Below are positions 1 to 64,000 of a stretch of DNA of 64,000 bases, one piece after another. Every line of letters begins with the position of its first letter. The first letter of the stretch is position 1. Origin of the DNA: Methylomonas methanica MC09 (GTDB lineage Bacteria > Pseudomonadota > Gammaproteobacteria > Methylococcales > Methylomonadaceae); contig NC_015572.1 in the NCBI RefSeq assembly GCF_000214665.1, forward strand, positions 124,001 through 188,000, read 5' to 3'. Both the position numbers and the translations under genes were made by a program. The notes beneath the pieces were generated by a model, which saw nothing but the letters and a program-made list of their open reading frames with translations, was not told where the DNA came from and searched no databases.

Positions 1-475
1 CGGGGCCGGTCAGTTTGATGCGCTGGCCTTCCGGCAAGTCGATACGGGCGCCCCGGCAATCGGGTTGTAGCGGTATCTGCCGGCCGTTGCGTTCGATGAG
101 TACCGCCAACAGTACTTGGTTGGGCCGGCCGTAGTCGAAAATTTCGTTCAATGCCGCGCGGATGGTGCGGCCGGTGTAAAACACATCGTCAATCAGAATA
201 ATATCCCGGCCCTCTAAATGATGAGGCAATTGGCTGGATTTGACGTTGGGATGCATGCCGATTTGCGAGAAATCGTCGCGGTAAAAAGTGATATCCAGTA
301 ATCCCAACGGCTCTGTAATGCCCAGGCGTTTGTGCATGTGTTCGGCAATCCAGGCCCCGCCGCTGTGTATGCCGATCAGCAAGGGGTTGCTCAGCTTGCG
401 GCTTTCGATTTGTTGGCGGATGTCGGCTTCGAGGGTGTCGAGCAATTCAGCGATGTTGAGCGTTGAGGTTGGCAT
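1..475 (-). CDS. pyrR: PyrR bifunctional regulator / uracil phosphoribosyltransferase (3' end outside window)
   Basis: Reading leftwards from the ATG at 475 gives about 158 residues before the window edge, against a usual PyrR length near 170, so only the extreme C-terminus is missing. The PRPP-binding loop is visible as DIILIDDVFYTGRT, the type-I phosphoribosyltransferase signature in its PyrR form. PyrR-family proteins convert uracil and PRPP to UMP and, in some bacteria, regulate the pyr operon by binding RNA. In Pseudomonas-like genomes pyrR directly follows ruvX. Here the two are separated by about 6 kb of mobile DNA, so pyrR has probably lost read-through from the gshB-ruvX operon and needs a promoter in 476-900. 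Family assignment is firm; an RNA-binding role in this organism is not shown. Confidence 0.92.
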   Translation of the reverse strand, partial: MPTSTLNIAELLDTLEADIRQQIESRKLSNPLLIGIHSGGAWIAEHMHKRLGITEPLGLLDITFYRDDFSQIGMHPNVKSSQLPHHLEGRDIILIDDVFYTGRTIRAALNEIFDYGRPNQVLLAVLIERNGRQIPLQPDCRGARIDLPEGQRIKLTGP

Positions 476-535
476 GATCGAATTGGATGCTTGTTTTTGT
501 GCAAGTAGATGAAAGATCAAGGATACAAGAAAAAA

Positions 536-548
536 CGGCTATTTGCAT
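536..548 (+). repeat. Left 13-bp terminal inverted repeat candidate
   Basis: CGGCTATTTGCAT, an exact reverse complement of 6458-6470. It is preceded by AAAAAA at 530-535. Confidence 0.55.
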
Positions 549-898
549 TCCAGGGTTGGAAATCAGAACGCTTCTACTTTTTAAATCATGCTGGTTGGTG
601 CAAAACAGGGTTGGATCATGTATGGGCACAACAAGTCGTTGCCTGTAAAAGTTGGTGGGAGCAATGCTCGTTATCGGCCAACAGCCGACTGTCGCGCTTA
701 TCAAGCCAATGACCGGTGAAAGTCCCATAGCTGCCGATCAACGGAGTTAAAAAGATGCGCCCCGAAAACAAGGAAAATTAATTCTTAACATACCAGTACT
801 GAGCACAGTGTTGAGCCTGATGCTGTATTGTTTGCCTTGTTCTTCCTTGAAAACGTCAACATTCGAATATTCAGGAAGAAAATGGTTTCGGCGCCATT

Positions 899-913
899 TA
901 TCATCAGATGATA
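899..913. promoter_or_regulatory. Palindrome upstream of the toxin-antitoxin pair (candidate autoregulatory operator)
   Basis: TATCATC-A-GATGATA is a perfect 7+1+7 palindrome ending nine bases before the ATG at 923. Toxin-antitoxin operons are commonly repressed by their own DNA-binding antitoxin at such sites, and the second gene encodes a helix-turn-helix protein. The operator role is inferred. Confidence 0.45.
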
Positions 914-922
914 TGATTAGCC

Positions 923-1288
923 ATGCTTCAAGAATCAGGTATAGATACGCTTTTGGAACTTGATCAACAGATTCTTGATCAGGGTAATGGCTATTGGATC
1001 AAAATTGAGGCGAGGCGTGTGACACCAACTAAAGAGATTCCGCATGGTATACGTTACTCACTGACTTTACATGAACCGTACGGCAAACGAATCCTGGGTT
1101 ATGACAATGCCCATGCCGTCAAGCTGCCGAAAAAATTTAAATTTGCCGGGCAGCGTTTAGCCTACGACCACAAGCACCGGAATATCTGCGACCAAGGTGT
1201 GCCTTATGAATTTCAAAATGCCTATCAACTTTTAATGGACTTTTTTGCAGAGGTTGACAGGGTATTGGAGGAGATTAGAAAGCTATGA
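923..1288 (+). CDS. TumE-like (DUF6516) toxin of a toxin-antitoxin pair
   Basis: This 121-residue protein resembles the TumE/DUF6516 toxin family in size, composition and partner. It has a basic central block (YDHKHRN) and a C-terminal YEFQNAYQLLMDFF segment typical of these small toxins. It is followed with a 4-base ATGA overlap by a helix-turn-helix gene, the usual TumE-TumA order, which implies coupled translation. TumE proteins have been reported as toxins of plasmid addiction modules; the biochemical target is not obvious from sequence. The pair lies inside the candidate mobile element between ruvX and pyrR and may stabilise it. Assignment rests on remembered family resemblance, not on a search. 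Confidence 0.65.
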   Translation: MLQESGIDTLLELDQQILDQGNGYWIKIEARRVTPTKEIPHGIRYSLTLHEPYGKRILGYDNAHAVKLPKKFKFAGQRLAYDHKHRNICDQGVPYEFQNAYQLLMDFFAEVDRVLEEIRKL

Positions 1289-1632
1289 GTACAGTTATGA
1301 TTGGCATCCTGCCACAGGAAAAAATGCGGGAACGGGTGCTGGCTATTGCCAAAGGCGAATACAAGCCGGAACCGTCAGAGCCGAAAATATGGTTCACATC
1401 AATGCGCTCTCTAGCAGAAGTGTTGAGCGACGACAACCGGGCACTCCTGAAAATCATTCAGGAAACCCATCCGGAATCAATTTCATCTCTGGCCGTGATT
1501 ACCGGTAGAAAACCAAGCAATCTGTCTCGTACCCTGAAAACCATGTCGAATTATGGTTTAGTGGAAATGCGGCGCGAGAGAAATCAAGTCCGGCCAATTG
1601 CGGTGGCTACTGAGTTTCAGATTTTCGCTTGA
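1285..1632 (+). CDS. TumA-like helix-turn-helix antitoxin
   Basis: This 115-residue protein has a MarR-like winged-helix region in its C-terminal half. SISSLAVITGRKPSNLSRTL reads as the recognition helix-turn-helix, and GLVEMRRERNQVRP as the wing. The N-terminal third, with PQEKMRERVLAIAKGE, resembles the start of archaeal-type HVO_A0114 DNA-binding proteins, which pair with TumE toxins. Its start overlaps the toxin stop (ATGA). It probably neutralises the toxin and represses the pair through the palindrome at 899-913. Toxin-first order is unusual for classical modules but normal for this one. The HTH call is good; the antitoxin role is inferred from the neighbour. Confidence 0.65.
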   Translation: MSTVMIGILPQEKMRERVLAIAKGEYKPEPSEPKIWFTSMRSLAEVLSDDNRALLKIIQETHPESISSLAVITGRKPSNLSRTLKTMSNYGLVEMRRERNQVRPIAVATEFQIFA

Positions 1633-1796
1633 GTTAATGCCGACTGTTGGTTTGTAAAACAAGGTAGCAACTGGATAAACTAAGAATTGATGTGTCATTG
1701 CCAGACGAGTGTATTCAGGTCTTAACTTGCCCCAAGTTCTATAAATGAAATTCCAACTATTGTCCGTTGGTCAACACTTCTACCTAATTGGCGGCG

Positions 1797-2843
1797 ATGG
1801 AAACAAACAATACTGTCACAGCCGAGCGATTTTTAGCATTTCTCAAATGCCCGACGAAAGCCTATTTTCTGGCACATGGTGAGCCCCTGCCAGAAACTTA
1901 CTTTTCCAATGTCGAGAAAGAAATCACCTCAAGGTACAAATTACGGGCGTGGCGGATGCTTCAAGACAGGAATGAGCCTGCTAAACCGCTGACTTTCGAG
2001 CAAATGGCCGATGGCGATAGCCTTGCAACGACTACGCGTTGGTTCGAATGCGACACAGCCGTCTTAGACAGCTCCCTTTCTCGCAACGGAGTGGCAGAAC
2101 TCTGCACGCGAAAATCAGTTGTGGACGTCCCTATCGTTCCGGTGGTTTTTACTCCCTGGGAGAAGCCAACGCTTTCCGATAACTTGCTCTTGTGTTTTGG
2201 TGCTCTTGCGCTGTCGCAGTCCACCGGGATACATTCAGAAATTGGTATGTTGTTCTTCGGAGATAATCTTCGCCAGAAAACCGTCCGGTTTTCCGATCAC
2301 GCCGAAGAGTTTAACCAAATTATCAACGCGATAGGTACAATTCCTCCCGGAGGCCAAGAACCCCAGTGCATCCTGAACGAACATTGCGCCGTTTGTGACT
2401 TCCAGCTAAAGTGCCGAACCATTGCGATAGAACGAGACGATTTGAGCCTCCTATCCGGAATGGCGCCCAAGGAAAGGAGAAAGACCCTCGCCAAAGGTAT
2501 CCAAACTATATTACAGCTATCCTACGGTTACCGTCCGAGACGACGTCGAAGGACCAAGCCAGATGCGGAACGCGCAGCTCGATCCGTTGACACACATCAC
2601 ATTCACCCCTCCAGTCGACATGACAATAAACTCAAGGCGCTGGCTATTAAAAAGAGCCGAATCCACGTTGTCGGCACTCCAAGCCTGAATTTGTGTGGAG
2701 TTCCGGTCTTTATTGACGTCGAAGGCATGCCTGACAGAGACTTCTACTATCTCATCGGACTGCGGTTTGATTCATTCGATGAGCAGATCGAACATTCGTT
2801 CTGGGCAGCGGAAAATTTCAAGCTAGTTGTCGCCTCGACGTAA
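1797..2843 (+). pseudogene. N-terminal part of a Cas4/RecB-like nuclease (TM0106-like), cut by an IS3-family insertion
   Basis: This is the 5' part of a large gene whose 3' part resumes at 4473. The N-terminus resembles the TM0106 RecB-like nuclease family. A lone cysteine (FLKCPTKAYFL, near residue 18) and a CAVCDFQLKC cluster near residue 200 match the four-cysteine Fe-S pattern of Cas4/AddB-type nucleases. After a basic linker (RPRRRRR), FIDVEG near residue 310 looks like motif I of a DEDD/RNase H-fold exonuclease. The frame stays coherent until the insertion repeat at 2824; the last residues come from the IS end and stop at 2843. The ATG at 1797 is chosen; a TTG at 1788 is also in frame. 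It is certainly disrupted, and the nuclease assignment is from motifs. Confidence 0.7.
2824..2836 (+). repeat. IS3-family element terminal inverted repeat, OrfB-side end
   Basis: TAGTTGTCGCCTC, reverse complement of 4460-4472. It lies 12 bases downstream of the OrfB stop codon. Confidence 0.9.
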
Positions 2844-2848
2844 AAATA

Positions 2849-3928
2849 CTATGCGGTTATTTTGTCTGGATTAGCGACCTCCTGGGGCGAGTTGTTTTGG
2901 GTTTCGGCATGATCCGGATTTAGATGCACGGTATGGATTCTGTTCCAGTTCCGGGTGTTTTGGCTCCAGCGCCGTGGGTTTTGGCGGCGGGCGTCTTCAT
3001 AGAGCGCTTTGCGTTGATTCAACAGTGCCTCGTCCAATCCGGCGTGGCGTTGGGCCGGGGTCACGAAGCCAATGGCGCTATGCCGATGTTCGTGGTTGTA
3101 CCATTGCACCAGGTCGGCTACCCACTGCCGGGCGGCGACCAGGTCGGCAAACGGTTTTAACGGGTATTGCGGACGATATTTCAGGGTTTTGAACAGCGAT
3201 TCCGAATACGGATTGTCATTACTCACCGCCGGTCGGCTGAGCGAGGGCATGACGCCAAGCTGTTGCAGGGTGGCCAGCATCGTGGCGCCTTTCATGGGGC
3301 TGCCGTTATCGGAATGCAGGATAACTTGCCCAGGTTGTAGCCCTTCGCGTAAAACAATATCCCGTAACAACTCGCTGGCGTATTGGCTGCTTTCTGCCTC
3401 AAATACCCGCCAGCCGACGATCTGGCGACTAAAAATATCGAGGAACAAGTAGAGGTAGTAGAACTGGCCTTTGACTGCGGCCGCAAGATAGGTAATGTCC
3501 CAGCTGTAGAGTTGATTGGGCGCGGTCGCACTCAAGGCTTTGGGTTTGGTACGTGGCTGACTGGGACGTTCACTGCGGCGGTGTTTCAGTTGCCGGGCGG
3601 CTTTCAGTAGGCGATAGATCGTCGATTCGGAGCCCAGATAAATCCCCTGATCCGCCAAGCGCGGGACAATCTGGCTGGGTGGCAAATCCGCAAATTCGGC
3701 GGAATTGGCCACGGCCAGAATGTGGTTGCGCTCGGCCTCGGTCAGCGCATGCGCCGGCGTATATTGCCGCGGTCGCCGGTCTTCGCCCGGGGTTTCGCCG
3801 GCCTGCCAGCGCTGCAAGGTGCGCGGGCTCAGGCCCAGCACGGCACAGGCTTGGTCTTGGCGGGCACCGGCCTCGGTGGCTTCGGCGACGGATTCGATCA
3901 GGGTTTGGCGCTGCTGAAGGGATGTCAT
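2849..3928 (-). CDS. IS3-family transposase OrfB (DDE integrase core)
   Basis: This 359-residue protein has an N-terminal helix-turn-helix (DQACAVLGLSPRTLQRWQ) followed by an rve/DDE catalytic core. The first Asp is in YSWDITYL, the second in ILHSDNGSPM and the Glu in PYSESLFKTLK, so the triad is intact. The C-terminal HRHSAIGFVTPAQRH is typical of IS3 OrfB. Its ATG overlaps the OrfA stop in an ATGA at 3925-3928, indicating coupled translation rather than the programmed -1 frameshift of many IS3 elements. It should act on the 13-bp repeats at 2824 and 4472. Length and motifs are complete, so the element may still be active. Confidence 0.95.
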   Translation of the reverse strand: MTSLQQRQTLIESVAEATEAGARQDQACAVLGLSPRTLQRWQAGETPGEDRRPRQYTPAHALTEAERNHILAVANSAEFADLPPSQIVPRLADQGIYLGSESTIYRLLKAARQLKHRRSERPSQPRTKPKALSATAPNQLYSWDITYLAAAVKGQFYYLYLFLDIFSRQIVGWRVFEAESSQYASELLRDIVLREGLQPGQVILHSDNGSPMKGATMLATLQQLGVMPSLSRPAVSNDNPYSESLFKTLKYRPQYPLKPFADLVAARQWVADLVQWYNHEHRHSAIGFVTPAQRHAGLDEALLNQRKALYEDARRQNPRRWSQNTRNWNRIHTVHLNPDHAETQNNSPQEVANPDKITA

Positions 3929-4425
3929 TCGACCTCGCCCGCCAACAGCGCCCGCACCTTTTTTTGCAGGATCAATAAGGCTGCCGCTTCAGCGAGGGCC
4001 TTGTCCTTACGGTTGAGTTCGCGTTCCAGGCGTTGATTCTCCACTTTCAGTGCGCGCAGGGTTTGACTGGCATCGCCGTCTGAACGGGAGCGGGTGACGG
4101 CACAAAAATCGCTTTTCCACTGCGCGAGTTGATGAGCAAATAGCCCACGTTGCCGACACCAGGCGTTTAGGGCCTCATCGGTCAAGCCATGGCTTTCATG
4201 AAGTGCCTGCAAGCGTTCTTCAGGGCGCCAATCTTGTGGGCGCTTGGCTGGATTGGGTTTCGGGGTATCGGTCTGTGCTGCGTTGCTCATCCAGGTTTTT
4301 AAGGTATGTATGCTGAGGTTAGATTCGTCGGCAATGTCTTGAATGGTTCGTTTTCCACGTTTGTAGACTTTTGCCAGGGCTTGCTCTCTGAACTCGTCAG
4401 AATACTGCTTTTTCGGGGTAATCAT
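3925..4425 (-). CDS. IS3-family transposase OrfA (HTH and leucine-zipper protein)
   Basis: This 166-residue protein has an N-terminal helix-turn-helix (FREQALAKVYKRGKRTIQDI) of the transposase_8 type and a second, DNA-binding-like middle segment. A C-terminal coiled coil (LRALKVENQRLERELNRKD) probably serves dimerisation with OrfB. It is somewhat longer than the common 90-120 residue OrfA proteins because of the middle segment. The start is only 47 bases inside the right terminal repeat, the normal arrangement. It overlaps OrfB by four bases. Confidence 0.93.
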   Translation of the reverse strand: MITPKKQYSDEFREQALAKVYKRGKRTIQDIADESNLSIHTLKTWMSNAAQTDTPKPNPAKRPQDWRPEERLQALHESHGLTDEALNAWCRQRGLFAHQLAQWKSDFCAVTRSRSDGDASQTLRALKVENQRLERELNRKDKALAEAAALLILQKKVRALLAGEVE

Positions 4426-4459
4426 TTTTTATCTCAAATTTAATGGATTCTATAAATTT

Positions 4460-4472
4460 GAGGCGACAACTA
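4460..4472 (+). repeat. IS3-family element terminal inverted repeat, OrfA-side end
   Basis: GAGGCGACAACTA, reverse complement of 2824-2836. The interrupted gene resumes at 4473. Confidence 0.9.
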
Positions 4473-4496
4473 TTTTGACGCGGGGGGGCAGACGGA

Positions 4497-6233
4497 GTGG
4501 AGGATGAGCACAGAGTATGGGAGGAATGTCTACGGACGATAAAGTCACTCGAAAACGCGCAGCTTGTCCATTATGGCGCCTACGAGACGCATTTTCTCCG
4601 CAGAATGAAGACGCGGTATGTTTCAAGACCTGAAGATGTTGAGTTCATCGATCGGCTAATCGAAACGTCTGTTAATCTTGTCGCATGCATGTATGGGTGC
4701 GTATATTTCCCGACATATTCAAACAGTCTCAAAGAAATTGGCAGATACCTCGGTTATGAATGGGCTTGGCAACACGCATCCGGTGCCTCGGCAATTCTGA
4801 TGCGCAAATTATGGGAGCTATCAGCACAAACCGACATCAAGGACTTGCTCGTCGCATACAACATGGACGATTGTCGAGCGGCCGCCCTGATTGCCGAAGC
4901 GTTAGGGCGGATATGCACTAGAAACTCCTCAATGCCCGATTTGGTCGACGTCGGATCACTCGAAGTCGGGTTCCAGCGAACGTTTGGCAAATTTGATTCG
5001 GCTCTACCAGAGTTCGCCAAGATCAACGACGCCGCATACTGGGATTATCAGCGGTCGAAGGTCTTCACAAGGACAGACAAGACGGTGCGACGTACAATCC
5101 AGAAATCTAACTGTCACGAGAAGATTCCCACATTCGATAAGGAAATAACTATCGTTGATGATATGCCTGCAAAATGCCCCAAATGCTCCACGACCAAACT
5201 TTGGCGATATCTGCCAAGAAGATCAAACGTTGTATACGATTTAAAATTTTCGGACAAAGGGGTAAAACGCTCGTCGGTAAAATACCGGTACAGTTACTAT
5301 AAGTGTACCGGTTGCTTCGCTGAAATGACTTTCTATGAAAGAAAATCGAAATACGGTCCCAATCTACGCGCATTTTTAGTGTACCTCGTGATTGAACTCT
5401 TGCTTTCAAATCGGAAAGCGGCCGATCACGCATCTTTGTTGTTCGGTTTGCCCTTGACCAAAAGCGCCGTGGGCCATATTAAGTCCGAAATGGCAGCGAA
5501 ATATGTTCCAACCTACCAGAGTATCCTGCATCAAATCGCGAATGGCCCCCTAATTCATGCTGATGAAACCAAAGGTGTTGTCTTGGGTGGAGGGCATTAT
5601 GTATGGGTATTCGCCAACATGACGACGGTCGCATACGCCTATTCCGAATCGAGGGAGTCTAGCATATTGGAAACCGTATTGGATGGATTCAAAGGGGTGC
5701 TCGTCTCTGACTTCTACGCGGCATACGACTCGGTTCCCTGTCCCCAGCAGAAATGCCTTATTCACTTGATGCGCGATATCAACGAAGATCTAAACAGAAA
5801 TCCTTTTAACGAGGAGTTCAAAGCAATCGCATGCCAATTCGGTGCGCTGCTCCGCGAGATACTCGAAACAGTAGACCAGTATGGATTAAAGACCAGACAC
5901 CTAGGCAAGCATCGACGAGCAGCTGATAGATTCATCGAGCATGTTGTGAGGCTGAGTTGTGCCACCGAGGTCGGACGGGCATTCCAAAAGCGCATCGAAA
6001 AAAACAGTGACAAACTATTTACCTTCCTGTCTTACGACGGCGTGCCGTGGAACAACAACAATGCAGAGCATGCAGTTAAAGCTTTTACCCGCCTGCGGAA
6101 TGTTATTAACACAAGCTCTCCAAAAGGGACTCGCGACTATGCCACGCTACTAAGCATTCAACAGACACTGAAGTATCGAGGAAAGGAATTTCTAGAATTT
6201 ATGAGATCTGGCGAGATGGAAACCCCTGGTTAG
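4497..6233 (+). CDS. C-terminal part of the nuclease-transposase fusion: DEDD exonuclease half, zinc ribbon and IS66-type DDE transposase
   Basis: Residues about 1-140 continue the exonuclease domain begun before the IS, with a VHYGAYETHF motif and YNMDDC near 121-126. Paired CXXC motifs at about 227-230 and 270-273 form a zinc ribbon like that preceding IS66 catalytic domains. The DDE residues read IHADET (Asp 356), VSDFYAAY (Asp 405) and NNNNAEHAV (Glu 524). The C-terminal end is IS66-like. Intact, the joined gene would encode about 930 residues. The GTG at 4497 is only the first usable start after the IS; no good ribosome site precedes it. Joined directly, the halves are one base out of phase. 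The G7 run at 4482-4488 may have changed, or a 4-bp target duplication, not now visible, may once have explained the difference. Any product from here would lack the Fe-S nuclease. Confidence 0.8.
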   Translation: MEDEHRVWEECLRTIKSLENAQLVHYGAYETHFLRRMKTRYVSRPEDVEFIDRLIETSVNLVACMYGCVYFPTYSNSLKEIGRYLGYEWAWQHASGASAILMRKLWELSAQTDIKDLLVAYNMDDCRAAALIAEALGRICTRNSSMPDLVDVGSLEVGFQRTFGKFDSALPEFAKINDAAYWDYQRSKVFTRTDKTVRRTIQKSNCHEKIPTFDKEITIVDDMPAKCPKCSTTKLWRYLPRRSNVVYDLKFSDKGVKRSSVKYRYSYYKCTGCFAEMTFYERKSKYGPNLRAFLVYLVIELLLSNRKAADHASLLFGLPLTKSAVGHIKSEMAAKYVPTYQSILHQIANGPLIHADETKGVVLGGGHYVWVFANMTTVAYAYSESRESSILETVLDGFKGVLVSDFYAAYDSVPCPQQKCLIHLMRDINEDLNRNPFNEEFKAIACQFGALLREILETVDQYGLKTRHLGKHRRAADRFIEHVVRLSCATEVGRAFQKRIEKNSDKLFTFLSYDGVPWNNNNAEHAVKAFTRLRNVINTSSPKGTRDYATLLSIQQTLKYRGKEFLEFMRSGEMETPG

Positions 6234-6495
6234 TTTCAATCTTTGGATTCAAGATACAAGCTCACGATTTCCCCTCACGTGGACGTCAGATCCACTTGAC
6301 AAACCGGCCATTCAAAATAAATGTCGACAGGCTGGTTTGGGTCGTAACAACACGATCATGCTTTACCAAACCAAGCCGTGAATTTTACGAGAACCGATTT
6401 TCAACCATGTGATTGAACTTGGTGATAAAGCTCAGTCGCCCGCACTCCAAACTTATTATGCAAATAGCCGAAAAAACCAAAGAAAAAAATGCCGC
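6234..6495. other. Intergenic region containing the right edge of the inserted element
   Basis: No gene is seen. It holds an interrupted palindrome (TGGTTTGG at 6333-6340 and CCAAACCA at 6366-6373), the inverted repeat at 6458-6470 and the flanking A-run at 6471-6476. The remaining 19 bases before the ruvX stop are probably native. Confidence 0.5.
6458..6470 (-). repeat. Right 13-bp terminal inverted repeat candidate
   Basis: ATGCAAATAGCCG, exact reverse complement of 536-548. It is followed by AAAAAA at 6471-6476, matching the A-run beside the left copy. Confidence 0.55.
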
Positions 6496-6981
6496 TTATT
6501 TTCGTTCTTCGCCCTGTCTCTTTGCGCTATCGGCAATTTCGTTAAACCAACTTTGCAGAATCAATTGCGCGGCCAGTTGGTCCTGAACCGCCCACAGTTT
6601 ACCAGCGCTGACTTTCAGGTCGTCAAATAACAATTGCTTGGCGGCAAAGGTGGTCAGGGTTTCGTCGATTTGGTGTACCGGCAGATTGTAGCGGCCGTTG
6701 AGTTGGCGGCAAAATTTTTGCATGCGCGGGGTGATAACGTTGTCCGAACCGTCTTGTTGGCGGGAAATGCCCACTACCAATCCCAGCGGACGCCATTCGG
6801 CCACCAATTTGCCTATGGTGTCCCAATCCGGTACTTGGTTTACCGAGCGCAGGGTTTGCAAGGGGCTGGCGATGCCGGTATCGGCGTAGCCCACCGCCAC
6901 CCCGATTTTTTTATTGCCGAAATCGAAGCCCAAATACGCATCGCTGCTGAATTTGGCTGCCAGCGGATCGGGTCTAGCCAT
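6496..6981 (-). CDS. ruvX: RuvX/YqgF Holliday junction resolvase-like nuclease
   Basis: This 161-residue protein has the RNase H-fold signature YLGFDFGNKKIGVAVG, with its catalytic Asp near residue 19, and later VVGISRQQDGS and VHQIDETLTT motifs. YqgF proteins are linked to Holliday junction resolution and to 16S rRNA 5'-end processing. The start overlaps the algH stop by 8 bases. With gshB and tonB this is the conserved gammaproteobacterial operon that normally continues into pyrR; that continuation is broken here by the inserted element. The length is slightly above the usual 140-150 because of an N-terminal extension. Confidence 0.95.
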   Translation of the reverse strand: MARPDPLAAKFSSDAYLGFDFGNKKIGVAVGYADTGIASPLQTLRSVNQVPDWDTIGKLVAEWRPLGLVVGISRQQDGSDNVITPRMQKFCRQLNGRYNLPVHQIDETLTTFAAKQLLFDDLKVSAGKLWAVQDQLAAQLILQSWFNEIADSAKRQGEERK

Positions 6982-7540
6982 GGCCGGGCGTCGTGGTGAG
7001 GCGGTTAATGTCGATACCCAGTTGGCTGGCGGCCGCGTTCCAACGTTGATTGATGGGCGTTTCGTACAAAATCGCTTCCCCGCACGGGGTGTTTAGCCAG
7101 GCATTTTCGACTATTTCCTTTTCCAGTTGTCCGCTGCCCCAGCCGGCATAGCCCAGCGCTATCAGGTATTGAACAGGCCCCTGACCCTTGGCAATCGCTT
7201 CCAGAATGTCGCGCGAGCTGGTCAGGCTAATATTGTCTGCGGTGGAGATGCTGGAATCCCAGGTTTGTTCGCACGGGCTGTGAATCACGAAGCCGCGTTC
7301 CTGCTGTACCGGGCCGCCGGCAAAAACCGGCGTGTTCAGCACGTCTTCCAAATCGGTTTCTATGCCCATTTGTTCGAAAATATCTTTCAATTTCATATTG
7401 GTGGGGCGGTTGATGACGATGCCCAGCGCGCCTTCCTGGTTGTGCTGGCACAGGTAGGTCACGGTATGAAAGAAGTGCGGATCGAACAAGCTGGGCATGG
7501 CGATCAAAAATTGATTATTAAGGTAAGTGCTATTTGTCAT
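6974..7540 (-). CDS. algH: YqgE/AlgH family protein (UPF0301)
   Basis: This 188-residue protein carries the UPF0301 hallmarks: FLIAMPSLFDPHF near the N-terminus, GALGIVINRP, VFAGGPVQQERGFVIH and ALGYAGWGSGQLEKE. The molecular function of the family is not settled; the name comes from an alginate-regulation phenotype in Pseudomonas. It lies 17 bases after tonB and overlaps ruvX by 8 bases, the standard order. Length is normal for the family. Confidence 0.95.
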   Translation of the reverse strand: MTNSTYLNNQFLIAMPSLFDPHFFHTVTYLCQHNQEGALGIVINRPTNMKLKDIFEQMGIETDLEDVLNTPVFAGGPVQQERGFVIHSPCEQTWDSSISTADNISLTSSRDILEAIAKGQGPVQYLIALGYAGWGSGQLEKEIVENAWLNTPCGEAILYETPINQRWNAAASQLGIDINRLTTTPGHG

Positions 7541-7557
7541 AACGATGCGGGGTTGGG

Positions 7558-8460
7558 CTAGCGTGCGGTCATGCCGGTTTCGTCTGAAAACTTCCAGACA
7601 CGAGTAATGACTAAAACGTTCACTTCGTTGAGTAAGTCCGCCGGTAAAGCTGCAAAAGGGGCGCTCATTTTGACTATGCGTTTGGCGGCTTCATCCAGGG
7701 CGGGGTTGCCGGATGAGCGGACGATACGCATGCTGTAAATGCTGCCGTCGGCGTTAATGCCGACATCCATGGTCAGCGATTGGGACGAACCCGGTTTTTT
7801 GGCGGCGGCGGGATAATTAAGATTGCCGGTGCGCTCAACTTTGTCTTCCCAGTCTCTGACATATTGTGCCGCCAAATACTTATGCGTGCTGACGGATTTG
7901 ACGAATTTTATTTTACTGTCTTCGGCGCTCTGCCGGGTATTGCGTATTTGTTCGCCCAATTGGGCGATTTGTTGCTGTAAGGCGTCTGCGGTTAGCTTAG
8001 GCCGTTCCGCAGTGACTTCTTCCACGGGTTCTTCCACCGTTTCCGGCGGCGCGGCAACTTTTACTGGTGCCTTTGCCTGGGTGACGACTTTCCGTGGTGT
8101 CGGTTTTTGGGCTTCCCGTGCGAGCGGTTTGGCTGGTTCGACCTTAACAGGAGGCGCTGCCGCGACTGCCGGAGTGGGTAAGCTTTGCTTTAGGGGTTCG
8201 GGTTTTTGGGTCGCATCCCCTGCCCCGAGTTGATGGTCCGGAGCCAGGTATTTGGCTTGCTTGGGGGCTTTTTTTAAGGGGGCGTGCGACAAGGTGATTT
8301 CGATCGACTTATTGGTTCTCGGCGCATGCGGCGCTTTAAAATTGACGCCCAGTAAAATGCCGACATGCACCACGGTGGCAACGAAGACTGCCAGCAGCAG
8401 CGAGTCGTCGTTGGAAAGCGGTGAGCTTGCGGGAGGCTGGGCTTGCATCATGGGTTTCAC
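7558..8460 (-). CDS. TonB-family energy transducer
   Basis: This 300-residue protein has one N-terminal membrane segment (LLLAVFVATVVHVGILLGV, about 22-40), a long Pro/Lys/Ala-rich periplasmic spacer (about 45-150) and a short coiled region. The C-terminal TonB-like domain includes DVGINADGSIYSMRIVRSSG. TonB proteins couple inner-membrane proton motive force to outer-membrane receptors. The family position between gshB and algH matches Pseudomonas, where this copy is one of several tonB paralogues. No exbB or exbD lies nearby, so its partner complex is elsewhere. Its start overlaps the gshB stop by 4 bases (ATGA). Confidence 0.9.
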   Translation of the reverse strand: MKPMMQAQPPASSPLSNDDSLLLAVFVATVVHVGILLGVNFKAPHAPRTNKSIEITLSHAPLKKAPKQAKYLAPDHQLGAGDATQKPEPLKQSLPTPAVAAAPPVKVEPAKPLAREAQKPTPRKVVTQAKAPVKVAAPPETVEEPVEEVTAERPKLTADALQQQIAQLGEQIRNTRQSAEDSKIKFVKSVSTHKYLAAQYVRDWEDKVERTGNLNYPAAAKKPGSSQSLTMDVGINADGSIYSMRIVRSSGNPALDEAAKRIVKMSAPFAALPADLLNEVNVLVITRVWKFSDETGMTAR

Positions 8461-9413
8461 GTTGTCGATTGCAGGCAGTCCTGTATATGGTCCATCAGTT
8501 GCGCGCTGATATTGATGCCGAACTGCTTATCAAGTTCCTGCACGCAGGTCGGGCTGGTGACGTTGACTTCGGTCAGATAATCACCGATTACGTCCAGGCC
8601 GACGAATACCAGACCCTTTTCACGCAGTGTGGGGCCGACTTGTTTCGCAATCCAGCGATCGCGTTCGCTGAGTTCGCGACCCTCTCCACGGCCGCCCGCG
8701 GCGAGATTGCCGCGGGTTTCGCCGCTGGACGGGATTCTGGCCAAGCAGTACGGTACCGGTTCGCCATTTACCATCAAAATTCGTTTGTCGCCGTCTTTCA
8801 CCGCCGGCAGATATTTTTGCGCCATGATGTAACGCGAGGCATGCTCGGTCATGATTTCCAGAATTACGCTGAGATTGGGGTCGTTTTCGCGCACGTGAAA
8901 AATCGAGGCGCCGCCCATGCCGTCCAGCGGTTTCAGAATGATTTCCCGATGCTGTTGCAAGAAGTCCCGAATTTTTTGCGGGTCGCGGGCTACCAGGGTT
9001 TCAGTGCAGCATTGCGGAAACCAGGCCGTGTACATTTTTTCGTTGGCGTCGCGTAGCGATTGCGGCTTATTGACCACATAAACGCCTTGCCGCTCGGCTT
9101 GTTCCAGCATGTAGGTGGCGTAAATATATTCCTGATTGAAGGGCGGATCCTTTCGCATCAGGATCACGTCCAATTCAGACAGCGCTATCTGTTGTTCGCC
9201 CACAAAGCGGTGCCATTGTTGCGGATTTCGTTCGACTTCCAGCAGGCGGGTGCGGGCGTAGGTTTGGCCGTTTTGTAAAAACAGATCGCCCAATTCCATG
9301 TAATGTAACTCCCAGCCGCGCGCCTGCGCTTCCAACAGCATGGCGAAACTGGTGTCTTTTTTGATGTTGATCTGGCCTATGGGGTCCATGACCATGCCGA
9401 ATTTAAGCGTCAT
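8457..9413 (-). CDS. gshB: Glutathione synthetase
   Basis: This 318-residue ATP-grasp enzyme joins glycine to gamma-glutamylcysteine in glutathione synthesis. It has the N-terminal MDPIGQINIKKDTSFAML motif, DVILMRKDPPFN, the ATP-grasp core EIILKPLDGMGGASIF and the C-terminal FVGLDVIGDYLTEVNVTSPT. Length matches bacterial GshB (about 315). It heads the gshB-tonB-algH-ruvX operon and is divergent from rpmB, with 139 bases between. Confidence 0.97.
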   Translation of the reverse strand: MTLKFGMVMDPIGQINIKKDTSFAMLLEAQARGWELHYMELGDLFLQNGQTYARTRLLEVERNPQQWHRFVGEQQIALSELDVILMRKDPPFNQEYIYATYMLEQAERQGVYVVNKPQSLRDANEKMYTAWFPQCCTETLVARDPQKIRDFLQQHREIILKPLDGMGGASIFHVRENDPNLSVILEIMTEHASRYIMAQKYLPAVKDGDKRILMVNGEPVPYCLARIPSSGETRGNLAAGGRGEGRELSERDRWIAKQVGPTLREKGLVFVGLDVIGDYLTEVNVTSPTCVQELDKQFGINISAQLMDHIQDCLQSTT

Positions 9414-9483
9414 TCGCGTCCTGTTTTAATAAGTATCAGAAGATGATTGCAAAATTTTAACAAATTTATTTTTAAGAATGTTG

Positions 9484-9512
9484 TTTACCGACAAAAGTAT
9501 TTTTGGTATAAA
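9484..9512 (+). promoter_or_regulatory. Candidate sigma-70 promoter for rpmB-rpmG
   Basis: TTTACC (9484-9489) and TATAAA (9507-9512) are separated by 17 bases, about 40 bases before the rpmB ATG. The region is AT-rich and the next gene leftwards is divergent. Confidence 0.5.
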
Positions 9513-9552
9513 GCTCGGCTATTTTGAATCAAAAGCTCGCATTGAGGTAGTC

Positions 9553-9789
9553 ATGTCCAGAGTATGCCAAGTAACAGGTAAACGTCCCGTCAGCGGGCAC
9601 AACGTTTCACACGCAATGAACAGAACCAAAAGACGTTTTACGCCGAATCTGCATCATCACAGATTTTGGGTTGAAAGTGAAAACCGTTGGGTTCGCCTGA
9701 GAGTATCCTCCAAAGGCATGCGTATTATTGACAAGAACGGTATCGATGCCGTTTTGGCCGACATCCGCGGTCGCGGCGAAAAAGTCTAA
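9553..9789 (+). CDS. rpmB: 50S ribosomal protein L28
   Basis: This 78-residue protein begins [20 protein letters not shown], the conserved L28 N-terminus, and ends with the [20 protein letters not shown] segment. The ATG at 9553 is chosen because it gives the family start and is preceded by a GAGG ribosome site; the frame is open further upstream to 9478. It is followed 11 bases later by rpmG, the standard pair. It has the gammaproteobacterial form without a clear zinc-ribbon cysteine set. Confidence 0.97.
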
Positions 9790-9800
9790 GGAGAATTAAC

Positions 9801-9956
9801 ATGCGTGACAAAATTAAATTGGTTTCTAGCGAAGGCACCGGCCATTTCTACACCACCACTAAAAACAAAAAAACCATGCCTGAGAAAATGGAGATCAAAA
9901 AATTTGATCCCGTGGTTCGCAAGCATGTGATGTATAAAGAAGCCAAAATCAAATAA
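9801..9956 (+). CDS. rpmG: 50S ribosomal protein L33
   Basis: A 51-codon gene reading [20 protein letters not shown] and ending MYKEAKIK, the typical short L33. An AAGGAGA ribosome site precedes the ATG. It forms an operon with rpmB, 11 bases apart. It lacks the four zinc-binding cysteines, so it is the zinc-independent form. Confidence 0.96.
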
Positions 9957-9982
9957 TCGGCTTTTTGCTGTATAAAGCGACA

Positions 9983-10012
9983 GGCTAGTCGAGCGTTCCG
10001 CTTGCGCTAGCC
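9983..10012. terminator. Hairpin between convergent rpmG and the cyclic-nucleotide/rhodanese gene
   Basis: GGCTAG (9983-9988) pairs with CTAGCC (10007-10012), with further GC pairing inside. There is no long T-run, so termination efficiency is unclear. Confidence 0.4.
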
Positions 10013-10022
10013 GCCGCTTCAG

Positions 10023-11351
10023 TCATTTCCCCCGCACTCTTTCCAGCTCGGATTTCATTTTCTCCAGTTGTCTGGCTAAGGACGAGCATTTAAGTTCCAA
10101 GGTCATTTTTTCCGCTTCCAACGACCTGCATTTCGCCTTGAGTTGCTGAACCACCTGTCTAAGGTCGTCAGCCGCCAATTCTTCCGTCTGCGGCTCTTTG
10201 TGTTCTGTGGGCGTTGAAGTGGACGATTCGCTTGACGGACCCGAGAGGTTGCCGGTTTCGGTACCATCGTCAATATTAAATGAGGCCGGCTCGGTGCTCA
10301 GTTTGTCTTGGCTAAGGCCCGCAATGCCATTTTTCAAGATCAGTGCGTTGAATTTATTCTGTTGCAGAATAAAGGCCGCCATTTCGCTGGTTTTACCGTC
10401 TTTACAAGTCACGATGATCGGATGATGCCGGTTCAGGGTTTTTAGATACATGCGTAGCGAAAAAAAAGGCACGTTCGTACTTTTGGGTAAGTGGCTGTGC
10501 TTATACTCGTCAGGGCCGCGTACATCGATTACCTCCGCGCCTTGCTTCATTAGCTCGTGCAGTTCTTCGATGCCGACGTACTTAAGCGTGGGTAGTTTGA
10601 TCAGGCTAATGAACTGCTCTTTACCCAGCCGCAACAAGGTCATGTCGGTGACGGCCGTGATCGAGGTGCTCCGCGGTTCGCCGGAAATTAAGGCATCTTC
10701 GCCAAAGGTATCCAAGTCGGCCAGTTTGGACAGCTTGATGTCCTTGGCATTGGCCGACGGTTTGCGGCTGATAATGGCTTGGCCTTTTTTGATGATGTAG
10801 TAATAATCGCCGGGATCGCCCTGGCGTATGATGGCTTGGCCGGGAGTGCAGGCGACTTCTTCGAGGCTCATAAGTAGTTTTTGCAAGTTGGCGGGTGGAA
10901 GCGAACGAAAAATTGGCGACTTCAGCAAAGTCGTCATCCAATCGTCGCTATCGTCCGGCTCGTCAACTGTCATAGTGCTTTCATTCTCTTCGTAAGCTTT
11001 TTCTGTCGTCATTTTCATCATATCAGCATTCAAACGCAAAAACTGAATTCTGCTATTGGCGACCGCGTCAACTTTTCTGGGCATTTGGTGAGCGATCGCA
11101 AACCGGGCGGAATCGCTGCCGGCGGAGATGGTTTCTATGGTGAATGTTTCGGTTTGTAAATTAATTGAACCGTCGAGCAGATAATAAAGAAGGTCGTTTT
11201 CGTCGCCGCGTTTGAATAAAATTGTGCCCTGCTCGGCGTGCTCAATAGTTAATTGCCCGCACAAGCTGACAAACGTTTGTGTCGGCAAGGTTGATAAGGG
11301 AATCAATTGCCGAATGATGCGGGCTTCTTCGGACTGGGTATCGACAGCCAT
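10023..11351 (-). CDS. Cyclic nucleotide-binding and rhodanese domain protein
   Basis: This 442-residue cytoplasmic protein has two cNMP-binding-like beta-roll domains. The first (about 15-110) is degenerate; the second (about 150-260) has IIRQGDPGDYYYIIKKGQA and FGEDALISGEPRSTSI, a near-canonical phosphate-binding cassette. A rhodanese domain follows (about 270-360), with EVIDVRGPDEYKHSHLP and the active-site loop TCKDGKTS, so the catalytic Cys is present. The last 45 residues are a coiled coil. It probably senses a nucleotide or redox signal, but no ligand can be named. Similar proteins occur in methanotroph-type gammaproteobacteria. Monocistronic; convergent with rpmG. Confidence 0.8.
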   Translation of the reverse strand: MAVDTQSEEARIIRQLIPLSTLPTQTFVSLCGQLTIEHAEQGTILFKRGDENDLLYYLLDGSINLQTETFTIETISAGSDSARFAIAHQMPRKVDAVANSRIQFLRLNADMMKMTTEKAYEENESTMTVDEPDDSDDWMTTLLKSPIFRSLPPANLQKLLMSLEEVACTPGQAIIRQGDPGDYYYIIKKGQAIISRKPSANAKDIKLSKLADLDTFGEDALISGEPRSTSITAVTDMTLLRLGKEQFISLIKLPTLKYVGIEELHELMKQGAEVIDVRGPDEYKHSHLPKSTNVPFFSLRMYLKTLNRHHPIIVTCKDGKTSEMAAFILQQNKFNALILKNGIAGLSQDKLSTEPASFNIDDGTETGNLSGPSSESSTSTPTEHKEPQTEELAADDLRQVVQQLKAKCRSLEAEKMTLELKCSSLARQLEKMKSELERVRGK

Positions 11352-11490
11352 GGTTTGATGCGGAATGAGTGTAAATTAAAATACTGCTAGCAAAGCATCT
11401 ATCATAGACGATTATGATTTAATATTTTTTGTGAAACGTTTTTATAGCTGGCTTGTCCATGCTGGCGAATTTACTGCTGGAAATACATTT

Positions 11491-12840
11491 ATGCTTAACA
11501 AGACAAAAATAGGGCTGTTTCTTTTATTGGCTTTCTCAAGTGCGCAAGGGGAAGCGGCATTACCGCTGCAAGTGGAAGGTGAACAGTTACCCACGCTGGC
11601 GCCGATGCTGGAACGCAGCATGCCGGCGGTGGTAAATATTTCCACCTCCACCCATGTGCGCATGCAGGATAATCCCTTGCTGAACGATCCGGTGTTCCGG
11701 CATTTTTTCGGCATACCCAATAATCCACGCCAGCAGCAGCGCAACAGCTTGGGGTCCGGGGTTATTATCGACAAGGATGAAGGCTATGTGCTGACTAATA
11801 ATCATGTGATCGATAAAGCCGACAAAATTACCGTCACGCTTAGCGATGGACGGCAATTGAATGCCAAATTGTTGGGTACCGACCCCGAAGCCGATGTGGC
11901 GGTGATCCAAATTCCGGCTGATAATCTGTCTGCCTTGAAGCTTGCCGATTCCAGCCAATTAAAAGTAGGCGATTTCGTAGTGGCGATCGGTAACCCGTTC
12001 GGTTTGGGGCAAACCGTTACTTCCGGTATCGTCAGTGCCCTGGGGCGTTCCGGGTTGGGTATCGAGGGTTACGAGGATTTCATTCAAACGGATGCGTCCA
12101 TCAACCCCGGCAACTCCGGCGGGGCGCTGGTGAATCTGCGCGGCGAGTTCGTGGGTATGAATACGGCTATACTGGCGCCCAGCGGCGGCAATGTCGGCAT
12201 CGGATTCGCCATTCCGTCGAACATGGCTATCAAATTGATGGAGTCTCTGGTGCAACATGGCGAGGTTCGCCGCGGTTTGCTGGGGGTGACCACTCAGGAT
12301 TTAACGCCGGAACTGGTAAAAGCCTTTAATCTAAAAGGCCAGCACGGTGCCGTCGTCAGTCGCGTCGAAGCCGGCTCGCCGGCGGAAAAAGCCGGTATTG
12401 AACCCGGCGACATCATCGTGGCTGTTAACGGGCAGGATATTAGAAATGGCAGCAGTCAGATCCGCACCGCCATCAGTTTGCTGCAAGTAGGTGACACGGC
12501 CGATATTGATGTCATGCGCGGCGACAGCCGCTTGAGTTTGCAAGCCGTGATAGGCAAGCCCAAGCGGCCTGAAATTGCGGGTGACAAAATACACCCCATC
12601 ATGAAAGGCGTTACCTTGGGCGTAACCGGCAAAGGCCAGATTGAAGGCGTTTTACTGGAAAAAATAGAACCTAAATCCTATGCCTGGAAAACCGGCTTGC
12701 GCCCCGGCGATATTATCGTCAGCGCCAATCGCTATCGGGTTAGAAATTTGGATGAGTTTAAACAGGTGGTTAACCCGCAAGCCGCTTTATTAATCAATTT
12801 GCAGCGTAACGGCGAAGGTTTTTTCGTAGTACTGCAATAG
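11491..12840 (+). CDS. Periplasmic Do/DegQ-family serine endoprotease
   Basis: A 449-residue HtrA-type protease for periplasmic protein quality control. An N-terminal signal peptide (IGLFLLLAFSSAQGEA) is followed by a trypsin-like domain whose catalytic residues are His 105 (TNNHVIDK), Asp 135 (DPEADVAV) and Ser 209 (INPGNSGGAL). Two PDZ domains follow, at about 260-345 and 365-445. The architecture matches DegQ/DegP, and the short Q-linker favours DegQ. The ATG at 11491 is preferred because it puts the signal peptide at the start; a GTG at 11431 is also in frame and would add 20 residues. Confidence 0.93.
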   Translation: MLNKTKIGLFLLLAFSSAQGEAALPLQVEGEQLPTLAPMLERSMPAVVNISTSTHVRMQDNPLLNDPVFRHFFGIPNNPRQQQRNSLGSGVIIDKDEGYVLTNNHVIDKADKITVTLSDGRQLNAKLLGTDPEADVAVIQIPADNLSALKLADSSQLKVGDFVVAIGNPFGLGQTVTSGIVSALGRSGLGIEGYEDFIQTDASINPGNSGGALVNLRGEFVGMNTAILAPSGGNVGIGFAIPSNMAIKLMESLVQHGEVRRGLLGVTTQDLTPELVKAFNLKGQHGAVVSRVEAGSPAEKAGIEPGDIIVAVNGQDIRNGSSQIRTAISLLQVGDTADIDVMRGDSRLSLQAVIGKPKRPEIAGDKIHPIMKGVTLGVTGKGQIEGVLLEKIEPKSYAWKTGLRPGDIIVSANRYRVRNLDEFKQVVNPQAALLINLQRNGEGFFVVLQ

Positions 12841-12903
12841 GGCTGCATTGATGTCGGCCGGAACCCGGCCGGCATCGACATTGCGCCCCGCTGCCGATGG
12901 TGG

Positions 12904-14988
12904 CTACCCTGACCCATGTTCGCCGTTGACTCCGGTTTGCGACGTTTCCAGCGCAAAGGCTATATTGTCGGCCATATCGTTCAAAAGTTTGATCTCCTGG
13001 TTGCTGAACGCATCGGGTGTTCCTCCGTATAAGGAACAGACGGCGTATACCCTGCCCTTAACCTTGATGGGCAGGGCTAGTACGCTGCGGTAGCCCAACG
13101 CTAACGCTTTGTGCCGCCAAGCTTGAGTGCGCGGGTCTTGCTCGATATCGTTGCTGCCGACGCTACAGGCCTGCAGGAAGGCCGCATTAGCCGGATAGGT
13201 ATTTTGATTGCCAGGTGTAGACAGGTTATTGAGCTGTTCCAAGGTTTCCCCATCAATGCCGGCAAAAATGGCCGGAATTAGCGTCTTACCGCTCGCGTCC
13301 GGCAAACCGATCCAGGCCATGCTAAAGCCGCCGTCATCAATGGCAATGCGGCATACCTCCTTGAGCAGCGCTTCGATTTCGCGAATATGTACGATGGCCT
13401 GATTAATATTGCTTAACATGGTATGCACGCGGGCCAAATTGGTGACCCTTGCTTCCGCTTGTTTGCGGTCGGAGATATTCTCGATTATTGCAATGAAATG
13501 AGTGGCGTCTTCGCCCCGGTTGAAAATCGGAGTGATCGTCAACGATTCGGTATAGAGATAACCGTCTTTATGTTTATTGCCAATTTCACCGCGCCAAACC
13601 CGTTTGCTGAGAATGCTGATGGACAAAGCCTGATAAAACGCTTTGCTTCGCAGGCCGCAACGGATCAGGTCTTTCGGGGGTTTGCCGATAGCGTTTTCCA
13701 AAGGAAAGCCGGTCAGGGCGGTAAAAGCCGGATTAGCCCATTGAATAATGGAATCGCTGTCGATGATGACGATGGCATTGGCGGCCGCTTTAAAGGCCGC
13801 GGTAAAGAGGTGTAATTGCTTTTCGGCTTGCTCCCGCAATACGGTATCCGCTTTCAATTGGCTGGTACGCTCCGCGATCAGTTTTTGCAGATCTTGGTTG
13901 GATTGCAGCAATTCCAGTTGCAGTTGTTTTCTGAACTGGCGATTGCCGGCCAGCTTCCAGCAAGCGATAGCCTCTATAAGCAGCAGTGTCATCAACGATG
14001 CCAAGATAGGCTTTAGTAAAGCCCGATTGCCGTAGAGGGTCTTATGAGGCAAAAGCGAGACGATTTTCCAGGTGTTTGCGTCCGCCACTCCGCTTTGTGG
14101 CGTGTTATCGCTTGGATTGGGATATGCCGTACTAAAGGTCCAAACGCCTTGTTCATTCTCAAACTGGCCGTGATCGGTTTGCTTAATCCGCTCCCAGATC
14201 ACAGGGTACTGAGTAGAAAAACCGGGCGTTGTAGGCGTGAACATCGAGCCGCGGTTCTTGTCGGGCAAAGGGCTGTTTAACCAGAAGCCTTGCGGATTCA
14301 GCAGCATGCTGCGGCCGGCAATTTCAGTTCCGGCTCTTTCGAAGCGGGCCAATAAGTCAGCCCCAAAATAATTCAGAACCACAATGCCGCGCCGCCTGCC
14401 GAGGCTGTCGAATATCGGAGCTGCAATACGCAACATGGGTTTGTGAGGGAACTCCAAGTTGGAATGTTCGATATTCAAATCCAGGGGGGATACGTAAATC
14501 TCGCCGGCGCTTAATTTATGCGTTTCCCTAAAGTAATAACGGTTGCTTTTGTCTTGCAATTCCGCCTCAGGTGTCTGCGCTGGCTTGCCGTTGTTATAAT
14601 TGATGCGTACCCGCTCGTGGCCGGATTCGTCTATCCAGCGAATTTGGTCGTAACTTTTAGTCGCGGCTGACAGGTTTAGCAAATCCAGTTCGAAGTCATG
14701 TAACGCTTCCGTTGAAGGGTGCTCAAGGATACGTTTCAGTTGGTAATGGTTGGTAAGCAGGCGAATGTCGCGGTTTATCTCCTGCAACACAGTGCGGATA
14801 GCGTCTCTTTTGAGTTCGACGCTGATGCTTTCAAGTGCTTTATTCCGGTTGGAGAAACGTTCTTGAATACTGTGGTAAAAATAGTACGCGCCTACGCAAG
14901 TCAAAAGGGCCAGAAATAAATACGCTTTTAGGAACTGCCTCAGGATAGGTCGGCTCAATTTGGGCGTTAAGTTTATAACCTTTTCCAT
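12904..14988 (-). CDS. Membrane sensor protein with periplasmic domain, PAS and GAF, without an output domain
   Basis: This 694-residue protein has a first membrane segment at about 20-37 (FLALLTCVGAYYFY), a Cache/CHASE-like periplasmic region to about 330 and a second segment near 335-350. A short coiled coil, a PAS domain at about 395-510 (NAIVIIDSDSIIQWANPAF) and a GAF domain at about 540-685 follow. It stops soon after the GAF domain with no kinase, GGDEF, EAL or HD domain. Relatives with this order usually continue into GGDEF-EAL or a kinase. It may act through partners or be a remnant that lost its output. No such domain is encoded in the 63 bases before the divergent-side gene ends. 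Confidence 0.8.
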   Translation of the reverse strand: MEKVINLTPKLSRPILRQFLKAYLFLALLTCVGAYYFYHSIQERFSNRNKALESISVELKRDAIRTVLQEINRDIRLLTNHYQLKRILEHPSTEALHDFELDLLNLSAATKSYDQIRWIDESGHERVRINYNNGKPAQTPEAELQDKSNRYYFRETHKLSAGEIYVSPLDLNIEHSNLEFPHKPMLRIAAPIFDSLGRRRGIVVLNYFGADLLARFERAGTEIAGRSMLLNPQGFWLNSPLPDKNRGSMFTPTTPGFSTQYPVIWERIKQTDHGQFENEQGVWTFSTAYPNPSDNTPQSGVADANTWKIVSLLPHKTLYGNRALLKPILASLMTLLLIEAIACWKLAGNRQFRKQLQLELLQSNQDLQKLIAERTSQLKADTVLREQAEKQLHLFTAAFKAAANAIVIIDSDSIIQWANPAFTALTGFPLENAIGKPPKDLIRCGLRSKAFYQALSISILSKRVWRGEIGNKHKDGYLYTESLTITPIFNRGEDATHFIAIIENISDRKQAEARVTNLARVHTMLSNINQAIVHIREIEALLKEVCRIAIDDGGFSMAWIGLPDASGKTLIPAIFAGIDGETLEQLNNLSTPGNQNTYPANAAFLQACSVGSNDIEQDPRTQAWRHKALALGYRSVLALPIKVKGRVYAVCSLYGGTPDAFSNQEIKLLNDMADNIAFALETSQTGVNGEHGSG

Positions 14989-15180
14989 GCCGGTAAAATT
15001 GCAGTATAGGAGGTGTCGAATTCACAAAAGATCCGATATGGATATCTAAAAATGAATACACAGCCAGTATATCCTAGTCCGCTTGAATTGCCACCAGACT
15101 GGTAAATAAGCTGAGGGTGTACGGTTCCCCAACTGTTTGCGTATCTTGCTCAGGCGGAACAAACTATTTAATGGCGAGCA

Positions 15181-17187
15181 TTACGTCAGCATTTCCCTTA
15201 ATTGCGCCAGACTGGCTTTGCCGCGCTGTTTGATTTCTTCCGGCGCTAGTTGTTTTTTATTGGCCCATTCCAGATCTTCTTCCGGCAGCTCGTTTAAAAA
15301 CCGGCTGGGTTCGGATTCGCTGATTTCGCCGTAGCGTTTGCGATGCGTGCAATAACTGAAGGTAAGGGTTTTTTGGGCGCGAGTGATACCGACATAAGCC
15401 AGGCGGCGTTCCTCCTCGATATTGTCGGTTTCGATACTGTTTTGATGCGGCAGCAGATTTTCTTCCATGCCGATCAAAAATACATGCGGAAACTCCAGAC
15501 CCTTGGCGGCGTGCAAGGTCATTAAGCTGACTTGGTCGCCAGCCTCCTGCTCCTGATTTCTGTCCAGAATATCCAACAACATGATCTTGGCGATCACGTC
15601 CGCGAGCGATTTTTCCCCGCTTTGTTCGTTGCCGGCAATGCGTTGCAGCCAGTCGATCAGTTCGCAAACATTGCTCATGCGACGTTCGGCGGCGGCCGGG
15701 GTTTTGCTGTTCTCCTGCAGCCATTGCTGATAATTGATCTGCTCCAACATTTGATGAATGACTTTAAAGCTGTCTTCGCGGTCGATTTTTTGCGCCGTTT
15801 CGTTGATCCAGCCGCAAAATTTACCCAAACGTTGCACCGATTTTTCCGACAAGCGTTGCTGCAAGCCGAACTCCGAACAGGCGTCGAATAAGCTGATATG
15901 GCGTTCGTTGGCGTAAGCGCCCAGTTTTTCCAGGGTGGTGGGACCGATTTCCCGGCGCGGGGTGTTGATGATGCGTAAAAAGGCGGCATCGTCGCCGGGG
16001 TTGACCATCAACCGCAGATAGGCCAACACGTCCTTGATTTCGGCATAGGCAAAAAACGAGGTGTTGCCGCTGATGAAATACGGCACATTGTTTTCCCGCA
16101 ATTCTTTTTCAAACAAGCGGGACTGGTGATTGCCGCGGTACAAAATGGCGTAATCGGAATAACTGCCGCCGTGTTTGAAACGGTGATGCACAATTTCAGC
16201 CGCGATTTGCTTGGCTTCGTGCTGGTCTGATTTATGGCTCAATACCCGTAACGGGTCGCCGTAACCCAGTTCGCTCCAGAGTTTCTTTTCGAAGGTGTGC
16301 GGGTTGTTGGCGATCAATTGATTGGCCACTTTTAAAATGCGGCCGGCGGAGCGGTAGTTCTGCTCCAGCTTGATCACCTGCAGGCGGCCGTAATCCTTTT
16401 GCAACTGACTGAGGTTTTCCGGCTGCGCGCCGCGCCAGGCATATATCGACTGGTCGTCGTCGCCCACCACGGTAAAGCGGCCTAGGTTGCCGGCCAAAAG
16501 TTTTACCAATTGGTATTGGGTGATGTTGGTATCCTGATATTCGTCCACCAGCAAATAGCGGATTTTGTTCTGCCATTTTTCCAGCACGACCGAATGTTGT
16601 TGAAATAGCAGCACAGGCAATAAAATCAGGTCGTCGAAATCCACGGCGTTATAGGCCTTCAGGCTACGAGTGTAGGCATCGTAGAGCAGGGCCGCCGCCA
16701 AGTTGGAGGCATCCGACAGACTGGCGGCTTGTTCCGGGGTGACAAAGGCGTTTTTCCATTGGCCGATTTGCCAATTATATTGGTCCACCTGGTCGATGTC
16801 GCAATCCTTCAGGCCGTGGCCGATTAAGTTGCGCAACAGGGTCAGCCGGTCTTGTTCGTCGAACAGGGTAATCGCGGCTTTGTAACCCAGGGTTTTATGT
16901 TCGGCGCGCAGTATATCCAGACCCAGAGAATGAAAGGTGGAGACTCTAAGGCCGCGGCTTTGTTTGTCGTCCAACAAGCGGCTGACCCGGCTTCTCATTT
17001 CCCGTGCCGCCTTGTTGGTAAAGGTCACCGCGGCAATATGCCGGGCGGGCATGCCCTGTTGAACCAAATAGGCGATTTTCTCGGTAATCACCCGGGTCTT
17101 GCCGCTGCCGGCGCCGGCCAGCACCAGCAAGGGATGGTCGATGATTTTAACGGCGGCTTGTTGTTGCGGATTAAGTTTGGGTGACAT
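15181..17187 (-). CDS. rep: ATP-dependent DNA helicase Rep
   Basis: This 668-residue SF1A helicase carries Walker A (AGAGSGKT, about 23-30), motif Ia (VTFTNKAAREM), motif II (LVDEYQDTN), QSIYAWRGA, and late motifs TLHAAKGLEFPHVF and RLAYVGITRAQ. Length and the N-terminus (LNPQQQAAVKIIDHPLLVLA) match Rep rather than UvrD, which is about 720. Rep unwinds DNA 3'-5' and removes proteins ahead of replication forks. It is transcribed away from the small membrane protein gene at 17296. Confidence 0.95.
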   Translation of the reverse strand: MSPKLNPQQQAAVKIIDHPLLVLAGAGSGKTRVITEKIAYLVQQGMPARHIAAVTFTNKAAREMRSRVSRLLDDKQSRGLRVSTFHSLGLDILRAEHKTLGYKAAITLFDEQDRLTLLRNLIGHGLKDCDIDQVDQYNWQIGQWKNAFVTPEQAASLSDASNLAAALLYDAYTRSLKAYNAVDFDDLILLPVLLFQQHSVVLEKWQNKIRYLLVDEYQDTNITQYQLVKLLAGNLGRFTVVGDDDQSIYAWRGAQPENLSQLQKDYGRLQVIKLEQNYRSAGRILKVANQLIANNPHTFEKKLWSELGYGDPLRVLSHKSDQHEAKQIAAEIVHHRFKHGGSYSDYAILYRGNHQSRLFEKELRENNVPYFISGNTSFFAYAEIKDVLAYLRLMVNPGDDAAFLRIINTPRREIGPTTLEKLGAYANERHISLFDACSEFGLQQRLSEKSVQRLGKFCGWINETAQKIDREDSFKVIHQMLEQINYQQWLQENSKTPAAAERRMSNVCELIDWLQRIAGNEQSGEKSLADVIAKIMLLDILDRNQEQEAGDQVSLMTLHAAKGLEFPHVFLIGMEENLLPHQNSIETDNIEEERRLAYVGITRAQKTLTFSYCTHRKRYGEISESEPSRFLNELPEEDLEWANKKQLAPEEIKQRGKASLAQLREMLT

Positions 17188-17295
17188 TCAATATTTAAAC
17201 GTGCTGCGAAAACTGCAAAGGTTGTCGTGGCCTGGACAATACCCGGTTGCCGGGTAAGCTAACTCCAATATTTTTCAAACCGAGAGGGACAAGTC

Positions 17296-17445
17296 ATGGG
17301 ACCTTACTATCGCGCCACATCACAAACCACCGGTGCTTTTTTCGATAGCTTTTATCAGCATCCGATTTTAATGTTGTTGCTGGTGGCGGGTATCGTGGCA
17401 GCGGGAATTTTTATTTGGCGGCGTAAAACCCCGCCCGCCGCGTAA
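17296..17445 (+). CDS. 49-residue single-pass membrane protein of unknown function
   Basis: ATG at 17296 to TAA at 17443-17445. A GAGAGGGAC ribosome site lies six bases upstream. The protein starts MGPYYRATSQ, has one strong membrane segment (ILMLLLVAGIVAAGIFIW, about 24-41) followed by a positive WRRK tail, suggesting the C-terminus is cytoplasmic. It sits between divergent rep and convergent lspA. No family is recognised. The ribosome site and membrane segment make it more likely real than chance. Confidence 0.6.
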   Translation: MGPYYRATSQTTGAFFDSFYQHPILMLLLVAGIVAAGIFIWRRKTPPAA

Positions 17446-17452
17446 ATCGGCT

Positions 17453-17932
17453 TTATTCCAGAGCGTCTGCCGCTTTACGGCTGATACCGAAACTTTCCAG
17501 CAACATCAGGCCAACGCCCACGCAAATTGCGGAATCGGCAATGTTAAAGGCCGGCCAATGCCAGTCTTGGTAATACACGTCCAGAAAATCGATCACATAA
17601 CCGTACGCCACCCGATCGATCAGATTGCCGATCGCGCCGCCCAAAATCATGGACAGGGCGGCGGCCATCAGCGTTTCGTGTTTTTGCAAGCGTAACAGCC
17701 AGACCGCGATGATGCTGCTCATCACCACGGCCAAACCGGCAAACAGCCAGCGTTGCCAACCGCCGGCCTGGGCCAGAAAACTGAATGCCGCGCCGGTATT
17801 ATGCACGTAAGTCAAGTTAAAGCCGGGTAACACCGGGATGGACTCGAACAGCTGCATCGACGCAGCCACAGCTAATTTGCTGGCCTGATCCAGAATCAGC
17901 ACCAGCAAGGACAGCCACAGCCACTTAAGCAT
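17453..17932 (-). CDS. lspA: Lipoprotein signal peptidase (signal peptidase II)
   Basis: A 159-residue inner-membrane aspartyl protease that cleaves prolipoprotein signal peptides. Four membrane segments are visible. The catalytic motifs are [19 protein letters not shown] and [12 protein letters not shown], each with its Asp. The ATG at 17932 is chosen because it begins at the first membrane helix ([19 protein letters not shown]) and overlaps the ileS stop by 8 bases; the frame is open further upstream inside ileS. The ileS-lspA order is conserved in Proteobacteria. Confidence 0.96.
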
Positions 17933-20756
17933 AATGACGGGTCTCCCCGTTGCCCGCCACGTTTTCCACGCAACGGCCGCACAACTCTGGATGTTCGGCA
18001 TGCTCGCCGATGTCGTAACGCTGATGCCAACAACGCACGCACTTTTTGTGCACGGATACTGAAACTTTCAGTTTCACGCCATCCAGTTCAGTGGCGACCG
18101 CGTCGTCCGGGCAAAATTGCATGCCAGCCACTCCGGCGTTGGAAGTGATGAACACGAAATGCAGTTCGCTGGCCAGTTTATTCAATTCGCTGGCATAGGC
18201 TTGATCGCAATACAGCTCCACCTCGGCATTCAAAGACGCCCCGATAGCACCGTCTTTGCGCAAGGCCTCAAGCTGCTTGCTGACCACGGTCCGCACAGCC
18301 ATGACTTTTTCCCAAGTGTCGCGCGTGATGTCGGCATCGGCGTCCAGCGGAAACAGGCCTTCATACCAGGTTTCCAGGAATACCGATTCGCCGCGCTGTC
18401 CTGGGAGTACCTGCCAGATCTCGTCGGCGGTATAGCTGACGATGGGCGCCAGCCAGCGGACCAAGGCTTCGATAACGTGATACATCGCGGTTTGAGCTGA
18501 ACGCCGCGCCAGACAATCTTCCTTGGCGGTGTATTGTCTATCCTTGATGATATCCAGGTAAAAGCCGCCTAGATCGATGCTGCAGAAATTCAGTACTTTC
18601 TGATAAATCACCTGAAATTGATAAGTGCTGTAAGCGGATTTGATCTCGGCTTGCAGTTGCCAGGCTTTGTCGACCACCCAGCGGTCCAGTGCCAGCAAGT
18701 CGGCATTGGCGACTTTGTGCTGCGCGGGGTCGAAACCGTCCAGGTTGGAGAGCAGGAAACGGGCGGTGTTACGCAGTCTGCGGTAGGCGTCGGAGGTGCG
18801 TTTTAAAATTTCATCGGATACCGACATTTCCCCGCGATAATCCGTGCCCGCCACCCACAGCCGCAGCACGTCCGCACCCAGCGATTTCATCACGGTTTGC
18901 GGCAGTACCACATTGCCTTTGGACTTGGACATTTTCTTGCCCTCGGCGTCGACCGTGAAACCGTGAGTTAACACTTCCTTATACGGTGCCACATCGTTCA
19001 TGGCCACCGAGGCCAGCAACGAAGACTGGAACCAGCCGCGATGTTGGTCCGAGCCTTCCAGGTACAAATCGGCTGGAAAGCGCAATTGTTCGCGCCGCTC
19101 CAACACGGCGGCGTGAGTGACGCCGGAATCGAACCAGACATCCAGGGTGTCTTTCATCTTGTCATATTGCTCGGCATCGCTGCCGATCAATTCGGCGGCA
19201 TCCAGCTCAAACCAGGCATCGATGCCTTGCTGTTCGATACGTTTGGCGACCTGCTCCACCAATTCGGCTGTTTTAGGGTGCAATTCACCGGTTTCTTTAT
19301 GCACGAAAAAGGCTATCGGTACGCCCCAGGTACGTTGGCGGGAGATACACCAATCCGGGCGGTTGGTGATCATGGCCTCAATGCGGGCTTGACCCCAATC
19401 CGGAATCCAGTCCACTCGTTTGACTTCATTCAAAGCGGTATCGCGCAGGCCGTTTTTGTCCATGGCGATGAACCATTGCGGCGTGGCGCGGAAAATGATC
19501 GGAGTTTTGTGACGCCAGCAATGCGGGTAGCTATGTAATAAAGCATGATGGTGCACCAGTTTGCCGCGTTCGCGCAGTACGGCCAACACGCTGTCGTTAG
19601 CGCTGAACACGTGTTGCCCGGCGAACAGCTCGGTGCCGGGCAGGAACACGCCATTGCCGCCGACCGGATTATCCACCGGCAGGTTGTATTTCATACCGAC
19701 TACATAGTCTTCCTGACCGTGCCCGGGGGCCGTATGTACCGCGCCGGTGCCGGCATCGGTAGTGACGTGGTCGCCCAAAATGATGGGGACCTGCCTGTCG
19801 TAAAAGGGATGTTGCAATAACTGGCCTTCCAGTGCGATGCCTTTGCAGTAACCGATAATGTGGTGTTCGCCAATGCCGTAACGCAACACGGCGTCCTTTA
19901 ACAGCGATTCGGCTAAAACCAGACGCTCGGCTTGACCGTCGATCTCGCATTGCACCACGGCATATTCCAGCTCCGGGTTCAAAGCGACCGCCTGGTTGGC
20001 GGGCAAGGTCCAGGGTGTAGTGGTCCAGATCACGACCGACAGAGGGCCTTTGCCTTCGTGTTCCGGTGCGTGATGGCAGCAGGCCATGAGGGCGTGTTCA
20101 TCAATAACCTCGAAGCGCACGTCGATGGCGGGGGAATGCTTGTCTTCGTATTCGACTTCCGCCTCGGCCAGGGCGGAACCGCAGTCGGTACACCAATGTA
20201 CCGGTTTGGCGCCCTTGCTGAGATGGCCCTTGGCGGCGATCCTGCCCAGCGCGCGCACGATGTCGGCTTCAAAGGCGAAGTCCATGGTCAGATAAGGATT
20301 GTCCCAATCGCCCAACACGCCGAGGCGAATGAATTCTTCTTTTTGAATTTCAACTTGTTTTTTGGCGTAAGCGCGGCATTCTTTACGGAATTCGGCCGGG
20401 CTGACTTTAACGCCGGCCTTGCCGACTTTCTTCTCTACCATTAATTCGATCGGCAAGCCGTGACAATCCCAGCCGGGTACGTACGGTGCGTCAAAACCCG
20501 CCAAGGTTTTGGATTTGACGATAATATCCTTTAATACCTTGTTGACCGCGTGGCCGATATGGATCGCGCCGTTGGCATAAGGGGGGCCGTCATGCAGCAC
20601 GAATTTAGGCCGGCCGGCGCAGTGCTCGCGGATTTTTTGATACAGCAGGTTTTCGTTCCATTTTTTCAACATCTCGGGTTCGCGTTGAGCCAGATTGGCT
20701 TTCATCGCAAACTCGGTTTTGGGAAGGTTGAGTGTCGTTTTATAATCCGTGGTCAT
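17925..20756 (-). CDS. ileS: Isoleucyl-tRNA synthetase
   Basis: A 943-residue class I synthetase. The HIGH motif is [10 protein letters not shown] ([12 protein letters not shown]) near residue 70, and the KMSKS motif appears as [10 protein letters not shown] near residue 604. The CP1 editing domain lies between, with [12 protein letters not shown] and [18 protein letters not shown]-terminal zinc site is formed by CVRCW and CGRC. Length fits the bacterial (type 1) enzyme. It is coupled by overlap to lspA. Confidence 0.98.
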
Positions 20757-21011
20757 GGTGGTATGGTGAGCGCTACATGCATTCGTCAGTTAGTGCAATA
20801 CCGGCCAATTTAAGATCATCCCTGTCTTTAGTGGTTGTGCCGAATTGCCGTATGACTCTATATTAATAAAAAATTGGATTCTATCATCAACTGCCGCAGG
20901 CTATAAAACTTAAAGCTTGTCATGCAAAGGGCCGGTTGAGCGGACAAAAATAATTTACAGCGACAAAACTAGGCATTAGTTAACCGATTGCATCGGAGGT
21001 ACGGGAATATC

Positions 21012-21599
21012 ATGAAAAATTTAATCTTACTTTTTACATTGTGTTGGCCGTTTTACGGTTGGGCGGGCGTTTATAAATGTACAGATTCAGAAGGACGCAC
21101 GGATTATCAGTCTTCGCCCTGCACCGAAGAACGCAAAGCGGTGCAGATCAACACTAAAACCGGCAGCAAAGTGGATCTTAATGAACTGGAAAACCGACAG
21201 GTCCAAGCAACGGAACAGCAAAAACAAATCGAAGCTCAAAAACAGGCTGAAGAACAAGCCCGGTTGGACGCCATTGCCGAGCGCAAGCAGTTGGCCAGAG
21301 CGCAAAGCGATTTGACTTTGGCTTTGATTAAAAGCAATCCCATGCAGTTTTCCGCCTTTGCCATACCGCCTTATGATCCGGATAATTTGCCGCCGGGAAT
21401 TAGAGTTTTCGAAACCAGATTACCGGATATCGAAAAATTCCGCCGCCTTGCCGCCCAAAAAGCCTTGGCCACCGGCAAATGCCAGCGCGTGGAGGCCGAT
21501 GAACTCAACGCCAAAAGCACTAAAGAGCAATTGGTATTTTTAGTGAATTGCAGTTCCGGTGCTTCTTATTATTACAATGAAGCCGAGCTGAAGGAATGA
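21012..21599 (+). CDS. DUF4124 domain-containing exported protein
   Basis: This 195-residue protein has a signal peptide (MKNLILLFTLCWPFYGWA) followed by the DUF4124 signature VYKCTDSEGRTDYQSSPC, which carries two cysteines likely to form a disulfide. A Gln/Glu/Lys-rich coiled segment (about 55-105) follows. The ATG at 21012 is preferred over an in-frame TTG at 20988 because it begins the signal peptide and follows GGAGGT at 20996-21001. The function of DUF4124 is unknown. It overlaps the following SDR gene by 4 bases (ATGA), so they are co-translated. Confidence 0.85.
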   Translation: MKNLILLFTLCWPFYGWAGVYKCTDSEGRTDYQSSPCTEERKAVQINTKTGSKVDLNELENRQVQATEQQKQIEAQKQAEEQARLDAIAERKQLARAQSDLTLALIKSNPMQFSAFAIPPYDPDNLPPGIRVFETRLPDIEKFRRLAAQKALATGKCQRVEADELNAKSTKEQLVFLVNCSSGASYYYNEAELKE

Positions 21600-22432
21600 A
21601 CATAAAGCCGCAAACCGTTTTTATTACCGGTTGTTCGTCGGGTATTGGCCATGCCACTGCGGTCTGTTTGAAAAATCGTGGCCATCGGGTGATTTGTTCG
21701 GTCAGAAAGCCGGAAGATGTAGCAGTGTTGATAGACAAGGGGTTTGAATGTCTGCAACTGGATTTAGCGGATTCGGAAAGCATAAAACAAGCTGTGCAAA
21801 GACTGACCGATATGACCGGCGGCAAAATCGATGCCTTGTTTAACAATGGCGCGTTTGGACAGCCCGGCGCCGTGGAAGACCTGAGTCGGGCAGCGTTAAG
21901 AAATCAATTCGAGACCAATTTTTTCGGCACCCATGAACTGACCAATATGCTGATTCCCTTGATGCGGCGGCAGGGCCACGGCCGTATCATTTACAACAGT
22001 TCGGTGTTGGGGTTTGTAGCCATGAAGTTCCGCGGCGCTTATAACAGCAGTAAATTTGCGCTGGAAGGTTTGGCGGATACTTTACGTTTGGAATTGCGCG
22101 GTTCGGGTATACATATTGTCTTGATCGAGCCCGGTCCCATCGAAAGTCGGTTTCGGCGAAATGCGTTTGCCATGTACCAAAAGTATATCGATCCCACCCT
22201 CAGCGTACATCGGAAAACCTATCAAGCCATGGAAGCGCGCTTGCAAAAACCCGGCCCGGCCGCACCTTTTACTTTGCCTGCCACGGCTGTGGCGGAAAAG
22301 GTTATTCACGCCCTGGAGTCGCCGCGGCCGAAGTCCCGCTACCCGGTCACCGTTCCTACCCATTTATTCGCCTGGCTTAAACGGATACTGCCTACCTCTT
22401 GGCTGGACAAAATTTTAGTCAGCGTCGAGTAG
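21596..22432 (+). CDS. Short-chain dehydrogenase/reductase (SDR)
   Basis: This 278-residue Rossmann-fold oxidoreductase has the nucleotide motif TGCSSGIGHATAV and the active-site set Ser (NSSVLGF) and YNSSK (Tyr and Lys), with PGPIESRF after it. Classical SDR, probably NADP-dependent because basic residues follow the second strand (CSVRKPED). Substrate unknown; close relatives are annotated as YbbO-like or fatty-aldehyde reductases. Coupled by ATGA overlap to the DUF4124 gene. Confidence 0.9.
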   Translation: MNIKPQTVFITGCSSGIGHATAVCLKNRGHRVICSVRKPEDVAVLIDKGFECLQLDLADSESIKQAVQRLTDMTGGKIDALFNNGAFGQPGAVEDLSRAALRNQFETNFFGTHELTNMLIPLMRRQGHGRIIYNSSVLGFVAMKFRGAYNSSKFALEGLADTLRLELRGSGIHIVLIEPGPIESRFRRNAFAMYQKYIDPTLSVHRKTYQAMEARLQKPGPAAPFTLPATAVAEKVIHALESPRPKSRYPVTVPTHLFAWLKRILPTSWLDKILVSVE

Positions 22433-22436
22433 GCCG

Positions 22437-22467
22437 TTAAGACGTTTTTGCTGGAAAAACGTCTTAA
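22437..22467 (+). terminator. Perfect hairpin after the SDR gene
   Basis: TTAAGACGTTTTT (22437-22449) and AAAAACGTCTTAA (22455-22467) are exact complements with a 5-base loop, starting 5 bases after the stop codon. No downstream T-run follows, so the strength is uncertain. Confidence 0.55.
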
Positions 22468-22589
22468 TCCGGTAACAATCATGCTATCAAACCGTACGAA
22501 CTATGTTATTATCGGCGTCAGCATATAGACCATTAAATATAGTTGTTGGCTATATGTTTCTTATAAAAACAACTGTGAGGTTCCAATAC

Positions 22590-22976
22590 ATGAAAATTTT
22601 AAAAAGCGCAGCTATTGCCTTCTCTTTGACCGTTGCTATGGGTTCTTTCTCCACTGCTGCAGTTGCAGAATCCGATCCAGGAAGAATTTCTCATAGCCCA
22701 ATTGACGTCATTGCAGAGGTTGATGCCCGTATCGATGAGGCTCTGACTGCAATCAACAATGGTGCTGAAGATGCCGACGTGGCTGCACTGATCAAAAAAG
22801 CGCGCGATTTTACTAAAGAATTGAACGCTAACGACAAAGTAGCCAGAGAAACCGCAAAAGTCAGAACACATCTGAAAGATGCTGAAAAAGCAGCCAAAAC
22901 TGCTGACTTGACTGGTTCTAAAGAACATTTGGAAAAAGCTAAACAATCTAACCAAGGTTTGAAAAGCTTCCTGTAA
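22590..22976 (+). CDS. Small secreted helical protein, SmbP-like
   Basis: This 128-residue protein has a clear signal peptide (AAIAFSLTVAMGSFSTAAVA) and a mature part dominated by Lys/Asp/Glu/Ala-rich amphipathic helices, with IDEALTAINNGAEDADVAAL and HLKDAEKAAKTA segments. Composition and size recall small periplasmic metal-binding helical-bundle proteins such as SmbP, but histidines are few. The ATG at 22590 follows GTGAGG; the frame is open upstream to 22503. A strong terminator follows at once, so it is monocistronic and perhaps well expressed. Function unknown. Confidence 0.7.
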   Translation: MKILKSAAIAFSLTVAMGSFSTAAVAESDPGRISHSPIDVIAEVDARIDEALTAINNGAEDADVAALIKKARDFTKELNANDKVARETAKVRTHLKDAEKAAKTADLTGSKEHLEKAKQSNQGLKSFL

Positions 22977-22987
22977 GGTTTTGATTC

Positions 22988-23013
22988 GGGGTGCCGCTAG
23001 GCACCCCGTTTTT
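22988..23013 (+). terminator. Intrinsic terminator
   Basis: GGGGTGCC / GGCACCCC stem with GCTA loop followed by GTTTTT, 11 bases after the stop of the helical protein gene. Confidence 0.88.
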
Positions 23014-23052
23014 GCTCAATACTCTCTCGGTGGAATTTATTTTCTTCCATAC

Positions 23053-23877
23053 CTAAAGATAGAAGTCCGTTCTATCAAGCTCATTTTCTATCCAAGCTAG
23101 TAACTCTTTGGCATTTTTGGGGCCTGTTTCCTGCCATTTTAGCTCCGTATCGCCTTTTAACAGCCACCAGCGCTGCAATAACACGTTTAGTTTGAGTGAA
23201 TGGCTTACCGTCATATGAAATTGTTCCGACAGTTTTTGCTGGATTTGTAGCACGTTATTTTGCGGGGCAAGCGAACGGCAATCAGCTATCTGTTCAATCA
23301 GTAGCTGTATGTTGGGTAATTGCAAATCAATCCAGCGCTCCACTGCGGTTTCGGTAATATTCGTCATAGGCGACTGCGCGTTGTCGGAAATAATTTTCGC
23401 GACTTGAATCAATTCGCTGGAGCTGAATTTAACCGCCATTTCATAAAATCCGCTGGCTTCCATGTCAAATACCCCTTGAGTTGAGTAATCGGCATTGGGT
23501 TTGGCTTGAGTAAAAACGGTTTCCGTGGGGACGAAAACGGTAAACGGAAGTTGTGGATAAAAGCTGCGGCCGGATTCGGAATCCGTAATCTTTTGTCCCA
23601 AAACCAAGCTACCCGGTTCATGTTTACGGTGTCCTGCAATGCCCATATTTAGCATTATTGGCAAGCCAGGATTTTCGAATAAAGCCATGACATAGCCAAT
23701 CGCACCGGCCATTGCCAGTTTACCGATACCACTGATAACGACGACACGGTGCTGATCGGTATAGATAGCAAAGGGGTGGCTGGCCGCGGGCAGTTTTTTC
23801 AATCGCCAGGCTTTAATGAGAGGTTTCGCTTCACACGCCAGCGCGCAAAAGACAAAGATGTTAGGGGATATATTCAA
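23053..23877 (-). CDS. Nucleoside phosphorylase superfamily protein
   Basis: A 274-residue protein. The N-terminal part matches the PNP/MTA-SAH nucleosidase fold, with ISGIGKLAMAGAIGY as the phosphate/ribose loop, LNMGIAGH, and FDMEASGFYEMA as the conserved Met-Glu ribose-binding motif. After about residue 180 it departs from that family. Adenosyl or hopanoid-related nucleoside cleavage is conceivable, but no substrate can be read. It lies 73 bases from the convergent-direction UPF0182 gene on the same strand and might be co-transcribed with it. Confidence 0.75.
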   Translation of the reverse strand: MNISPNIFVFCALACEAKPLIKAWRLKKLPAASHPFAIYTDQHRVVVISGIGKLAMAGAIGYVMALFENPGLPIMLNMGIAGHRKHEPGSLVLGQKITDSESGRSFYPQLPFTVFVPTETVFTQAKPNADYSTQGVFDMEASGFYEMAVKFSSSELIQVAKIISDNAQSPMTNITETAVERWIDLQLPNIQLLIEQIADCRSLAPQNNVLQIQQKLSEQFHMTVSHSLKLNVLLQRWWLLKGDTELKWQETGPKNAKELLAWIENELDRTDFYL

Positions 23878-23950
23878 ATCAATCTGTAATCATTGGGTGG
23901 AAAAAGATTCCTGGGGAACCGTAAATCCACCCTAGACCGATTCCGTCGTG

Positions 23951-26584
23951 TTATGGATTGGCTCCGGACGTGCCCGAGCTTGAGCCCGTGGCCTGTTTTA
24001 TAAACATGTCTTTCAAACGCTCAAATGCGGCATTCAAGGTCTTATCCATTACCACTTGATTGCCTATGGAAACGATCACCCGGGCCAATTCGGGCATTTT
24101 GGTTTTGGTGGCCAGCATATAAATGGGTTGTACATACAAAATCGAGCCACCCATGGGCAGAATTATCATGCGGCCTTTTTTAACTTCCGAACCCATTTGA
24201 TTCCACAGCGTAAATTGACCGGCAATTTCCGGATTTTGATCGATAAGCGCGTTCACCTGGGACGGGCCGTTGACTTGCACCGCCTTGGGAAATTTGAAAA
24301 TGGTGATGCCCGGTTTATACGCGTTGTCGCACTTCTTCAGGTCCATGGTGCCGGCAAGCCCCACCATGCTTAAATTATCGCGGTGCACTGGCGTCATTGG
24401 GTTGACCATTACATACTCTTCCGAATTGTGACAGCGGCCGAAATCCATAGTGATGAAGTAGGGTAAAACTGGCTCACCGTCTACTGAAGCGTATTGCCAT
24501 GTTTCCGCCTGTTCGTAAAACAACTCCGGGCTGTTCTGGTGGTATTTTGCATAAAGTTTCATTTGCATGTAATACAGGTCACGCGGATAGCGCAAATGGC
24601 GCGATAAGTTGACGGGCATTTCCTGCAGAGACTTAAATAAACCCGGGTAAGCTCGGTTATAAGCATTGATGATCGGATCATGCGGTTCCGAGATGTAATA
24701 GTCGACACCGCCATCATAGGCATCGACAACGATTTTTACCGAGTTGCGGATGTAATTGAATTCCTGCTTGCCATCCAAAAAGTCGTCGGCCGCCGGCTGC
24801 GAGACCGGGTACATATTGGATAGTGTATAGGCATCCTGTATCCAGTAAAGCCGGTCTTTTTCTATCACCAAATACGGATCTTTATCCAAATGCAGGAAGG
24901 GCGTCAGCGTTGAAATTCGTTCGTCGATATTACGGCGAATCAACAGTTTGCTTTCGGTCGATATATTAGGCGAAAAAAATATCTTTTCGTCCCTAAAATA
25001 AAAGGCGAATAGTAATTTTCTAAAATAAGATGAGATTGGTATGCCAGAATCGCCTTTGTACTGACGCGATCCGTCTTGATTAGAACCCGAGATGTCTTCT
25101 ATCACCAAGCTGTTGGGTACAATGGCGTAAACAAGTTTTTCTTGGCCATAATAAATATCAGGATTTTCAACAGAAAAACCGACGTCGGAAGTCATATTTA
25201 AATCCCGTAAATACCAGACAATCGGAATTCCCGCATCCTGAGCGGCCGGCGATACCACCGCTCCGTAACCGTGGGTATAGCGCAGGTGAGTGTTTTCCCA
25301 GTTTTGCGCTTCCCTCGGTAATTTCTTGATATTGACCTCACGAGCTGCAAGGTTAACTTGTTGTAGATGGTTGTGGATGAAATAGCGGTCTTCATCTACG
25401 GCCTTGAATCGGTAATAAGGTCTGATAGCCTGTAACTGTTGGTAGGTATCAATCAAAAACTCCCTGTCCCAAACGGGAATATTTTCGAAATGCTTTTTAT
25501 TCGACCAGGTTTCAATATCCGTGGTTGGATCCAGATTAATCGGGAAATCGACGGTAGTAATATTGTTGAGGTCGTAGGCTCCCAGTGTGGCGTCAATGTT
25601 ATAACGCATAAAGGGACCTTCGGTTTTGGTTGGGTTGGGCATCACGATAAATTTATCGATCAGCATCGGCAAGAAATCTGAGCTTTGCAAGCTCAAAATG
25701 GCAACAAAACTTAATGCCGAAATAACAATCGGTGTTTTGCTACGGTGCCGCTCTGAAAACACATAGAACAAGATGCAGCAAACTATGACGAAAAATGCCA
25801 CTATGGATAGCCAGATCAGCGGCAGATGAAAGCGTAAATTAACAAAACCGGGACCGAAAAATACCGGCTCGCGCGTATTTGAATAGAGTAAGGTAAAGCG
25901 GTCCAGCATAAACCCCCACTCTACAAAAAATGCGATGAAGATGAACAACACGCTGAGATGAATTTTCGCGCCTAACGGAAACTCCTTGCCCTGGTTGGGG
26001 ATAAAGATATGTTCCATCCAGTACAACACCCCGGTCGCCAAAAATACCAATGTGGCGGTGAATAGCAGCTCCTTTTGGATCAGCATGTAGATGGGGTAGG
26101 AAAACAGATAAAAACTGATATCGTTGCCGTATACCGGGTCTGTAAAACCCGAATCGCTGCCAAAGAAAAATAGTAAGGCGTCTTCCCATTGCAGATAAAA
26201 AGGCACCGCAATGGCAATGGCCAGAATCAGCGAAACAACACTATAAACCTTGACCGACCCAGACATGAATACGTCGGCAAAGCGCTGAAAGCGTCGGCGC
26301 TTTTTATCGTCCAGCAATACTTCATCGGGCGGGTTTAAACCCAGGTAGCGGGAGGCAATCCAGAAATGGAATTGGAAAATTGCAAAGAAAAATATCGTCA
26401 CCGCACCGGAGAAAATGAAACGATATAACAAGCGTAGCCAGAAATACCCTTCAAAGTCCAGCGATCTGAACCACCATAAATCCACGAAAAAATCGAGAAA
26501 CACGAAGTAGAACGCAACATACAAGACAATGGCGCCTACGATAGTTGCGCCTGCCAACGCAGGTAACAGTTTCCGGTTACGCAT
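23951..26584 (-). CDS. UPF0182 family large membrane protein
   Basis: This 877-residue protein has about seven hydrophobic segments within the first 330 residues, including IVGAIVLYVAFYFVFLDFF. A large soluble region follows, with VTYTHGYG-like HLRYTHGYGAVVSP and YFITMDFGR motifs characteristic of UPF0182/COG1615. Function of the family is unknown. The C-terminus is Ser/Gly-rich. Length fits the family (about 850-950). Confidence 0.9.
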   Translation of the reverse strand: MRNRKLLPALAGATIVGAIVLYVAFYFVFLDFFVDLWWFRSLDFEGYFWLRLLYRFIFSGAVTIFFFAIFQFHFWIASRYLGLNPPDEVLLDDKKRRRFQRFADVFMSGSVKVYSVVSLILAIAIAVPFYLQWEDALLFFFGSDSGFTDPVYGNDISFYLFSYPIYMLIQKELLFTATLVFLATGVLYWMEHIFIPNQGKEFPLGAKIHLSVLFIFIAFFVEWGFMLDRFTLLYSNTREPVFFGPGFVNLRFHLPLIWLSIVAFFVIVCCILFYVFSERHRSKTPIVISALSFVAILSLQSSDFLPMLIDKFIVMPNPTKTEGPFMRYNIDATLGAYDLNNITTVDFPINLDPTTDIETWSNKKHFENIPVWDREFLIDTYQQLQAIRPYYRFKAVDEDRYFIHNHLQQVNLAAREVNIKKLPREAQNWENTHLRYTHGYGAVVSPAAQDAGIPIVWYLRDLNMTSDVGFSVENPDIYYGQEKLVYAIVPNSLVIEDISGSNQDGSRQYKGDSGIPISSYFRKLLFAFYFRDEKIFFSPNISTESKLLIRRNIDERISTLTPFLHLDKDPYLVIEKDRLYWIQDAYTLSNMYPVSQPAADDFLDGKQEFNYIRNSVKIVVDAYDGGVDYYISEPHDPIINAYNRAYPGLFKSLQEMPVNLSRHLRYPRDLYYMQMKLYAKYHQNSPELFYEQAETWQYASVDGEPVLPYFITMDFGRCHNSEEYVMVNPMTPVHRDNLSMVGLAGTMDLKKCDNAYKPGITIFKFPKAVQVNGPSQVNALIDQNPEIAGQFTLWNQMGSEVKKGRMIILPMGGSILYVQPIYMLATKTKMPELARVIVSIGNQVVMDKTLNAAFERLKDMFIKQATGSSSGTSGANP

Positions 26585-26819
26585 AGTTTCCTCTTAAATT
26601 TAGAATTTTAGCCTGCAGGGTATTGTTCCCGTGGGCTTCACATCTCGGCGTTAGTTTTTCGACATTCTATCACCCAAACCCGGAATATGATTGCCCGTCG
26701 TTTGATGCAGCCGTTAAACGCCGGTATTCAATTCCACGTTGAACGTCCGTTAGAAAAAGAGTATGTTCGAAACAAAAATAAGAAGCTTATATCAATAAGA
26801 CAACATCAAGGGGGAATGC

Positions 26820-28520
26820 ATGACACTGATCAATAGACGTCGCTTTATCCAGCAATCCGCATTAAGTGCCGCGGTTGCTTCATTTCCAAGTCTACTCCTG
26901 GCAAAGTCCGGTAATATCAAAACTACCGCTACACCCGGATTTAAGGCGGACGTGGAGATTGAATTTACCGCGCACACGGCGCAGATTCGTATTTTAGCCA
27001 CAGGCCCGGCTACGCAAGTGCAAACGTATTCGGCGAAGCTAATCAAGGGGCCTCGGCAAACCTTGCAGCAACTGCCCGATAATTTTTTGGGTCCGGTTTT
27101 GAATTTTCAGCAAGGCCAAAAAGTGAGGGTGTTTTTCAAAAACAATCTTAATGAACCGTCCATCATTCACTGGCATGGTTTGCATGTGCCGCAACGCAGC
27201 GACGGCCACCCCATGTATTCGATTGAGTCCGGCGAGCAATTTGTGTACGAATTTGAGGTAATGAATCGTGCCGGCACCAGTTTTTATCATTCGCACTCGC
27301 ACAACTTGACCGCCGAACAGGTTTACCGGGGTTTGGCGGGTTTGATTGTCGTGACCGATAGCGACGAACGGAAATTGGATTTACCTTCCGGCGAATTTGA
27401 CGTTCCGCTGGTGATTCAAGACCGTAGTTTCGGTGACAACAATCAACTGCAGTATGTGCATATGATGCACCAGCGCATGGCAGGTTTTTTGGGCGATCGT
27501 ATTCTGGTCAACGGCAAACCGGACGCTGAGTTTAAGGTCAAATCCGCTGCCTATCGTTTTAGAGCGGTAAACGGCTCCAATTCGCGGATATACAAATTGG
27601 GGTGGGACGATGGTACACCGTTGACGGCTATCGGTACCGATGCGTGTCTGTTGCCTAAGCCGGAAACTCGTCCTTACATCATGCTGGCGCCGGGCGAACG
27701 CGTGGACTTATGGCTGGATTTCAGCGGTCGAGCGGTGGGAAGCAAGCTGGTGATGTATAGCCTGCCGTTCTCGGGCACCCAGCCGGGCATGTCGGGCCGA
27801 GGCATGGGCATGATGCATAAAGGCTTACCGCAAGGTGCAAAATTTGCCATCGCCACTTTTAGCGTCACCGAAAAAGTCGGCGATTCAATCAAACTTCCCG
27901 AGGTATTGGTGCCATTTCAACGCTTGACACTGGCTGATGTGGACAATGCCGATAAGCCGTTGCCCATTGGTATTTCCATGAAGCCGATGCGGCCGTTATT
28001 GAACGGTAAAAGCTTTGCCATGGACAAGGTTTTGGATTTTGAGCGAGTCGCGCTGGGGGCTGTGAAAAAGGTTCGGATTTTTCATGACCATGAAATGCCG
28101 GGCGGCGGAGGTATGAAGCATACCGCCAAAGTTGAGGTCGAAAATCCCATGCGTGGCATGCGCATGAAAAAACCCATGGATCATGATGAGTCCGGTCAAG
28201 AACATGGCGGCGGAAAAAAGGGTATGGGCGGTGGCATGGGAATGATGGGAGGCGGCATGCTGGATATGGCCCACCCCATACATTTACACGGCCAACAATT
28301 TCAAGTATTGCGCCGAGTGACCGGGATGGTGAAAGCCGATTACGCGTCCGTCAAAGACGGTTACATTGACTCCGGTTGGAAGGATACCGTATTGGTAATG
28401 CCGGGCGAAGAAGTGGAAATCATCAAACCGTTCCAGGATTACAAAGGTCTGTTTTTGTACCACTGCCATAACCTGGAGCATGAAGACTTGGGCATGATGC
28501 GGCAATTCTTGGTTGAATAG
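26820..28520 (+). CDS. Tat-exported multicopper oxidase, CopA/CueO-like
   Basis: A 566-residue protein. The N-terminal twin-arginine signal (NRRRFIQQSALSAA) indicates folded export. The four copper-binding blocks are HWHGLH, HSHSHN, HPIHLHGQQF and HCHNLEHEDLGMM, the last carrying the type 1 Cys, His and Met. A Met/Gly/His-rich insertion (about 425-480, MGGGMGMMGGG) resembles the methionine-rich copper-loading segments of CueO and CopA. Likely oxidises Cu(I) or phenolics in the periplasm. The gene is convergent with a second multicopper oxidase and they share a bidirectional terminator. Confidence 0.93.
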   Translation: MTLINRRRFIQQSALSAAVASFPSLLLAKSGNIKTTATPGFKADVEIEFTAHTAQIRILATGPATQVQTYSAKLIKGPRQTLQQLPDNFLGPVLNFQQGQKVRVFFKNNLNEPSIIHWHGLHVPQRSDGHPMYSIESGEQFVYEFEVMNRAGTSFYHSHSHNLTAEQVYRGLAGLIVVTDSDERKLDLPSGEFDVPLVIQDRSFGDNNQLQYVHMMHQRMAGFLGDRILVNGKPDAEFKVKSAAYRFRAVNGSNSRIYKLGWDDGTPLTAIGTDACLLPKPETRPYIMLAPGERVDLWLDFSGRAVGSKLVMYSLPFSGTQPGMSGRGMGMMHKGLPQGAKFAIATFSVTEKVGDSIKLPEVLVPFQRLTLADVDNADKPLPIGISMKPMRPLLNGKSFAMDKVLDFERVALGAVKKVRIFHDHEMPGGGGMKHTAKVEVENPMRGMRMKKPMDHDESGQEHGGGKKGMGGGMGMMGGGMLDMAHPIHLHGQQFQVLRRVTGMVKADYASVKDGYIDSGWKDTVLVMPGEEVEIIKPFQDYKGLFLYHCHNLEHEDLGMMRQFLVE

Positions 28521-28559
28521 CCGGATAGTATGAATAAACCGGCTGGTTCGGGCTAAACA

Positions 28560-28595
28560 AAAAAACCGCGCTAACTGAGGTTGGCGCGGTTTTTT
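28560..28595. terminator. Bidirectional terminator between the two multicopper oxidase genes
   Basis: Sixteen-base arms (AAAAAACCGCGCTAAC and GTTGGCGCGGTTTTTT) with one G-T pair and a TGAG loop. A T-run exists on both strands, so it can serve both convergent genes. Confidence 0.9.
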
Positions 28596-28615
28596 ATAGC
28601 GATAACAGCCCTTGT

Positions 28616-30337
28616 TTATTTACCGAACAGCGCCATAATCTCTTTACGCTTGATGTACAGCGTGTAACCCAGCAAACCTAATGCAAAGCCGTATAGCAGT
28701 TGGCCGATGAACGAAGGTTTATTCGCGACACCGGCCTGGCTTTGGCTGGTTGGACCGGCGGAAGGCGGCGGTACAACAAATGCTTTTTCTTTGGTAGCCC
28801 TTATTTCCGGTAAGCCCAAGCTTTTCCATTTATCGTAATCCTGCCAAGCGGCATACTTGCCCTGCCAGAATTCCTTGGTGAAGTAAGGCAGCAAGCTCAT
28901 GCCGTGCACCTCGGGAATACCTTTTTCATTCAAAAAGTTTTTGTAGACCAACAAGCTGATGTCGCCACCCTCGCCGATGCCGTCCGTGGTGAACGACTTC
29001 TCGACGTGGTCGTGGAACATCCACACGCCCTGGCCGAAGCTATTCAGGCCGTCATCGACACCGCTGATTTCCAAGTCCAGGCGCTGTGCCGGCACCATGC
29101 CGTGCACGTCGCGCTTGATGTAGCTGGCCGGGCCGTTGTCGACGCCGTCGTAATGGGTCGCCATGGGTTTATGGCCGTGAATATGCATGCCGAAGGCGTC
29201 TTCATGGCCGTTGAGTATGCGTATTTTGGCTTTTTTGTTTTCTTCCATAATGATCAGCGATTCCCGTAAGGTATAAGGGAACGAGCGGCCGTTCAGCATG
29301 AAATAATCGGGAGAGGAATCCGTAATGTCGTATTCCAGGTTCAAACGCTTGCCGATTAAACGCGGATCGTTGGCCGAGCGGGCCATTTCATGCAGTTCCT
29401 TGTCCGCGGACTGGTAGTGCATATCGTATTCGTAAGCGTATTTTTCCTTGACGGCCACCGATGGGTGTCTGACTTGGCCGGCACCAACGTTGAAAACCTG
29501 AACCCAGTTGTTCGGACGGTTTTCCTCGACGATAAAAATACCTTGCAAGCCCATGGGGATATGGGTGTGCGGCTGTACGTGGCAGTGATAATACTGCGTA
29601 CCGGGTTGGCGAGGTTTGATCACATAGGTTTTGCTGCTGCCGGGCATAACGTCCATCTGACCGGTTTGGCCCACGCCGTCGTTACCTTCGCCGCTGTGAT
29701 CCATGTAAGGGTGATCCACCCCATGTAAATGGATGGAATGCGGTAAATAGTGGCTGTTTTCCAGAACTAGCCAGATAATATCGCCCTGTTCAACCCGAAT
29801 AACCGGTGAAGGAACGCGCAACAAGGAGTTGGCGACCGGCTCATACAAGCTTAAAGTGGACATGTCGCGTGTTTTGGGGGCGTAGACCCAAAACGTTGGC
29901 TGGATACCAGGCGCAATGTCGAAGGTAGTGGTGGGTAACTGGGAGTCGGGCGAATGTCCGTTTAATTCGGCAATTTCCAGTTTGATGATGTAATGATCGG
30001 GGTCCCCGTCGCCGTCCATGTCGTTGCCTACCGTAATGGCATCGGCGGCCAGCTGAGTTTTCATCAGCGTGTCCATGGAAATGTTGTTAGTGCCTTTAAC
30101 AAACGCTGCAATGTCGGCGGGATTATCAGGGTTACACATCCTTGATTCCTGAATTTCCACGCCATCAATGACTTGAGCATCCCGCCATTTGGGGTCTGTA
30201 AAATCGGAGCACACTTCTTCCGCGGTACCCATTGTGACATTGCTGGATGCTGGCAATTTGTCGGCTACTGCCGTGGCCAAGGGTGACATAGGCAGCAGCA
30301 TGGCCCCACACAGAATGGGAAGAACTTTTTTATGCAT
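28616..30337 (-). CDS. Multicopper oxidase with type 1 site in the first domain and a C-terminal membrane anchor
   Basis: A 573-residue exported protein. The signal peptide starts MHKKVLPILCGAMLL. The ATG at 30337 is chosen because GAGG lies six bases upstream; earlier ATG (30349) and GTG (30361) codons are in frame. Copper motifs are HSIHLHG, HCHVQPHTHIPMG, MHIHGHKP and FHDHVEKS. Unusually, the HCH...H...M type 1 set is in the N-terminal half, and the last motif lacks it. A C-terminal helix (FIGQLLYGFALGLLGYTLYI) followed by KRKE looks like a membrane anchor. Substrate unknown. Confidence 0.88.
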   Translation of the reverse strand: MHKKVLPILCGAMLLPMSPLATAVADKLPASSNVTMGTAEEVCSDFTDPKWRDAQVIDGVEIQESRMCNPDNPADIAAFVKGTNNISMDTLMKTQLAADAITVGNDMDGDGDPDHYIIKLEIAELNGHSPDSQLPTTTFDIAPGIQPTFWVYAPKTRDMSTLSLYEPVANSLLRVPSPVIRVEQGDIIWLVLENSHYLPHSIHLHGVDHPYMDHSGEGNDGVGQTGQMDVMPGSSKTYVIKPRQPGTQYYHCHVQPHTHIPMGLQGIFIVEENRPNNWVQVFNVGAGQVRHPSVAVKEKYAYEYDMHYQSADKELHEMARSANDPRLIGKRLNLEYDITDSSPDYFMLNGRSFPYTLRESLIIMEENKKAKIRILNGHEDAFGMHIHGHKPMATHYDGVDNGPASYIKRDVHGMVPAQRLDLEISGVDDGLNSFGQGVWMFHDHVEKSFTTDGIGEGGDISLLVYKNFLNEKGIPEVHGMSLLPYFTKEFWQGKYAAWQDYDKWKSLGLPEIRATKEKAFVVPPPSAGPTSQSQAGVANKPSFIGQLLYGFALGLLGYTLYIKRKEIMALFGK

Positions 30338-30575
30338 AGAAAGCCTCATAAAAATTGACACGAGTCTATTGGATAACGAATTACGGTTCCAACATCAGGA
30401 AAGCTCAATACTGTAACCAGAACCCATAGGTAAAGTACAGAAATTATTTCGAAAAATGTCTTTCGGAATACGGCCGAGGCCGGGTAAAACGCGTCTGTTC
30501 GGGAAAATCGTTATAATCCTATTTGCGGGTTTTTTTAACCTTAAACGATCGCCAACCAAACTTCGGTTTACATTT

Positions 30576-32279
30576 ATGCCTTCAGCTCGATTATTACTTT
30601 GTGCCTTATTGGTGCTAATAGTTCACACTGGTTTTGCGTGGTTAATGAATAGGCCCGAGGATGCCGGTGTTGATGTGCCGTCCGGCAAGTTAATGAGCTT
30701 ATCGTTTGCACCCTTTAGGGAAGGATACAGCCCTTTGGAGGAGATTTTTCCATTGCCGGAACATGTGGAAGAAGATTTAAGCCTGCTGGCGGATAAGACG
30801 CATAGCATACGTACTTATTCCAGCTTGGGCGGCGGATTGGAAAAAACCCCCGATCTGGCCCGGAAATACGGTTTAAGCATGATTCAAGGCTGTTGGCTGG
30901 GATACGGCTATATGGACAACAAAAAAGAAATTGCCGCGCTGATCAAGTCCGCCAACGCCAACCCCGATGTCGTCAAGCGGGTGATTGTCGGTAACGAAGT
31001 GTTGTTGCGCGGCGATATGGATGTCGACCGTCTGATCGGCTATATCCGCGAAGTCAAACGGGCCGTTAAACAGCCCGTATCCTATGCCGATGTCTGGTCG
31101 ATGTACATGAAGCATCCGCAATTGATCAAGGAAGTGGATTTCATCACCATCCATATTCTGCCGTATTGGGAGGATGAGCCGATTTCCGTGGAACACGCGC
31201 CTGAGCATATGGAGCAAATCGTCAAGCAGGTCGAAGATGAAGCGCGAGGCTTGGCACCTGGAAAGCCCATTCTAATCGGTGAGTCCGGCTGGCCGAGCGC
31301 GGGCCGGCAACGGGGGATGGCTATTCCCGGTGTTGTCAATGAAGCCAAGTTTATTCGCGACATGATTCAGGTCGTTAATCGGCACGGTTTTGATTACAAC
31401 ATCGTAGAAGCCTTTAATCAGCCTTGGAAAAGCAATTTGGAAGGTGTAGTGGGTGCCAACTGGGGATTGTTTTCGGCCGATAGAAAGCCGGTGTTTCCTT
31501 TGACGGGTCCGGTCCAAGAGAATCCGGATTGCGCAAGCCTTTTGGCGGCCGAGACAGTAATCTGGCTATTGGTGATCGCACTTTGTTTCAAGAAAATCCG
31601 CTTCGCTTCCTGGTCTCGATTATTGGTCTTTTTAGTGTTTGCGCAACTCGTTAGCATGTGTTTGGTAACGCTGGCGCATTTTCTCGGGTACACCAGTTAC
31701 AGCGGAATGCAGCGCGGCTATACCGTTTTTATGCTGGTTGCAAACGGGGTGTTGGCTGCTTTTCTGATTCAACGTTGCCTGGATATTCTAAATGATAGAC
31801 CGGGTAATGAACTATTGGCGCGCCGACTCAGAAGCGGTTATTTATTTTTTATTATACTGGCGCTTTATAAAACCTATGGTTTAGCGATCGGCGGACGTTA
31901 TCTTAGTTTTCCGGTCGAGCAATTTGCGCTTCCCGCAATGGGTATTTTCGGTCTTTTGGTTTGTCAGTGTTTAATTAGTCACAAAATAAATCGCTGTAGT
32001 TTAAGTTTCGATTATTTAAGCGGTTGGAATATACAAGGGAAGCGCGACCGTCTAATTGCTTATGGATTAAGTTTTGCGGCGATTGCCATGATATTGGGGG
32101 AAACCAAAGCCTTTATGGATGGCCGTGATTTTATTCAAGCTCACCCGGGATTATCGGAAGGTTTACCGTTTGCGTTGAGGTATACCCTTTATAATCAACA
32201 ATTACTTCTGTGGCTGGTTTGTTTGATCGTTTTAGCGTTGCCTTTTTGGTCGCATTCCGGCAATAAAACCAAGACCTAA
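30576..32279 (+). CDS. Glycoside hydrolase family 17-like domain with C-terminal membrane segments
   Basis: A 567-residue protein. It has an N-terminal membrane segment (LLLCALLVLIVHTGFAWL) and then a GH17-type barrel with the acid/base Glu in VIVGNEVLLRG and the nucleophile Glu in ILIGESGWPSAG. The C-terminal 200 residues contain about six hydrophobic helices. Bacterial GH17 proteins of this kind modify beta-glucans, and several are annotated as beta-(1-3)-glucosyltransferases or cyclic glucan synthesis partners. The ATG at 30576 starts at the first helix; an upstream in-frame start at 30456 would add 40 residues. Divergent from the multicopper oxidase. Confidence 0.82.
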   Translation: MPSARLLLCALLVLIVHTGFAWLMNRPEDAGVDVPSGKLMSLSFAPFREGYSPLEEIFPLPEHVEEDLSLLADKTHSIRTYSSLGGGLEKTPDLARKYGLSMIQGCWLGYGYMDNKKEIAALIKSANANPDVVKRVIVGNEVLLRGDMDVDRLIGYIREVKRAVKQPVSYADVWSMYMKHPQLIKEVDFITIHILPYWEDEPISVEHAPEHMEQIVKQVEDEARGLAPGKPILIGESGWPSAGRQRGMAIPGVVNEAKFIRDMIQVVNRHGFDYNIVEAFNQPWKSNLEGVVGANWGLFSADRKPVFPLTGPVQENPDCASLLAAETVIWLLVIALCFKKIRFASWSRLLVFLVFAQLVSMCLVTLAHFLGYTSYSGMQRGYTVFMLVANGVLAAFLIQRCLDILNDRPGNELLARRLRSGYLFFIILALYKTYGLAIGGRYLSFPVEQFALPAMGIFGLLVCQCLISHKINRCSLSFDYLSGWNIQGKRDRLIAYGLSFAAIAMILGETKAFMDGRDFIQAHPGLSEGLPFALRYTLYNQQLLLWLVCLIVLALPFWSHSGNKTKT

Positions 32280-32449
32280 ATTATGCCGGAGAGTGGGCTG
32301 GACGTAAGTCCGCGGCCGTTTTACTTTATTCGCGGTTATATGCGCGGCAATTTGTCACATTTTCAAAGATCAACTTGTTTACTAAACTATGTGCAACTCT
32401 TGTATGCGCTCCCTCTCCTAAGGGAAAGAGTTTTAATATCCTTCCTCAA

Positions 32450-32476
32450 ATGCGGCTCAATGCCGCATCTTTTTTT
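32450..32476 (+). terminator. Intrinsic terminator immediately upstream of the M41-like gene
   Basis: ATGCGGC / GCCGCAT stem, 5-base loop, then CTTTTTTT ending at 32476. Only 14 bases separate it from the ATG at 32491, leaving no room for a promoter after it. It may end the GH17 transcript, attenuate the next gene, or both. Confidence 0.8.
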
Positions 32477-32490
32477 GGACGAGGTTATTT

Positions 32491-33177
32491 ATGGAAAGAA
32501 ACTATCAAGTAGCCGCTTCCGTATTTGTACATCCGGATGAGCTGAATTGCCGCACGGCTTTTCACGAAGCCGGTCATGCCGCTGCTATTCATATTCGGAA
32601 CCGGCAAAAACAGCTTCCGCCGGTATTCTTCGAAATTCAAGTCAAAAGACCTCAATCAAGCGAATTTGAGTTTTTCGCCAAAGTGGTGGATGGCAATCTG
32701 ATTCAAAATTTGCCGATTGCCGTAGTTGAGAGCTTTTCCGTCCTGACTAATACCGGGTTACATAGTTGCCAAGCGGCTTACGAAGCCGATGTGGTTAACT
32801 TGTTAGTAGGCCCGTTGGCTGAAGCGAAATATGTTGCTGGTTGCGATGGCGAAATTTTCAAACTGGAGCTGATGAATTTAGAAGCTTTGCGGCATTATGG
32901 GGGGCACAGCGATTTGGAGAGAGCCCAATATTATTTGGAATATTTCATTACCTCCAAGCCACATCGCGAAAAAAAATTGGCGGAATTACTGGTGCAGGCC
33001 TACCGGTTCATCGACAATTCGCAACATTGGGCGTGTATTGAGGGGTTGGCGCGTTTTATTCTGGACAGTCGGCAGGAAGTTATCAGTTGCGATGAAGCGA
33101 TCGCCGTATTTGATGCTTGTATGTATGCCCCGCAACATGAGCGTTGGATAAATATGCCGGAGTTTTCCGGCCGCTGA
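32491..33177 (+). CDS. M41-like zinc peptidase-domain protein (HEAGH) without AAA domain
   Basis: A 228-residue protein with TAFHEAGHAAAIHI near residues 28-41, the zinc-binding HExxH helix of FtsH-type M41 peptidases. LLVGPLAEAKYVAG near 105-118 resembles the M41 segment where a third ligand region lies. There is no AAA+ ATPase module or membrane helix, so it is either an independent peptidase or a non-processive homologue. GAGG precedes the ATG. A rho-independent terminator sits 14 bases upstream, suggesting attenuation. Similar short HEAGH proteins are seen in methylotrophic gammaproteobacteria. Substrate unknown. Confidence 0.72.
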   Translation: MERNYQVAASVFVHPDELNCRTAFHEAGHAAAIHIRNRQKQLPPVFFEIQVKRPQSSEFEFFAKVVDGNLIQNLPIAVVESFSVLTNTGLHSCQAAYEADVVNLLVGPLAEAKYVAGCDGEIFKLELMNLEALRHYGGHSDLERAQYYLEYFITSKPHREKKLAELLVQAYRFIDNSQHWACIEGLARFILDSRQEVISCDEAIAVFDACMYAPQHERWINMPEFSGR

Positions 33178-33188
33178 AGTTTAATCCG

Positions 33189-34508
33189 TCAGTCGTTAGG
33201 TAGAGTCATTTCGTTTTGATAAACCGCGCAACGGTTGCGACCGGCCTGCTTGGCTTGATATAGCGCTTGGTCCGCGCGAACAAACACATCGTCAGCTATG
33301 TCGTCGGAAGTAAACTCGCTAATTCCGCAGCTGATGGTTAGATCGATCTTGTCGCCGTTGTAATTGAAACCGCAATGTTCTATTAAAGTTCTGACTTTTT
33401 CCGCCATTTCAAGCGCTTGGTGTCCCTGCGTATTGGGCATCAACATCACAAATTCTTCACCGCCATAGCGGGCTACAAAGTCAGTAGTACGGCAATTATT
33501 CAGTAATAATTGACCGACGAGATTCAGGGTTTTGTCTCCGGCTTTGTGGCCGTAATTGTCGTTAATGCGTTTAAAATAATCGATGTCCCAAACAACTAAA
33601 GATAACGGGGCTCTGTAGCGTTTCCAACGGTTTGCCTCCATTTCCATCCGGTCTTTATATGCCAATCGGTTCGGCAGACCCGTCAGCGTGTCGCACAAGG
33701 CGCGATCATGTTCGATTTTAAGCTTGGTACGCAAGGCTTCCGTTTCCGTCTCCAGAGCTTGCAGTTTTTCCGTCATTAAGGCAATTTGCTGTTGTGCCTG
33801 CAGTTGCCGTTCGCCTTCCAACTGCTTGTGTTCCATTAATTGCATCATCAAGCGGTCCAGATGGTCACCGGTAATCGTCTTTAACGTCGTTAATTCTTCG
33901 GCTTGATGCGCGTCGTCTTTAATGTCGCCCAAGTGTTGATTAATTTCCGAATCGAGATTCTGACGGTGATCGAACGAGATCCGGTTAGTCTGTCCGACCA
34001 TTTCCACCTGTTGTTCGAGTTCGCCTAATTGGGTGGAAAGCTGGTTTAAAAATCCACCAACATCTTTTTGTTCCGACACCGCATAATCTTTGATATCAAC
34101 CAACAAAGCCACCGCCGAATCGATGACCTTATTAAAGGTTTGATCGTCCGCGTTGGTTTTGACGCGTTGCCTCAGCATGGCTTTCTGTTGTTGAAAGCGT
34201 AGCGGTACGTCGCTATTCGCCAGTAGTTCGTCAAGACGCTGCAATAAATAACCGTTTTGCCGGTCTGCGCCTTTGTCTTTTTTGTTGTCTTCGGGTTGTT
34301 TGGAAATATGTAATAAAGTCTTGGAAATTGCCTGTAATTCGGGCGTCAATTCGTTTAAGCCCGCGCCGGACTTAAGGCGTTTGCCTATTTGCAGCAAATG
34401 CGGCTCTAACAGTTTATGGCTGCCTTGGCTAAAAATTAAAAACTGGATAACCAGCTTATACAGCAGTTTTTCATGATCGGGATTTGGGGGGGGTAGGCTG
34501 CTCATCAC
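33189..34508 (-). CDS. Diguanylate cyclase (GGDEF) with coiled-coil N-terminus
   Basis: A 439-residue soluble protein. Residues 1-255 are helical with long coiled-coil stretches; the GGDEF domain occupies about 265-435. The active site reads GGEEF at 349-353, preceded five residues earlier by RTTD, an intact RxxD inhibitory site. Expected to make c-di-GMP with product inhibition. It is followed upstream on the same strand by a paralogue of similar layout, 8 bases apart, so the two form an operon and probably arose by duplication. Confidence 0.93.
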   Translation of the reverse strand: MMSSLPPPNPDHEKLLYKLVIQFLIFSQGSHKLLEPHLLQIGKRLKSGAGLNELTPELQAISKTLLHISKQPEDNKKDKGADRQNGYLLQRLDELLANSDVPLRFQQQKAMLRQRVKTNADDQTFNKVIDSAVALLVDIKDYAVSEQKDVGGFLNQLSTQLGELEQQVEMVGQTNRISFDHRQNLDSEINQHLGDIKDDAHQAEELTTLKTITGDHLDRLMMQLMEHKQLEGERQLQAQQQIALMTEKLQALETETEALRTKLKIEHDRALCDTLTGLPNRLAYKDRMEMEANRWKRYRAPLSLVVWDIDYFKRINDNYGHKAGDKTLNLVGQLLLNNCRTTDFVARYGGEEFVMLMPNTQGHQALEMAEKVRTLIEHCGFNYNGDKIDLTISCGISEFTSDDIADDVFVRADQALYQAKQAGRNRCAVYQNEMTLPND

Positions 34509-34516
34509 TGGTCAAC

Positions 34517-36043
34517 TTAAGCTGATAGGCATTGATTGCGCCCATTCTGTTTGGCTTGATACAAGGCGCCGTCCGCTCGAATAAATATGGACTCATTGTC
34601 ATCACCCTTTACATATTGAGTAATTCCGCAGGATAGCGTAATGGATATCCTCTCTCCGTTGGCATGAAAGCTACTTTTTTCGATGGTTTCCCGTAATTTA
34701 TCCGCTACTTTCAACGCTGATGGCAACGTGGTCTCCGGTAACAGCATCACAAATTCCTCGCCACCAAATCGCGCAACGAAATCGGCTTCCCGGCAATGCT
34801 TGGATAGCAACTTGGCAATCACCATCAGTGCTTTGTCGCCGGATTTATGCCCATAAGTATCATTGATGTTTTTGAAAAAATCGATATCCCAAACCGCCAA
34901 TACCAGCGAAGTGCCATAGCGATGAGCATGGGCGATTTCATCGGTCAAACGTTCCTCGAACGCAAGCCGGTTGGGTAAGTTGGTAAGCGGATCGCGCGTT
35001 GCCCTGCTTTGGGCCGCCTCGAGCCGGGATTGTAGTTCGGTCGTTTCCGTTTCCATCTCTCTGATTTTCTGTAACAGAGTTCTTAATTCCTTTTGGGTTT
35101 TTTCTCTTTCGAATTGTTCCTGCTCCGCATAGGATTGCAGCTGTTGGTTGATGCCCTGTAAGCGAATGCTGACCAACTGCTTCAAGGGCTCCAGCTGAGT
35201 GGCGTTGGCGGATTTTTTCTGTAAATCGGTCATTTGTGCCGCTAGATCTTGATCCAGGCTGGTTCGTTTTTTTTCCGCGTCTTCAGCGGCGATATTTACG
35301 CCCGCGGATATCAAGCCCAGTTCAGCCAGTTCTTCGGTCAACGTGGACAGAAAGTCAGCCATTTCCTGTTGTTCGAGCTGAAGATGTTGTTTAATGGTCA
35401 GCAACAGGTTAACGGCGTCTTCAAATACCGGTCCGAGTGATTGGCCGTTTTGCAAGCGGAGTTTTAAGTTATTGCCTTCTTCAACAAATTCGAACGGTAA
35501 ATCGGCATTTTCCAACAATCTGATCAACTGTTGGCTAATTGCTTTTGTGTCCGCCAATGCCAGTTCGTCGGCGAAATCGTCTGTTTCCGGTTGAGTGTCA
35601 TTTTCCAGAATTTCAGCCAAGGCAAGGAATAAACGTTGCGGATTACTAAATTCGCGCGCTTCATAGCGCTTGCCTAACTTCTGCAGCTCGGTTAAGCGGC
35701 TGGGAAAATGGGCCTGTAAATAGTCGAATAGTAGCGTGGCATCAAGTTGGCTGCTTGTAGCGTGATCTTCCATCGCCATTAAGGCGTTGGAAAACACTTC
35801 CAGCTCGGTGCGTAATTGCTGGCTTTTTATACCGGTTTTTAATAAATCGCGAATGCGATCCAGATGCGGGTCGAGCGTTTTGTCGAAACCTTTGACTGCC
35901 AGAGCGAAGCGAATAATCGTCTTACAGAGTAAATCCTGATTGGTTTTATACTCTTTCTCAAGTTTTTCCTGACTATCCAGCGAGTCGAAGTATTTTTCTT
36001 TCCACTTGACCGGCGTGTCGTCCTTATTTTTGAAAAAGCTCAT
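34517..36043 (-). CDS. Diguanylate cyclase (GGDEF) with coiled-coil N-terminus, first gene of a tandem pair
   Basis: A 508-residue soluble protein with an N-terminal helical region resembling its neighbour's (NQDLLCKTIIRFALAV compared with LLYKLVIQFLIFS), followed by a coiled coil at about 270-345. The GGDEF domain has GGEEF at about 427-431 and the inhibitory READ five residues before, so it should be active and feedback-inhibited. No transmembrane segment. First gene of the two-gene diguanylate cyclase unit. Confidence 0.93.
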   Translation of the reverse strand: MSFFKNKDDTPVKWKEKYFDSLDSQEKLEKEYKTNQDLLCKTIIRFALAVKGFDKTLDPHLDRIRDLLKTGIKSQQLRTELEVFSNALMAMEDHATSSQLDATLLFDYLQAHFPSRLTELQKLGKRYEAREFSNPQRLFLALAEILENDTQPETDDFADELALADTKAISQQLIRLLENADLPFEFVEEGNNLKLRLQNGQSLGPVFEDAVNLLLTIKQHLQLEQQEMADFLSTLTEELAELGLISAGVNIAAEDAEKKRTSLDQDLAAQMTDLQKKSANATQLEPLKQLVSIRLQGINQQLQSYAEQEQFEREKTQKELRTLLQKIREMETETTELQSRLEAAQSRATRDPLTNLPNRLAFEERLTDEIAHAHRYGTSLVLAVWDIDFFKNINDTYGHKSGDKALMVIAKLLSKHCREADFVARFGGEEFVMLLPETTLPSALKVADKLRETIEKSSFHANGERISITLSCGITQYVKGDDNESIFIRADGALYQAKQNGRNQCLSA

Positions 36044-36156
36044 GGAGAATTATCACCTGGGAGAAAACCGCAATCGATGTATGATTATAGTCTAATGATA
36101 GCCAATTGCCGGTAACAAAAAGTGACTGGCAATTGGCGGCAATAAAACCGGTAGGC

Positions 36157-36765
36157 TTACTTTGTTTGTGCTTCTTGCTGAATGAGTTGATTGGTAACGG
36201 CGATCATGTTTTCTTGCGATTTGGCGGTACTCGCCGTCACTCGATACTTGCCGTTAACAATGATGGCCGGCACTCCGGTGATGCCATAGCGCGCACCCAT
36301 GGTTTCGGCTTGGCGCATTTTCGCGTCAACCATAAAGGAATTGTAAGCGGCTCGGAAATCGTCGTCTTTCACGCCATGAGCGGCAAAGAATTTGGCCAGC
36401 TCGTCCTCCGAGGTCAGTTTTTGTCTTTTATTTTGGATGGCGTCGAAAAAATCGGCATGAACTTTTTCTACAACACCCAAGGCTTCCGCGGTAAAAAAGG
36501 CCTTGGCATGTTTGCCCCATAACTCGCTGAATACAGCCGGTTGGCGGATGAATTCGACATTGTCCGGTTTGGTTTTCAACCAGGCGGCCATGGAAGGCTC
36601 CAGGCTGTAGCAATGCGGGCAGCCATACCAGAAAAACTCGATAACTTCGATTTTGTCAGGATTTTGTACCGGTTGGGCTGGCGTTACCGTTTCGTAACCG
36701 CCTTCCGCGCGGGCCAAGCCAGTTAAGCAAAACAGTACCAAGAATGTAATTTTTTTTAACATCAA
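36157..36765 (-). CDS. dsbA: Thiol:disulfide interchange protein DsbA
   Basis: A 202-residue periplasmic oxidase. A signal peptide (KITFLVLFCLTGLARA) precedes a thioredoxin fold with helical insertion. The active site is FFWYGCPHCYSLEP, near residues 49-55, with the CPHC typical of DsbA. GVPAIIVNGKY supplies the cis-Pro loop. It introduces disulfides into exported proteins. Neighbours match the dsbA-cytochrome c4-engB group known from Pseudomonas. Confidence 0.95.
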   Translation of the reverse strand: MMLKKITFLVLFCLTGLARAEGGYETVTPAQPVQNPDKIEVIEFFWYGCPHCYSLEPSMAAWLKTKPDNVEFIRQPAVFSELWGKHAKAFFTAEALGVVEKVHADFFDAIQNKRQKLTSEDELAKFFAAHGVKDDDFRAAYNSFMVDAKMRQAETMGARYGITGVPAIIVNGKYRVTASTAKSQENMIAVTNQLIQQEAQTK

Positions 36766-37284
36766 AGTTCTCCATGGGAAAGTAAACCAGATAAAAACAT
36801 ATTCATGCCCGGAAATGCAAACAACCTGACAAAAAGCGAGTTTTTTTCAGATCCCGGGACCAACAGCCTCCCGAGTTTCCGCTGTCCATAACGCGCAGAG
36901 AATAGTTGCCGGGGTTGAAAAAAGCAAAGCCCGCGTTTAAGGCGATTGCTTTGTGTATGAGACCGTCAAATAAACACGGCATCCGGGTTGAATACTGTAT
37001 GCATACCGCTATAAGGTATGCCGAAGCAGAAAGCCGCTTGTCATCGCAGGCCGCCATCAGTGTTGGTATTGATCGGCCTGAAGTCGGAAATTTTCGATTC
37101 CTGATCATTGATTTGGGGTTGCTTAACAGTTGCTTCAAGGTAATCCCGGATTCATGGAAGCAAATAGTGTAGCGGGATGGAAATGGTCGACGGTATCAGG
37201 GAATAACTTGCAATGCGTGCGCGGAATAGCGATTTAGAGCTCCGGCAGGTTAATCAACCTGCCGGATCGGGCTGGTTTGCCCGG
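36766..37284. other. Intergenic region between dsbA and the dihaem cytochrome gene
   Basis: No gene is supported; short frames on both strands lack family features. TCCGGCAGGTT / AACCTGCCGGA (37241-37251 and 37256-37266) is a perfect hairpin just past the cytochrome stop codon, without a T-run on the transcribed side. It may end the cytochrome transcript. The dsbA promoter should be near 36766-36900. Confidence 0.5.
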
Positions 37285-37968
37285 TTATTTCATGGTCGAG
37301 ATGTAGTAGGAAACCGCTTTAATGTCTTCATCGGTCATTTTTTTCGCGATCATGTGCATCATATTTTCGGGGTTGTTACTGCGCGCGCCGGTTTTGAAGT
37401 CGGACAGAGTTTTAATCAAATAATCGGCGTGTTGAGAATGTAGGGCGGGGTACGCGGCCGGTTTATTGCCTTCCGCATACGGGCCGTGGCACGCCACGCA
37501 AGCCGATACTTCGCGACCGATATTGCCGTTACGGTATAAATCGCTGCCTTGTTCGATTAAAGCGGCCAGCTCGGCTTTCTTTTCATCATCGGTTTTGGCC
37601 GGTTTATCGTCGTCGTCCTCGTCATCCGCCGGCAAAGTAGGTGCGGGATTAACGGAGATTTTTTGCGAGGCATAGTAGGCGGCAATCTCTTCCATGCTTT
37701 TATCGTCAAGCCCCATCGCCAAAGGCGCCATCATGGGCGCATTGCGTTCACCGCTTTTAAACGCCTTTAATTGCTTAATCAAATAGCCCTGGTGTTGGCC
37801 GGCGAGTTTTGGAAAGCCCGGCATCGCACTGTTGCCGTCTTCGCCGTGGCAACCCGCGCACGATGCGGCTTTTTCCTTGCCTACGCCCGCTTTAGCTTGT
37901 GCATAAACAAAACCGGTACTGGTGGCAAGTGCCAAGGTGATGGAAACAGTCAGCAGTTTTTTTATCAT
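37285..37968 (-). CDS. Dihaem cytochrome c (c4-type)
   Basis: A 227-residue exported protein. A signal peptide (LLTVSITLALATSTGFVYA) leads two cytochrome c domains with haem sites CAGCH (near 37-41) and CVACH (near 157-161). Axial Met ligands are likely in the MMAPLAMG and MMHMIAKKM segments. The inter-domain linker is unusually acidic (DDEDDDDKPAKTDDEKK). Cytochrome c4 shuttles electrons to terminal oxidases. Gene order with dsbA and divergent engB matches the cc4 locus of Pseudomonas. Confidence 0.93.
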   Translation of the reverse strand: MIKKLLTVSITLALATSTGFVYAQAKAGVGKEKAASCAGCHGEDGNSAMPGFPKLAGQHQGYLIKQLKAFKSGERNAPMMAPLAMGLDDKSMEEIAAYYASQKISVNPAPTLPADDEDDDDKPAKTDDEKKAELAALIEQGSDLYRNGNIGREVSACVACHGPYAEGNKPAAYPALHSQHADYLIKTLSDFKTGARSNNPENMMHMIAKKMTDEDIKAVSYYISTMK

Positions 37969-38077
37969 TATTGGCCCCTGTTCAGGAAGGTTAATCGACG
38001 ACAGCAGTCTTAAAAGTACTGCCAGACGCTATAATGCCCGGATTCTAACCGATTTATAACCCTTAAGCGAGACAGCG

Positions 38078-38686
38078 ATGAATCCAATGTATCACCAGGC
38101 CAAATTCATCAACAGCGCGCCCCGGCTGCAGGATGCGCCGCCGGACCAGGGTATGGAGATTGCTTTTGCCGGTCGCTCGAACGCCGGTAAGTCCAGTGCC
38201 ATCAATACGTTGGTGCAGCAAAACGCCTTGGCCAGGGTTAGCAAAACGCCGGGGCGCACCCAGTTGCTGAACTTTTTTGAAATCGACACAGAGCGGAAGC
38301 TGGTGGATTTACCCGGTTACGGTTACGCGAAAGTGCCGGTGGCGGTTAAACGCGACTGGCAGAAAATGATGGAAAATTACCTGAAAAATCGCAAAGCTCT
38401 CTGCGGCATTGTGTTGGTGATGGATATCCGCCACCCCATGACCGAATTCGACTGGCAAATGGTGGAATGGTGCGAGCACACCCACTTGCCGTTACATATC
38501 TTATTGACCAAGGCGGACAAACTGAAATTCGGCGCCGCTAAAAACACCCTGTTGGCCGTGCAGCGCGAATTAAGCCAAGCCAGTATTACCGTCACCTTGC
38601 AGTTGTTTTCCGCGTTGAACAAAACCGGCATCGATGATATCCATCAAATGCTCGACGAATGGTTCGGGTTAAAAACGGCGAATTAG
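38078..38686 (+). CDS. engB: Ribosome biogenesis GTP-binding protein EngB/YsxC
   Basis: A 202-residue TrmE-Era-EngA-YihA-class GTPase with G1 [10 protein letters not shown] (near 31-40), a G2/switch [12 protein letters not shown]3 [11 protein letters not shown] and G4 LTKADKL. It acts in assembly of the large ribosomal subunit. Divergent from the cytochrome c4 gene, as in Pseudomonas. polA, often beside it in other genomes, lies about 11 kb further on, so the block has been opened by other genes. Confidence 0.96.
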
Positions 38687-38763
38687 CAGTCCACGATTTT
38701 ACAGCCGGAATCTACACGCGATACCGTTGAGTTTAAGGTACGTTAAATTCTTTTTCGTCGCCG

Positions 38764-39204
38764 CTATTCATTGCTATAAAGGTATTTTGCGCCATTAGCG
38801 AACTGTTCCTGTTCGTCTGCCGTGAGGCGTTCCCAATGTTTCTGACAGGTGAAGTTCGCTATCGCAAGCCCCAACTTATACCGGGTACTTGCTTTCGTGG
38901 CTCTATCCAACAACGTGATCGGGTTTCGCGACGGATGACGAAATCCGATACTCGGCGCTTGTTCCAGCATGGCGCCATTTACATTCTCGATGGTGTAGTC
39001 GTTGGCATTCCTTAATACTTCTCTGCCGACGTTAGGGCTATTGCTTTTGCCGAAAGTCCCGTCAAACCAGTTTTGTGTGATATGTCCGAAGGTTATCGTC
39101 CCATTTTGTTCAGCCCGCATAAAATACACCGTTGGTTTCTGGTCAATGTCTCCCGTATACCCGATTATGTTTTCCGGAATGTAAAAATCTGCTTCAAAAG
39201 CCAT
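38764..39204 (-). CDS. Hypothetical protein, 146 residues
   Basis: No family is recognised. The protein is soluble, without signal peptide or membrane segment. It has a beta-rich N-terminal half (ADFYIPENIIGYTGDIDQKP, TVYFMRAEQNGTITFGH) and a short helical C-terminus with WERLTADEQEQF. The ribosome site upstream of 39204 is GGAGAGC. It lies in a region with palindromes and an AT-rich oxygenase gene, so it may be acquired. Confidence 0.5.
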   Translation of the reverse strand: MAFEADFYIPENIIGYTGDIDQKPTVYFMRAEQNGTITFGHITQNWFDGTFGKSNSPNVGREVLRNANDYTIENVNGAMLEQAPSIGFRHPSRNPITLLDRATKASTRYKLGLAIANFTCQKHWERLTADEQEQFANGAKYLYSNE

Positions 39205-39592
39205 CTTTGCTCTCCCACTGTTTTGTCAGGTGTATCTTTAAGTGATAGCTCGCCGGTGAATAACTCGCTCGGACTGCAGGTCGTCGGCTCGTAATGCGAT
39301 GATATCGGAAAAATCGCAGCTACCACCCGGATTTTTTAGGTGGGTAGAGGTAGGTCAGGGTGCGCGAAAGCGTTCCTTGACAAAGTCGGCGTTCATGGCT
39401 TCGAATGTCACGTAACCGCTCTCGCGGCAGCGTGACCTACCGGACTATTGAGGTAAGGTGACTGAGCTTAGCAAAATGTAAATCTGCCTTCAAAATTTAG
39501 CCAAATTCTTAGGCCAGAATAAGCCGATAGATGTTTCTGGCGAACTAAAGTATACCGGAAACGCTCGCGCTTATTCCGGCCTACATGGCTGC
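39205..39592. other. Intergenic region with palindromic elements
   Basis: No gene is seen. It holds an imperfect palindrome at 39407-39436 (GTCACGTAACCGC / GCGGCAGCGTGAC) and the larger inverted repeat at 39510-39583. Confidence 0.55.
39510..39583. repeat. REP-like imperfect palindrome
   Basis: The left arm 39510-39540 (TAGGCCAGAATAAGC...) matches the complement of 39555-39583 (TAGGCCGGAATAAGC...), with mismatches and a 14-base centre. The sequence type resembles dispersed extragenic palindromes with GGCCGGAATAAGCG ends common in Proteobacteria. One copy is seen in the window. Confidence 0.65.
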
Positions 39593-40171
39593 CTATAGCT
39601 TTGCATACATTACGTCAGACCGAATCGCATATTTCAGACCAGAAACGATTGGCGTACTTTGATGCCTAAGTTTATGGGGAAATACTACCAACATCCCCTT
39701 TTCTGGCTTCACTTTACAGGTTTCAAACTCTGTTTCTCCACCTTCACAATCACTATTTAAGTACAGAAGTACAGTTAACTTACTGACCTCAAAATAGTCC
39801 CTCTTGAATGCGCCATCTACGTGCCACTTAAAATATTGACCGGGTGAATACTTATAAAACCTGAACCTTTCATTTAGTCCATTTCTAGACCAACTATCAA
39901 TTTCTTTAGGAATGTACTCTACTATTCTTTCATATAGTTTTTTAGCTAGTTCCAAATCATCATAGATGACCCTATCGTTGTTTCGTACATCCTTAGCGAT
40001 TTCTAGACCCATGTGGGTAATAATTGATGCCTCTTCATATTTTTTATTTTCACTAAGAGAAATTAACTCATCGCACTCTTCATCACTTAGAAAGTTGTTT
40101 ACACAAAATATTCCAAGTTCTTTATCTACATATTTTTTACTCAAAACTGCGTCCTTGATCATGCCTAACAA
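39593..40171 (-). CDS. 2OG-Fe(II) oxygenase, prolyl-4-hydroxylase-like
   Basis: A 192-residue soluble protein with the 2-oxoglutarate dioxygenase double-stranded beta-helix. The iron ligands are His and Asp in FKWHVDGAF and a distal His in LRHQSTPI, followed by GLKYAIRSDV with the 2OG-binding basic residue. VLLYLNSDCEGGETEF is typical of the P4H family. The gene is far more AT-rich than its neighbours and sits beside a palindrome-rich spacer, signs of recent transfer. Substrate unknown. Compare with the separate family member at 60257. Confidence 0.85.
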   Translation of the reverse strand: MLGMIKDAVLSKKYVDKELGIFCVNNFLSDEECDELISLSENKKYEEASIITHMGLEIAKDVRNNDRVIYDDLELAKKLYERIVEYIPKEIDSWSRNGLNERFRFYKYSPGQYFKWHVDGAFKRDYFEVSKLTVLLYLNSDCEGGETEFETCKVKPEKGMLVVFPHKLRHQSTPIVSGLKYAIRSDVMYAKL

Positions 40172-40290
40172 ATAATTAAATGGTTTTCAGCATATCTACC
40201 ACGAAACATGCTACGCCTCAATAAAGTATTGGTCTGCAAGGGTTTTTACCTTCTGTATATCATTCAAGCCGCCGAAAATTAGCGACAGGA

Positions 40291-40322
40291 GTTACGCTCG
40301 CTCCGAGTAGTGAAAGCGTAAC
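40291..40322. repeat. Short inverted repeat
   Basis: GTTACGCT (40291-40298) and AGCGTAAC (40315-40322) with a 16-base loop, in the spacer upstream of the oxygenase gene. Role unknown. Confidence 0.35.
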
Positions 40323-40383
40323 TGGAGAATGTTGACGTCGAAATGTGCGATTACGCAAACTAATTGCACATTTTTATAACAAC

Positions 40384-40971
40384 TTATTCACCCGCATCCG
40401 CCAGCTTCCGCTTAATGCTAATAGCGCCGCGAATATCGCCGGCCCGATAACCGGTTGCTTGGTCGTCAGGATATTCCCTGGCTAGCATCGTTTTAACGTC
40501 GGCAGCCATGTCGTACGGCTGGCCGTGGCATTGCAGGCACATGGGCTGGGTGGGGATGGCTTTCAGATAGCGGAACCAGCGACCATCCGCGTCTTCGGTT
40601 AGCTCGTTGACTTCCGTCGGCGCGCTACCTTGCGCTTGTTGCCGGTCGAATTGTTCCAGCATGCTACGCTCCCAGGCATCGGGAGTGCCCAGCGTCTTGT
40701 TGCGGGTTTTCAGCGATACTCGGCTGACCAAAAAACCGTTCCTGGAATAGTCCGCCGCCAGGGCCGGCGCGACCTGTTTGCAAACGCCGATCGCCCCGCC
40801 CGGACCGGCGGTTGCCAATTGCTGTTTCAAGGTGCCGCCCAAACGCTGCATGAAAGCCTGCGCAATCCGACGGCTTTCTTCAAGATTGTCCGGATTATCG
40901 CCTGCAACGACCAGCGCCGGTGCCATAGCGAATAACAACGGTAACAAACGATGAGTAAACTTTGATTTCAT
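40384..40971 (-). CDS. Exported DUF3365/Tll0287-like protein with one c-type haem motif
   Basis: A 195-residue protein. The ATG at 40971 follows AGGAGAA and starts a signal peptide (LLPLLFAMAPALVVAG); the longer frame from 41058 is rejected. A single CLQCH haem-binding motif sits near residue 154, preceded by KAIPTQPM and followed by GYRAGDIRGAISIK. This matches the Tll0287-like domain, thought to bind haem and act as a redox or gas sensor, usually fused to signalling domains. Here it stands alone. Divergent from hemF, which fits a haem-linked context. Confidence 0.82.
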   Translation of the reverse strand: MKSKFTHRLLPLLFAMAPALVVAGDNPDNLEESRRIAQAFMQRLGGTLKQQLATAGPGGAIGVCKQVAPALAADYSRNGFLVSRVSLKTRNKTLGTPDAWERSMLEQFDRQQAQGSAPTEVNELTEDADGRWFRYLKAIPTQPMCLQCHGQPYDMAADVKTMLAREYPDDQATGYRAGDIRGAISIKRKLADAGE

Positions 40972-41030
40972 GGTGTTCTCCTTCGACCCGATGACGCTTA
41001 AATTTGCGCAAGTCCCGCAAAAGCTGTTAG

Positions 41031-41987
<957 letters not shown>

Positions 41988-42113
41988 TGGCGTAGCAGTC
42001 TGCACGGCTGAACAATTAGCCGGCAAAACAGGCCAGGGAGACGGCCGGCATAAAAATTATTAATACTGCGGAGCCCGCCGTCCAAGAGCAGGGCCAGCAT
42101 CAGGGGGGGAAGT

Positions 42114-44291
42114 ATGAGCACAAACAAGAACCCGAATCGAGACATTCCGGGCTATCGGCAACTCAAGCGCTTGCGAACCGCTTTGGGAATTGCCCAGGGC
42201 AGCCGGCTGTTGTCGCGGTTACTGCAGGAGTTGGAATCCACCGTCTCCCACGATCAAACCAAGCGCGTCACCTATATGACCGAATTGTTCACCCGCATCC
42301 ACCGGGAGATGTTCAGCGACTGGAAGGAGCAGATTACGGTCAATCACCGGCCGGGCACCATGTTGGAGAAGGAAAAGCGCAAACGCTTCCGGATCGCCAT
42401 CGAACGTCTAGTGCTGGATGGCGACAGCAATCAGGACAGTGCGATTTTCGACAACAACGGTTTTGTCATGCGATGCGACGACATTGCCGGCCGTCTTGCC
42501 AGTTTTTATCAGGAATTACGGGTGATTCGTCCCTACTCCTTCGGCAACCGCATTACCCTGGATCTGTTTATTACCGCACTGGGGAATTTGCCGGCTTTCA
42601 AGGCGGTATACGAGCAAGGCATAGACTTCCGCCGCTTGGCGCATGAGGATGCTATCGCTTTGCACGACCCGGACAGCAACCACGCGGCCATCACCCAAGC
42701 CTTTAGCAATGCGCTCGATCCTACCCGCACCTACAGCCTGATCAATAAAGCTAACGGCTACGGCAAATGGCCGGAAAACAAACGCTTTCTGCAAGGCATC
42801 CCGTTTTTGTCCCATACCACGGCGGATGGCATAGATTGTCTGGTGACCGTCAATGGCGGTCTGGTGCCGCTGGACAGCATTCCGGTCGACCGATTCATTA
42901 CAGGGCAGCATTTTGCCGATAATTCGTTAAGCGTATCGGAACACGTCATCGGCTATTTGCCCGGAACCGAGGAGCTGCGCGCACCCGGCAAAACCGAGAT
43001 AGACGCCATCCCGGTTCGCGAGGACGGCGTGGCGCCGCTGTTTTGCCTGGACATCAACATGCTGACCAGTTTGCGTCCGCCCAGCCACGCCGAGTTGCTG
43101 GATTTGATCAGGCAATTTGCCGGGGAACAGGCCAAGGTGTTCGTGTTGGCGGATAATCCGGTCTTAAAACATAAAATGCTGGCGGCCACTCACGGCGAAA
43201 GCCGTTTGCAGCGCACCATCGAAATTGCCTATAAGCGCTTGGGTAAAATCAATCTGGCGCTGCAAACCGCGCTAAACACCATCTTCGACGGCAAAACCGC
43301 CGTCGACAAACCGAAGTTGTTCATGTGTATGGGCGGTGCCGGAGCCGGCAAAACTGCGGTGGAGGAAATTGCCCGTTCCCAGTGCGGAGACAATTTCGTG
43401 GTGGCCTCGCTGGACGAATTCCGCAAACTCAGCGACCTTTATTGCCTGTTGACCGCCGCCAACCACCACAGCGACGATTACGTGTACGTGGAGCCGTTCG
43501 CCAACCGCTTGCGAGACTTGGTGGCCGACCATGCCCGGCAGAATCGCATCAACCTGTTATACGACGGTACCGGTATTCCCTATCAACCGCGTTACTCGAC
43601 GGTGATTCAGCAATTTCAGGCTGCCGGTTTCCATACCCAAATCACCGCCGTCGATGCGTTTTTGGTCAAGCCTGCAGGGCGGGAAGAAGAGTTGTCGCGG
43701 GCCGGCGTGATCGGCAGCGTCAAATCGCGCTACGAAGCCACCGGCCGAGCTTTACCTTGGGTGGTGACCATAGACAAACACATCCGTTCGCCGCAGGCTT
43801 TTTTGCTGGCCCTACAGGATACCGCACTGGCCAAACTGTCGCTGTTTGCCAACGACGGCGAGCGCGATCAGCATTATCTGGTGGCGGAAAGCTTTTTGAT
43901 GTACGACGAAGATATCGAACACCTGCACGAGCAGCAAATTGCCCGCACCCTGGCGCCGCATTTTAAAACCATCATGAGCCGCCACCACGATTCGGTATTA
44001 AAGAACATGGCCCAGCATTTCGACGGCGCCTTAAAAGCCCTGATCGAGCGGAACCCGGCCTTGAGCGAGGACAATGTCGGTTACTTGGTGTATCGCGGCA
44101 GCGAGTACAACCGGGTCTTGGCCATTTACAATGTCAGGCGTATGGTGGATTTCGTGCAAAAACGCCAGCTCAACCCCAATGCCTCCGGCGAGGACGGGCT
44201 GCTGCATAAACCCTGGGCGCTGGGTTTTCACGTCGACCCGCAAGCCAAACAGGCTTGGGTTACCCGCCTGCAGGGTACGGTGGAATACTGA
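42114..44291 (+). CDS. Zeta-toxin-like P-loop protein with Fic-like N-terminal region
   Basis: This 725-residue soluble protein has a Walker A (GGAGAGKT, 407-414), a following VASLDEF acidic strand, LLYDGTGIPYQPRY and SRAGVIGSVKSRYEATGR, all resembling the zeta-toxin/polynucleotide-kinase fold. Zeta toxins phosphorylate UDP-sugars. The N-terminal part contains RPYSFGNRITLDLFITAL at 139-156, reminiscent of the Fic motif HPFxxGN, but with Arg where the catalytic His is expected. The middle (about 220-330) is unassigned. No antitoxin-like neighbour is seen. It could be a stand-alone kinase or an effector-like protein. P-loop confident; Fic relation tentative. Confidence 0.65.
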   Translation: MSTNKNPNRDIPGYRQLKRLRTALGIAQGSRLLSRLLQELESTVSHDQTKRVTYMTELFTRIHREMFSDWKEQITVNHRPGTMLEKEKRKRFRIAIERLVLDGDSNQDSAIFDNNGFVMRCDDIAGRLASFYQELRVIRPYSFGNRITLDLFITALGNLPAFKAVYEQGIDFRRLAHEDAIALHDPDSNHAAITQAFSNALDPTRTYSLINKANGYGKWPENKRFLQGIPFLSHTTADGIDCLVTVNGGLVPLDSIPVDRFITGQHFADNSLSVSEHVIGYLPGTEELRAPGKTEIDAIPVREDGVAPLFCLDINMLTSLRPPSHAELLDLIRQFAGEQAKVFVLADNPVLKHKMLAATHGESRLQRTIEIAYKRLGKINLALQTALNTIFDGKTAVDKPKLFMCMGGAGAGKTAVEEIARSQCGDNFVVASLDEFRKLSDLYCLLTAANHHSDDYVYVEPFANRLRDLVADHARQNRINLLYDGTGIPYQPRYSTVIQQFQAAGFHTQITAVDAFLVKPAGREEELSRAGVIGSVKSRYEATGRALPWVVTIDKHIRSPQAFLLALQDTALAKLSLFANDGERDQHYLVAESFLMYDEDIEHLHEQQIARTLAPHFKTIMSRHHDSVLKNMAQHFDGALKALIERNPALSEDNVGYLVYRGSEYNRVLAIYNVRRMVDFVQKRQLNPNASGEDGLLHKPWALGFHVDPQAKQAWVTRLQGTVEY

Positions 44292-44465
44292 GATAAATTG
44301 GGGTAATAGAAACTCGTGAATTCAATTTTGGTTTTAAGTGATCGGCGAAAACTAAGTTACCAGTAGAGCGAGAAGTAGCCAACTTGAAATAATGCAAATT
44401 GATGGTTAAATCAAGTCAGTCATTTTAGTTTCGATTTAGCGCGATATTGAGACCCGGAGAATGGG

Positions 44466-45059
44466 ATGAACCAAAGTCAAGACATAAAGTTTGAGAAATT
44501 CAGTTCCCAAAGAAAGTTGATTTCATTGAGAGGTTTTTTGATGTTGATTGCCGGCGTTATTACTGCTGTGGAATCAATAATAGCGCCAGATATGTCTATC
44601 ATGACGTTTACTAATGCCTGGTTGCCTGTTACCGCATTCATCATATTTGCGGTCGGCGTCATAGAGTTTTTCGATACGTATTTCTCCAGATATACCGCGA
44701 TGTTTTTTTCAAACATCCAGTTTGCGATTTTTGATTTGGTATTTGGAGGCGTATTGTTTTGGAGTTCCGGCTATTCCGCAGTCAAACTGAGCATTCTGAT
44801 TGCCGTCTACTTGATGGTAAAAAGCCTGTTTCGGGTTGTTTTGGCGTTCCAAGGCAGTTTCGTAAATGCGACTTCAGCTAAGTTTGGCAGCATCATTTCG
44901 TTCCTGCTGGGCTTGGCTATTTGGATACATTGGCCCCTCGAGCCCTCCATTGCTTTTTTATCGTTTTGTTTGAGTGTGGAAATTGCCTTGCGCGGCTGGA
45001 CATTGGTGCAGTTTTCTTATTGGTTGATCGATAATTACCAACCTTCCGAAGATTTTTAA
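44466..45059 (+). CDS. HdeD/DUF308-like membrane protein
   Basis: A 197-residue protein with about five to six hydrophobic helices, including FLMLIAGVITAVESIIA, WLPVTAFIIFAVGVIEFF and FGSIISFLLGLAIWIHWP. The repeated small helices and length match HdeD-family proteins. Function is unclear; E. coli HdeD is acid-stress related. An AGATTGAGACCCGGAGA region precedes the ATG. Monocistronic. Confidence 0.7.
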   Translation: MNQSQDIKFEKFSSQRKLISLRGFLMLIAGVITAVESIIAPDMSIMTFTNAWLPVTAFIIFAVGVIEFFDTYFSRYTAMFFSNIQFAIFDLVFGGVLFWSSGYSAVKLSILIAVYLMVKSLFRVVLAFQGSFVNATSAKFGSIISFLLGLAIWIHWPLEPSIAFLSFCLSVEIALRGWTLVQFSYWLIDNYQPSEDF

Positions 45060-45152
45060 TGCTTGGGCCAGACATGACTGACGCCATCGCGGAGCGAGAT
45101 GGCAGAATCCTTAAGGTACGCGTCCCAATATTTCAGCGATTTCCGGGCGGCG

Positions 45153-47417
45153 TCACCCGGCCTCCGATTTCCGGCCTAAAATAAAGGCAGCGAAAGCATC
45201 GGGCGGCATCGGTTTGGCAAAATGATAACCTTGCACTTCATCGCACTGGCAACTGCTTAGATAGTGCAGCATTTCCTGGTTTTCCACACCCTCGGCAATA
45301 ACGCGTAGATTCAGAGTATGCGCCATCTGCACGATGGCGCGAACGATGGCGGCATCATTGGGATCGCTGGCGATATCGCGCACGAACGATTGATCGATCT
45401 TCAGCCGGTCTATTTTAAATTTTTTAAGGTAGGCCAGACTGGAATAACCGGTGCCGAAATCATCGATAGCCAACTTCAAGCCGATATCCTTTAAGTTGTT
45501 GAGCAATGACAGCATATGATCCATATCGTGCAGCAAAATCGACTCGGTCAGCTCAATTTCAAGATACTGCGCTTCCAGCCCGCTGCTCTCCAATGCGCCA
45601 CGCACCAAGTTTTCGACATTGCCGCGTTTAAACTGAACGGCGGACATATTGACCGCCATCAATAACGGCGGCATGCCTGCCCGGCGCCAAGCCATGGCCT
45701 GCCGGCAAGCCTCATGCAGCACCCACTCGCCGATCTCGACGATTAAACCGGTCTGTTCGGCAATACTGATAAAGCGGCCGGGCGGGATCAAGCCCTCGAC
45801 CGGGTGATTCCAGCGAACCAAGGCTTCGGCACCTACCACATCGCCCGTGGCAAGCTCGATCTGCGGTTGAAAATGCACCGTGAATTGCTTGCACTTCACG
45901 GCCTCTCGCAGCTCATGCGTGATGCGCATGAATTCAAGGCTATCGCTGTTAAGCTGCTCGGTGACATAACGATAGGTATTCCGTCCGGCGTCTTTTGCCT
46001 GGTACATGGCCTTGTCCGCTAGTTTCATCAGCGTCTCGAAGTCGTCGCCATCGTCCGGGTAGACCGCAACCCCAATAGAACAGGATAGCGATAAATGCCG
46101 TCCTTCCAACACAAACGGTTTGGCGATACGCTCGAGAATCTCATCCACCAGGGTGCTGATGGAATCGGTATCCGGCATATTCGCAAGCGCGATGAGAAAC
46201 TCGTCTCCTCCGGAACGGCATAAGGTATCGGTATCGCGCACGCAGCATTTCAACTGAGCTGTAACGCAACGCAACAATTCGTCGCCGGCGGCGTGTCCCA
46301 TCGAATCGTTGAGCATTTTGAATTGATCGAGATCAAGGCTAAGCAGCGCAACTTTGCCATGTGAGCGCGCTGCAAAGGCTATGGCGGTTTCCAGTCTATT
46401 CTTGAGTAATATGCGATTGGGCAACCCTGTCAACACGTCGTGCGAAGACAGGTAGCGAATCTGTTCTTCAGCGTTTTTGCGCTCGCTGATATCGCTAAAA
46501 ATGCCGATGTAGTGTGTCGTATTTCCGGCTTTATCGTTGACGGTGGAGATAGCCAGCCATTCGGGAAAAATTTCGCCGTTCTTGCGCCGATTCCAAATTT
46601 CGCCATGCCAGTGGCCAAAATTATTTATGCTGCTCCACATCGCCGCATAAAAACGGCTGTTGTGATGCCCAGAGGCCAGTTTCTTCGGCGTCTCTCCCAC
46701 CACTTCGTCTTGGGTGTAGCCCATCATTTTAGTAAAAGCCGAATTTACCAACAGGATGGTTTTATTGGGATCGGTGATCATAATCCCTTCTTCGCTGCCC
46801 TCGAAAACCTTCTGGAACAGGCGTAGCGACTCTTGCGATTTATTGCGCTCGAGGACGATGCCGATAATCGAAGAACCTATCTCCAGCAGTTTGCGGTGGA
46901 AGGGGCTGGGCGAGCGATGCTCAAAACTGGATAAGGCGAAGGTACCCACCACCTTGCGCTGCCCGGAATAAATCGGCACCGACCAGCAGGCACACAGATT
47001 GAAATCGTAGGCCAAATGCCGTAAATCCTGCCAACGCGGATCCGTTAAGGTGTCGCTGACAAACTGCGGCTCCTGCCGGTAGATTACGTTGCCGCATGAG
47101 CCTCCGCCCGGGCCCGGCCGCAGCCTGTTCAGCAGCGCGATGCCTTCGGCGGGGACGCTCGGCGCCGCGTAGACATTTAAAAACTCATTCGCATCGTCCA
47201 TCAGCATGACCGAGCCGACTGCGTTTGGCAGGAGTTGCTCTTCCAGTCGGCAGACTTCGTTGATGATCGCCATATGATCGGCGCCACGCGCTACCGACTC
47301 GAGAATGGCTTGCTGAAGATGCAGTATTTTTTCCTGTTCTTCGCCCGACAGTGTACTGTATTCGACGGTCGATCCGTCCAAACAGCTTAATGCCGGCGTG
47401 TTCTCGAGTTTATTCAT
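45153..47417 (-). CDS. GAF-PAS-GGDEF-EAL protein (cyclic-di-GMP turnover)
   Basis: A 754-residue soluble protein. GAF at about 30-195 (VIYRQEPQFVSDTL), PAS at about 205-320 (EGIMITDPNKTILLVNSAF), GGDEF at about 325-490 and EAL at about 500-750. The cyclase site reads SGGDEF with RDTD inhibitory residues before it, so it may be active. The EAL motif is EALVRW, with NMSAVQF and DDFGTGYSSLAYLK intact, suggesting phosphodiesterase activity. Membrane segments are absent. Dual enzyme or one-domain use cannot be decided from sequence. Confidence 0.93.
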   Translation of the reverse strand: MNKLENTPALSCLDGSTVEYSTLSGEEQEKILHLQQAILESVARGADHMAIINEVCRLEEQLLPNAVGSVMLMDDANEFLNVYAAPSVPAEGIALLNRLRPGPGGGSCGNVIYRQEPQFVSDTLTDPRWQDLRHLAYDFNLCACWSVPIYSGQRKVVGTFALSSFEHRSPSPFHRKLLEIGSSIIGIVLERNKSQESLRLFQKVFEGSEEGIMITDPNKTILLVNSAFTKMMGYTQDEVVGETPKKLASGHHNSRFYAAMWSSINNFGHWHGEIWNRRKNGEIFPEWLAISTVNDKAGNTTHYIGIFSDISERKNAEEQIRYLSSHDVLTGLPNRILLKNRLETAIAFAARSHGKVALLSLDLDQFKMLNDSMGHAAGDELLRCVTAQLKCCVRDTDTLCRSGGDEFLIALANMPDTDSISTLVDEILERIAKPFVLEGRHLSLSCSIGVAVYPDDGDDFETLMKLADKAMYQAKDAGRNTYRYVTEQLNSDSLEFMRITHELREAVKCKQFTVHFQPQIELATGDVVGAEALVRWNHPVEGLIPPGRFISIAEQTGLIVEIGEWVLHEACRQAMAWRRAGMPPLLMAVNMSAVQFKRGNVENLVRGALESSGLEAQYLEIELTESILLHDMDHMLSLLNNLKDIGLKLAIDDFGTGYSSLAYLKKFKIDRLKIDQSFVRDIASDPNDAAIVRAIVQMAHTLNLRVIAEGVENQEMLHYLSSCQCDEVQGYHFAKPMPPDAFAAFILGRKSEAG

Positions 47418-47641
47418 AGGTGTGAAAGTTTATGTAATAGCTTTTAAAAATAGCTGGCGGTGAGAACTATTTTAGACGGTACTTGCCTCGAATTATGAAT
47501 ACGGAAATTGTCGCGGATTAAAGTACAACGTTTTTAAGGGAATAGCATCAAAATACCGGTAAGGATTAAAATCTTCCAAAATTGGCGACTCCGCATTGTC
47601 ATAGAGGGTATTACCCGTAGCCGTGGCCGACTGGGTTCATC

Positions 47642-48529
47642 TTACGTGGGGATATAATCAACGCCTTCCCGAGCCAAATAAATCTCGAAATCCACCGCGC
47701 CGGCCTTGGCCAGTACCTCCTGAAAAATCGTTTCCAGTTCCTGGTCGCTACGAGTCGGTTCGTGATGGGTTAAAAACAGTTTCCTTGCTTGCACCTGCCG
47801 GGCCAGACGTATTGCCGCGCTATAAGTGCCATGGCCCCAGCCGGTTTTTTTAGCATATTCGGCGTCGGTATACGACGAATCAATTATCAGCGCATCCACG
47901 CCGTGCATGGCGGCGTGAACTTCACGTAGTTTGGCTTCGATGAATTGTTGGTTGGAGGCATAATCCGCATCATCGGCGGCATACGGGTTACTCGGCGTTT
48001 CGTAATCGCCGGTAAAAAACAGCGAGCTGCCGTCACTGTCGTCCAGTCGATAACCGAAATTCAGCACGGGATGATTTAATACCGTCGGCGTGACCAACGT
48101 ACTGCCGATTTGCAAGGTTTCGCCGGGCCTGACGGTGTGGTAGTGAACCTTGGCTTTCAATTGCGTTTCTATGATAGGAAAGTAACTGTATTGCAGCTGA
48201 GCGGTTAAGGCCCTCTCTATGCCTGTTTGCGTGACCGGATCCATGCCGCCGTACAGGTGAATTTGATTTTGCGCGGATAATAGCGGCAAAAAAAACGGCA
48301 GGCCCTGTATATGATCCCAGTGCGTGTGGGTAATCAGAATGTGCGCCACGATCGGGGCGCGACCCAACAGGGTTTGGGCCAAAGCAAAGATACCAGTCCC
48401 GGCATCCAGCACCAACAGATCGTTACTGGCATTATTCACTTCTATGCAAGTGGTATTGCCACCGTATTTGACCGTTCGAGGGCCCGGGGTTGGAATGGAA
48501 CCTCGGACGCCCCAAAATTTAAATTTCAT
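47642..48529 (-). CDS. MBL-fold metal-dependent hydrolase
   Basis: A 295-residue protein with the metallo-beta-lactamase signature ITHTHWDHIQG (near 87-97), FFTGDYETPSN carrying the bridging Asp, and LFLTHHEPTRSD with a later His. The N-terminus (FWGVRGSIPTPGP) marks the cyclic phosphodiesterase-like branch of the fold. It may hydrolyse a cyclic nucleotide or related signal. It is followed, 12 bases away upstream, by an HDOD gene on the same strand, and the two likely form a signalling pair behind polA. Confidence 0.88.
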   Translation of the reverse strand: MKFKFWGVRGSIPTPGPRTVKYGGNTTCIEVNNASNDLLVLDAGTGIFALAQTLLGRAPIVAHILITHTHWDHIQGLPFFLPLLSAQNQIHLYGGMDPVTQTGIERALTAQLQYSYFPIIETQLKAKVHYHTVRPGETLQIGSTLVTPTVLNHPVLNFGYRLDDSDGSSLFFTGDYETPSNPYAADDADYASNQQFIEAKLREVHAAMHGVDALIIDSSYTDAEYAKKTGWGHGTYSAAIRLARQVQARKLFLTHHEPTRSDQELETIFQEVLAKAGAVDFEIYLAREGVDYIPT

Positions 48530-48541
48530 ATCCGCCTCAAC

Positions 48542-49384
48542 CTAATCAATAAACGACAGCGCTTCGTTTTTAATCGGCGATAAATCGCCCAGTTCGACGA
48601 TCAACTCATCCAGATTCATACCAAAAGCCTTCGCGGTGTCGGGAGGTAACTCATCGACTACCGAATTGCCGGCAAAACCGAACGCCAGTTTTTTGCTGAT
48701 TTGATTGGCGGCAAACAGGCAATCGCCCAGTTGCGTATGCCGATGTTCGCTGTGGTGGTGGTTGATGGCCTCGATCAAATCGTCGGCCAGCCCCCAGTGT
48801 TGAGCCAGCAACTTGCCGGCCTGGCTATGATCGATACCCAAAATCTCGATCTCGGCTTGATAAAGGTTAATGCCCCGTTCATCGGCGGTATGTAAAACCC
48901 GCTTATAGGTAGCAGGTATAAATTCCGCGAAGACGATTTTGCCGAAGTCGTGCAATAAACCGGCCACGAAATAATCGCTGCTCTGCATAAGCGAGACGTT
49001 CAGGCGCTCGGCCAACAACTTACATAGCGCTGCGCTGGTTAAGGAATGCAATAAAAAAGCGTGAGTATCGAAGCCGGCCTGATTTTTGGTAGGTAAAACC
49101 CCGATGGCGGCCACCGACAGCGCCAGATTTTTGATGGTGTTGATGCCCAAATGCACTACGGCGCGTTGTACCGAGCTGATTTTTTGTGCCAAGCCATAGA
49201 ACGGCGAATTGATTACCTTCAGGATTTTTACCGTCATCAGCGGGTCGGTTTCGACCACTTGAACGATTTCCCGGCTATCGGCATTCAGATCGGCGGCCAA
49301 CAACAGCAAGCGCTGTACGCTGCTGCGGAAGGCAGGCATTTTGTCGACAAATGCTAATAACTGCTCTTCATCTAGGTTGGTCAA
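48542..49384 (-). CDS. HDOD domain signalling protein
   Basis: A 280-residue protein with an HDOD domain (about 20-220): ETDPLMTVKILKVINSPFYG, VAGLLHDFGKIVFAEF and IDHSQAGKLLAQHW. HDOD proteins are non-catalytic HD relatives found in signalling. The start chosen is TTG at 49384, because GGGGGA lies seven bases upstream and the gene then begins 16 bases after the polA stop. The in-frame ATG at 49456 would put 70 bases inside polA. Read with the MBL-fold gene as an operon with polA. Confidence 0.85.
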   Translation of the reverse strand: MTNLDEEQLLAFVDKMPAFRSSVQRLLLLAADLNADSREIVQVVETDPLMTVKILKVINSPFYGLAQKISSVQRAVVHLGINTIKNLALSVAAIGVLPTKNQAGFDTHAFLLHSLTSAALCKLLAERLNVSLMQSSDYFVAGLLHDFGKIVFAEFIPATYKRVLHTADERGINLYQAEIEILGIDHSQAGKLLAQHWGLADDLIEAINHHHSEHRHTQLGDCLFAANQISKKLAFGFAGNSVVDELPPDTAKAFGMNLDELIVELGDLSPIKNEALSFID

Positions 49385-49400
49385 ATGGTCATTCCCCCGT

Positions 49401-52157
49401 TTAATGCGCTTGGTCCCAATTTTCGCCGCAACCCACTTCCACCAGCAGCGGAACATGCAAATCGGCCGCGGCCGACATCATGTCGCGTATCTTGGTCACG
49501 CAATCGTTCAGATGCGGCTCCGCCACTTCGAACACTAATTCGTCATGCACTTGCATGATCATTTTCAGGTCGGCACCGCTGTCGCGTATCCAGGCGTCAC
49601 AAGCAATCATGGCCCGCTTAATGATGTCGGCGGCAGTGCCCTGCATCGGCGCGTTAATGGCCGTACGTTCGGCATATTGGCGCTGAGCGGCATTGCGGGC
49701 GTTGATATCCGGCAAATACAGGCGGCGGCCGAACAGGGTTTCCACATAACCCTGCTGCTTAGCCTGTTCGCGAATGTTATCCATATATTGCTTCACACCA
49801 GGGTAGCGACTGAAGTATAGATCAATATAGGCTTGCGCTTGATTGCGGGATAATCCCAGTTGCTGAGCCAGGCCGAAAGCCGACATGCCGTAGATTAAAC
49901 CGAAGTTGATGGCCTTGGCGGAGCGGCGTAAATCAGGGGTGACTTGATCCAGACCGACTTCGAATACTTCCGCCGCCGTGGCGCTGTGTACATCCACGCC
50001 TTGCGAGAAGGCCGCCAGCAAGCCGGCGTCGCCGGACAAATGCGCCATGATGCGCAATTCGATTTGCGAATAGTCGGCGGCGACGATTTTGTAGCCCGGC
50101 GGTGCGATAAAGGCTTGGCGTATTTTGCGGCCCTCTTCGCTGCGGATTGGAATATTCTGCAGGTTGGGGTCGGACGACGACAAACGCCCGGTGGCCGCCA
50201 CCGCCTGATGATACGAGGTATGCACCCGCCCGGTGCGGCGATTGATTTGTTGCGGCAGTTTTTCGGTATAGGTGGATTTCAGCTTGCTCATGCCGCGGAA
50301 TTCCAGAATCAGCTTGGGCAAGCCATAATCCAGCGCCAGTTCCTGCAATACCGACTCGTCGGTGGAGGGCTGGCCTTTTGGGGTTTTTTTCAGCACCGGC
50401 AATTTCAGGCGCTCGTATAAAATTTCCTGAATCTGTTTGGGGGAGCCCAAATTAAACGCCGAGCCGGCCAGATCATGGGCTTGTTGCTCAATACCGGCCA
50501 TGCGATTCGCCAGCTCCAGGCTTTGCTGATCCAGCATGGCGCTGTCGATCAAAACGCCGTTTTCTTCGATGCGTACCAGTACGTCTATCAGCGGAATTTC
50601 GATCTCCCGGTATAAGCCCCATAAACGCGGCTGTTGTTGCAATTGGGCCGACAGGGTTTGATGCAGACGCAAGGTGATATCGGCGTCCTCCGCGGCATAT
50701 TGGCCGGCCTGCTCGATAGGCACTTCCTGAAAACCGATTTGCTTGGCGCCCTTGCCGGCCACGTCCTCGAAATGTATGGTGTCCACGCCCAGATAATGCT
50801 TGGCCAGATCGTCCATATTGTGTTTGCTGGCCGTGCTGTTCAACACGTAGGATTCCAACATGGTGTCGTGTTGAATGCCGCGCAGTTTGATGCCGTGATT
50901 GGCCAGAATGTGCGCGTCGTATTTCAGGTTTTGCCCCAGTTTTGGCTTGTTCGGGTCTTCCAGTAGCGGCCGCAGGGCATCCAGTACGGTTTGTCTATCC
51001 AGTTGGTTCGGCACTTCTGGATAATCGTGCGCCAACGGCACATAAGCCGCCTGCCCGGCGGTGACTGCAAACGAGACGCCGACGATTTCCGCGTCGCTGT
51101 AATTCAAGCTGGTGGTTTCGGTATCGAATGCAAACAACTCGGCTTGCTGGAGTTTAGCCAGCCAATGCTCAAATTCGGCTTGATTAAGGAGGGTTTGGTA
51201 TTCTTTGGCTAATGCGGCCGCGGGTTCTTGACTGTTTGCGGGGGAATCGGCAACAGTATTATCAGTGCCCTTTCCAGCCGCTGGGGCGCTGGTAGCATTG
51301 CCGTTTAAAGTCTTCAGCCAACTGCTGAAGCCCAAGCTGCCCAATTGCTGTTTCAAGGCAGCGATATCCGGTTCCCGGCGCTTTAAATCGTCCAGGCTGT
51401 AATGCAAAGCCACGTCGCATTTGATGGTGGTCAATTCCTGCGACAGTGGCAGTTGCGGCAAGGCTTCGCGCAAATTGTCGCCGATCTTGCCTTTGATTTC
51501 GTCGGCATGCGCGACCAGATTATCCAACGTGCCGTATTGCTGCAGCCATTTGGCGGCGGTTTTCGGGCCCACCTTGGGTACGCCGGGAATGTTATCCACC
51601 GCATCGCCCATCAAGGCTAGGTAATCGATGATTTGTTCGGGTTTGACGCCGAATTTTTCCTCCACCCCTGCAATGTCCATGCGGGTATTGGTCATGGAGT
51701 TTTCCAGCGTGATCCGGTCGGTGACCAATTGCGCCATATCCTTGTCGCCGGAGGAAATCACCACATGAAAGCCTTGCCGGGCGGCATTTTGCGCCAGACT
51801 GCCCAACACATCGTCGGCTTCCACGCCGTGCTCGATGATCAAGGGCAGGCCCAGCGCCCGGATCAACTCGTGCAAAGGCTCAATCTGCACCCGCAAATCG
51901 TCCGGCATCGGCGGCCGGTGCGCCTTGTACTGATCGTATAAATCGTGCCGGAATGTCTTGCCGGGTGCGTCGAATACCACCGTCACATATGGGGTATCGT
52001 AATCGTTGATCAATTTACGCAGCATGTTGGACACGCCGTATACGGCATTGGTCGGTAGGCCTTGGGCATTGCTCAAGGGCGGTACGGCATGAAAGGCGCG
52101 GAATAAAAACGACGAGCCGTCGACCAGAATCAGAGTGTTGGCGGAATGTGCGGACAT
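49401..52157 (-). CDS. polA: DNA polymerase I
   Basis: A 918-residue enzyme with an N-terminal 5'-3' flap nuclease (about 1-290, ISSGDKDMAQLV and AVDNIPGVPKVGPKTA), a 3'-5' proofreading domain (about 340-510, FAFDTETTSLNYSD) and the polymerase domain with DYSQIELRIMAHLSGD, RRSAKAINFGLIYGMS and MIMQVHDELVFEV. All three activities look intact. ATG at 52157 is chosen because it begins MSAHSANTLILVDGSSFLFR, the family start; the frame is open to 52220. The length matches E. coli PolA. Confidence 0.97.
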   Translation of the reverse strand: MSAHSANTLILVDGSSFLFRAFHAVPPLSNAQGLPTNAVYGVSNMLRKLINDYDTPYVTVVFDAPGKTFRHDLYDQYKAHRPPMPDDLRVQIEPLHELIRALGLPLIIEHGVEADDVLGSLAQNAARQGFHVVISSGDKDMAQLVTDRITLENSMTNTRMDIAGVEEKFGVKPEQIIDYLALMGDAVDNIPGVPKVGPKTAAKWLQQYGTLDNLVAHADEIKGKIGDNLREALPQLPLSQELTTIKCDVALHYSLDDLKRREPDIAALKQQLGSLGFSSWLKTLNGNATSAPAAGKGTDNTVADSPANSQEPAAALAKEYQTLLNQAEFEHWLAKLQQAELFAFDTETTSLNYSDAEIVGVSFAVTAGQAAYVPLAHDYPEVPNQLDRQTVLDALRPLLEDPNKPKLGQNLKYDAHILANHGIKLRGIQHDTMLESYVLNSTASKHNMDDLAKHYLGVDTIHFEDVAGKGAKQIGFQEVPIEQAGQYAAEDADITLRLHQTLSAQLQQQPRLWGLYREIEIPLIDVLVRIEENGVLIDSAMLDQQSLELANRMAGIEQQAHDLAGSAFNLGSPKQIQEILYERLKLPVLKKTPKGQPSTDESVLQELALDYGLPKLILEFRGMSKLKSTYTEKLPQQINRRTGRVHTSYHQAVAATGRLSSSDPNLQNIPIRSEEGRKIRQAFIAPPGYKIVAADYSQIELRIMAHLSGDAGLLAAFSQGVDVHSATAAEVFEVGLDQVTPDLRRSAKAINFGLIYGMSAFGLAQQLGLSRNQAQAYIDLYFSRYPGVKQYMDNIREQAKQQGYVETLFGRRLYLPDINARNAAQRQYAERTAINAPMQGTAADIIKRAMIACDAWIRDSGADLKMIMQVHDELVFEVAEPHLNDCVTKIRDMMSAAADLHVPLLVEVGCGENWDQAH

Positions 52158-52362
52158 GCGGAGTGCGGCGTAATGTTCAAACCGGCAACGATACAGTTCG
52201 AGCCGGACGGCTGCAAGCAAAGAATGGCTTTGCGATAAGTCTCGGGCGCTGCATTTTTATCCTTAATGTGGGTTTGGGAAGTAAAAAACTTGAAGGGAAT
52301 GAGCTCGTGTGTTAAAGATTACAGGCGTTCAACTGTTCAGTTTCCTGCCTCGCGGAGTCAAA

Positions 52363-53370
52363 ATGCCATTGTTCAAGTTAACTAAACCCGTTTTACCCGT
52401 GCTGTTGTGCACCGCTTTTATATCCTCAGACGTTTTTGCGGCCGGTTCGGCGACCCGTTCGCCGGTAACGCCCCAGGGAGGCGATGAAACCGCCAGCGTG
52501 GAGGATGGCGTCGTTATCGAGTTCAATCCAAATCGGGACGGGGTCGTTTCGGCGAGCACGGGGTTAAATACCGTTACCAGTGTTAAAGTGGACACTTCGC
52601 ACGGCGATATTCACGGATATGCTGAATATGCACTGGGCCAGGATTTTGTTTATCCCACGTTAAATGACGTTGAAGCCGCTGCGGCTACAGGCGTTCTTAC
52701 CTTAAATACATTTCTGGTTGGGCCGGCAAATCCCAATTTGCCGACGACCGTGGATATTACCGTACAGCTGGATGTGCACGGCTCTTTTACTATCGATAAC
52801 GGAGCGCCCACGCTGTTGCTGATCAGCGATTTGGCCGCAACCACATTCAACCCTGTTCTACCCTTGACCGGCAGTATCTACCAATCCAACTTGAACTTCA
52901 TTTCTTCTGCTTTGCAGGATGCCAATAATCCGGTCGAAAGCATTTTTGGTAGTTCGGTTTCCCCGTTAGGCGGTGGCGAGAGTAAGGATTATGCCGGTGC
53001 CTCCGCGAATATCTTGGCGGCGGAGCTGAATAATCTTGACGCCGTGCTTAATTTGACGTTTCCGGTGACAATTGGTGACACCATCGTCTTTTCGGCGGTG
53101 GTTAGCGGAAGCGCAAGTCCGGAACCGGACGCCCAGAATAATGATACAGACGTGACTACCGATATTGCCGTGCTGAGCTCGGCGGGAGCAGTGGATTTTT
53201 CGAATACCGCAAACCTGCGTGTTTTCCTGCCGGAAGGCTATTCATTAGGTGGAGACGATCCGTTGCTGAACAACATCGTCTCCACCACTCCCGTGCCGCT
53301 GCCGGCCGCTGTTTGGTTGATGGCAGGCGGTATTGCATTGATTTTTCCAGTTCGCCGAAAGCGTGGTTAG
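52363..53370 (+). CDS. Exported protein with PEP-CTERM-like sorting signal
   Basis: A 335-residue protein. The ATG at 52363 follows GCGGAG and begins a signal peptide (VLPVLLCTAFISSDVFA). The C-terminus has VPLPAAVWLMAGG, a hydrophobic helix and a basic RRKRG tail, the VPLPAAxWL variant of the PEP-CTERM/exosortase signal. The body is Ser/Thr/Asp-rich with repeated beta-strand character and no recognised domain. Exosortase substrates are usually released or attached in extracellular matrix. No exosortase gene lies in the window. Confidence 0.82.
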   Translation: MPLFKLTKPVLPVLLCTAFISSDVFAAGSATRSPVTPQGGDETASVEDGVVIEFNPNRDGVVSASTGLNTVTSVKVDTSHGDIHGYAEYALGQDFVYPTLNDVEAAAATGVLTLNTFLVGPANPNLPTTVDITVQLDVHGSFTIDNGAPTLLLISDLAATTFNPVLPLTGSIYQSNLNFISSALQDANNPVESIFGSSVSPLGGGESKDYAGASANILAAELNNLDAVLNLTFPVTIGDTIVFSAVVSGSASPEPDAQNNDTDVTTDIAVLSSAGAVDFSNTANLRVFLPEGYSLGGDDPLLNNIVSTTPVPLPAAVWLMAGGIALIFPVRRKRG

Positions 53371-53748
53371 CGAGACATTATTCGGGGATTTCGGGTTGTA
53401 GGAAAAATCCGCCCGAAATCAGCGTCATGCCGGCAGGAGTTGCCGGATTCGAAAGCGACCGATAACTGCACATCGTCCGTACCCTCATGTCTTTAGCACC
53501 TTCCCCGCAGGCAGACCTACTTATAACGGGCGCCATTTCCGACCAATCCCTCCGGTAATCTCCCCAACGCGTTCCCGCCGCCGCAGTGCCCATTTATATC
53601 TGGCTTTCTTGCGCCTCACTTCCTTCGGATTCCCTATGACTACAGGCCGCAATTGCCGCGCCTGCATCAAGCCGGGCAAACACCGAGCCGACAGCCGTCG
53701 AACTTTTCAATCAGGGCGTGAGCCGGCGAATTGGCTACGCCGCATTGA

Positions 53749-53766
53749 CAATCAATCGATTGATTG
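53749..53766. promoter_or_regulatory. Palindromic operator 1 of the TetR-RND operon
   Basis: CAATCAATCGATTGATTG, a perfect 18-bp palindrome. It shares the core AATCAATCGATTGATT with operator 2, 27 bp apart centre to centre. Confidence 0.7.
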
Positions 53767-53775
53767 ATATTGTCT

Positions 53776-53793
53776 AAATCAATCGATTGATTT
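53776..53793. promoter_or_regulatory. Palindromic operator 2 of the TetR-RND operon
   Basis: AAATCAATCGATTGATTT, a perfect 18-bp palindrome ending 31 bases before the regulator ATG. Likely bound by the TetR protein encoded at 53825. Confidence 0.7.
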
Positions 53794-53824
53794 ATTTTTT
53801 ACGGGTTACACTTTTCGAGGCACC

Positions 53825-54490
53825 ATGGTCAAAATCGCAAACTCAGAAACAGACGTGAACGACGCACGCAGCAGGCTGCTGCTTTCCGCGCTACGGCTTT
53901 TTGCGGAAAAAGGCTATGAGGCAGCCTCCACCCGGGAAATTTGCGAAGTCGCCGAGGTCAATATTTCGGCCATCCGCTATTACTTCGGCGATAAAGCAGG
54001 GCTTTACCGGGCGGCATTTACCGAGCCGATGGGTGAGTCATCGTGCGGAGCCAATATCGACAGCTATGCCGATTTACCCCTGCGCGACGCCTTAAGCCGG
54101 TTTTTTAGCGAGTTCCTGGAGCCCTTAAAAAAAGGCGAGACACTCGGTTTGGTCATGAAGCTGCATTTCCGGGAAATGATCGAACCCACCGGGGCTTGGC
54201 AGCAGGAAATCGAGGCTGAAATCAAACCCCAACATCACGCATTGGTTTTACGGTTGAAAGAGCATTTGGGATTGGCGGAGATCGACACCGACCTGCACCG
54301 GCTGGCGTTTTCCATCGTGGGCATGGCGGTGCATTTTTACGTCGGCCAAGACATTATCACGGCGATATCGATCCCGTTGTTGAACGATCGGCAAGCCATC
54401 GATACGCTTGCCGAGCGTCTGGCCGGATATGCCGCGTCGATTATCGAAGGCGAAGCAGCGCGCCGCTCGCGGGGCGGTGGCGATGCTTAA
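53825..54490 (+). CDS. TetR-family regulator (CerR-type C-terminal domain) of an RND efflux operon
   Basis: A 221-residue protein. The N-terminal HTH (LFAEKGYEAASTREICEVAEVNISAIRYYFGDKAGLY, with the recognition helix in the second half) is typical of TetR proteins. The C-terminal ligand-binding half resembles the CerR/YbiH type. It heads a four-gene run and overlaps the outer-membrane factor gene by 8 bases. It probably represses itself and the efflux genes at the two palindromes at 53749-53793. The inducing ligand is not known. Confidence 0.92.
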   Translation: MVKIANSETDVNDARSRLLLSALRLFAEKGYEAASTREICEVAEVNISAIRYYFGDKAGLYRAAFTEPMGESSCGANIDSYADLPLRDALSRFFSEFLEPLKKGETLGLVMKLHFREMIEPTGAWQQEIEAEIKPQHHALVLRLKEHLGLAEIDTDLHRLAFSIVGMAVHFYVGQDIITAISIPLLNDRQAIDTLAERLAGYAASIIEGEAARRSRGGGDA

Positions 54491-56027
54491 GCGTACAGTA
54501 CCCGCACTGAGCCTGTCGCCTTTGCTGCTCTCCGCTTGCGGCGGCGGTTTGTTCACCACCGTAGGTCCGGACTACCAAGCAGAACCTCTGCCGACCGGGA
54601 TCGGCTGGCATGCGCCTCAAACCGCTCAGGCCAATCCGCATTTAGCGCATCACGGGCAACAAACCGACTTAATCCGCTGGTGGGAGCGCTTTAACGATCC
54701 GGTTCTGACCCAACTGTTAAGCTCCGCGGAACAACAAAGCGCTTCGCTGGCCGATGCCCGGGTGCGCATTGAGCAAGCCAGAGCCAATCTGGTCGGCGCC
54801 GATGCCGCTCTTTTACCCAACCTGGATGGCAGCATGGCAGCCAAGCGCTCTTCCGCTTCCTTCGGCGGCACCCCTTTCGACTGGGACCAGTACACCGTCG
54901 GCTTGCAATCCAGCTGGGAAATCGATCTGTTCGGCGGCTTGGCCCGTCAGGCTCAAGCCGCCAGCAGCCAACTCGAAGCGAAACTGGCTGGATGGCACGA
55001 CGCGCGGGTTTCGGTGGCGGCGGAAACGGCTAATGCCTACTTGGCTTACCGCTATTGCCAAAGCCAGTTAACAATCATCCTGGCCGATAGCGAATCGCGC
55101 CGGGAATCCGCTCGACTGGTAGGCATAGCCGGCGACAACGGCTTAAGTCCGCCAGCTGAAGTCGCCTTGGCCGCTGCCAGTGCCGCCGACGGTAACAACG
55201 CCTTATTAAAGCAACAAGCCCAATGCGAACGCTCGATCAAAAGTTTGGCGGCGATGACCGGGTTGGAGGAAACCGAACTACGAACCCTATTAGACGGTGT
55301 AACGGATCGTGTTGCCCAATTGCCTGTGCCGCCGGAGTTTCGCATCGATGCCATCCCGGCCCGCGTGTTGCTGCAACGACCGGATATCGCCGCTGCCGAG
55401 CGGGATATGGCGGAGGCCAGCGCCAATATCGGTGTGCAGCGGGCCAAGCAATTTCCAAAGCTGAGTCTGTCCGGCAACATCACCCCCACCCTGCAAAGTA
55501 TCAACGGCGCGGCATTGATGCTGGCTCAGACCTGGGCGATTGGTCCAACCCTAAGCCTGCCCTTGTTCGATGCCGGCAAGCGGGCCGCCGATGTTTCGGT
55601 GGCAGAAGTGCAATATCAAGCGGCGGAAACTCATTTCCGCGCCAAAGTACGGACGGCGGTCAAGGAAGTGGAAGAGGCGTTGGTGCGTTTGGATAGTGCC
55701 GGCCAACGTCTGCCGCAAGGCCAAGCGGCCGTCTCCGGTTATCGCGGCAATTTTCTTAGCCAGCAGGCGCTTTACCGAAACGGCCTGGGGAATTTGTTGG
55801 ATGTCGAAACCGCCCGCCGCAACCTGCTGACGGCCGAACTGGCACTTAAAGAACTGGAACAAGAACATGTGAGTGCCTGGATCGCGCTATACCGCGCGGT
55901 CGGCGGCGGTTGGTCGGCAAATTCGGAAACCGCTGGCGAGCCGGTCGACAATGATCCCGGCAAGCACCCCTCACCTAATCCAATAGTTACGACTCAACAG
56001 CTGCAAGCCAGCGGAGGAAAATCATGA
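54483..56027 (+). CDS. Outer-membrane efflux lipoprotein (NodT/OprM type)
   Basis: A 514-residue protein. The ATG at 54483 is chosen because it starts a lipoprotein signal (LSLLLSACGGG lipobox near residue 18); an earlier in-frame codon at 54408 lies inside the regulator gene. The body has two TolC-type repeats with long helices (LADARVRIEQARANLVGADAALLP, first repeat). The C-terminal GGGWSAN region fits the family. It forms the outer-membrane channel of the tripartite pump. It overlaps the adaptor gene (ATGA). Confidence 0.93.
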   Translation: MLKRTVPALSLSPLLLSACGGGLFTTVGPDYQAEPLPTGIGWHAPQTAQANPHLAHHGQQTDLIRWWERFNDPVLTQLLSSAEQQSASLADARVRIEQARANLVGADAALLPNLDGSMAAKRSSASFGGTPFDWDQYTVGLQSSWEIDLFGGLARQAQAASSQLEAKLAGWHDARVSVAAETANAYLAYRYCQSQLTIILADSESRRESARLVGIAGDNGLSPPAEVALAAASAADGNNALLKQQAQCERSIKSLAAMTGLEETELRTLLDGVTDRVAQLPVPPEFRIDAIPARVLLQRPDIAAAERDMAEASANIGVQRAKQFPKLSLSGNITPTLQSINGAALMLAQTWAIGPTLSLPLFDAGKRAADVSVAEVQYQAAETHFRAKVRTAVKEVEEALVRLDSAGQRLPQGQAAVSGYRGNFLSQQALYRNGLGNLLDVETARRNLLTAELALKELEQEHVSAWIALYRAVGGGWSANSETAGEPVDNDPGKHPSPNPIVTTQQLQASGGKS

Positions 56028-57133
56028 CCCAGGGAACAAAAGTCGCCCTAGCCGGCATCTGTTTGGTGTCGATAGGCTTAGGGATTGCGCTAGCCAGTAG
56101 CCGCGAACCGGCACCCGCCGCGCCGCTGGCCGCCAATCCTGCTCTCAGCGTTTCGCTGATCAGCCCGGAACTCCGCGAGATTCCCCTCGATTTAACGGCC
56201 AATGGTTCGATTGCGGCCTGGCAGGAAGCGGTTATCGGCGCCGAGGTCGGCGATTTACGCTTGAATGCGGTGAATGTGCAAATCGGGGAAGCGGTCAAAA
56301 AAGGCCAAGTCTTGGCGACGTTTGCGGACGAAAGCGTATTGACGGATGTCGCGCAGAGCCGGGCGATGCTGGCCGAAGCGGAGGCCAACTTGGCGGAAGC
56401 CAAAGTCAACGCCGCCAGGGCAAGCAAAATATCGCCGGTTGGCGCACTGAGCGCGCAGCAAGTCGACCAATATCTAACCATCGAAAAAACCGCCCGCGCT
56501 AAAGTGCAAGTAGCTAAAGCGCAATTGGATGCGCAATTATTGCGTCTGAAATATACCAAGGTGGTCGCCGGCGACGACGGTATTATTTCCTCTCGTACCG
56601 CTACGTTGGGCGCCGTCACGGCCAGAGGGCAGGAGCTTTTCCGGTTGATTCGGCAAAACCGGCTGGAGTGGCGCGCTGAAGTGACGGCCGCTGAAATGAC
56701 CCAACTGCGTCCCGGCGTTGCCGTTACGGTCGAAGTGCCCAATGTCGGCAGCATCGAAGGCACGGTGCGCTTTTTGGCGCCGACTTTGGACGAACAAAGC
56801 CGTAACGGCCTGGTCTACGTCGATTTGCCGCATGCCGTGCAAAGCGGCTTGCGCGCCGGCATGTTCGCCCGCGGCGAATTCCATTTGGGTAGTAGCGGCG
56901 GACTGACCGTGCCGCAAGATGCGCTATCGCTGCGGGATGGCTTCAGTTATGTGTTCCGATTGGCCGAGCAATCCGGGGATCGGGGGCGGGTCAATCAAGT
57001 CAAAGTGCAACTCGGCCGCCGCAGCGGCGGCACTCTGGAAGTGCTGTCCGGCCTGAGTCCGGAAGACCGGCTGGTCGCCGGCGGCGCCTCGTTTTTGGCC
57101 GATGGCGATAGCGTCAGGGTGGTGGCGCCATGA
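56024..57133 (+). CDS. RND efflux periplasmic adaptor subunit
   Basis: A 369-residue membrane fusion protein with an N-terminal anchor (ICLVSIGLGIALASS), lipoyl/barrel-sandwich segments (AWQEAVIGAEVGDLRLNAVNV and DGIISSRTATLGAV), a helical hairpin between (about 100-175) and beta-barrel domains after. It bridges the RND pump and the outer-membrane channel. Overlaps both neighbours by ATGA, so translation is coupled throughout. Confidence 0.94.
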   Translation: MTQGTKVALAGICLVSIGLGIALASSREPAPAAPLAANPALSVSLISPELREIPLDLTANGSIAAWQEAVIGAEVGDLRLNAVNVQIGEAVKKGQVLATFADESVLTDVAQSRAMLAEAEANLAEAKVNAARASKISPVGALSAQQVDQYLTIEKTARAKVQVAKAQLDAQLLRLKYTKVVAGDDGIISSRTATLGAVTARGQELFRLIRQNRLEWRAEVTAAEMTQLRPGVAVTVEVPNVGSIEGTVRFLAPTLDEQSRNGLVYVDLPHAVQSGLRAGMFARGEFHLGSSGGLTVPQDALSLRDGFSYVFRLAEQSGDRGRVNQVKVQLGRRSGGTLEVLSGLSPEDRLVAGGASFLADGDSVRVVAP

Positions 57134-60100
57134 ATGTATCGGCCTGGTGTATCCGTAATCCGATTCCGGCGATGATGCTGTTCGTGCTGCTCAGTTTCGC
57201 CGGTCTGCTCAGCTTCAAGGCCATGAAGGTGCAGAATTTTCCAGATCTGGACCTGCCGACCGTCACGGTGTCCGCATCCTTGCCCGGTGCTTCGCCGTCG
57301 CAGTTGGAAACCGAAGTGGCGCGCAAAATCGAAAATGCCATCGCCACCTTGCAGGGGTTGAAACATATGACCAGCAAGGTGCAAGACGGCAGCGTCACCA
57401 TAACGGCGGAATTCCGCCTGGAAAAACCGGTACAGGAAGCCTTGGACGATGTGCGTTCGGCCGTCTCCAAAGTGAAAACCGATTTGCCCGGCGACCTGCG
57501 CGACCCGGTGGTGACCAAACTGGATTTGGCCGGCTCGCCCATTTTGGCCTTTACGGTGAGCTCCCCGCAACGGGACGACGAAGCGCTGTCCTGGTTCGTG
57601 GAAGACACGGTGGCCAAACGCTTGCTGTCCGTGCGCGGCGTGGGGGCGGTCAACCGGGTCGGCGGTGTCAGCCGCGAAGTGACCATTGCTCTGGATCCGG
57701 TTAAATTGCAGGCGCTCGGTACCACGGCGGCCGATATTTCCCGCCAGTTGCGCGCAATGCAACGTGAAAGCGCCGGCGGCCGTATAGACTTGGGCAGCGG
57801 CGAACAACCGGTACGTACGCTGGCCAACGTGGCGTCCGTGGCGGAAATGCGTCCGTTGCAATTGTCCTTGGGTGACGGCCGCCGCATTCGGCTGGATCAA
57901 GTAGCGCAAATCGACGACGCGGTTGCCGAACCGCGCGCGGCGGCGCTGCTGAACGGCAAGCCGGTAGTGGGCTTCGAAGTCACTCGCAGTCGGGGCGCCG
58001 GCGAAGTGGAGGTCGGTGCCGGCGTGCAAAAAGCGCTGGCCGAACTGCACGCCGCCAATCCGGACATCGAGTTTACCGAAGCGTTTAATTTCGTTACCCC
58101 GGTCGAGGAAGAATTTCAAGGCTCGATGACCATGCTGTATGAAGGCGGTTTGCTGGCCGTATTGGTGGTGTGGCTGTTTTTGCGCGACTGGCGGGCGACG
58201 TTTATTTCGGCCTTGGCCCTGCCGCTGTCGGTGATACCGGCCTTCTTGGGCATGGATTATCTGGGCTTCTCGCTGAATGTGATTACACTGTTGGCGCTAT
58301 CCTTGGTGATCGGCATTCTGGTGGACGACGCCATCGTCGAAGTGGAAAACATCGTCCGCCACCTGCGCATGGGCAAAACCCCATATCAGGCCGCGATGGA
58401 AGCCGCCGACGAAATCGGCTTGGCCGTGGTCGCCACCACTTTCGCGCTGGTGGCGGTATTTTTGCCCACCGCCTTCATGAGCGGGGTGGCCGGGCGTTTT
58501 TTCAAACAATTCGGCTGGACGGCTTCACTGGCGATATTGGCTTCGCTGGTGGTGGCGCGGATGCTGACGCCGATGATGGCCGCTTATATGTTGAGAAACA
58601 AAGCTCACGCCGAAGCACCGGAAGGTCCGATTATGCGCCGCTATATGCAACTGGCGGCCTGGTGTCTTAAACACCGTTTGACCACCATCAGCGGCGCTGC
58701 GGCATTTTTTGTCGGCTCGCTGTTTTTGATTCCCTTGCTACCGCAAGGCTTTCTGCCAGCCGACGACAATCCGCAAACCCAGGTTTTCGTGGAATTGTCG
58801 CCGGGGGCCAGCTTGACGCAAACCAAGGCTGCAGCGGAATCCGCCCGGCAATTAGTCGCCGATATTCCGTATGTAAAGAATATTTACACCACCATAGGCG
58901 CCGGTTCCGCCGGTACCGACCCGATGGCGGGCGCCCAGGGTAGTGGCGAAGTACGGAAGGCCACCTTGACCATCACGCTGGCCAATCGGCGCGACCGGCC
59001 TATCCGCAAACAGGCGATCGAACAGCAAATTCGCTTGGCTTTGGAAAAACTGCCCGGCGTGCGTACTAAAGTCGGGTTGGGCGCTTCCGGCGAGAAGTAC
59101 GTATTGGTGTTGAGCGGCGACGATCCGCAAGCCTTGAACACGGCCGCCCGTAATGTGGAGCGCGATCTCAGAACCATTTCAGGCCTGGGTAGTATCGCCT
59201 CCAGCGCTGCGCTGGTCAGACCAGAGATTGCGGTGCGGCCCGATTTTGCCCGCGCCGCCGACTTAGGCGTTACCACTTCCGCGTTGGCGGAGACCCTGCG
59301 TATCGCCACCATCGGCGACTACGACTGGTCGCTGTCCAAACTTAATCTGGCCCAACGTCAGGTACCCATGGTGGTTAAATTGGCGGCGGAAGGGCGACGC
59401 GATCTGGGTGTGCTGGAGCGGCTGGCGGTACCGTCCGCTAAACCCGGTATCGGCGCGGTGATGGTGGGCCAAGTCGCTAAGCTGGAACTGTCCAGCGGTC
59501 CGGCGGTGATCGACCGTTACGACCGCTCGCGCAATATCAATTTCGAAATCGAACTCGCCAGCCTGCCGCTGGGCGACGTCACTGCGGCGGTACAAAATTT
59601 GCCCAGCATCAAAAACCTGCCGGCCGGCGTCAAGCGCATCAATATCGGCGACGCCGAGATGATGGGCGAGCTGTTCGCTAGTTTCGGCATGGCCATGCTG
59701 ACCGGCGTGCTGTGCATTTTTATCGTGCTGGTGCTGTTGTTTAAAGACTTTCTGCAACCCATCACCATTTTGGCGGCGCTGCCGTTGTCGTTCGGCGGCG
59801 GTTTCGTGGCGCTATTGCTGACCGGCAAGGCCTTTTCGATGCCGTCGTTGATTGGTTTGGTCATGCTGATGGGGATTGCCACCAAAAACTCCATTCTGCT
59901 GGTGGAATACGCCATCGTGGCCCGCCGCGATCACGGCATGAGCCGTATGGACGCCTTATTGGATGCCTGCCACAAACGGGCCCGGCCTATCGTGATGACC
60001 ACGATCGCCATGGGAGCCGGCATGTTGCCGATCGCGATAGGGATGGGAGATGCGGATTCGTCTTTCCGCAGCCCGATGGCGGTGGCGGTAATCGGCGGTT

Positions 60101-60231
60101 TGGTCACCTCCACGTTTTTAAGCCTGTTGGTGATTCCAGTGGCCTATACCTATCTGGACGATTTGAAAAACTCGGGCGCGGCACTTTGGAAACGTTATAC
60201 CGCACCCAAGGCTATCGCCGTCGAGTCTTGA
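57130..60231 (+). CDS. RND efflux pump, HAE-1-like permease
   Basis: A 1033-residue inner-membrane proton antiporter with about 12 transmembrane helices and two large periplasmic loops. Helix 4 has the proton-relay pair in LVIGILVDDAIVEVENI. FQGSMTMLYEGGLLAVLVVW and MLMGIATKNSILLVEYAIV mark the two halves. Lengths match AcrB/MexB-class or NodT-linked pumps. The substrate class (drug, metal or signal) cannot be told. Last gene of the tetR-omf-mfp-rnd operon. Confidence 0.94.
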   Translation: MNVSAWCIRNPIPAMMLFVLLSFAGLLSFKAMKVQNFPDLDLPTVTVSASLPGASPSQLETEVARKIENAIATLQGLKHMTSKVQDGSVTITAEFRLEKPVQEALDDVRSAVSKVKTDLPGDLRDPVVTKLDLAGSPILAFTVSSPQRDDEALSWFVEDTVAKRLLSVRGVGAVNRVGGVSREVTIALDPVKLQALGTTAADISRQLRAMQRESAGGRIDLGSGEQPVRTLANVASVAEMRPLQLSLGDGRRIRLDQVAQIDDAVAEPRAAALLNGKPVVGFEVTRSRGAGEVEVGAGVQKALAELHAANPDIEFTEAFNFVTPVEEEFQGSMTMLYEGGLLAVLVVWLFLRDWRATFISALALPLSVIPAFLGMDYLGFSLNVITLLALSLVIGILVDDAIVEVENIVRHLRMGKTPYQAAMEAADEIGLAVVATTFALVAVFLPTAFMSGVAGRFFKQFGWTASLAILASLVVARMLTPMMAAYMLRNKAHAEAPEGPIMRRYMQLAAWCLKHRLTTISGAAAFFVGSLFLIPLLPQGFLPADDNPQTQVFVELSPGASLTQTKAAAESARQLVADIPYVKNIYTTIGAGSAGTDPMAGAQGSGEVRKATLTITLANRRDRPIRKQAIEQQIRLALEKLPGVRTKVGLGASGEKYVLVLSGDDPQALNTAARNVERDLRTISGLGSIASSAALVRPEIAVRPDFARAADLGVTTSALAETLRIATIGDYDWSLSKLNLAQRQVPMVVKLAAEGRRDLGVLERLAVPSAKPGIGAVMVGQVAKLELSSGPAVIDRYDRSRNINFEIELASLPLGDVTAAVQNLPSIKNLPAGVKRINIGDAEMMGELFASFGMAMLTGVLCIFIVLVLLFKDFLQPITILAALPLSFGGGFVALLLTGKAFSMPSLIGLVMLMGIATKNSILLVEYAIVARRDHGMSRMDALLDACHKRARPIVMTTIAMGAGMLPIAIGMGDADSSFRSPMAVAVIGGLVTSTFLSLLVIPVAYTYLDDLKNSGAALWKRYTAPKAIAVES

Positions 60232-60256
60232 TTGTCCGATGACGCAGGGGGATGTG

Positions 60257-61117
60257 TCAGGAACCGTATTTATATTGCCGCATCCATTTGGTCGCTATCC
60301 ATTTTTCGCCGGTTAATACGGGAGCGCCGCCGTGCAAGGTCGCCGGGTCGACTTGGCCCAAGGAGTTGCAGTAAGCGAAATAGGCGGCGCTGCCCCGTTT
60401 AGGCGTAATGCTGATTCCGACGTCGGGAAATACGGTTTCGCCCCCTTCCGTCACTTCGTTGAGGTACATCACCAATGTTGCAACGCGTTGGCCGCTTTGG
60501 GTCATCTGAAGCGCGCCGCCCGATTCGTTCTCGAGGAAGTAGTCAAAATGAGGCTTGTATTGGGCACCGACGCCATAATGCAGTATCTGGATGCCTTCGC
60601 CGTGGTCCTCCGGCCAGTTCATCAATTCCGAAATTCTGCGATCCAGTCGGGATATTAGCGGGCTTTCTCCCCGTTGGAAATAGGTTCCTTCGCTGCTGCG
60701 GTCGGCTATGACTTGAAATTTCCCTGTCTGCGGATCCACGATGGCCGATGGGGTCAGTTTCCGGCGCGACTGCTCTATCAATTGCTCGCATTCTTCTCCA
60801 CTCATAAATTCGTCTACCACCACAATATCGGGGCGACTCACCCGTAAGCTTACCTTTACGCTGCGATCGAACAAGTCGATGTTGTTGCCCGCGGCCACCA
60901 GGCTGGTTTCGTATTGATAAGGTAGCTTAGCTTTATTGGACGGTTCAGGTTGCGGCGAAACATCGTTAGCAACGCAAGCAATGCAATTCGCCGCAAAGGC
61001 CGCGTCGAAGTCGGCTTGCAACATTGATTCGATCAACGCTTGTTGCGTACATCCTCGCTGCAAATTTCCAGCAATCCAGTTTCTCCAAGACGTACTCATG
61101 TCGTTAGTGTTTGTCAT
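60257..61117 (-). CDS. 2OG-Fe(II) oxygenase, prolyl-4-hydroxylase-like (286 residues)
   Basis: The ATG at 61117 is chosen because AGGAGA lies eight bases upstream; the frame is open to 61144. The C-terminal P4H-type domain has iron ligands His and Asp in YKPHFDYFLE and the distal His in TLHGGAPVLTGEKWIATKW, with Lys as 2OG contact. VMYLNEVTEGGETVFPDVG is the family strand. The N-terminal 90 residues are specific, with two close cysteines (CIACV). Substrate unknown; bacterial members hydroxylate proline residues of ribosomal or elongation factor proteins. Different in sequence and composition from the AT-rich member at 39593. Confidence 0.9.
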   Translation of the reverse strand: MTNTNDMSTSWRNWIAGNLQRGCTQQALIESMLQADFDAAFAANCIACVANDVSPQPEPSNKAKLPYQYETSLVAAGNNIDLFDRSVKVSLRVSRPDIVVVDEFMSGEECEQLIEQSRRKLTPSAIVDPQTGKFQVIADRSSEGTYFQRGESPLISRLDRRISELMNWPEDHGEGIQILHYGVGAQYKPHFDYFLENESGGALQMTQSGQRVATLVMYLNEVTEGGETVFPDVGISITPKRGSAAYFAYCNSLGQVDPATLHGGAPVLTGEKWIATKWMRQYKYGS

Positions 61118-61850
61118 TGGTGGGTCTCCTGTTTCAGTGTTCATGAATTAGTTATTTACGACAAGCTTGAGAAAAACTGTATATAAAAAACGGCTCTGGT
61201 TCATTATGAAAACATTAATTTGACATTAGGAACTTATTAAGCGTCTTATTTATTTAATTTAATCTGTGATTTTTATGGAGATGGGCGGGTTGTTTTTTAT
61301 AAAAAACAGGTTTTAGGTAGAGAGTAAATTAATTGCATCTCCTGATGAAAATGATAATTAATTTAGTTTCTATCGTCCTTTTTTGCGGAACTTTATTTGT
61401 CCGATTTTTATCGGGTATTGGGTTTGTGATTGCATTGCGGTCTAATCTAAGTTTTGGGTTGTCAATTGCTTGTTTGTTCATAAGTCATTGTTTTTTATGT
61501 TAAAAAGATTTATTTCTCATGTTGTATATGAAATTAATGTCGCTAGTTATTTTAAGTGCTTTTTTATATATATTTTGATTAAATCAATAATGTATTGAGG
61601 TGTATCTTATATTTAAAATTATAATAAACGTTATATGGTATTTATATTTAATTCTCATGACTTCATGTTTTGTTCATTAGTTTTTAATGCAAGCATAATG
61701 GTAAATAATCAATTTTTTTGTTTAAATTCATCCGCAATTGCCAGGACCATGATTGCTAAGTAAATAAGAGTTTAATGATATATAAACGAATATTTATTTA
61801 GCTCGCCTAAGCTAAGGCAAGAGGATTTTGCTAAATAATTGAGGAGAGTA
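61118..61850. other. AT-rich intergenic region
   Basis: About 730 bases, strongly AT-rich against the flanking genes, with no supported gene. It probably holds the promoter region of the Ala-Pro-repeat protein. The ribosome site GAGGAG lies at 61841-61846. Confidence 0.55.
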
Positions 61851-61863
61851 ATGATGAAAAAAA
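61851..61863 (+). promoter_or_regulatory. Start codons and A7 tract that put the CXXCH/AP-repeat gene out of frame
   Basis: GAGGAG, then ATGATG at 61851-61856 and seven A residues at 61857-61863. Read as is, the frame [11 protein letters not shown] stops after 19 codons. With one extra A it reads [13 protein letters not shown] and joins the long frame at 61904, giving a normal signal peptide. Slippage, phase variation or a sequencing error are possible explanations. Confidence 0.7.
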
Positions 61864-61903
61864 GGTTGATATTCTATCTATCGGCGGACCTGCTTCTGCA
61901 CTG

Positions 61904-63241
61904 GTGGTGACGATAGCTTCTTCATTCGGTGTCATGTCGGATGCAAACGCAACCCCCGCTATTATGGGAACCAATAGTGCACCGGCCTGTACCTCATGCC
62001 ACGCGGGAGGGCAATTCACCAAATCTGAAGGACAAGCCGGAATTCCGGGCTTTTGTTTGACCAAGTACCCTAGCGGTAACGGCGCATTCGATAGTTCATT
62101 TAATTGTATTGCACCGGCACCGGCACCGGCACCGGCACCGGCACCGGCACCGGCACCGGCACCAGCACCAGCACCAGCACCAGCACCAGCACCAGCACCA
62201 GCACCAGCACCAGCACCAGCACCAGCACCAGCACCAGCACCAGCACCAGCACCAGCACCAGCACCGGCACCGGCACCGGCACCAACACCAGCACCGGCAC
62301 CAACACCTTCTCCTACACCAACACCTACACCAACACCTACACCTACACCTACACCTACACCTACACTTACACCGGCGCCATCACCTGCACCAATACCCAC
62401 ACCGGCGCCTGCACCCGCACCAACTCCAACTCCAACTCCAACCGGGTGTGGCGATCACTATGACGACAACGATAACTACGCTGGAGAAGACGATGCGGAT
62501 CATCGCGAGCATGAAGGAGAAAGTTACAGCAGTCGCCCAAGTCTGAATGTGCCGACATCAGTTTCGGTTCATGCCGGGGAAGCCCTGACATTGGCGGCCA
62601 CTGTCATCGATTGCGCTGATCGCGAGATTACGATTAAGGCCGAACATTTGCCTGAAGGTGCGAGCATAGTCAACAGCATCGATCCTGAGTTGCATTTGCC
62701 TAAGGCTGTTATTACTTGGACGCCGTCGATGGATTTTGAAGGCCGACGAGTCAAGGTCGTCTTAAGAGCTTATGCGAAAGATGCCGAAAATAAAGAACAT
62801 GGAGAACATGGAGAACATGGAGAACATGAAGACGCAGTCGTTTCTAAAGCCAAGAAGGTTGTAATCAATGTATTGCCAGCGCTATCGCCTGGTAGCCAAG
62901 AATCTATATCCGAAGATAGCGAGTCGGTAGTTTCGGGCAGCATGGTTGGTAATGCTCGATATAGTTCCGGCGCGAACAAGCTTTTCGTTACAGGCCAAGT
63001 GCTCTGGAACAAATCCAGCTCGAGTGACGAGCGCAAAGCCTTGCTCGAATCCGAAAATACCGCAGTTATTACCGATGCTAATTCCGGTGTCGTATTGGGT
63101 GAGGTCCAGGTTAAGCAAAACGGCAAATGGCACGCGGTATTGCCGATCGGTAATGCCATGCCTCCTTGCGCGATCGATGTGACTTTCCATGGTAAATCAG
63201 GCGCTAAAACAGTCAAAGGCGTTCAAGGCTGCCAAGGCTAA
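61904..63241 (+). CDS. Exported CXXCH protein with long Ala-Pro/Thr-Pro repeats (authentic start probably 61851, out of frame by one base)
   Basis: The open frame gives 445 residues from a weak GTG. The probable true start is 61851 if the A7 run had eight bases, when a signal peptide ending near SDANA would lead. The mature N-terminus has one CTSCH c-type haem motif. It is followed by some 60-100 residues of Ala-Pro then Thr-Pro repeats (62111-62448), an acidic stretch ([16 protein letters not shown]), and a C-terminal region with Ig-like character ([15 protein letters not shown]) and a four-fold HGE repeat (62795-62830). Rigid Pro-rich spacers of this sort hold domains away from the membrane. 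Function unknown. It precedes a TlpA-like thioredoxin gene. Confidence 0.7.
62111..62448 (+). repeat. Hexanucleotide array encoding Ala-Pro and Thr-Pro dipeptides
   Basis: Runs of GCACCG then GCACCA, and later CCTACA-type units. The repeats are uniform enough to allow slippage length change. They also create long spurious frames (His-Arg/His-Gln and Gly-Ala) on both strands. Confidence 0.9.
62795..62830 (+). repeat. Four 9-bp repeats encoding Glu-His-Gly
   Basis: GAACATGGA three times and GAACATGAA once, in the Ala-Pro-repeat gene. A possible histidine-rich metal site. Confidence 0.85.
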
Positions 63242-63293
63242 GTCAATTCGTAACTAACACTCATGCCAATTTGTTGGCGTTTATATCAGTATG

Positions 63294-63314
63294 GCCGCCC
63301 GCTAGTCGGGCGGC
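63294..63314 (+). terminator. Hairpin after the Ala-Pro-repeat gene
   Basis: GCCGCCCG and CGGGCGGC arms with a 5-base loop, followed by ATCTCT rather than a T-run. It may attenuate rather than end the transcript reaching the TlpA-like gene 23 bases on. Confidence 0.45.
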
Positions 63315-63336
63315 ATCTCTAACCAGGAAAAAGAAT

Positions 63337-63840
63337 ATGCAAAAAAAATTTCTTATTATCGCCATGATGTATTTATTGAATATCGTAAGTTTCGATGTAA
63401 ATGCATCCGAAGTAGGAGAGGCCGCACCGCAATTTACCTTACCCAGTCTTAATGGAAATCAGTCTGTCAGCTTAAAACAAATGGAAGGAAAAGTGATTTA
63501 TTTGGACTTTTGGGCTTCTTGGTGCGCGCCGTGCCGGACCTCGTTTCCATTGCTAAACAAACTGTATGAAAAATATAAAAGCCAAGGGTTTGAAGTTGTA
63601 GCCGTTAATCTGGATGAAGACAAAACAAAGGCCGAAGAGTTTCTAAAAGAAATTCCTGTTGAATTTACGGTTTTAAGCGATGCCTCGGGCGAATGGTCCG
63701 ATAAATTCGTGGTGGAGTCCATGCCGACTTCGTTCATTATCGATAAAAAAGGAATTATTCAAAACATACATAAAGGGTTTGTTAGTGGCGATATTGAAGG
63801 ATTGGAAGCAAAAATAATTAAATTAATTGGAAACAAATAA
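63337..63840 (+). CDS. TlpA/ResA-like thioredoxin-fold protein
   Basis: A 167-residue exported protein. The ATG at 63337 follows AGGAAAAA; the signal is FLIIAMMYLLNIVSFDVNA. The fold has ASWCAPCRTSFP as active site (WCAPC near residues 52-56), with VPTSFIIDKKG-like MPTSFIIDKKGI for the cis-Pro loop. It probably reduces or isomerises disulfides, for example in apocytochromes. Its stop is 9 bases before the DUF4266 gene, and both fit the thioredoxin-DUF4266-DUF3570 operon order seen in other bacteria. Confidence 0.92.
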   Translation: MQKKFLIIAMMYLLNIVSFDVNASEVGEAAPQFTLPSLNGNQSVSLKQMEGKVIYLDFWASWCAPCRTSFPLLNKLYEKYKSQGFEVVAVNLDEDKTKAEEFLKEIPVEFTVLSDASGEWSDKFVVESMPTSFIIDKKGIIQNIHKGFVSGDIEGLEAKIIKLIGNK

Positions 63841-63849
63841 TCGATTGTT

Positions 63850-64000
63850 ATGAAGATATCTAATATATTTTTACTGTTTATGATTATGACTTTAAATATA
63901 GCCTGCACGGATGTATTGCCTCGCCAGCGCGGTAATCTCGCGCTATCTCAAATGGCGTATGTTATCGATGCTCAGGAGTTTGCGTTACGCCAGCATATTG
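63850..64000 (+). CDS. DUF4266-like lipoprotein (3' end outside window)
   Basis: The visible 50 residues begin MKISNIFLLFMIMTLNIACT, a lipoprotein signal with the lipobox Cys at residue 19. LPRQRGNLALSQMAYVIDAQ then resembles the DUF4266 pattern (R-G-x-L-A-x-x-x-M). Family members are about 70 residues, so the end lies just beyond the edge. Function unknown; it usually sits between a thioredoxin and a DUF3570 gene, the latter expected to follow outside. Confidence 0.72.
   Translation, partial: MKISNIFLLFMIMTLNIACTDVLPRQRGNLALSQMAYVIDAQEFALRQHI

Follow-up and report, generated by a model that had tools for sequence, protein, structure and literature searches.

The stretch of DNA analysed here, referred to as the window, comprises 64,000 nucleotides of the Methylomonas methanica MC09 genome and carries a gene split in two by an insertion sequence. 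The 5′ part of the gene (1797-2808, forward strand; start at ATG 1797, alternatively TTG 1788) encodes a RecB-like head with Fe-S-type cysteines but without PD-(D/E)XK residues, and the start of a DEDD exonuclease (IDVEG). The 3′ part (4488-6233, forward strand) encodes the remainder of the exonuclease (YNMDDC), a zinc ribbon and an IS66-type DDE transposase module. In profile searches, the 5′ part matches TIGR03491 (TM0106) over model positions 2-311 (E=2.4e-14), the match to Cas_Cas4 (E=0.0026) staying below that model's cut-off. The domain matches of the 3′ part, which all start from 4497 on, resume TIGR03491 at 331 to 460 and then pass to the IS66 models NF033517 (18-381) and PF03050; RNase_H_2 is found at E=3.9e-12 and DDE_Tnp_IS66 (PF03050) at E=4.6e-29, with 102 bits against a cut-off of 23.1. 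Because the TIGR03491 match runs on from one part to the other, the two are halves of one split gene. The pieces were searched separately, intact relatives of about 915 aa standing in for the whole protein. An initial annotation made from sequence alone had placed this gene correctly and expected about 930 residues without the insertion, close to the length of the intact relatives; all the motifs that it listed are found in the sequence, namely the cysteines, IDVEG and YNMDDC, the zinc ribbon and a complete set of DDE residues.

The interrupting element (2809-4487, reverse strand) belongs to the IS3 family, as indicated by its rve and HTH_Tnp_1 domains, with orfA at 3925-4425 and orfB at 2849-3928, both on the reverse strand. 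At least 27 near-full copies, including that of the window, are present in its own genome, a lower bound since 40 of 64 candidates were scored, and the other copies, at least 26, start and stop within about 5 bp of the same boundaries. With the ends set by these genomic copies and the flanking sequence, the GCAG at 2805-2808 and the GCAG at 4488-4491 are likely the left and right copies of a 4-bp target repeat of the IS3 element.

The interruption of the local copy could be taken to favour a chance read-through of two adjacent genes confined to the MC09 genome. This is extremely improbable and counts as refuted, as all 120 homologues listed carry both the RNase_H_2 and the IS66 DDE domains, 99 of them being at least 840 aa long, and the divergence of the two halves is linked (Mantel r 0.70, with none of 2000 permutations as high). 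The fusion proposed in the initial annotation is therefore real and general, and its reservation that the two parts might always be separate proteins in homologues fails against the same count. At the DNA level, the fusion occupies a single reading frame of at least 850 codons from stop to stop at 66 of the 80 genome loci examined, with one duplicate among them. The gene is widespread across many bacterial phyla, with 11 phylum labels among 65 examined loci, yet rare and patchy, and the 34 aligned fusions form one clade separate from 12 plain IS66 transposases. A viral or phage origin was rejected, with no relative confirmed in viral contigs and one weak DDE-only match in phages. Databases already list the fusion proteins, each under the name of a single parent, so that the family as such stays hidden. 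The initial annotation knew of no characterised element of such make-up, and our search of open-access papers likewise found no description of one.

Residue conservation differs along the protein. The four Fe-S-type cysteines of the head are invariant in the 34 aligned fusions, whereas the PD-(D/E)XK residues (D-x-K, Q..Y), kept in all three true TM0106 proteins compared, are gone in nearly all: the D of D-x-K is present in 1/34 and the K in 0/34, the Q in 0/34, and the first D is aligned in 8/34. The head is apparently a nuclease fold that has outlived its active site and been retained for its cysteine cluster, and the initial view of this four-cysteine part as a nuclease processing ends has to be given up. 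Any end-processing activity may instead lie with the DEDD exonuclease, whose catalytic residues are kept in all 34 fusions except for E368 (32 E, 2 D). The DDE residues D693, D742 and E861 are equally present in 34/34. In structure comparisons covering these two parts, the exonuclease shows a polymerase-B-like fold and the DDE part an ISCth4-like fold, although the ISCth4 transposase belongs to a different sequence family. ISCth4, a member of the IS256 family, transposes by copy-out-paste-in, and its transposase is not known to have an exonuclease or Fe-S head. The fusion protein gave no Cas1 match. On the intact Polaromonas fusion P0003, TIGR03491 scores 154.4 bits against a cut-off of 97.45, as compared with 53 and 80 bits for the two window halves taken separately.

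The fusion shares features with several known systems without coinciding with any of these. COG2251/TM0106 proteins (TIGR03491) have both the four cysteines and the DEDD RNase H-like exonuclease, arranged as in the fusion, but the fusion lacks their PD-(D/E)XK residues and has a transposase in place of the AAA domains reported for COG2251 (PMC3985635). The ISBst12 group of IS66, described as having a single ORF (PMC12898284), resembles the fusion in its zinc ribbon, its D, D, E module and its one-gene organisation with no tnpA or tnpB seen. The fusion differs from it by about 480 additional residues at the N-terminus and by forming a separate clade. In ISDge4, the transposase measures 449 aa, and TIRs and an 8-bp repeat are present (PMC12898284). 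Casposons, like the fusion if it is mobile, may hold a Cas4-like nuclease, and one encodes a Cas4-like/helicase fusion (PMC4046053); their integrase is Cas1 rather than a DDE enzyme, and in that account the nuclease is joined to a helicase rather than to the integrase.

In the window, the fusion gene forms part of an island (690-6335) together with a toxin-antitoxin pair, namely a TumE-like toxin gene (923-1288, forward strand; PF20126, E=3.1e-8) overlapped by a gene for an HTH partner and putative antitoxin with an HVO_A0114 domain (1285-1632, forward strand; PF25212, E=6.2e-20). Its neighbours are a pyrR-like gene on one side (to about 476) and on the other a ruvX-like gene (from 6496), both named by eye, and the island is missing at the same place in relatives: the two host genes are 83-131 bp apart in seven genomes, and relative G165 retains 477-689 and 6336-7560 with different cargo in between. 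Fusions often adjoin toxin-antitoxin genes, as here, with toxin-type ORFs accounting for 16/148 near fusions versus 4-5/148 far from them (18 near after single scans of the near ORFs). The larger neighbouring ORFs form a mixed set with many housekeeping genes, and no defence partner recurs in the lists inspected. A defence island was considered and rejected after PADLOC and Pfam searches of larger ORFs, 89 of them near the fusions and 87 far away. PADLOC families matched number 159 for near versus 27 for far ORFs, with many overlapping models, and none of the 25 inspected from each list occurs in more than two ORFs; some defence enrichment near the fusion is possible.

The initial annotation had advised mapping the ends of intact copies. 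With equal settings for fusions and controls, inverted repeats with target duplications scoring at least 24, as expected for the GTAA-type terminal repeats and 8-bp duplication of IS66, were found at 0 of 66 fusion loci and at 3 of 12 plain IS66 controls, a test of modest power in that 9 of the 12 controls also fail. Within 400 bp of the gene, only L033, L034 and L049 had inverted repeats scoring at least 15, with no flanking direct repeat in the printed pairs; by eye these look like local dispersed palindromes, that of L049 lying past the next gene, and they were rejected as element ends. By eye, no hairpin was common to 22 flanks and no motif to 15 upstream stretches, and the conserved noncoding boundaries of close pairs vary between subfamilies. 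The island junctions in the window show no target repeat. An unusual transposition route, as the initial annotation put forward, is at most suggested by this failure to find IS66-type ends, the evidence for mobility itself being indirect. If ordinary transposon ends are absent, the DDE enzyme may have another way to find and join DNA, or a tamed transposase may have been put to new use.

These results also bear on whether the fusion is simply a member of the IS66 family whose transposase has become larger and whose terminal repeats, being short or imperfect, were missed. Such a reading, which we consider unlikely, draws on the PF03050 score far above cut-off and on the nine failing controls, as well as on two sets of flanks: in the Mesorhizobium pair L002/L062, about 60 bp upstream and 75 bp downstream of the gene are conserved and show a faint CYGGYGG inverted motif (by eye), and at L064 a 9-match inverted repeat, accompanied by a direct repeat of 7 bp, scores above 193 mismatched flank pairs. 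Against it stand the difference between fusions and controls, the scores of 173 and 170 bits with the NCBI equivalog model for IS66, NF033517, below its cut-off of 180, and the fact that no tnpA or tnpB was seen in the window or in the 25 leading Pfam families near the fusions, although an element of the single-ORF ISBst12 group would lack them as well.

Copy number sets the fusion apart from plain IS66, which has several near-equal copies in some relatives. Each genome holds one fusion copy or divergent copies; a search of 12 genomes turned up no second copy that was nearly identical, and neither did the close copies around Mesorhizobium and Polaromonas (3/146, 2/81 and 1/399). Draft assemblies may conceal copies, two Microvirga tunisiensis contigs being labelled with coverage 246 and 111. 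In three Nitrospirae, the fusion adjoins the same Mg-chelatase-type gene, as a host gene would. Together with the lack of a second copy and of a target repeat at the island junctions, this counts against a mobile element. It could point to a domesticated transposase, that is, a chromosomal or island-borne enzyme processing DNA in defence, in rearranging the genome or in controlling other elements, itself no longer mobile and spread within islands and plasmids by other vehicles. Domestication, which we regard as a real if lesser possibility, would also accommodate the missing repeats, the toxin-antitoxin neighbours, the purifying selection on the fusion modules and the somewhat closer agreement of the N-terminal module with host phylum, compared with the DDE module. 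It fits less well with the DDE module being the best-conserved part, all catalytic residues present, with the varied larger neighbours, and with an apparent deletion derivative on a cyanobacterial plasmid, in which all that is left of the gene, in unrelated surroundings, is roughly 25 bp from its start and 236 bp from its end. This is a single case that could be a decayed fragment, and its left match may run 18 bp further in AT-rich DNA.

We lean, at close to even confidence, towards the fusion being a low-copy IS66-derived transposase of new anatomy, with element ends at or very near the gene ends, as in the plasmid remnant. In one ancient event, a COG2251/TM0106 unit (head and DEDD exonuclease) would have been placed N-terminal to the zinc ribbon and DDE module of an IS66-type transposase, the head shedding its nuclease residues and retaining its cysteines. 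The product would serve a single-gene element that spreads horizontally. Its Fe-S head may grip the DNA at duplex ends or at forks; cutting and joining of strands would fall to the DDE module, and trimming of 3′ ends in donor or target, whether ahead of joining or afterwards, to the exonuclease. Such trimming could make precise inverted repeats less necessary and would not produce a regular target duplication, and the toxin-antitoxin genes would be cargo or hitch-hikers. Transposases normally leave the trimming and repair of ends to the host; here an exonuclease and an Fe-S-type module lie in the same chain as the DDE module and are kept under selection in a family of such phylum range.

Since host phylum is mirrored somewhat more closely in the N-terminal than in the DDE module, sequence comparison shows that the two halves have recombined. 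Closer tracking would be expected if the N-terminal module works with host replication or repair proteins. A more specific picture, which we consider less likely than not, is of a new class of mobile gene moving without terminal inverted repeats, its coding sequence being nearly the whole element and combining DDE, a polymerase-type exonuclease and a dead Fe-S RecB head; adaptation to each new host would come from swapping the N-terminal module with resident relatives, the DDE module travelling between phyla. Mosaic recombination fits the peak at fourfold sites better than an overlapping reading frame, which was not convincing, as the median open runs in alternative frames are not longer; stops are slightly fewer inside 120-360 than outside in all five of these (e.g. 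2.57 vs 2.97 per 100). Constraint at the DNA level was likewise considered for the gene's 3′ end and rejected as a general feature, as it is confined to one Verrucomicrobia-rich group (0.58 vs 0.33 at fourfold sites), the values elsewhere being 0.29 vs 0.30.

The fusion gene of the window, which joins a RecB-like head with four cysteines of the Fe-S type to a DEDD exonuclease, a zinc ribbon and an IS66-type DDE transposase, is one gene in two parts, 1797-2808 and 4488-6233, with an IS3-family element between them (2809-4487). When searched alone, the 5′ part covers positions 2-311 of TIGR03491 (TM0106) and the 3′ part covers positions 331-460 followed by an IS66 transposase, and these consecutive stretches bear out the initial annotation, which had proposed a single gene interrupted by an insertion sequence. 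The 5.05-Mb genome contains no fewer than 27 near-full copies of the IS3-family element (40 of 64 candidates scored, window copy counted), with ends agreeing within about 5 bp, and the element is probably very active in Methylomonas methanica MC09. The window insertion has GCAG on both sides. No second copy of the fusion was found in this genome.

The 3′ part used as query matched 3458 proteins among 8000 scored candidates. The full-length homologues spanning both halves, for which a search had been advised with the original claim, do exist: PF03050 and PF13482 occur together in all 120 homologues listed, 99 of which reach at least 840 aa. A relative is encoded at 158 of 161 pattern matches in genome contigs, and among the best 80 of these 158, the gene is one reading frame of 850 codons or more, stop to stop, at 66 loci, including one duplicate. 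Distances in the two halves are correlated across 34 sequences (Mantel r 0.70, a value that none of 2000 permutations reached), and in a tree a single branch separates the 34 fusions from 12 plain IS66 transposases, which lack the N-terminal unit (support 86/94; recovered in 88% of 200 bootstrap trees, the program flagging long branches). No paper on this fusion was found among the open-access papers listed. PMC3985635 presents COG2251 with DUF83 and AAA, and IS66 in another clade, PMC4046053 a Cas4-like/helicase fusion in a casposon, and PMC12898284 ISDge4.

The search for element ends required inverted repeats and, next to them, a direct repeat of 5 bp or longer, with the same settings for fusions and plain IS66 controls. 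An end score of at least 24 was reached by three of 12 control loci (L085, L087 and L089, with GTAA ends and 8-9 bp repeats) versus none of 66 fusion loci and none of 193 mismatched flank pairs, a test of modest power because most controls also fail, some through short flanks. Locus L064 joins at a score of at least 22, with 9 matches and a 7-bp repeat. The clearest boundary of the fusion gene is that suggested by a remnant on Aulosira laxa plasmid5, in which a 25-bp piece that begins 3 bp ahead of the start codon, identical at 25/25 positions to Calothrix PCC 7716, is joined to the last 236 bp of the gene (94%) in otherwise unrelated surroundings; with BLAST the left match runs on for another 18 bp, which are AT-rich and less identical. 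The fusion is absent at the corresponding place in Calothrix NIES-4101, which is not a clean empty site because the far flank differs, and other close pairs of fusion loci have boundaries elsewhere than in the plasmid remnant. Two Microvirga tunisiensis contigs carrying different fusions have 333 bp in common at 98.8% (L003:4222-4554 and L006:3851-4183), a stretch that takes in the end of one fusion plus the adjoining flank and would fit the landing of one element next to a remnant of the other. At another locus, a terminator-like hairpin next to what appears by eye to be a tRNA 3′ end recurs on the opposite side of the fusion gene (L041:55-98 and about 3186-3240).

The fusion is sparsely distributed. 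With the own or query genome counted each time, the genomes that carry it at E<=1e-70 number 2 of 398 across the phylum, 3 of 201 across the order, 2 of 81 within the genus of G202 and 1 of 399 within the family of G778; at E<=1e-100 the genus of G203 has 3 of 146. Some genomes (G210, G211) have three full-length fusions that differ from each other; near-identical pairs were not observed, although draft assemblies could conceal one, and viral contigs yielded no confirmed relative. An Acidobacteria bin carries a tandem of two divergent fusion genes about 450 bp apart (L010:4978-10735), the second of which has 31% identity to the intact Polaromonas protein P0003 and ends at the contig edge.

Altogether, the analysis establishes the architecture, conservation and history of the fusion, with ordinary ends undetected. 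In a mobile-element model, the element would be gene-sized and TIR-poor, the DDE module would carry out strand transfer, the attached exonuclease would trim 3′ ends, and the Fe-S head would act as a guide. A domesticated enzyme distributed by islands would account for the missing ends and the low copy number about as well as this model.

The DDE tree of 65 loci needs 31 changes for 11 phylum labels (minimum 10, shuffled mean about 41.5), the labels coming from submitters' titles and stray contigs being possible in bins. For the same loci, residues 120-400 need 26, and heads thus track hosts somewhat better than DDE modules, chiefly in Verrucomicrobiota, where the gap is largest (3 versus 8; Pseudomonadota 8 versus 9; Acidobacteriota 8/8, Planctomycetota 6/6 and Nitrospirota 4/4 being equal). 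Three copies from one Shewanella bin cluster in the head tree only. Fourfold-site identity (328 pairs from 70 sequences, at 50-97% protein identity) is 0.39-0.53 in the windows spanning residues 121-360, compared with 0.36-0.38 ahead of these and 0.29-0.37 between 361 and 900. The inside value exceeds the outside one in 513 of 693 pairs, with no such excess in L172/L173 or the L070/L074 group. Single pairs show the mosaic make-up of these genes most sharply: two loci of one metagenome bin (L020/L047) switch between 0.84 inside and 0.27 outside, while L059 has about the first 400 codons in common with L060 and about codons 450-900 with L068.

In the window, the fusion and a TumE-like toxin/HTH pair (923-1632) occupy segment 690-6335, which is a variable insertion located in a hot spot, because the pyrR-like and ruvX-like genes (named by eye) are 83-131 bp apart in seven genus relatives (L160, L161, L163-L167; the eighth, L162, was too short for a decision), G165 keeps 477-689 and 6336-7560 with other genes in between, and the match of G684 begins only at 6340. 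No target repeat is visible at the edges of the segment. Its right edge falls just ahead of a stretch (6339-6476) parts of which recur as a dispersed repeat, at about 68-84%, in this and other genomes of the genus. GTGCGTTA palindromes accompany a RAYT-like gene (by eye) immediately 3′ of another fusion (L049:7957-8502), and G165 has a similar gene, again by eye, at the pyrR-ruvX spot.

Toxin-type genes are also frequent beside other fusions. At least 16 small ORFs within 738 bp are toxin-type by Pfam (Gp49 6, PIN 6, PIN_3 1, DUF5615 3; 148 of 169 scanned), versus at least four or five at 2.5 kb or more (PIN 2, PIN_2 1, HigB 1, ParE 1; 148 of 164 scanned), both counts being lower bounds because they are based on the top 25 Pfam families listed. 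Single scans, confined to the near side, contributed two more, ParE (L031) and DUF3368 (L055), each below Pfam's own cut-offs. The resulting 18 versus 4 gives a Fisher p of 0.0015, and 15 versus 4 after collapsing homologous loci a p of 0.007, with inputs that lean to the near side through these two additions and a far count of 4 instead of 5. The near toxin-type ORFs are spread over 17 of 78 loci; L026 and L029 share a conserved block of fusion gene and Gp49/HTH pair between flanks that differ, and an Acaryochloris plasmid copy has VapC and a partner 200 bp upstream. Since such genes abound in mobile regions, this adjacency may reflect hitch-hiking. For larger ORFs around the fusions of L002-L081, PADLOC matched 159 defence models near versus 27 far, the models overlapping, and none of the 25 models listed per side matched more than two ORFs. 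The Polaromonas fusion is followed, 1.7 kb further downstream, by a pair comprising a HipB-like gene (by eye) and a HipA-type gene (Pfam) (L170:11376-12697), and the gene immediately upstream of a Mesorhizobium fusion (L062:4334-4813) encodes a protein that we take to resemble Tn554-type TnpC/DUF6262.
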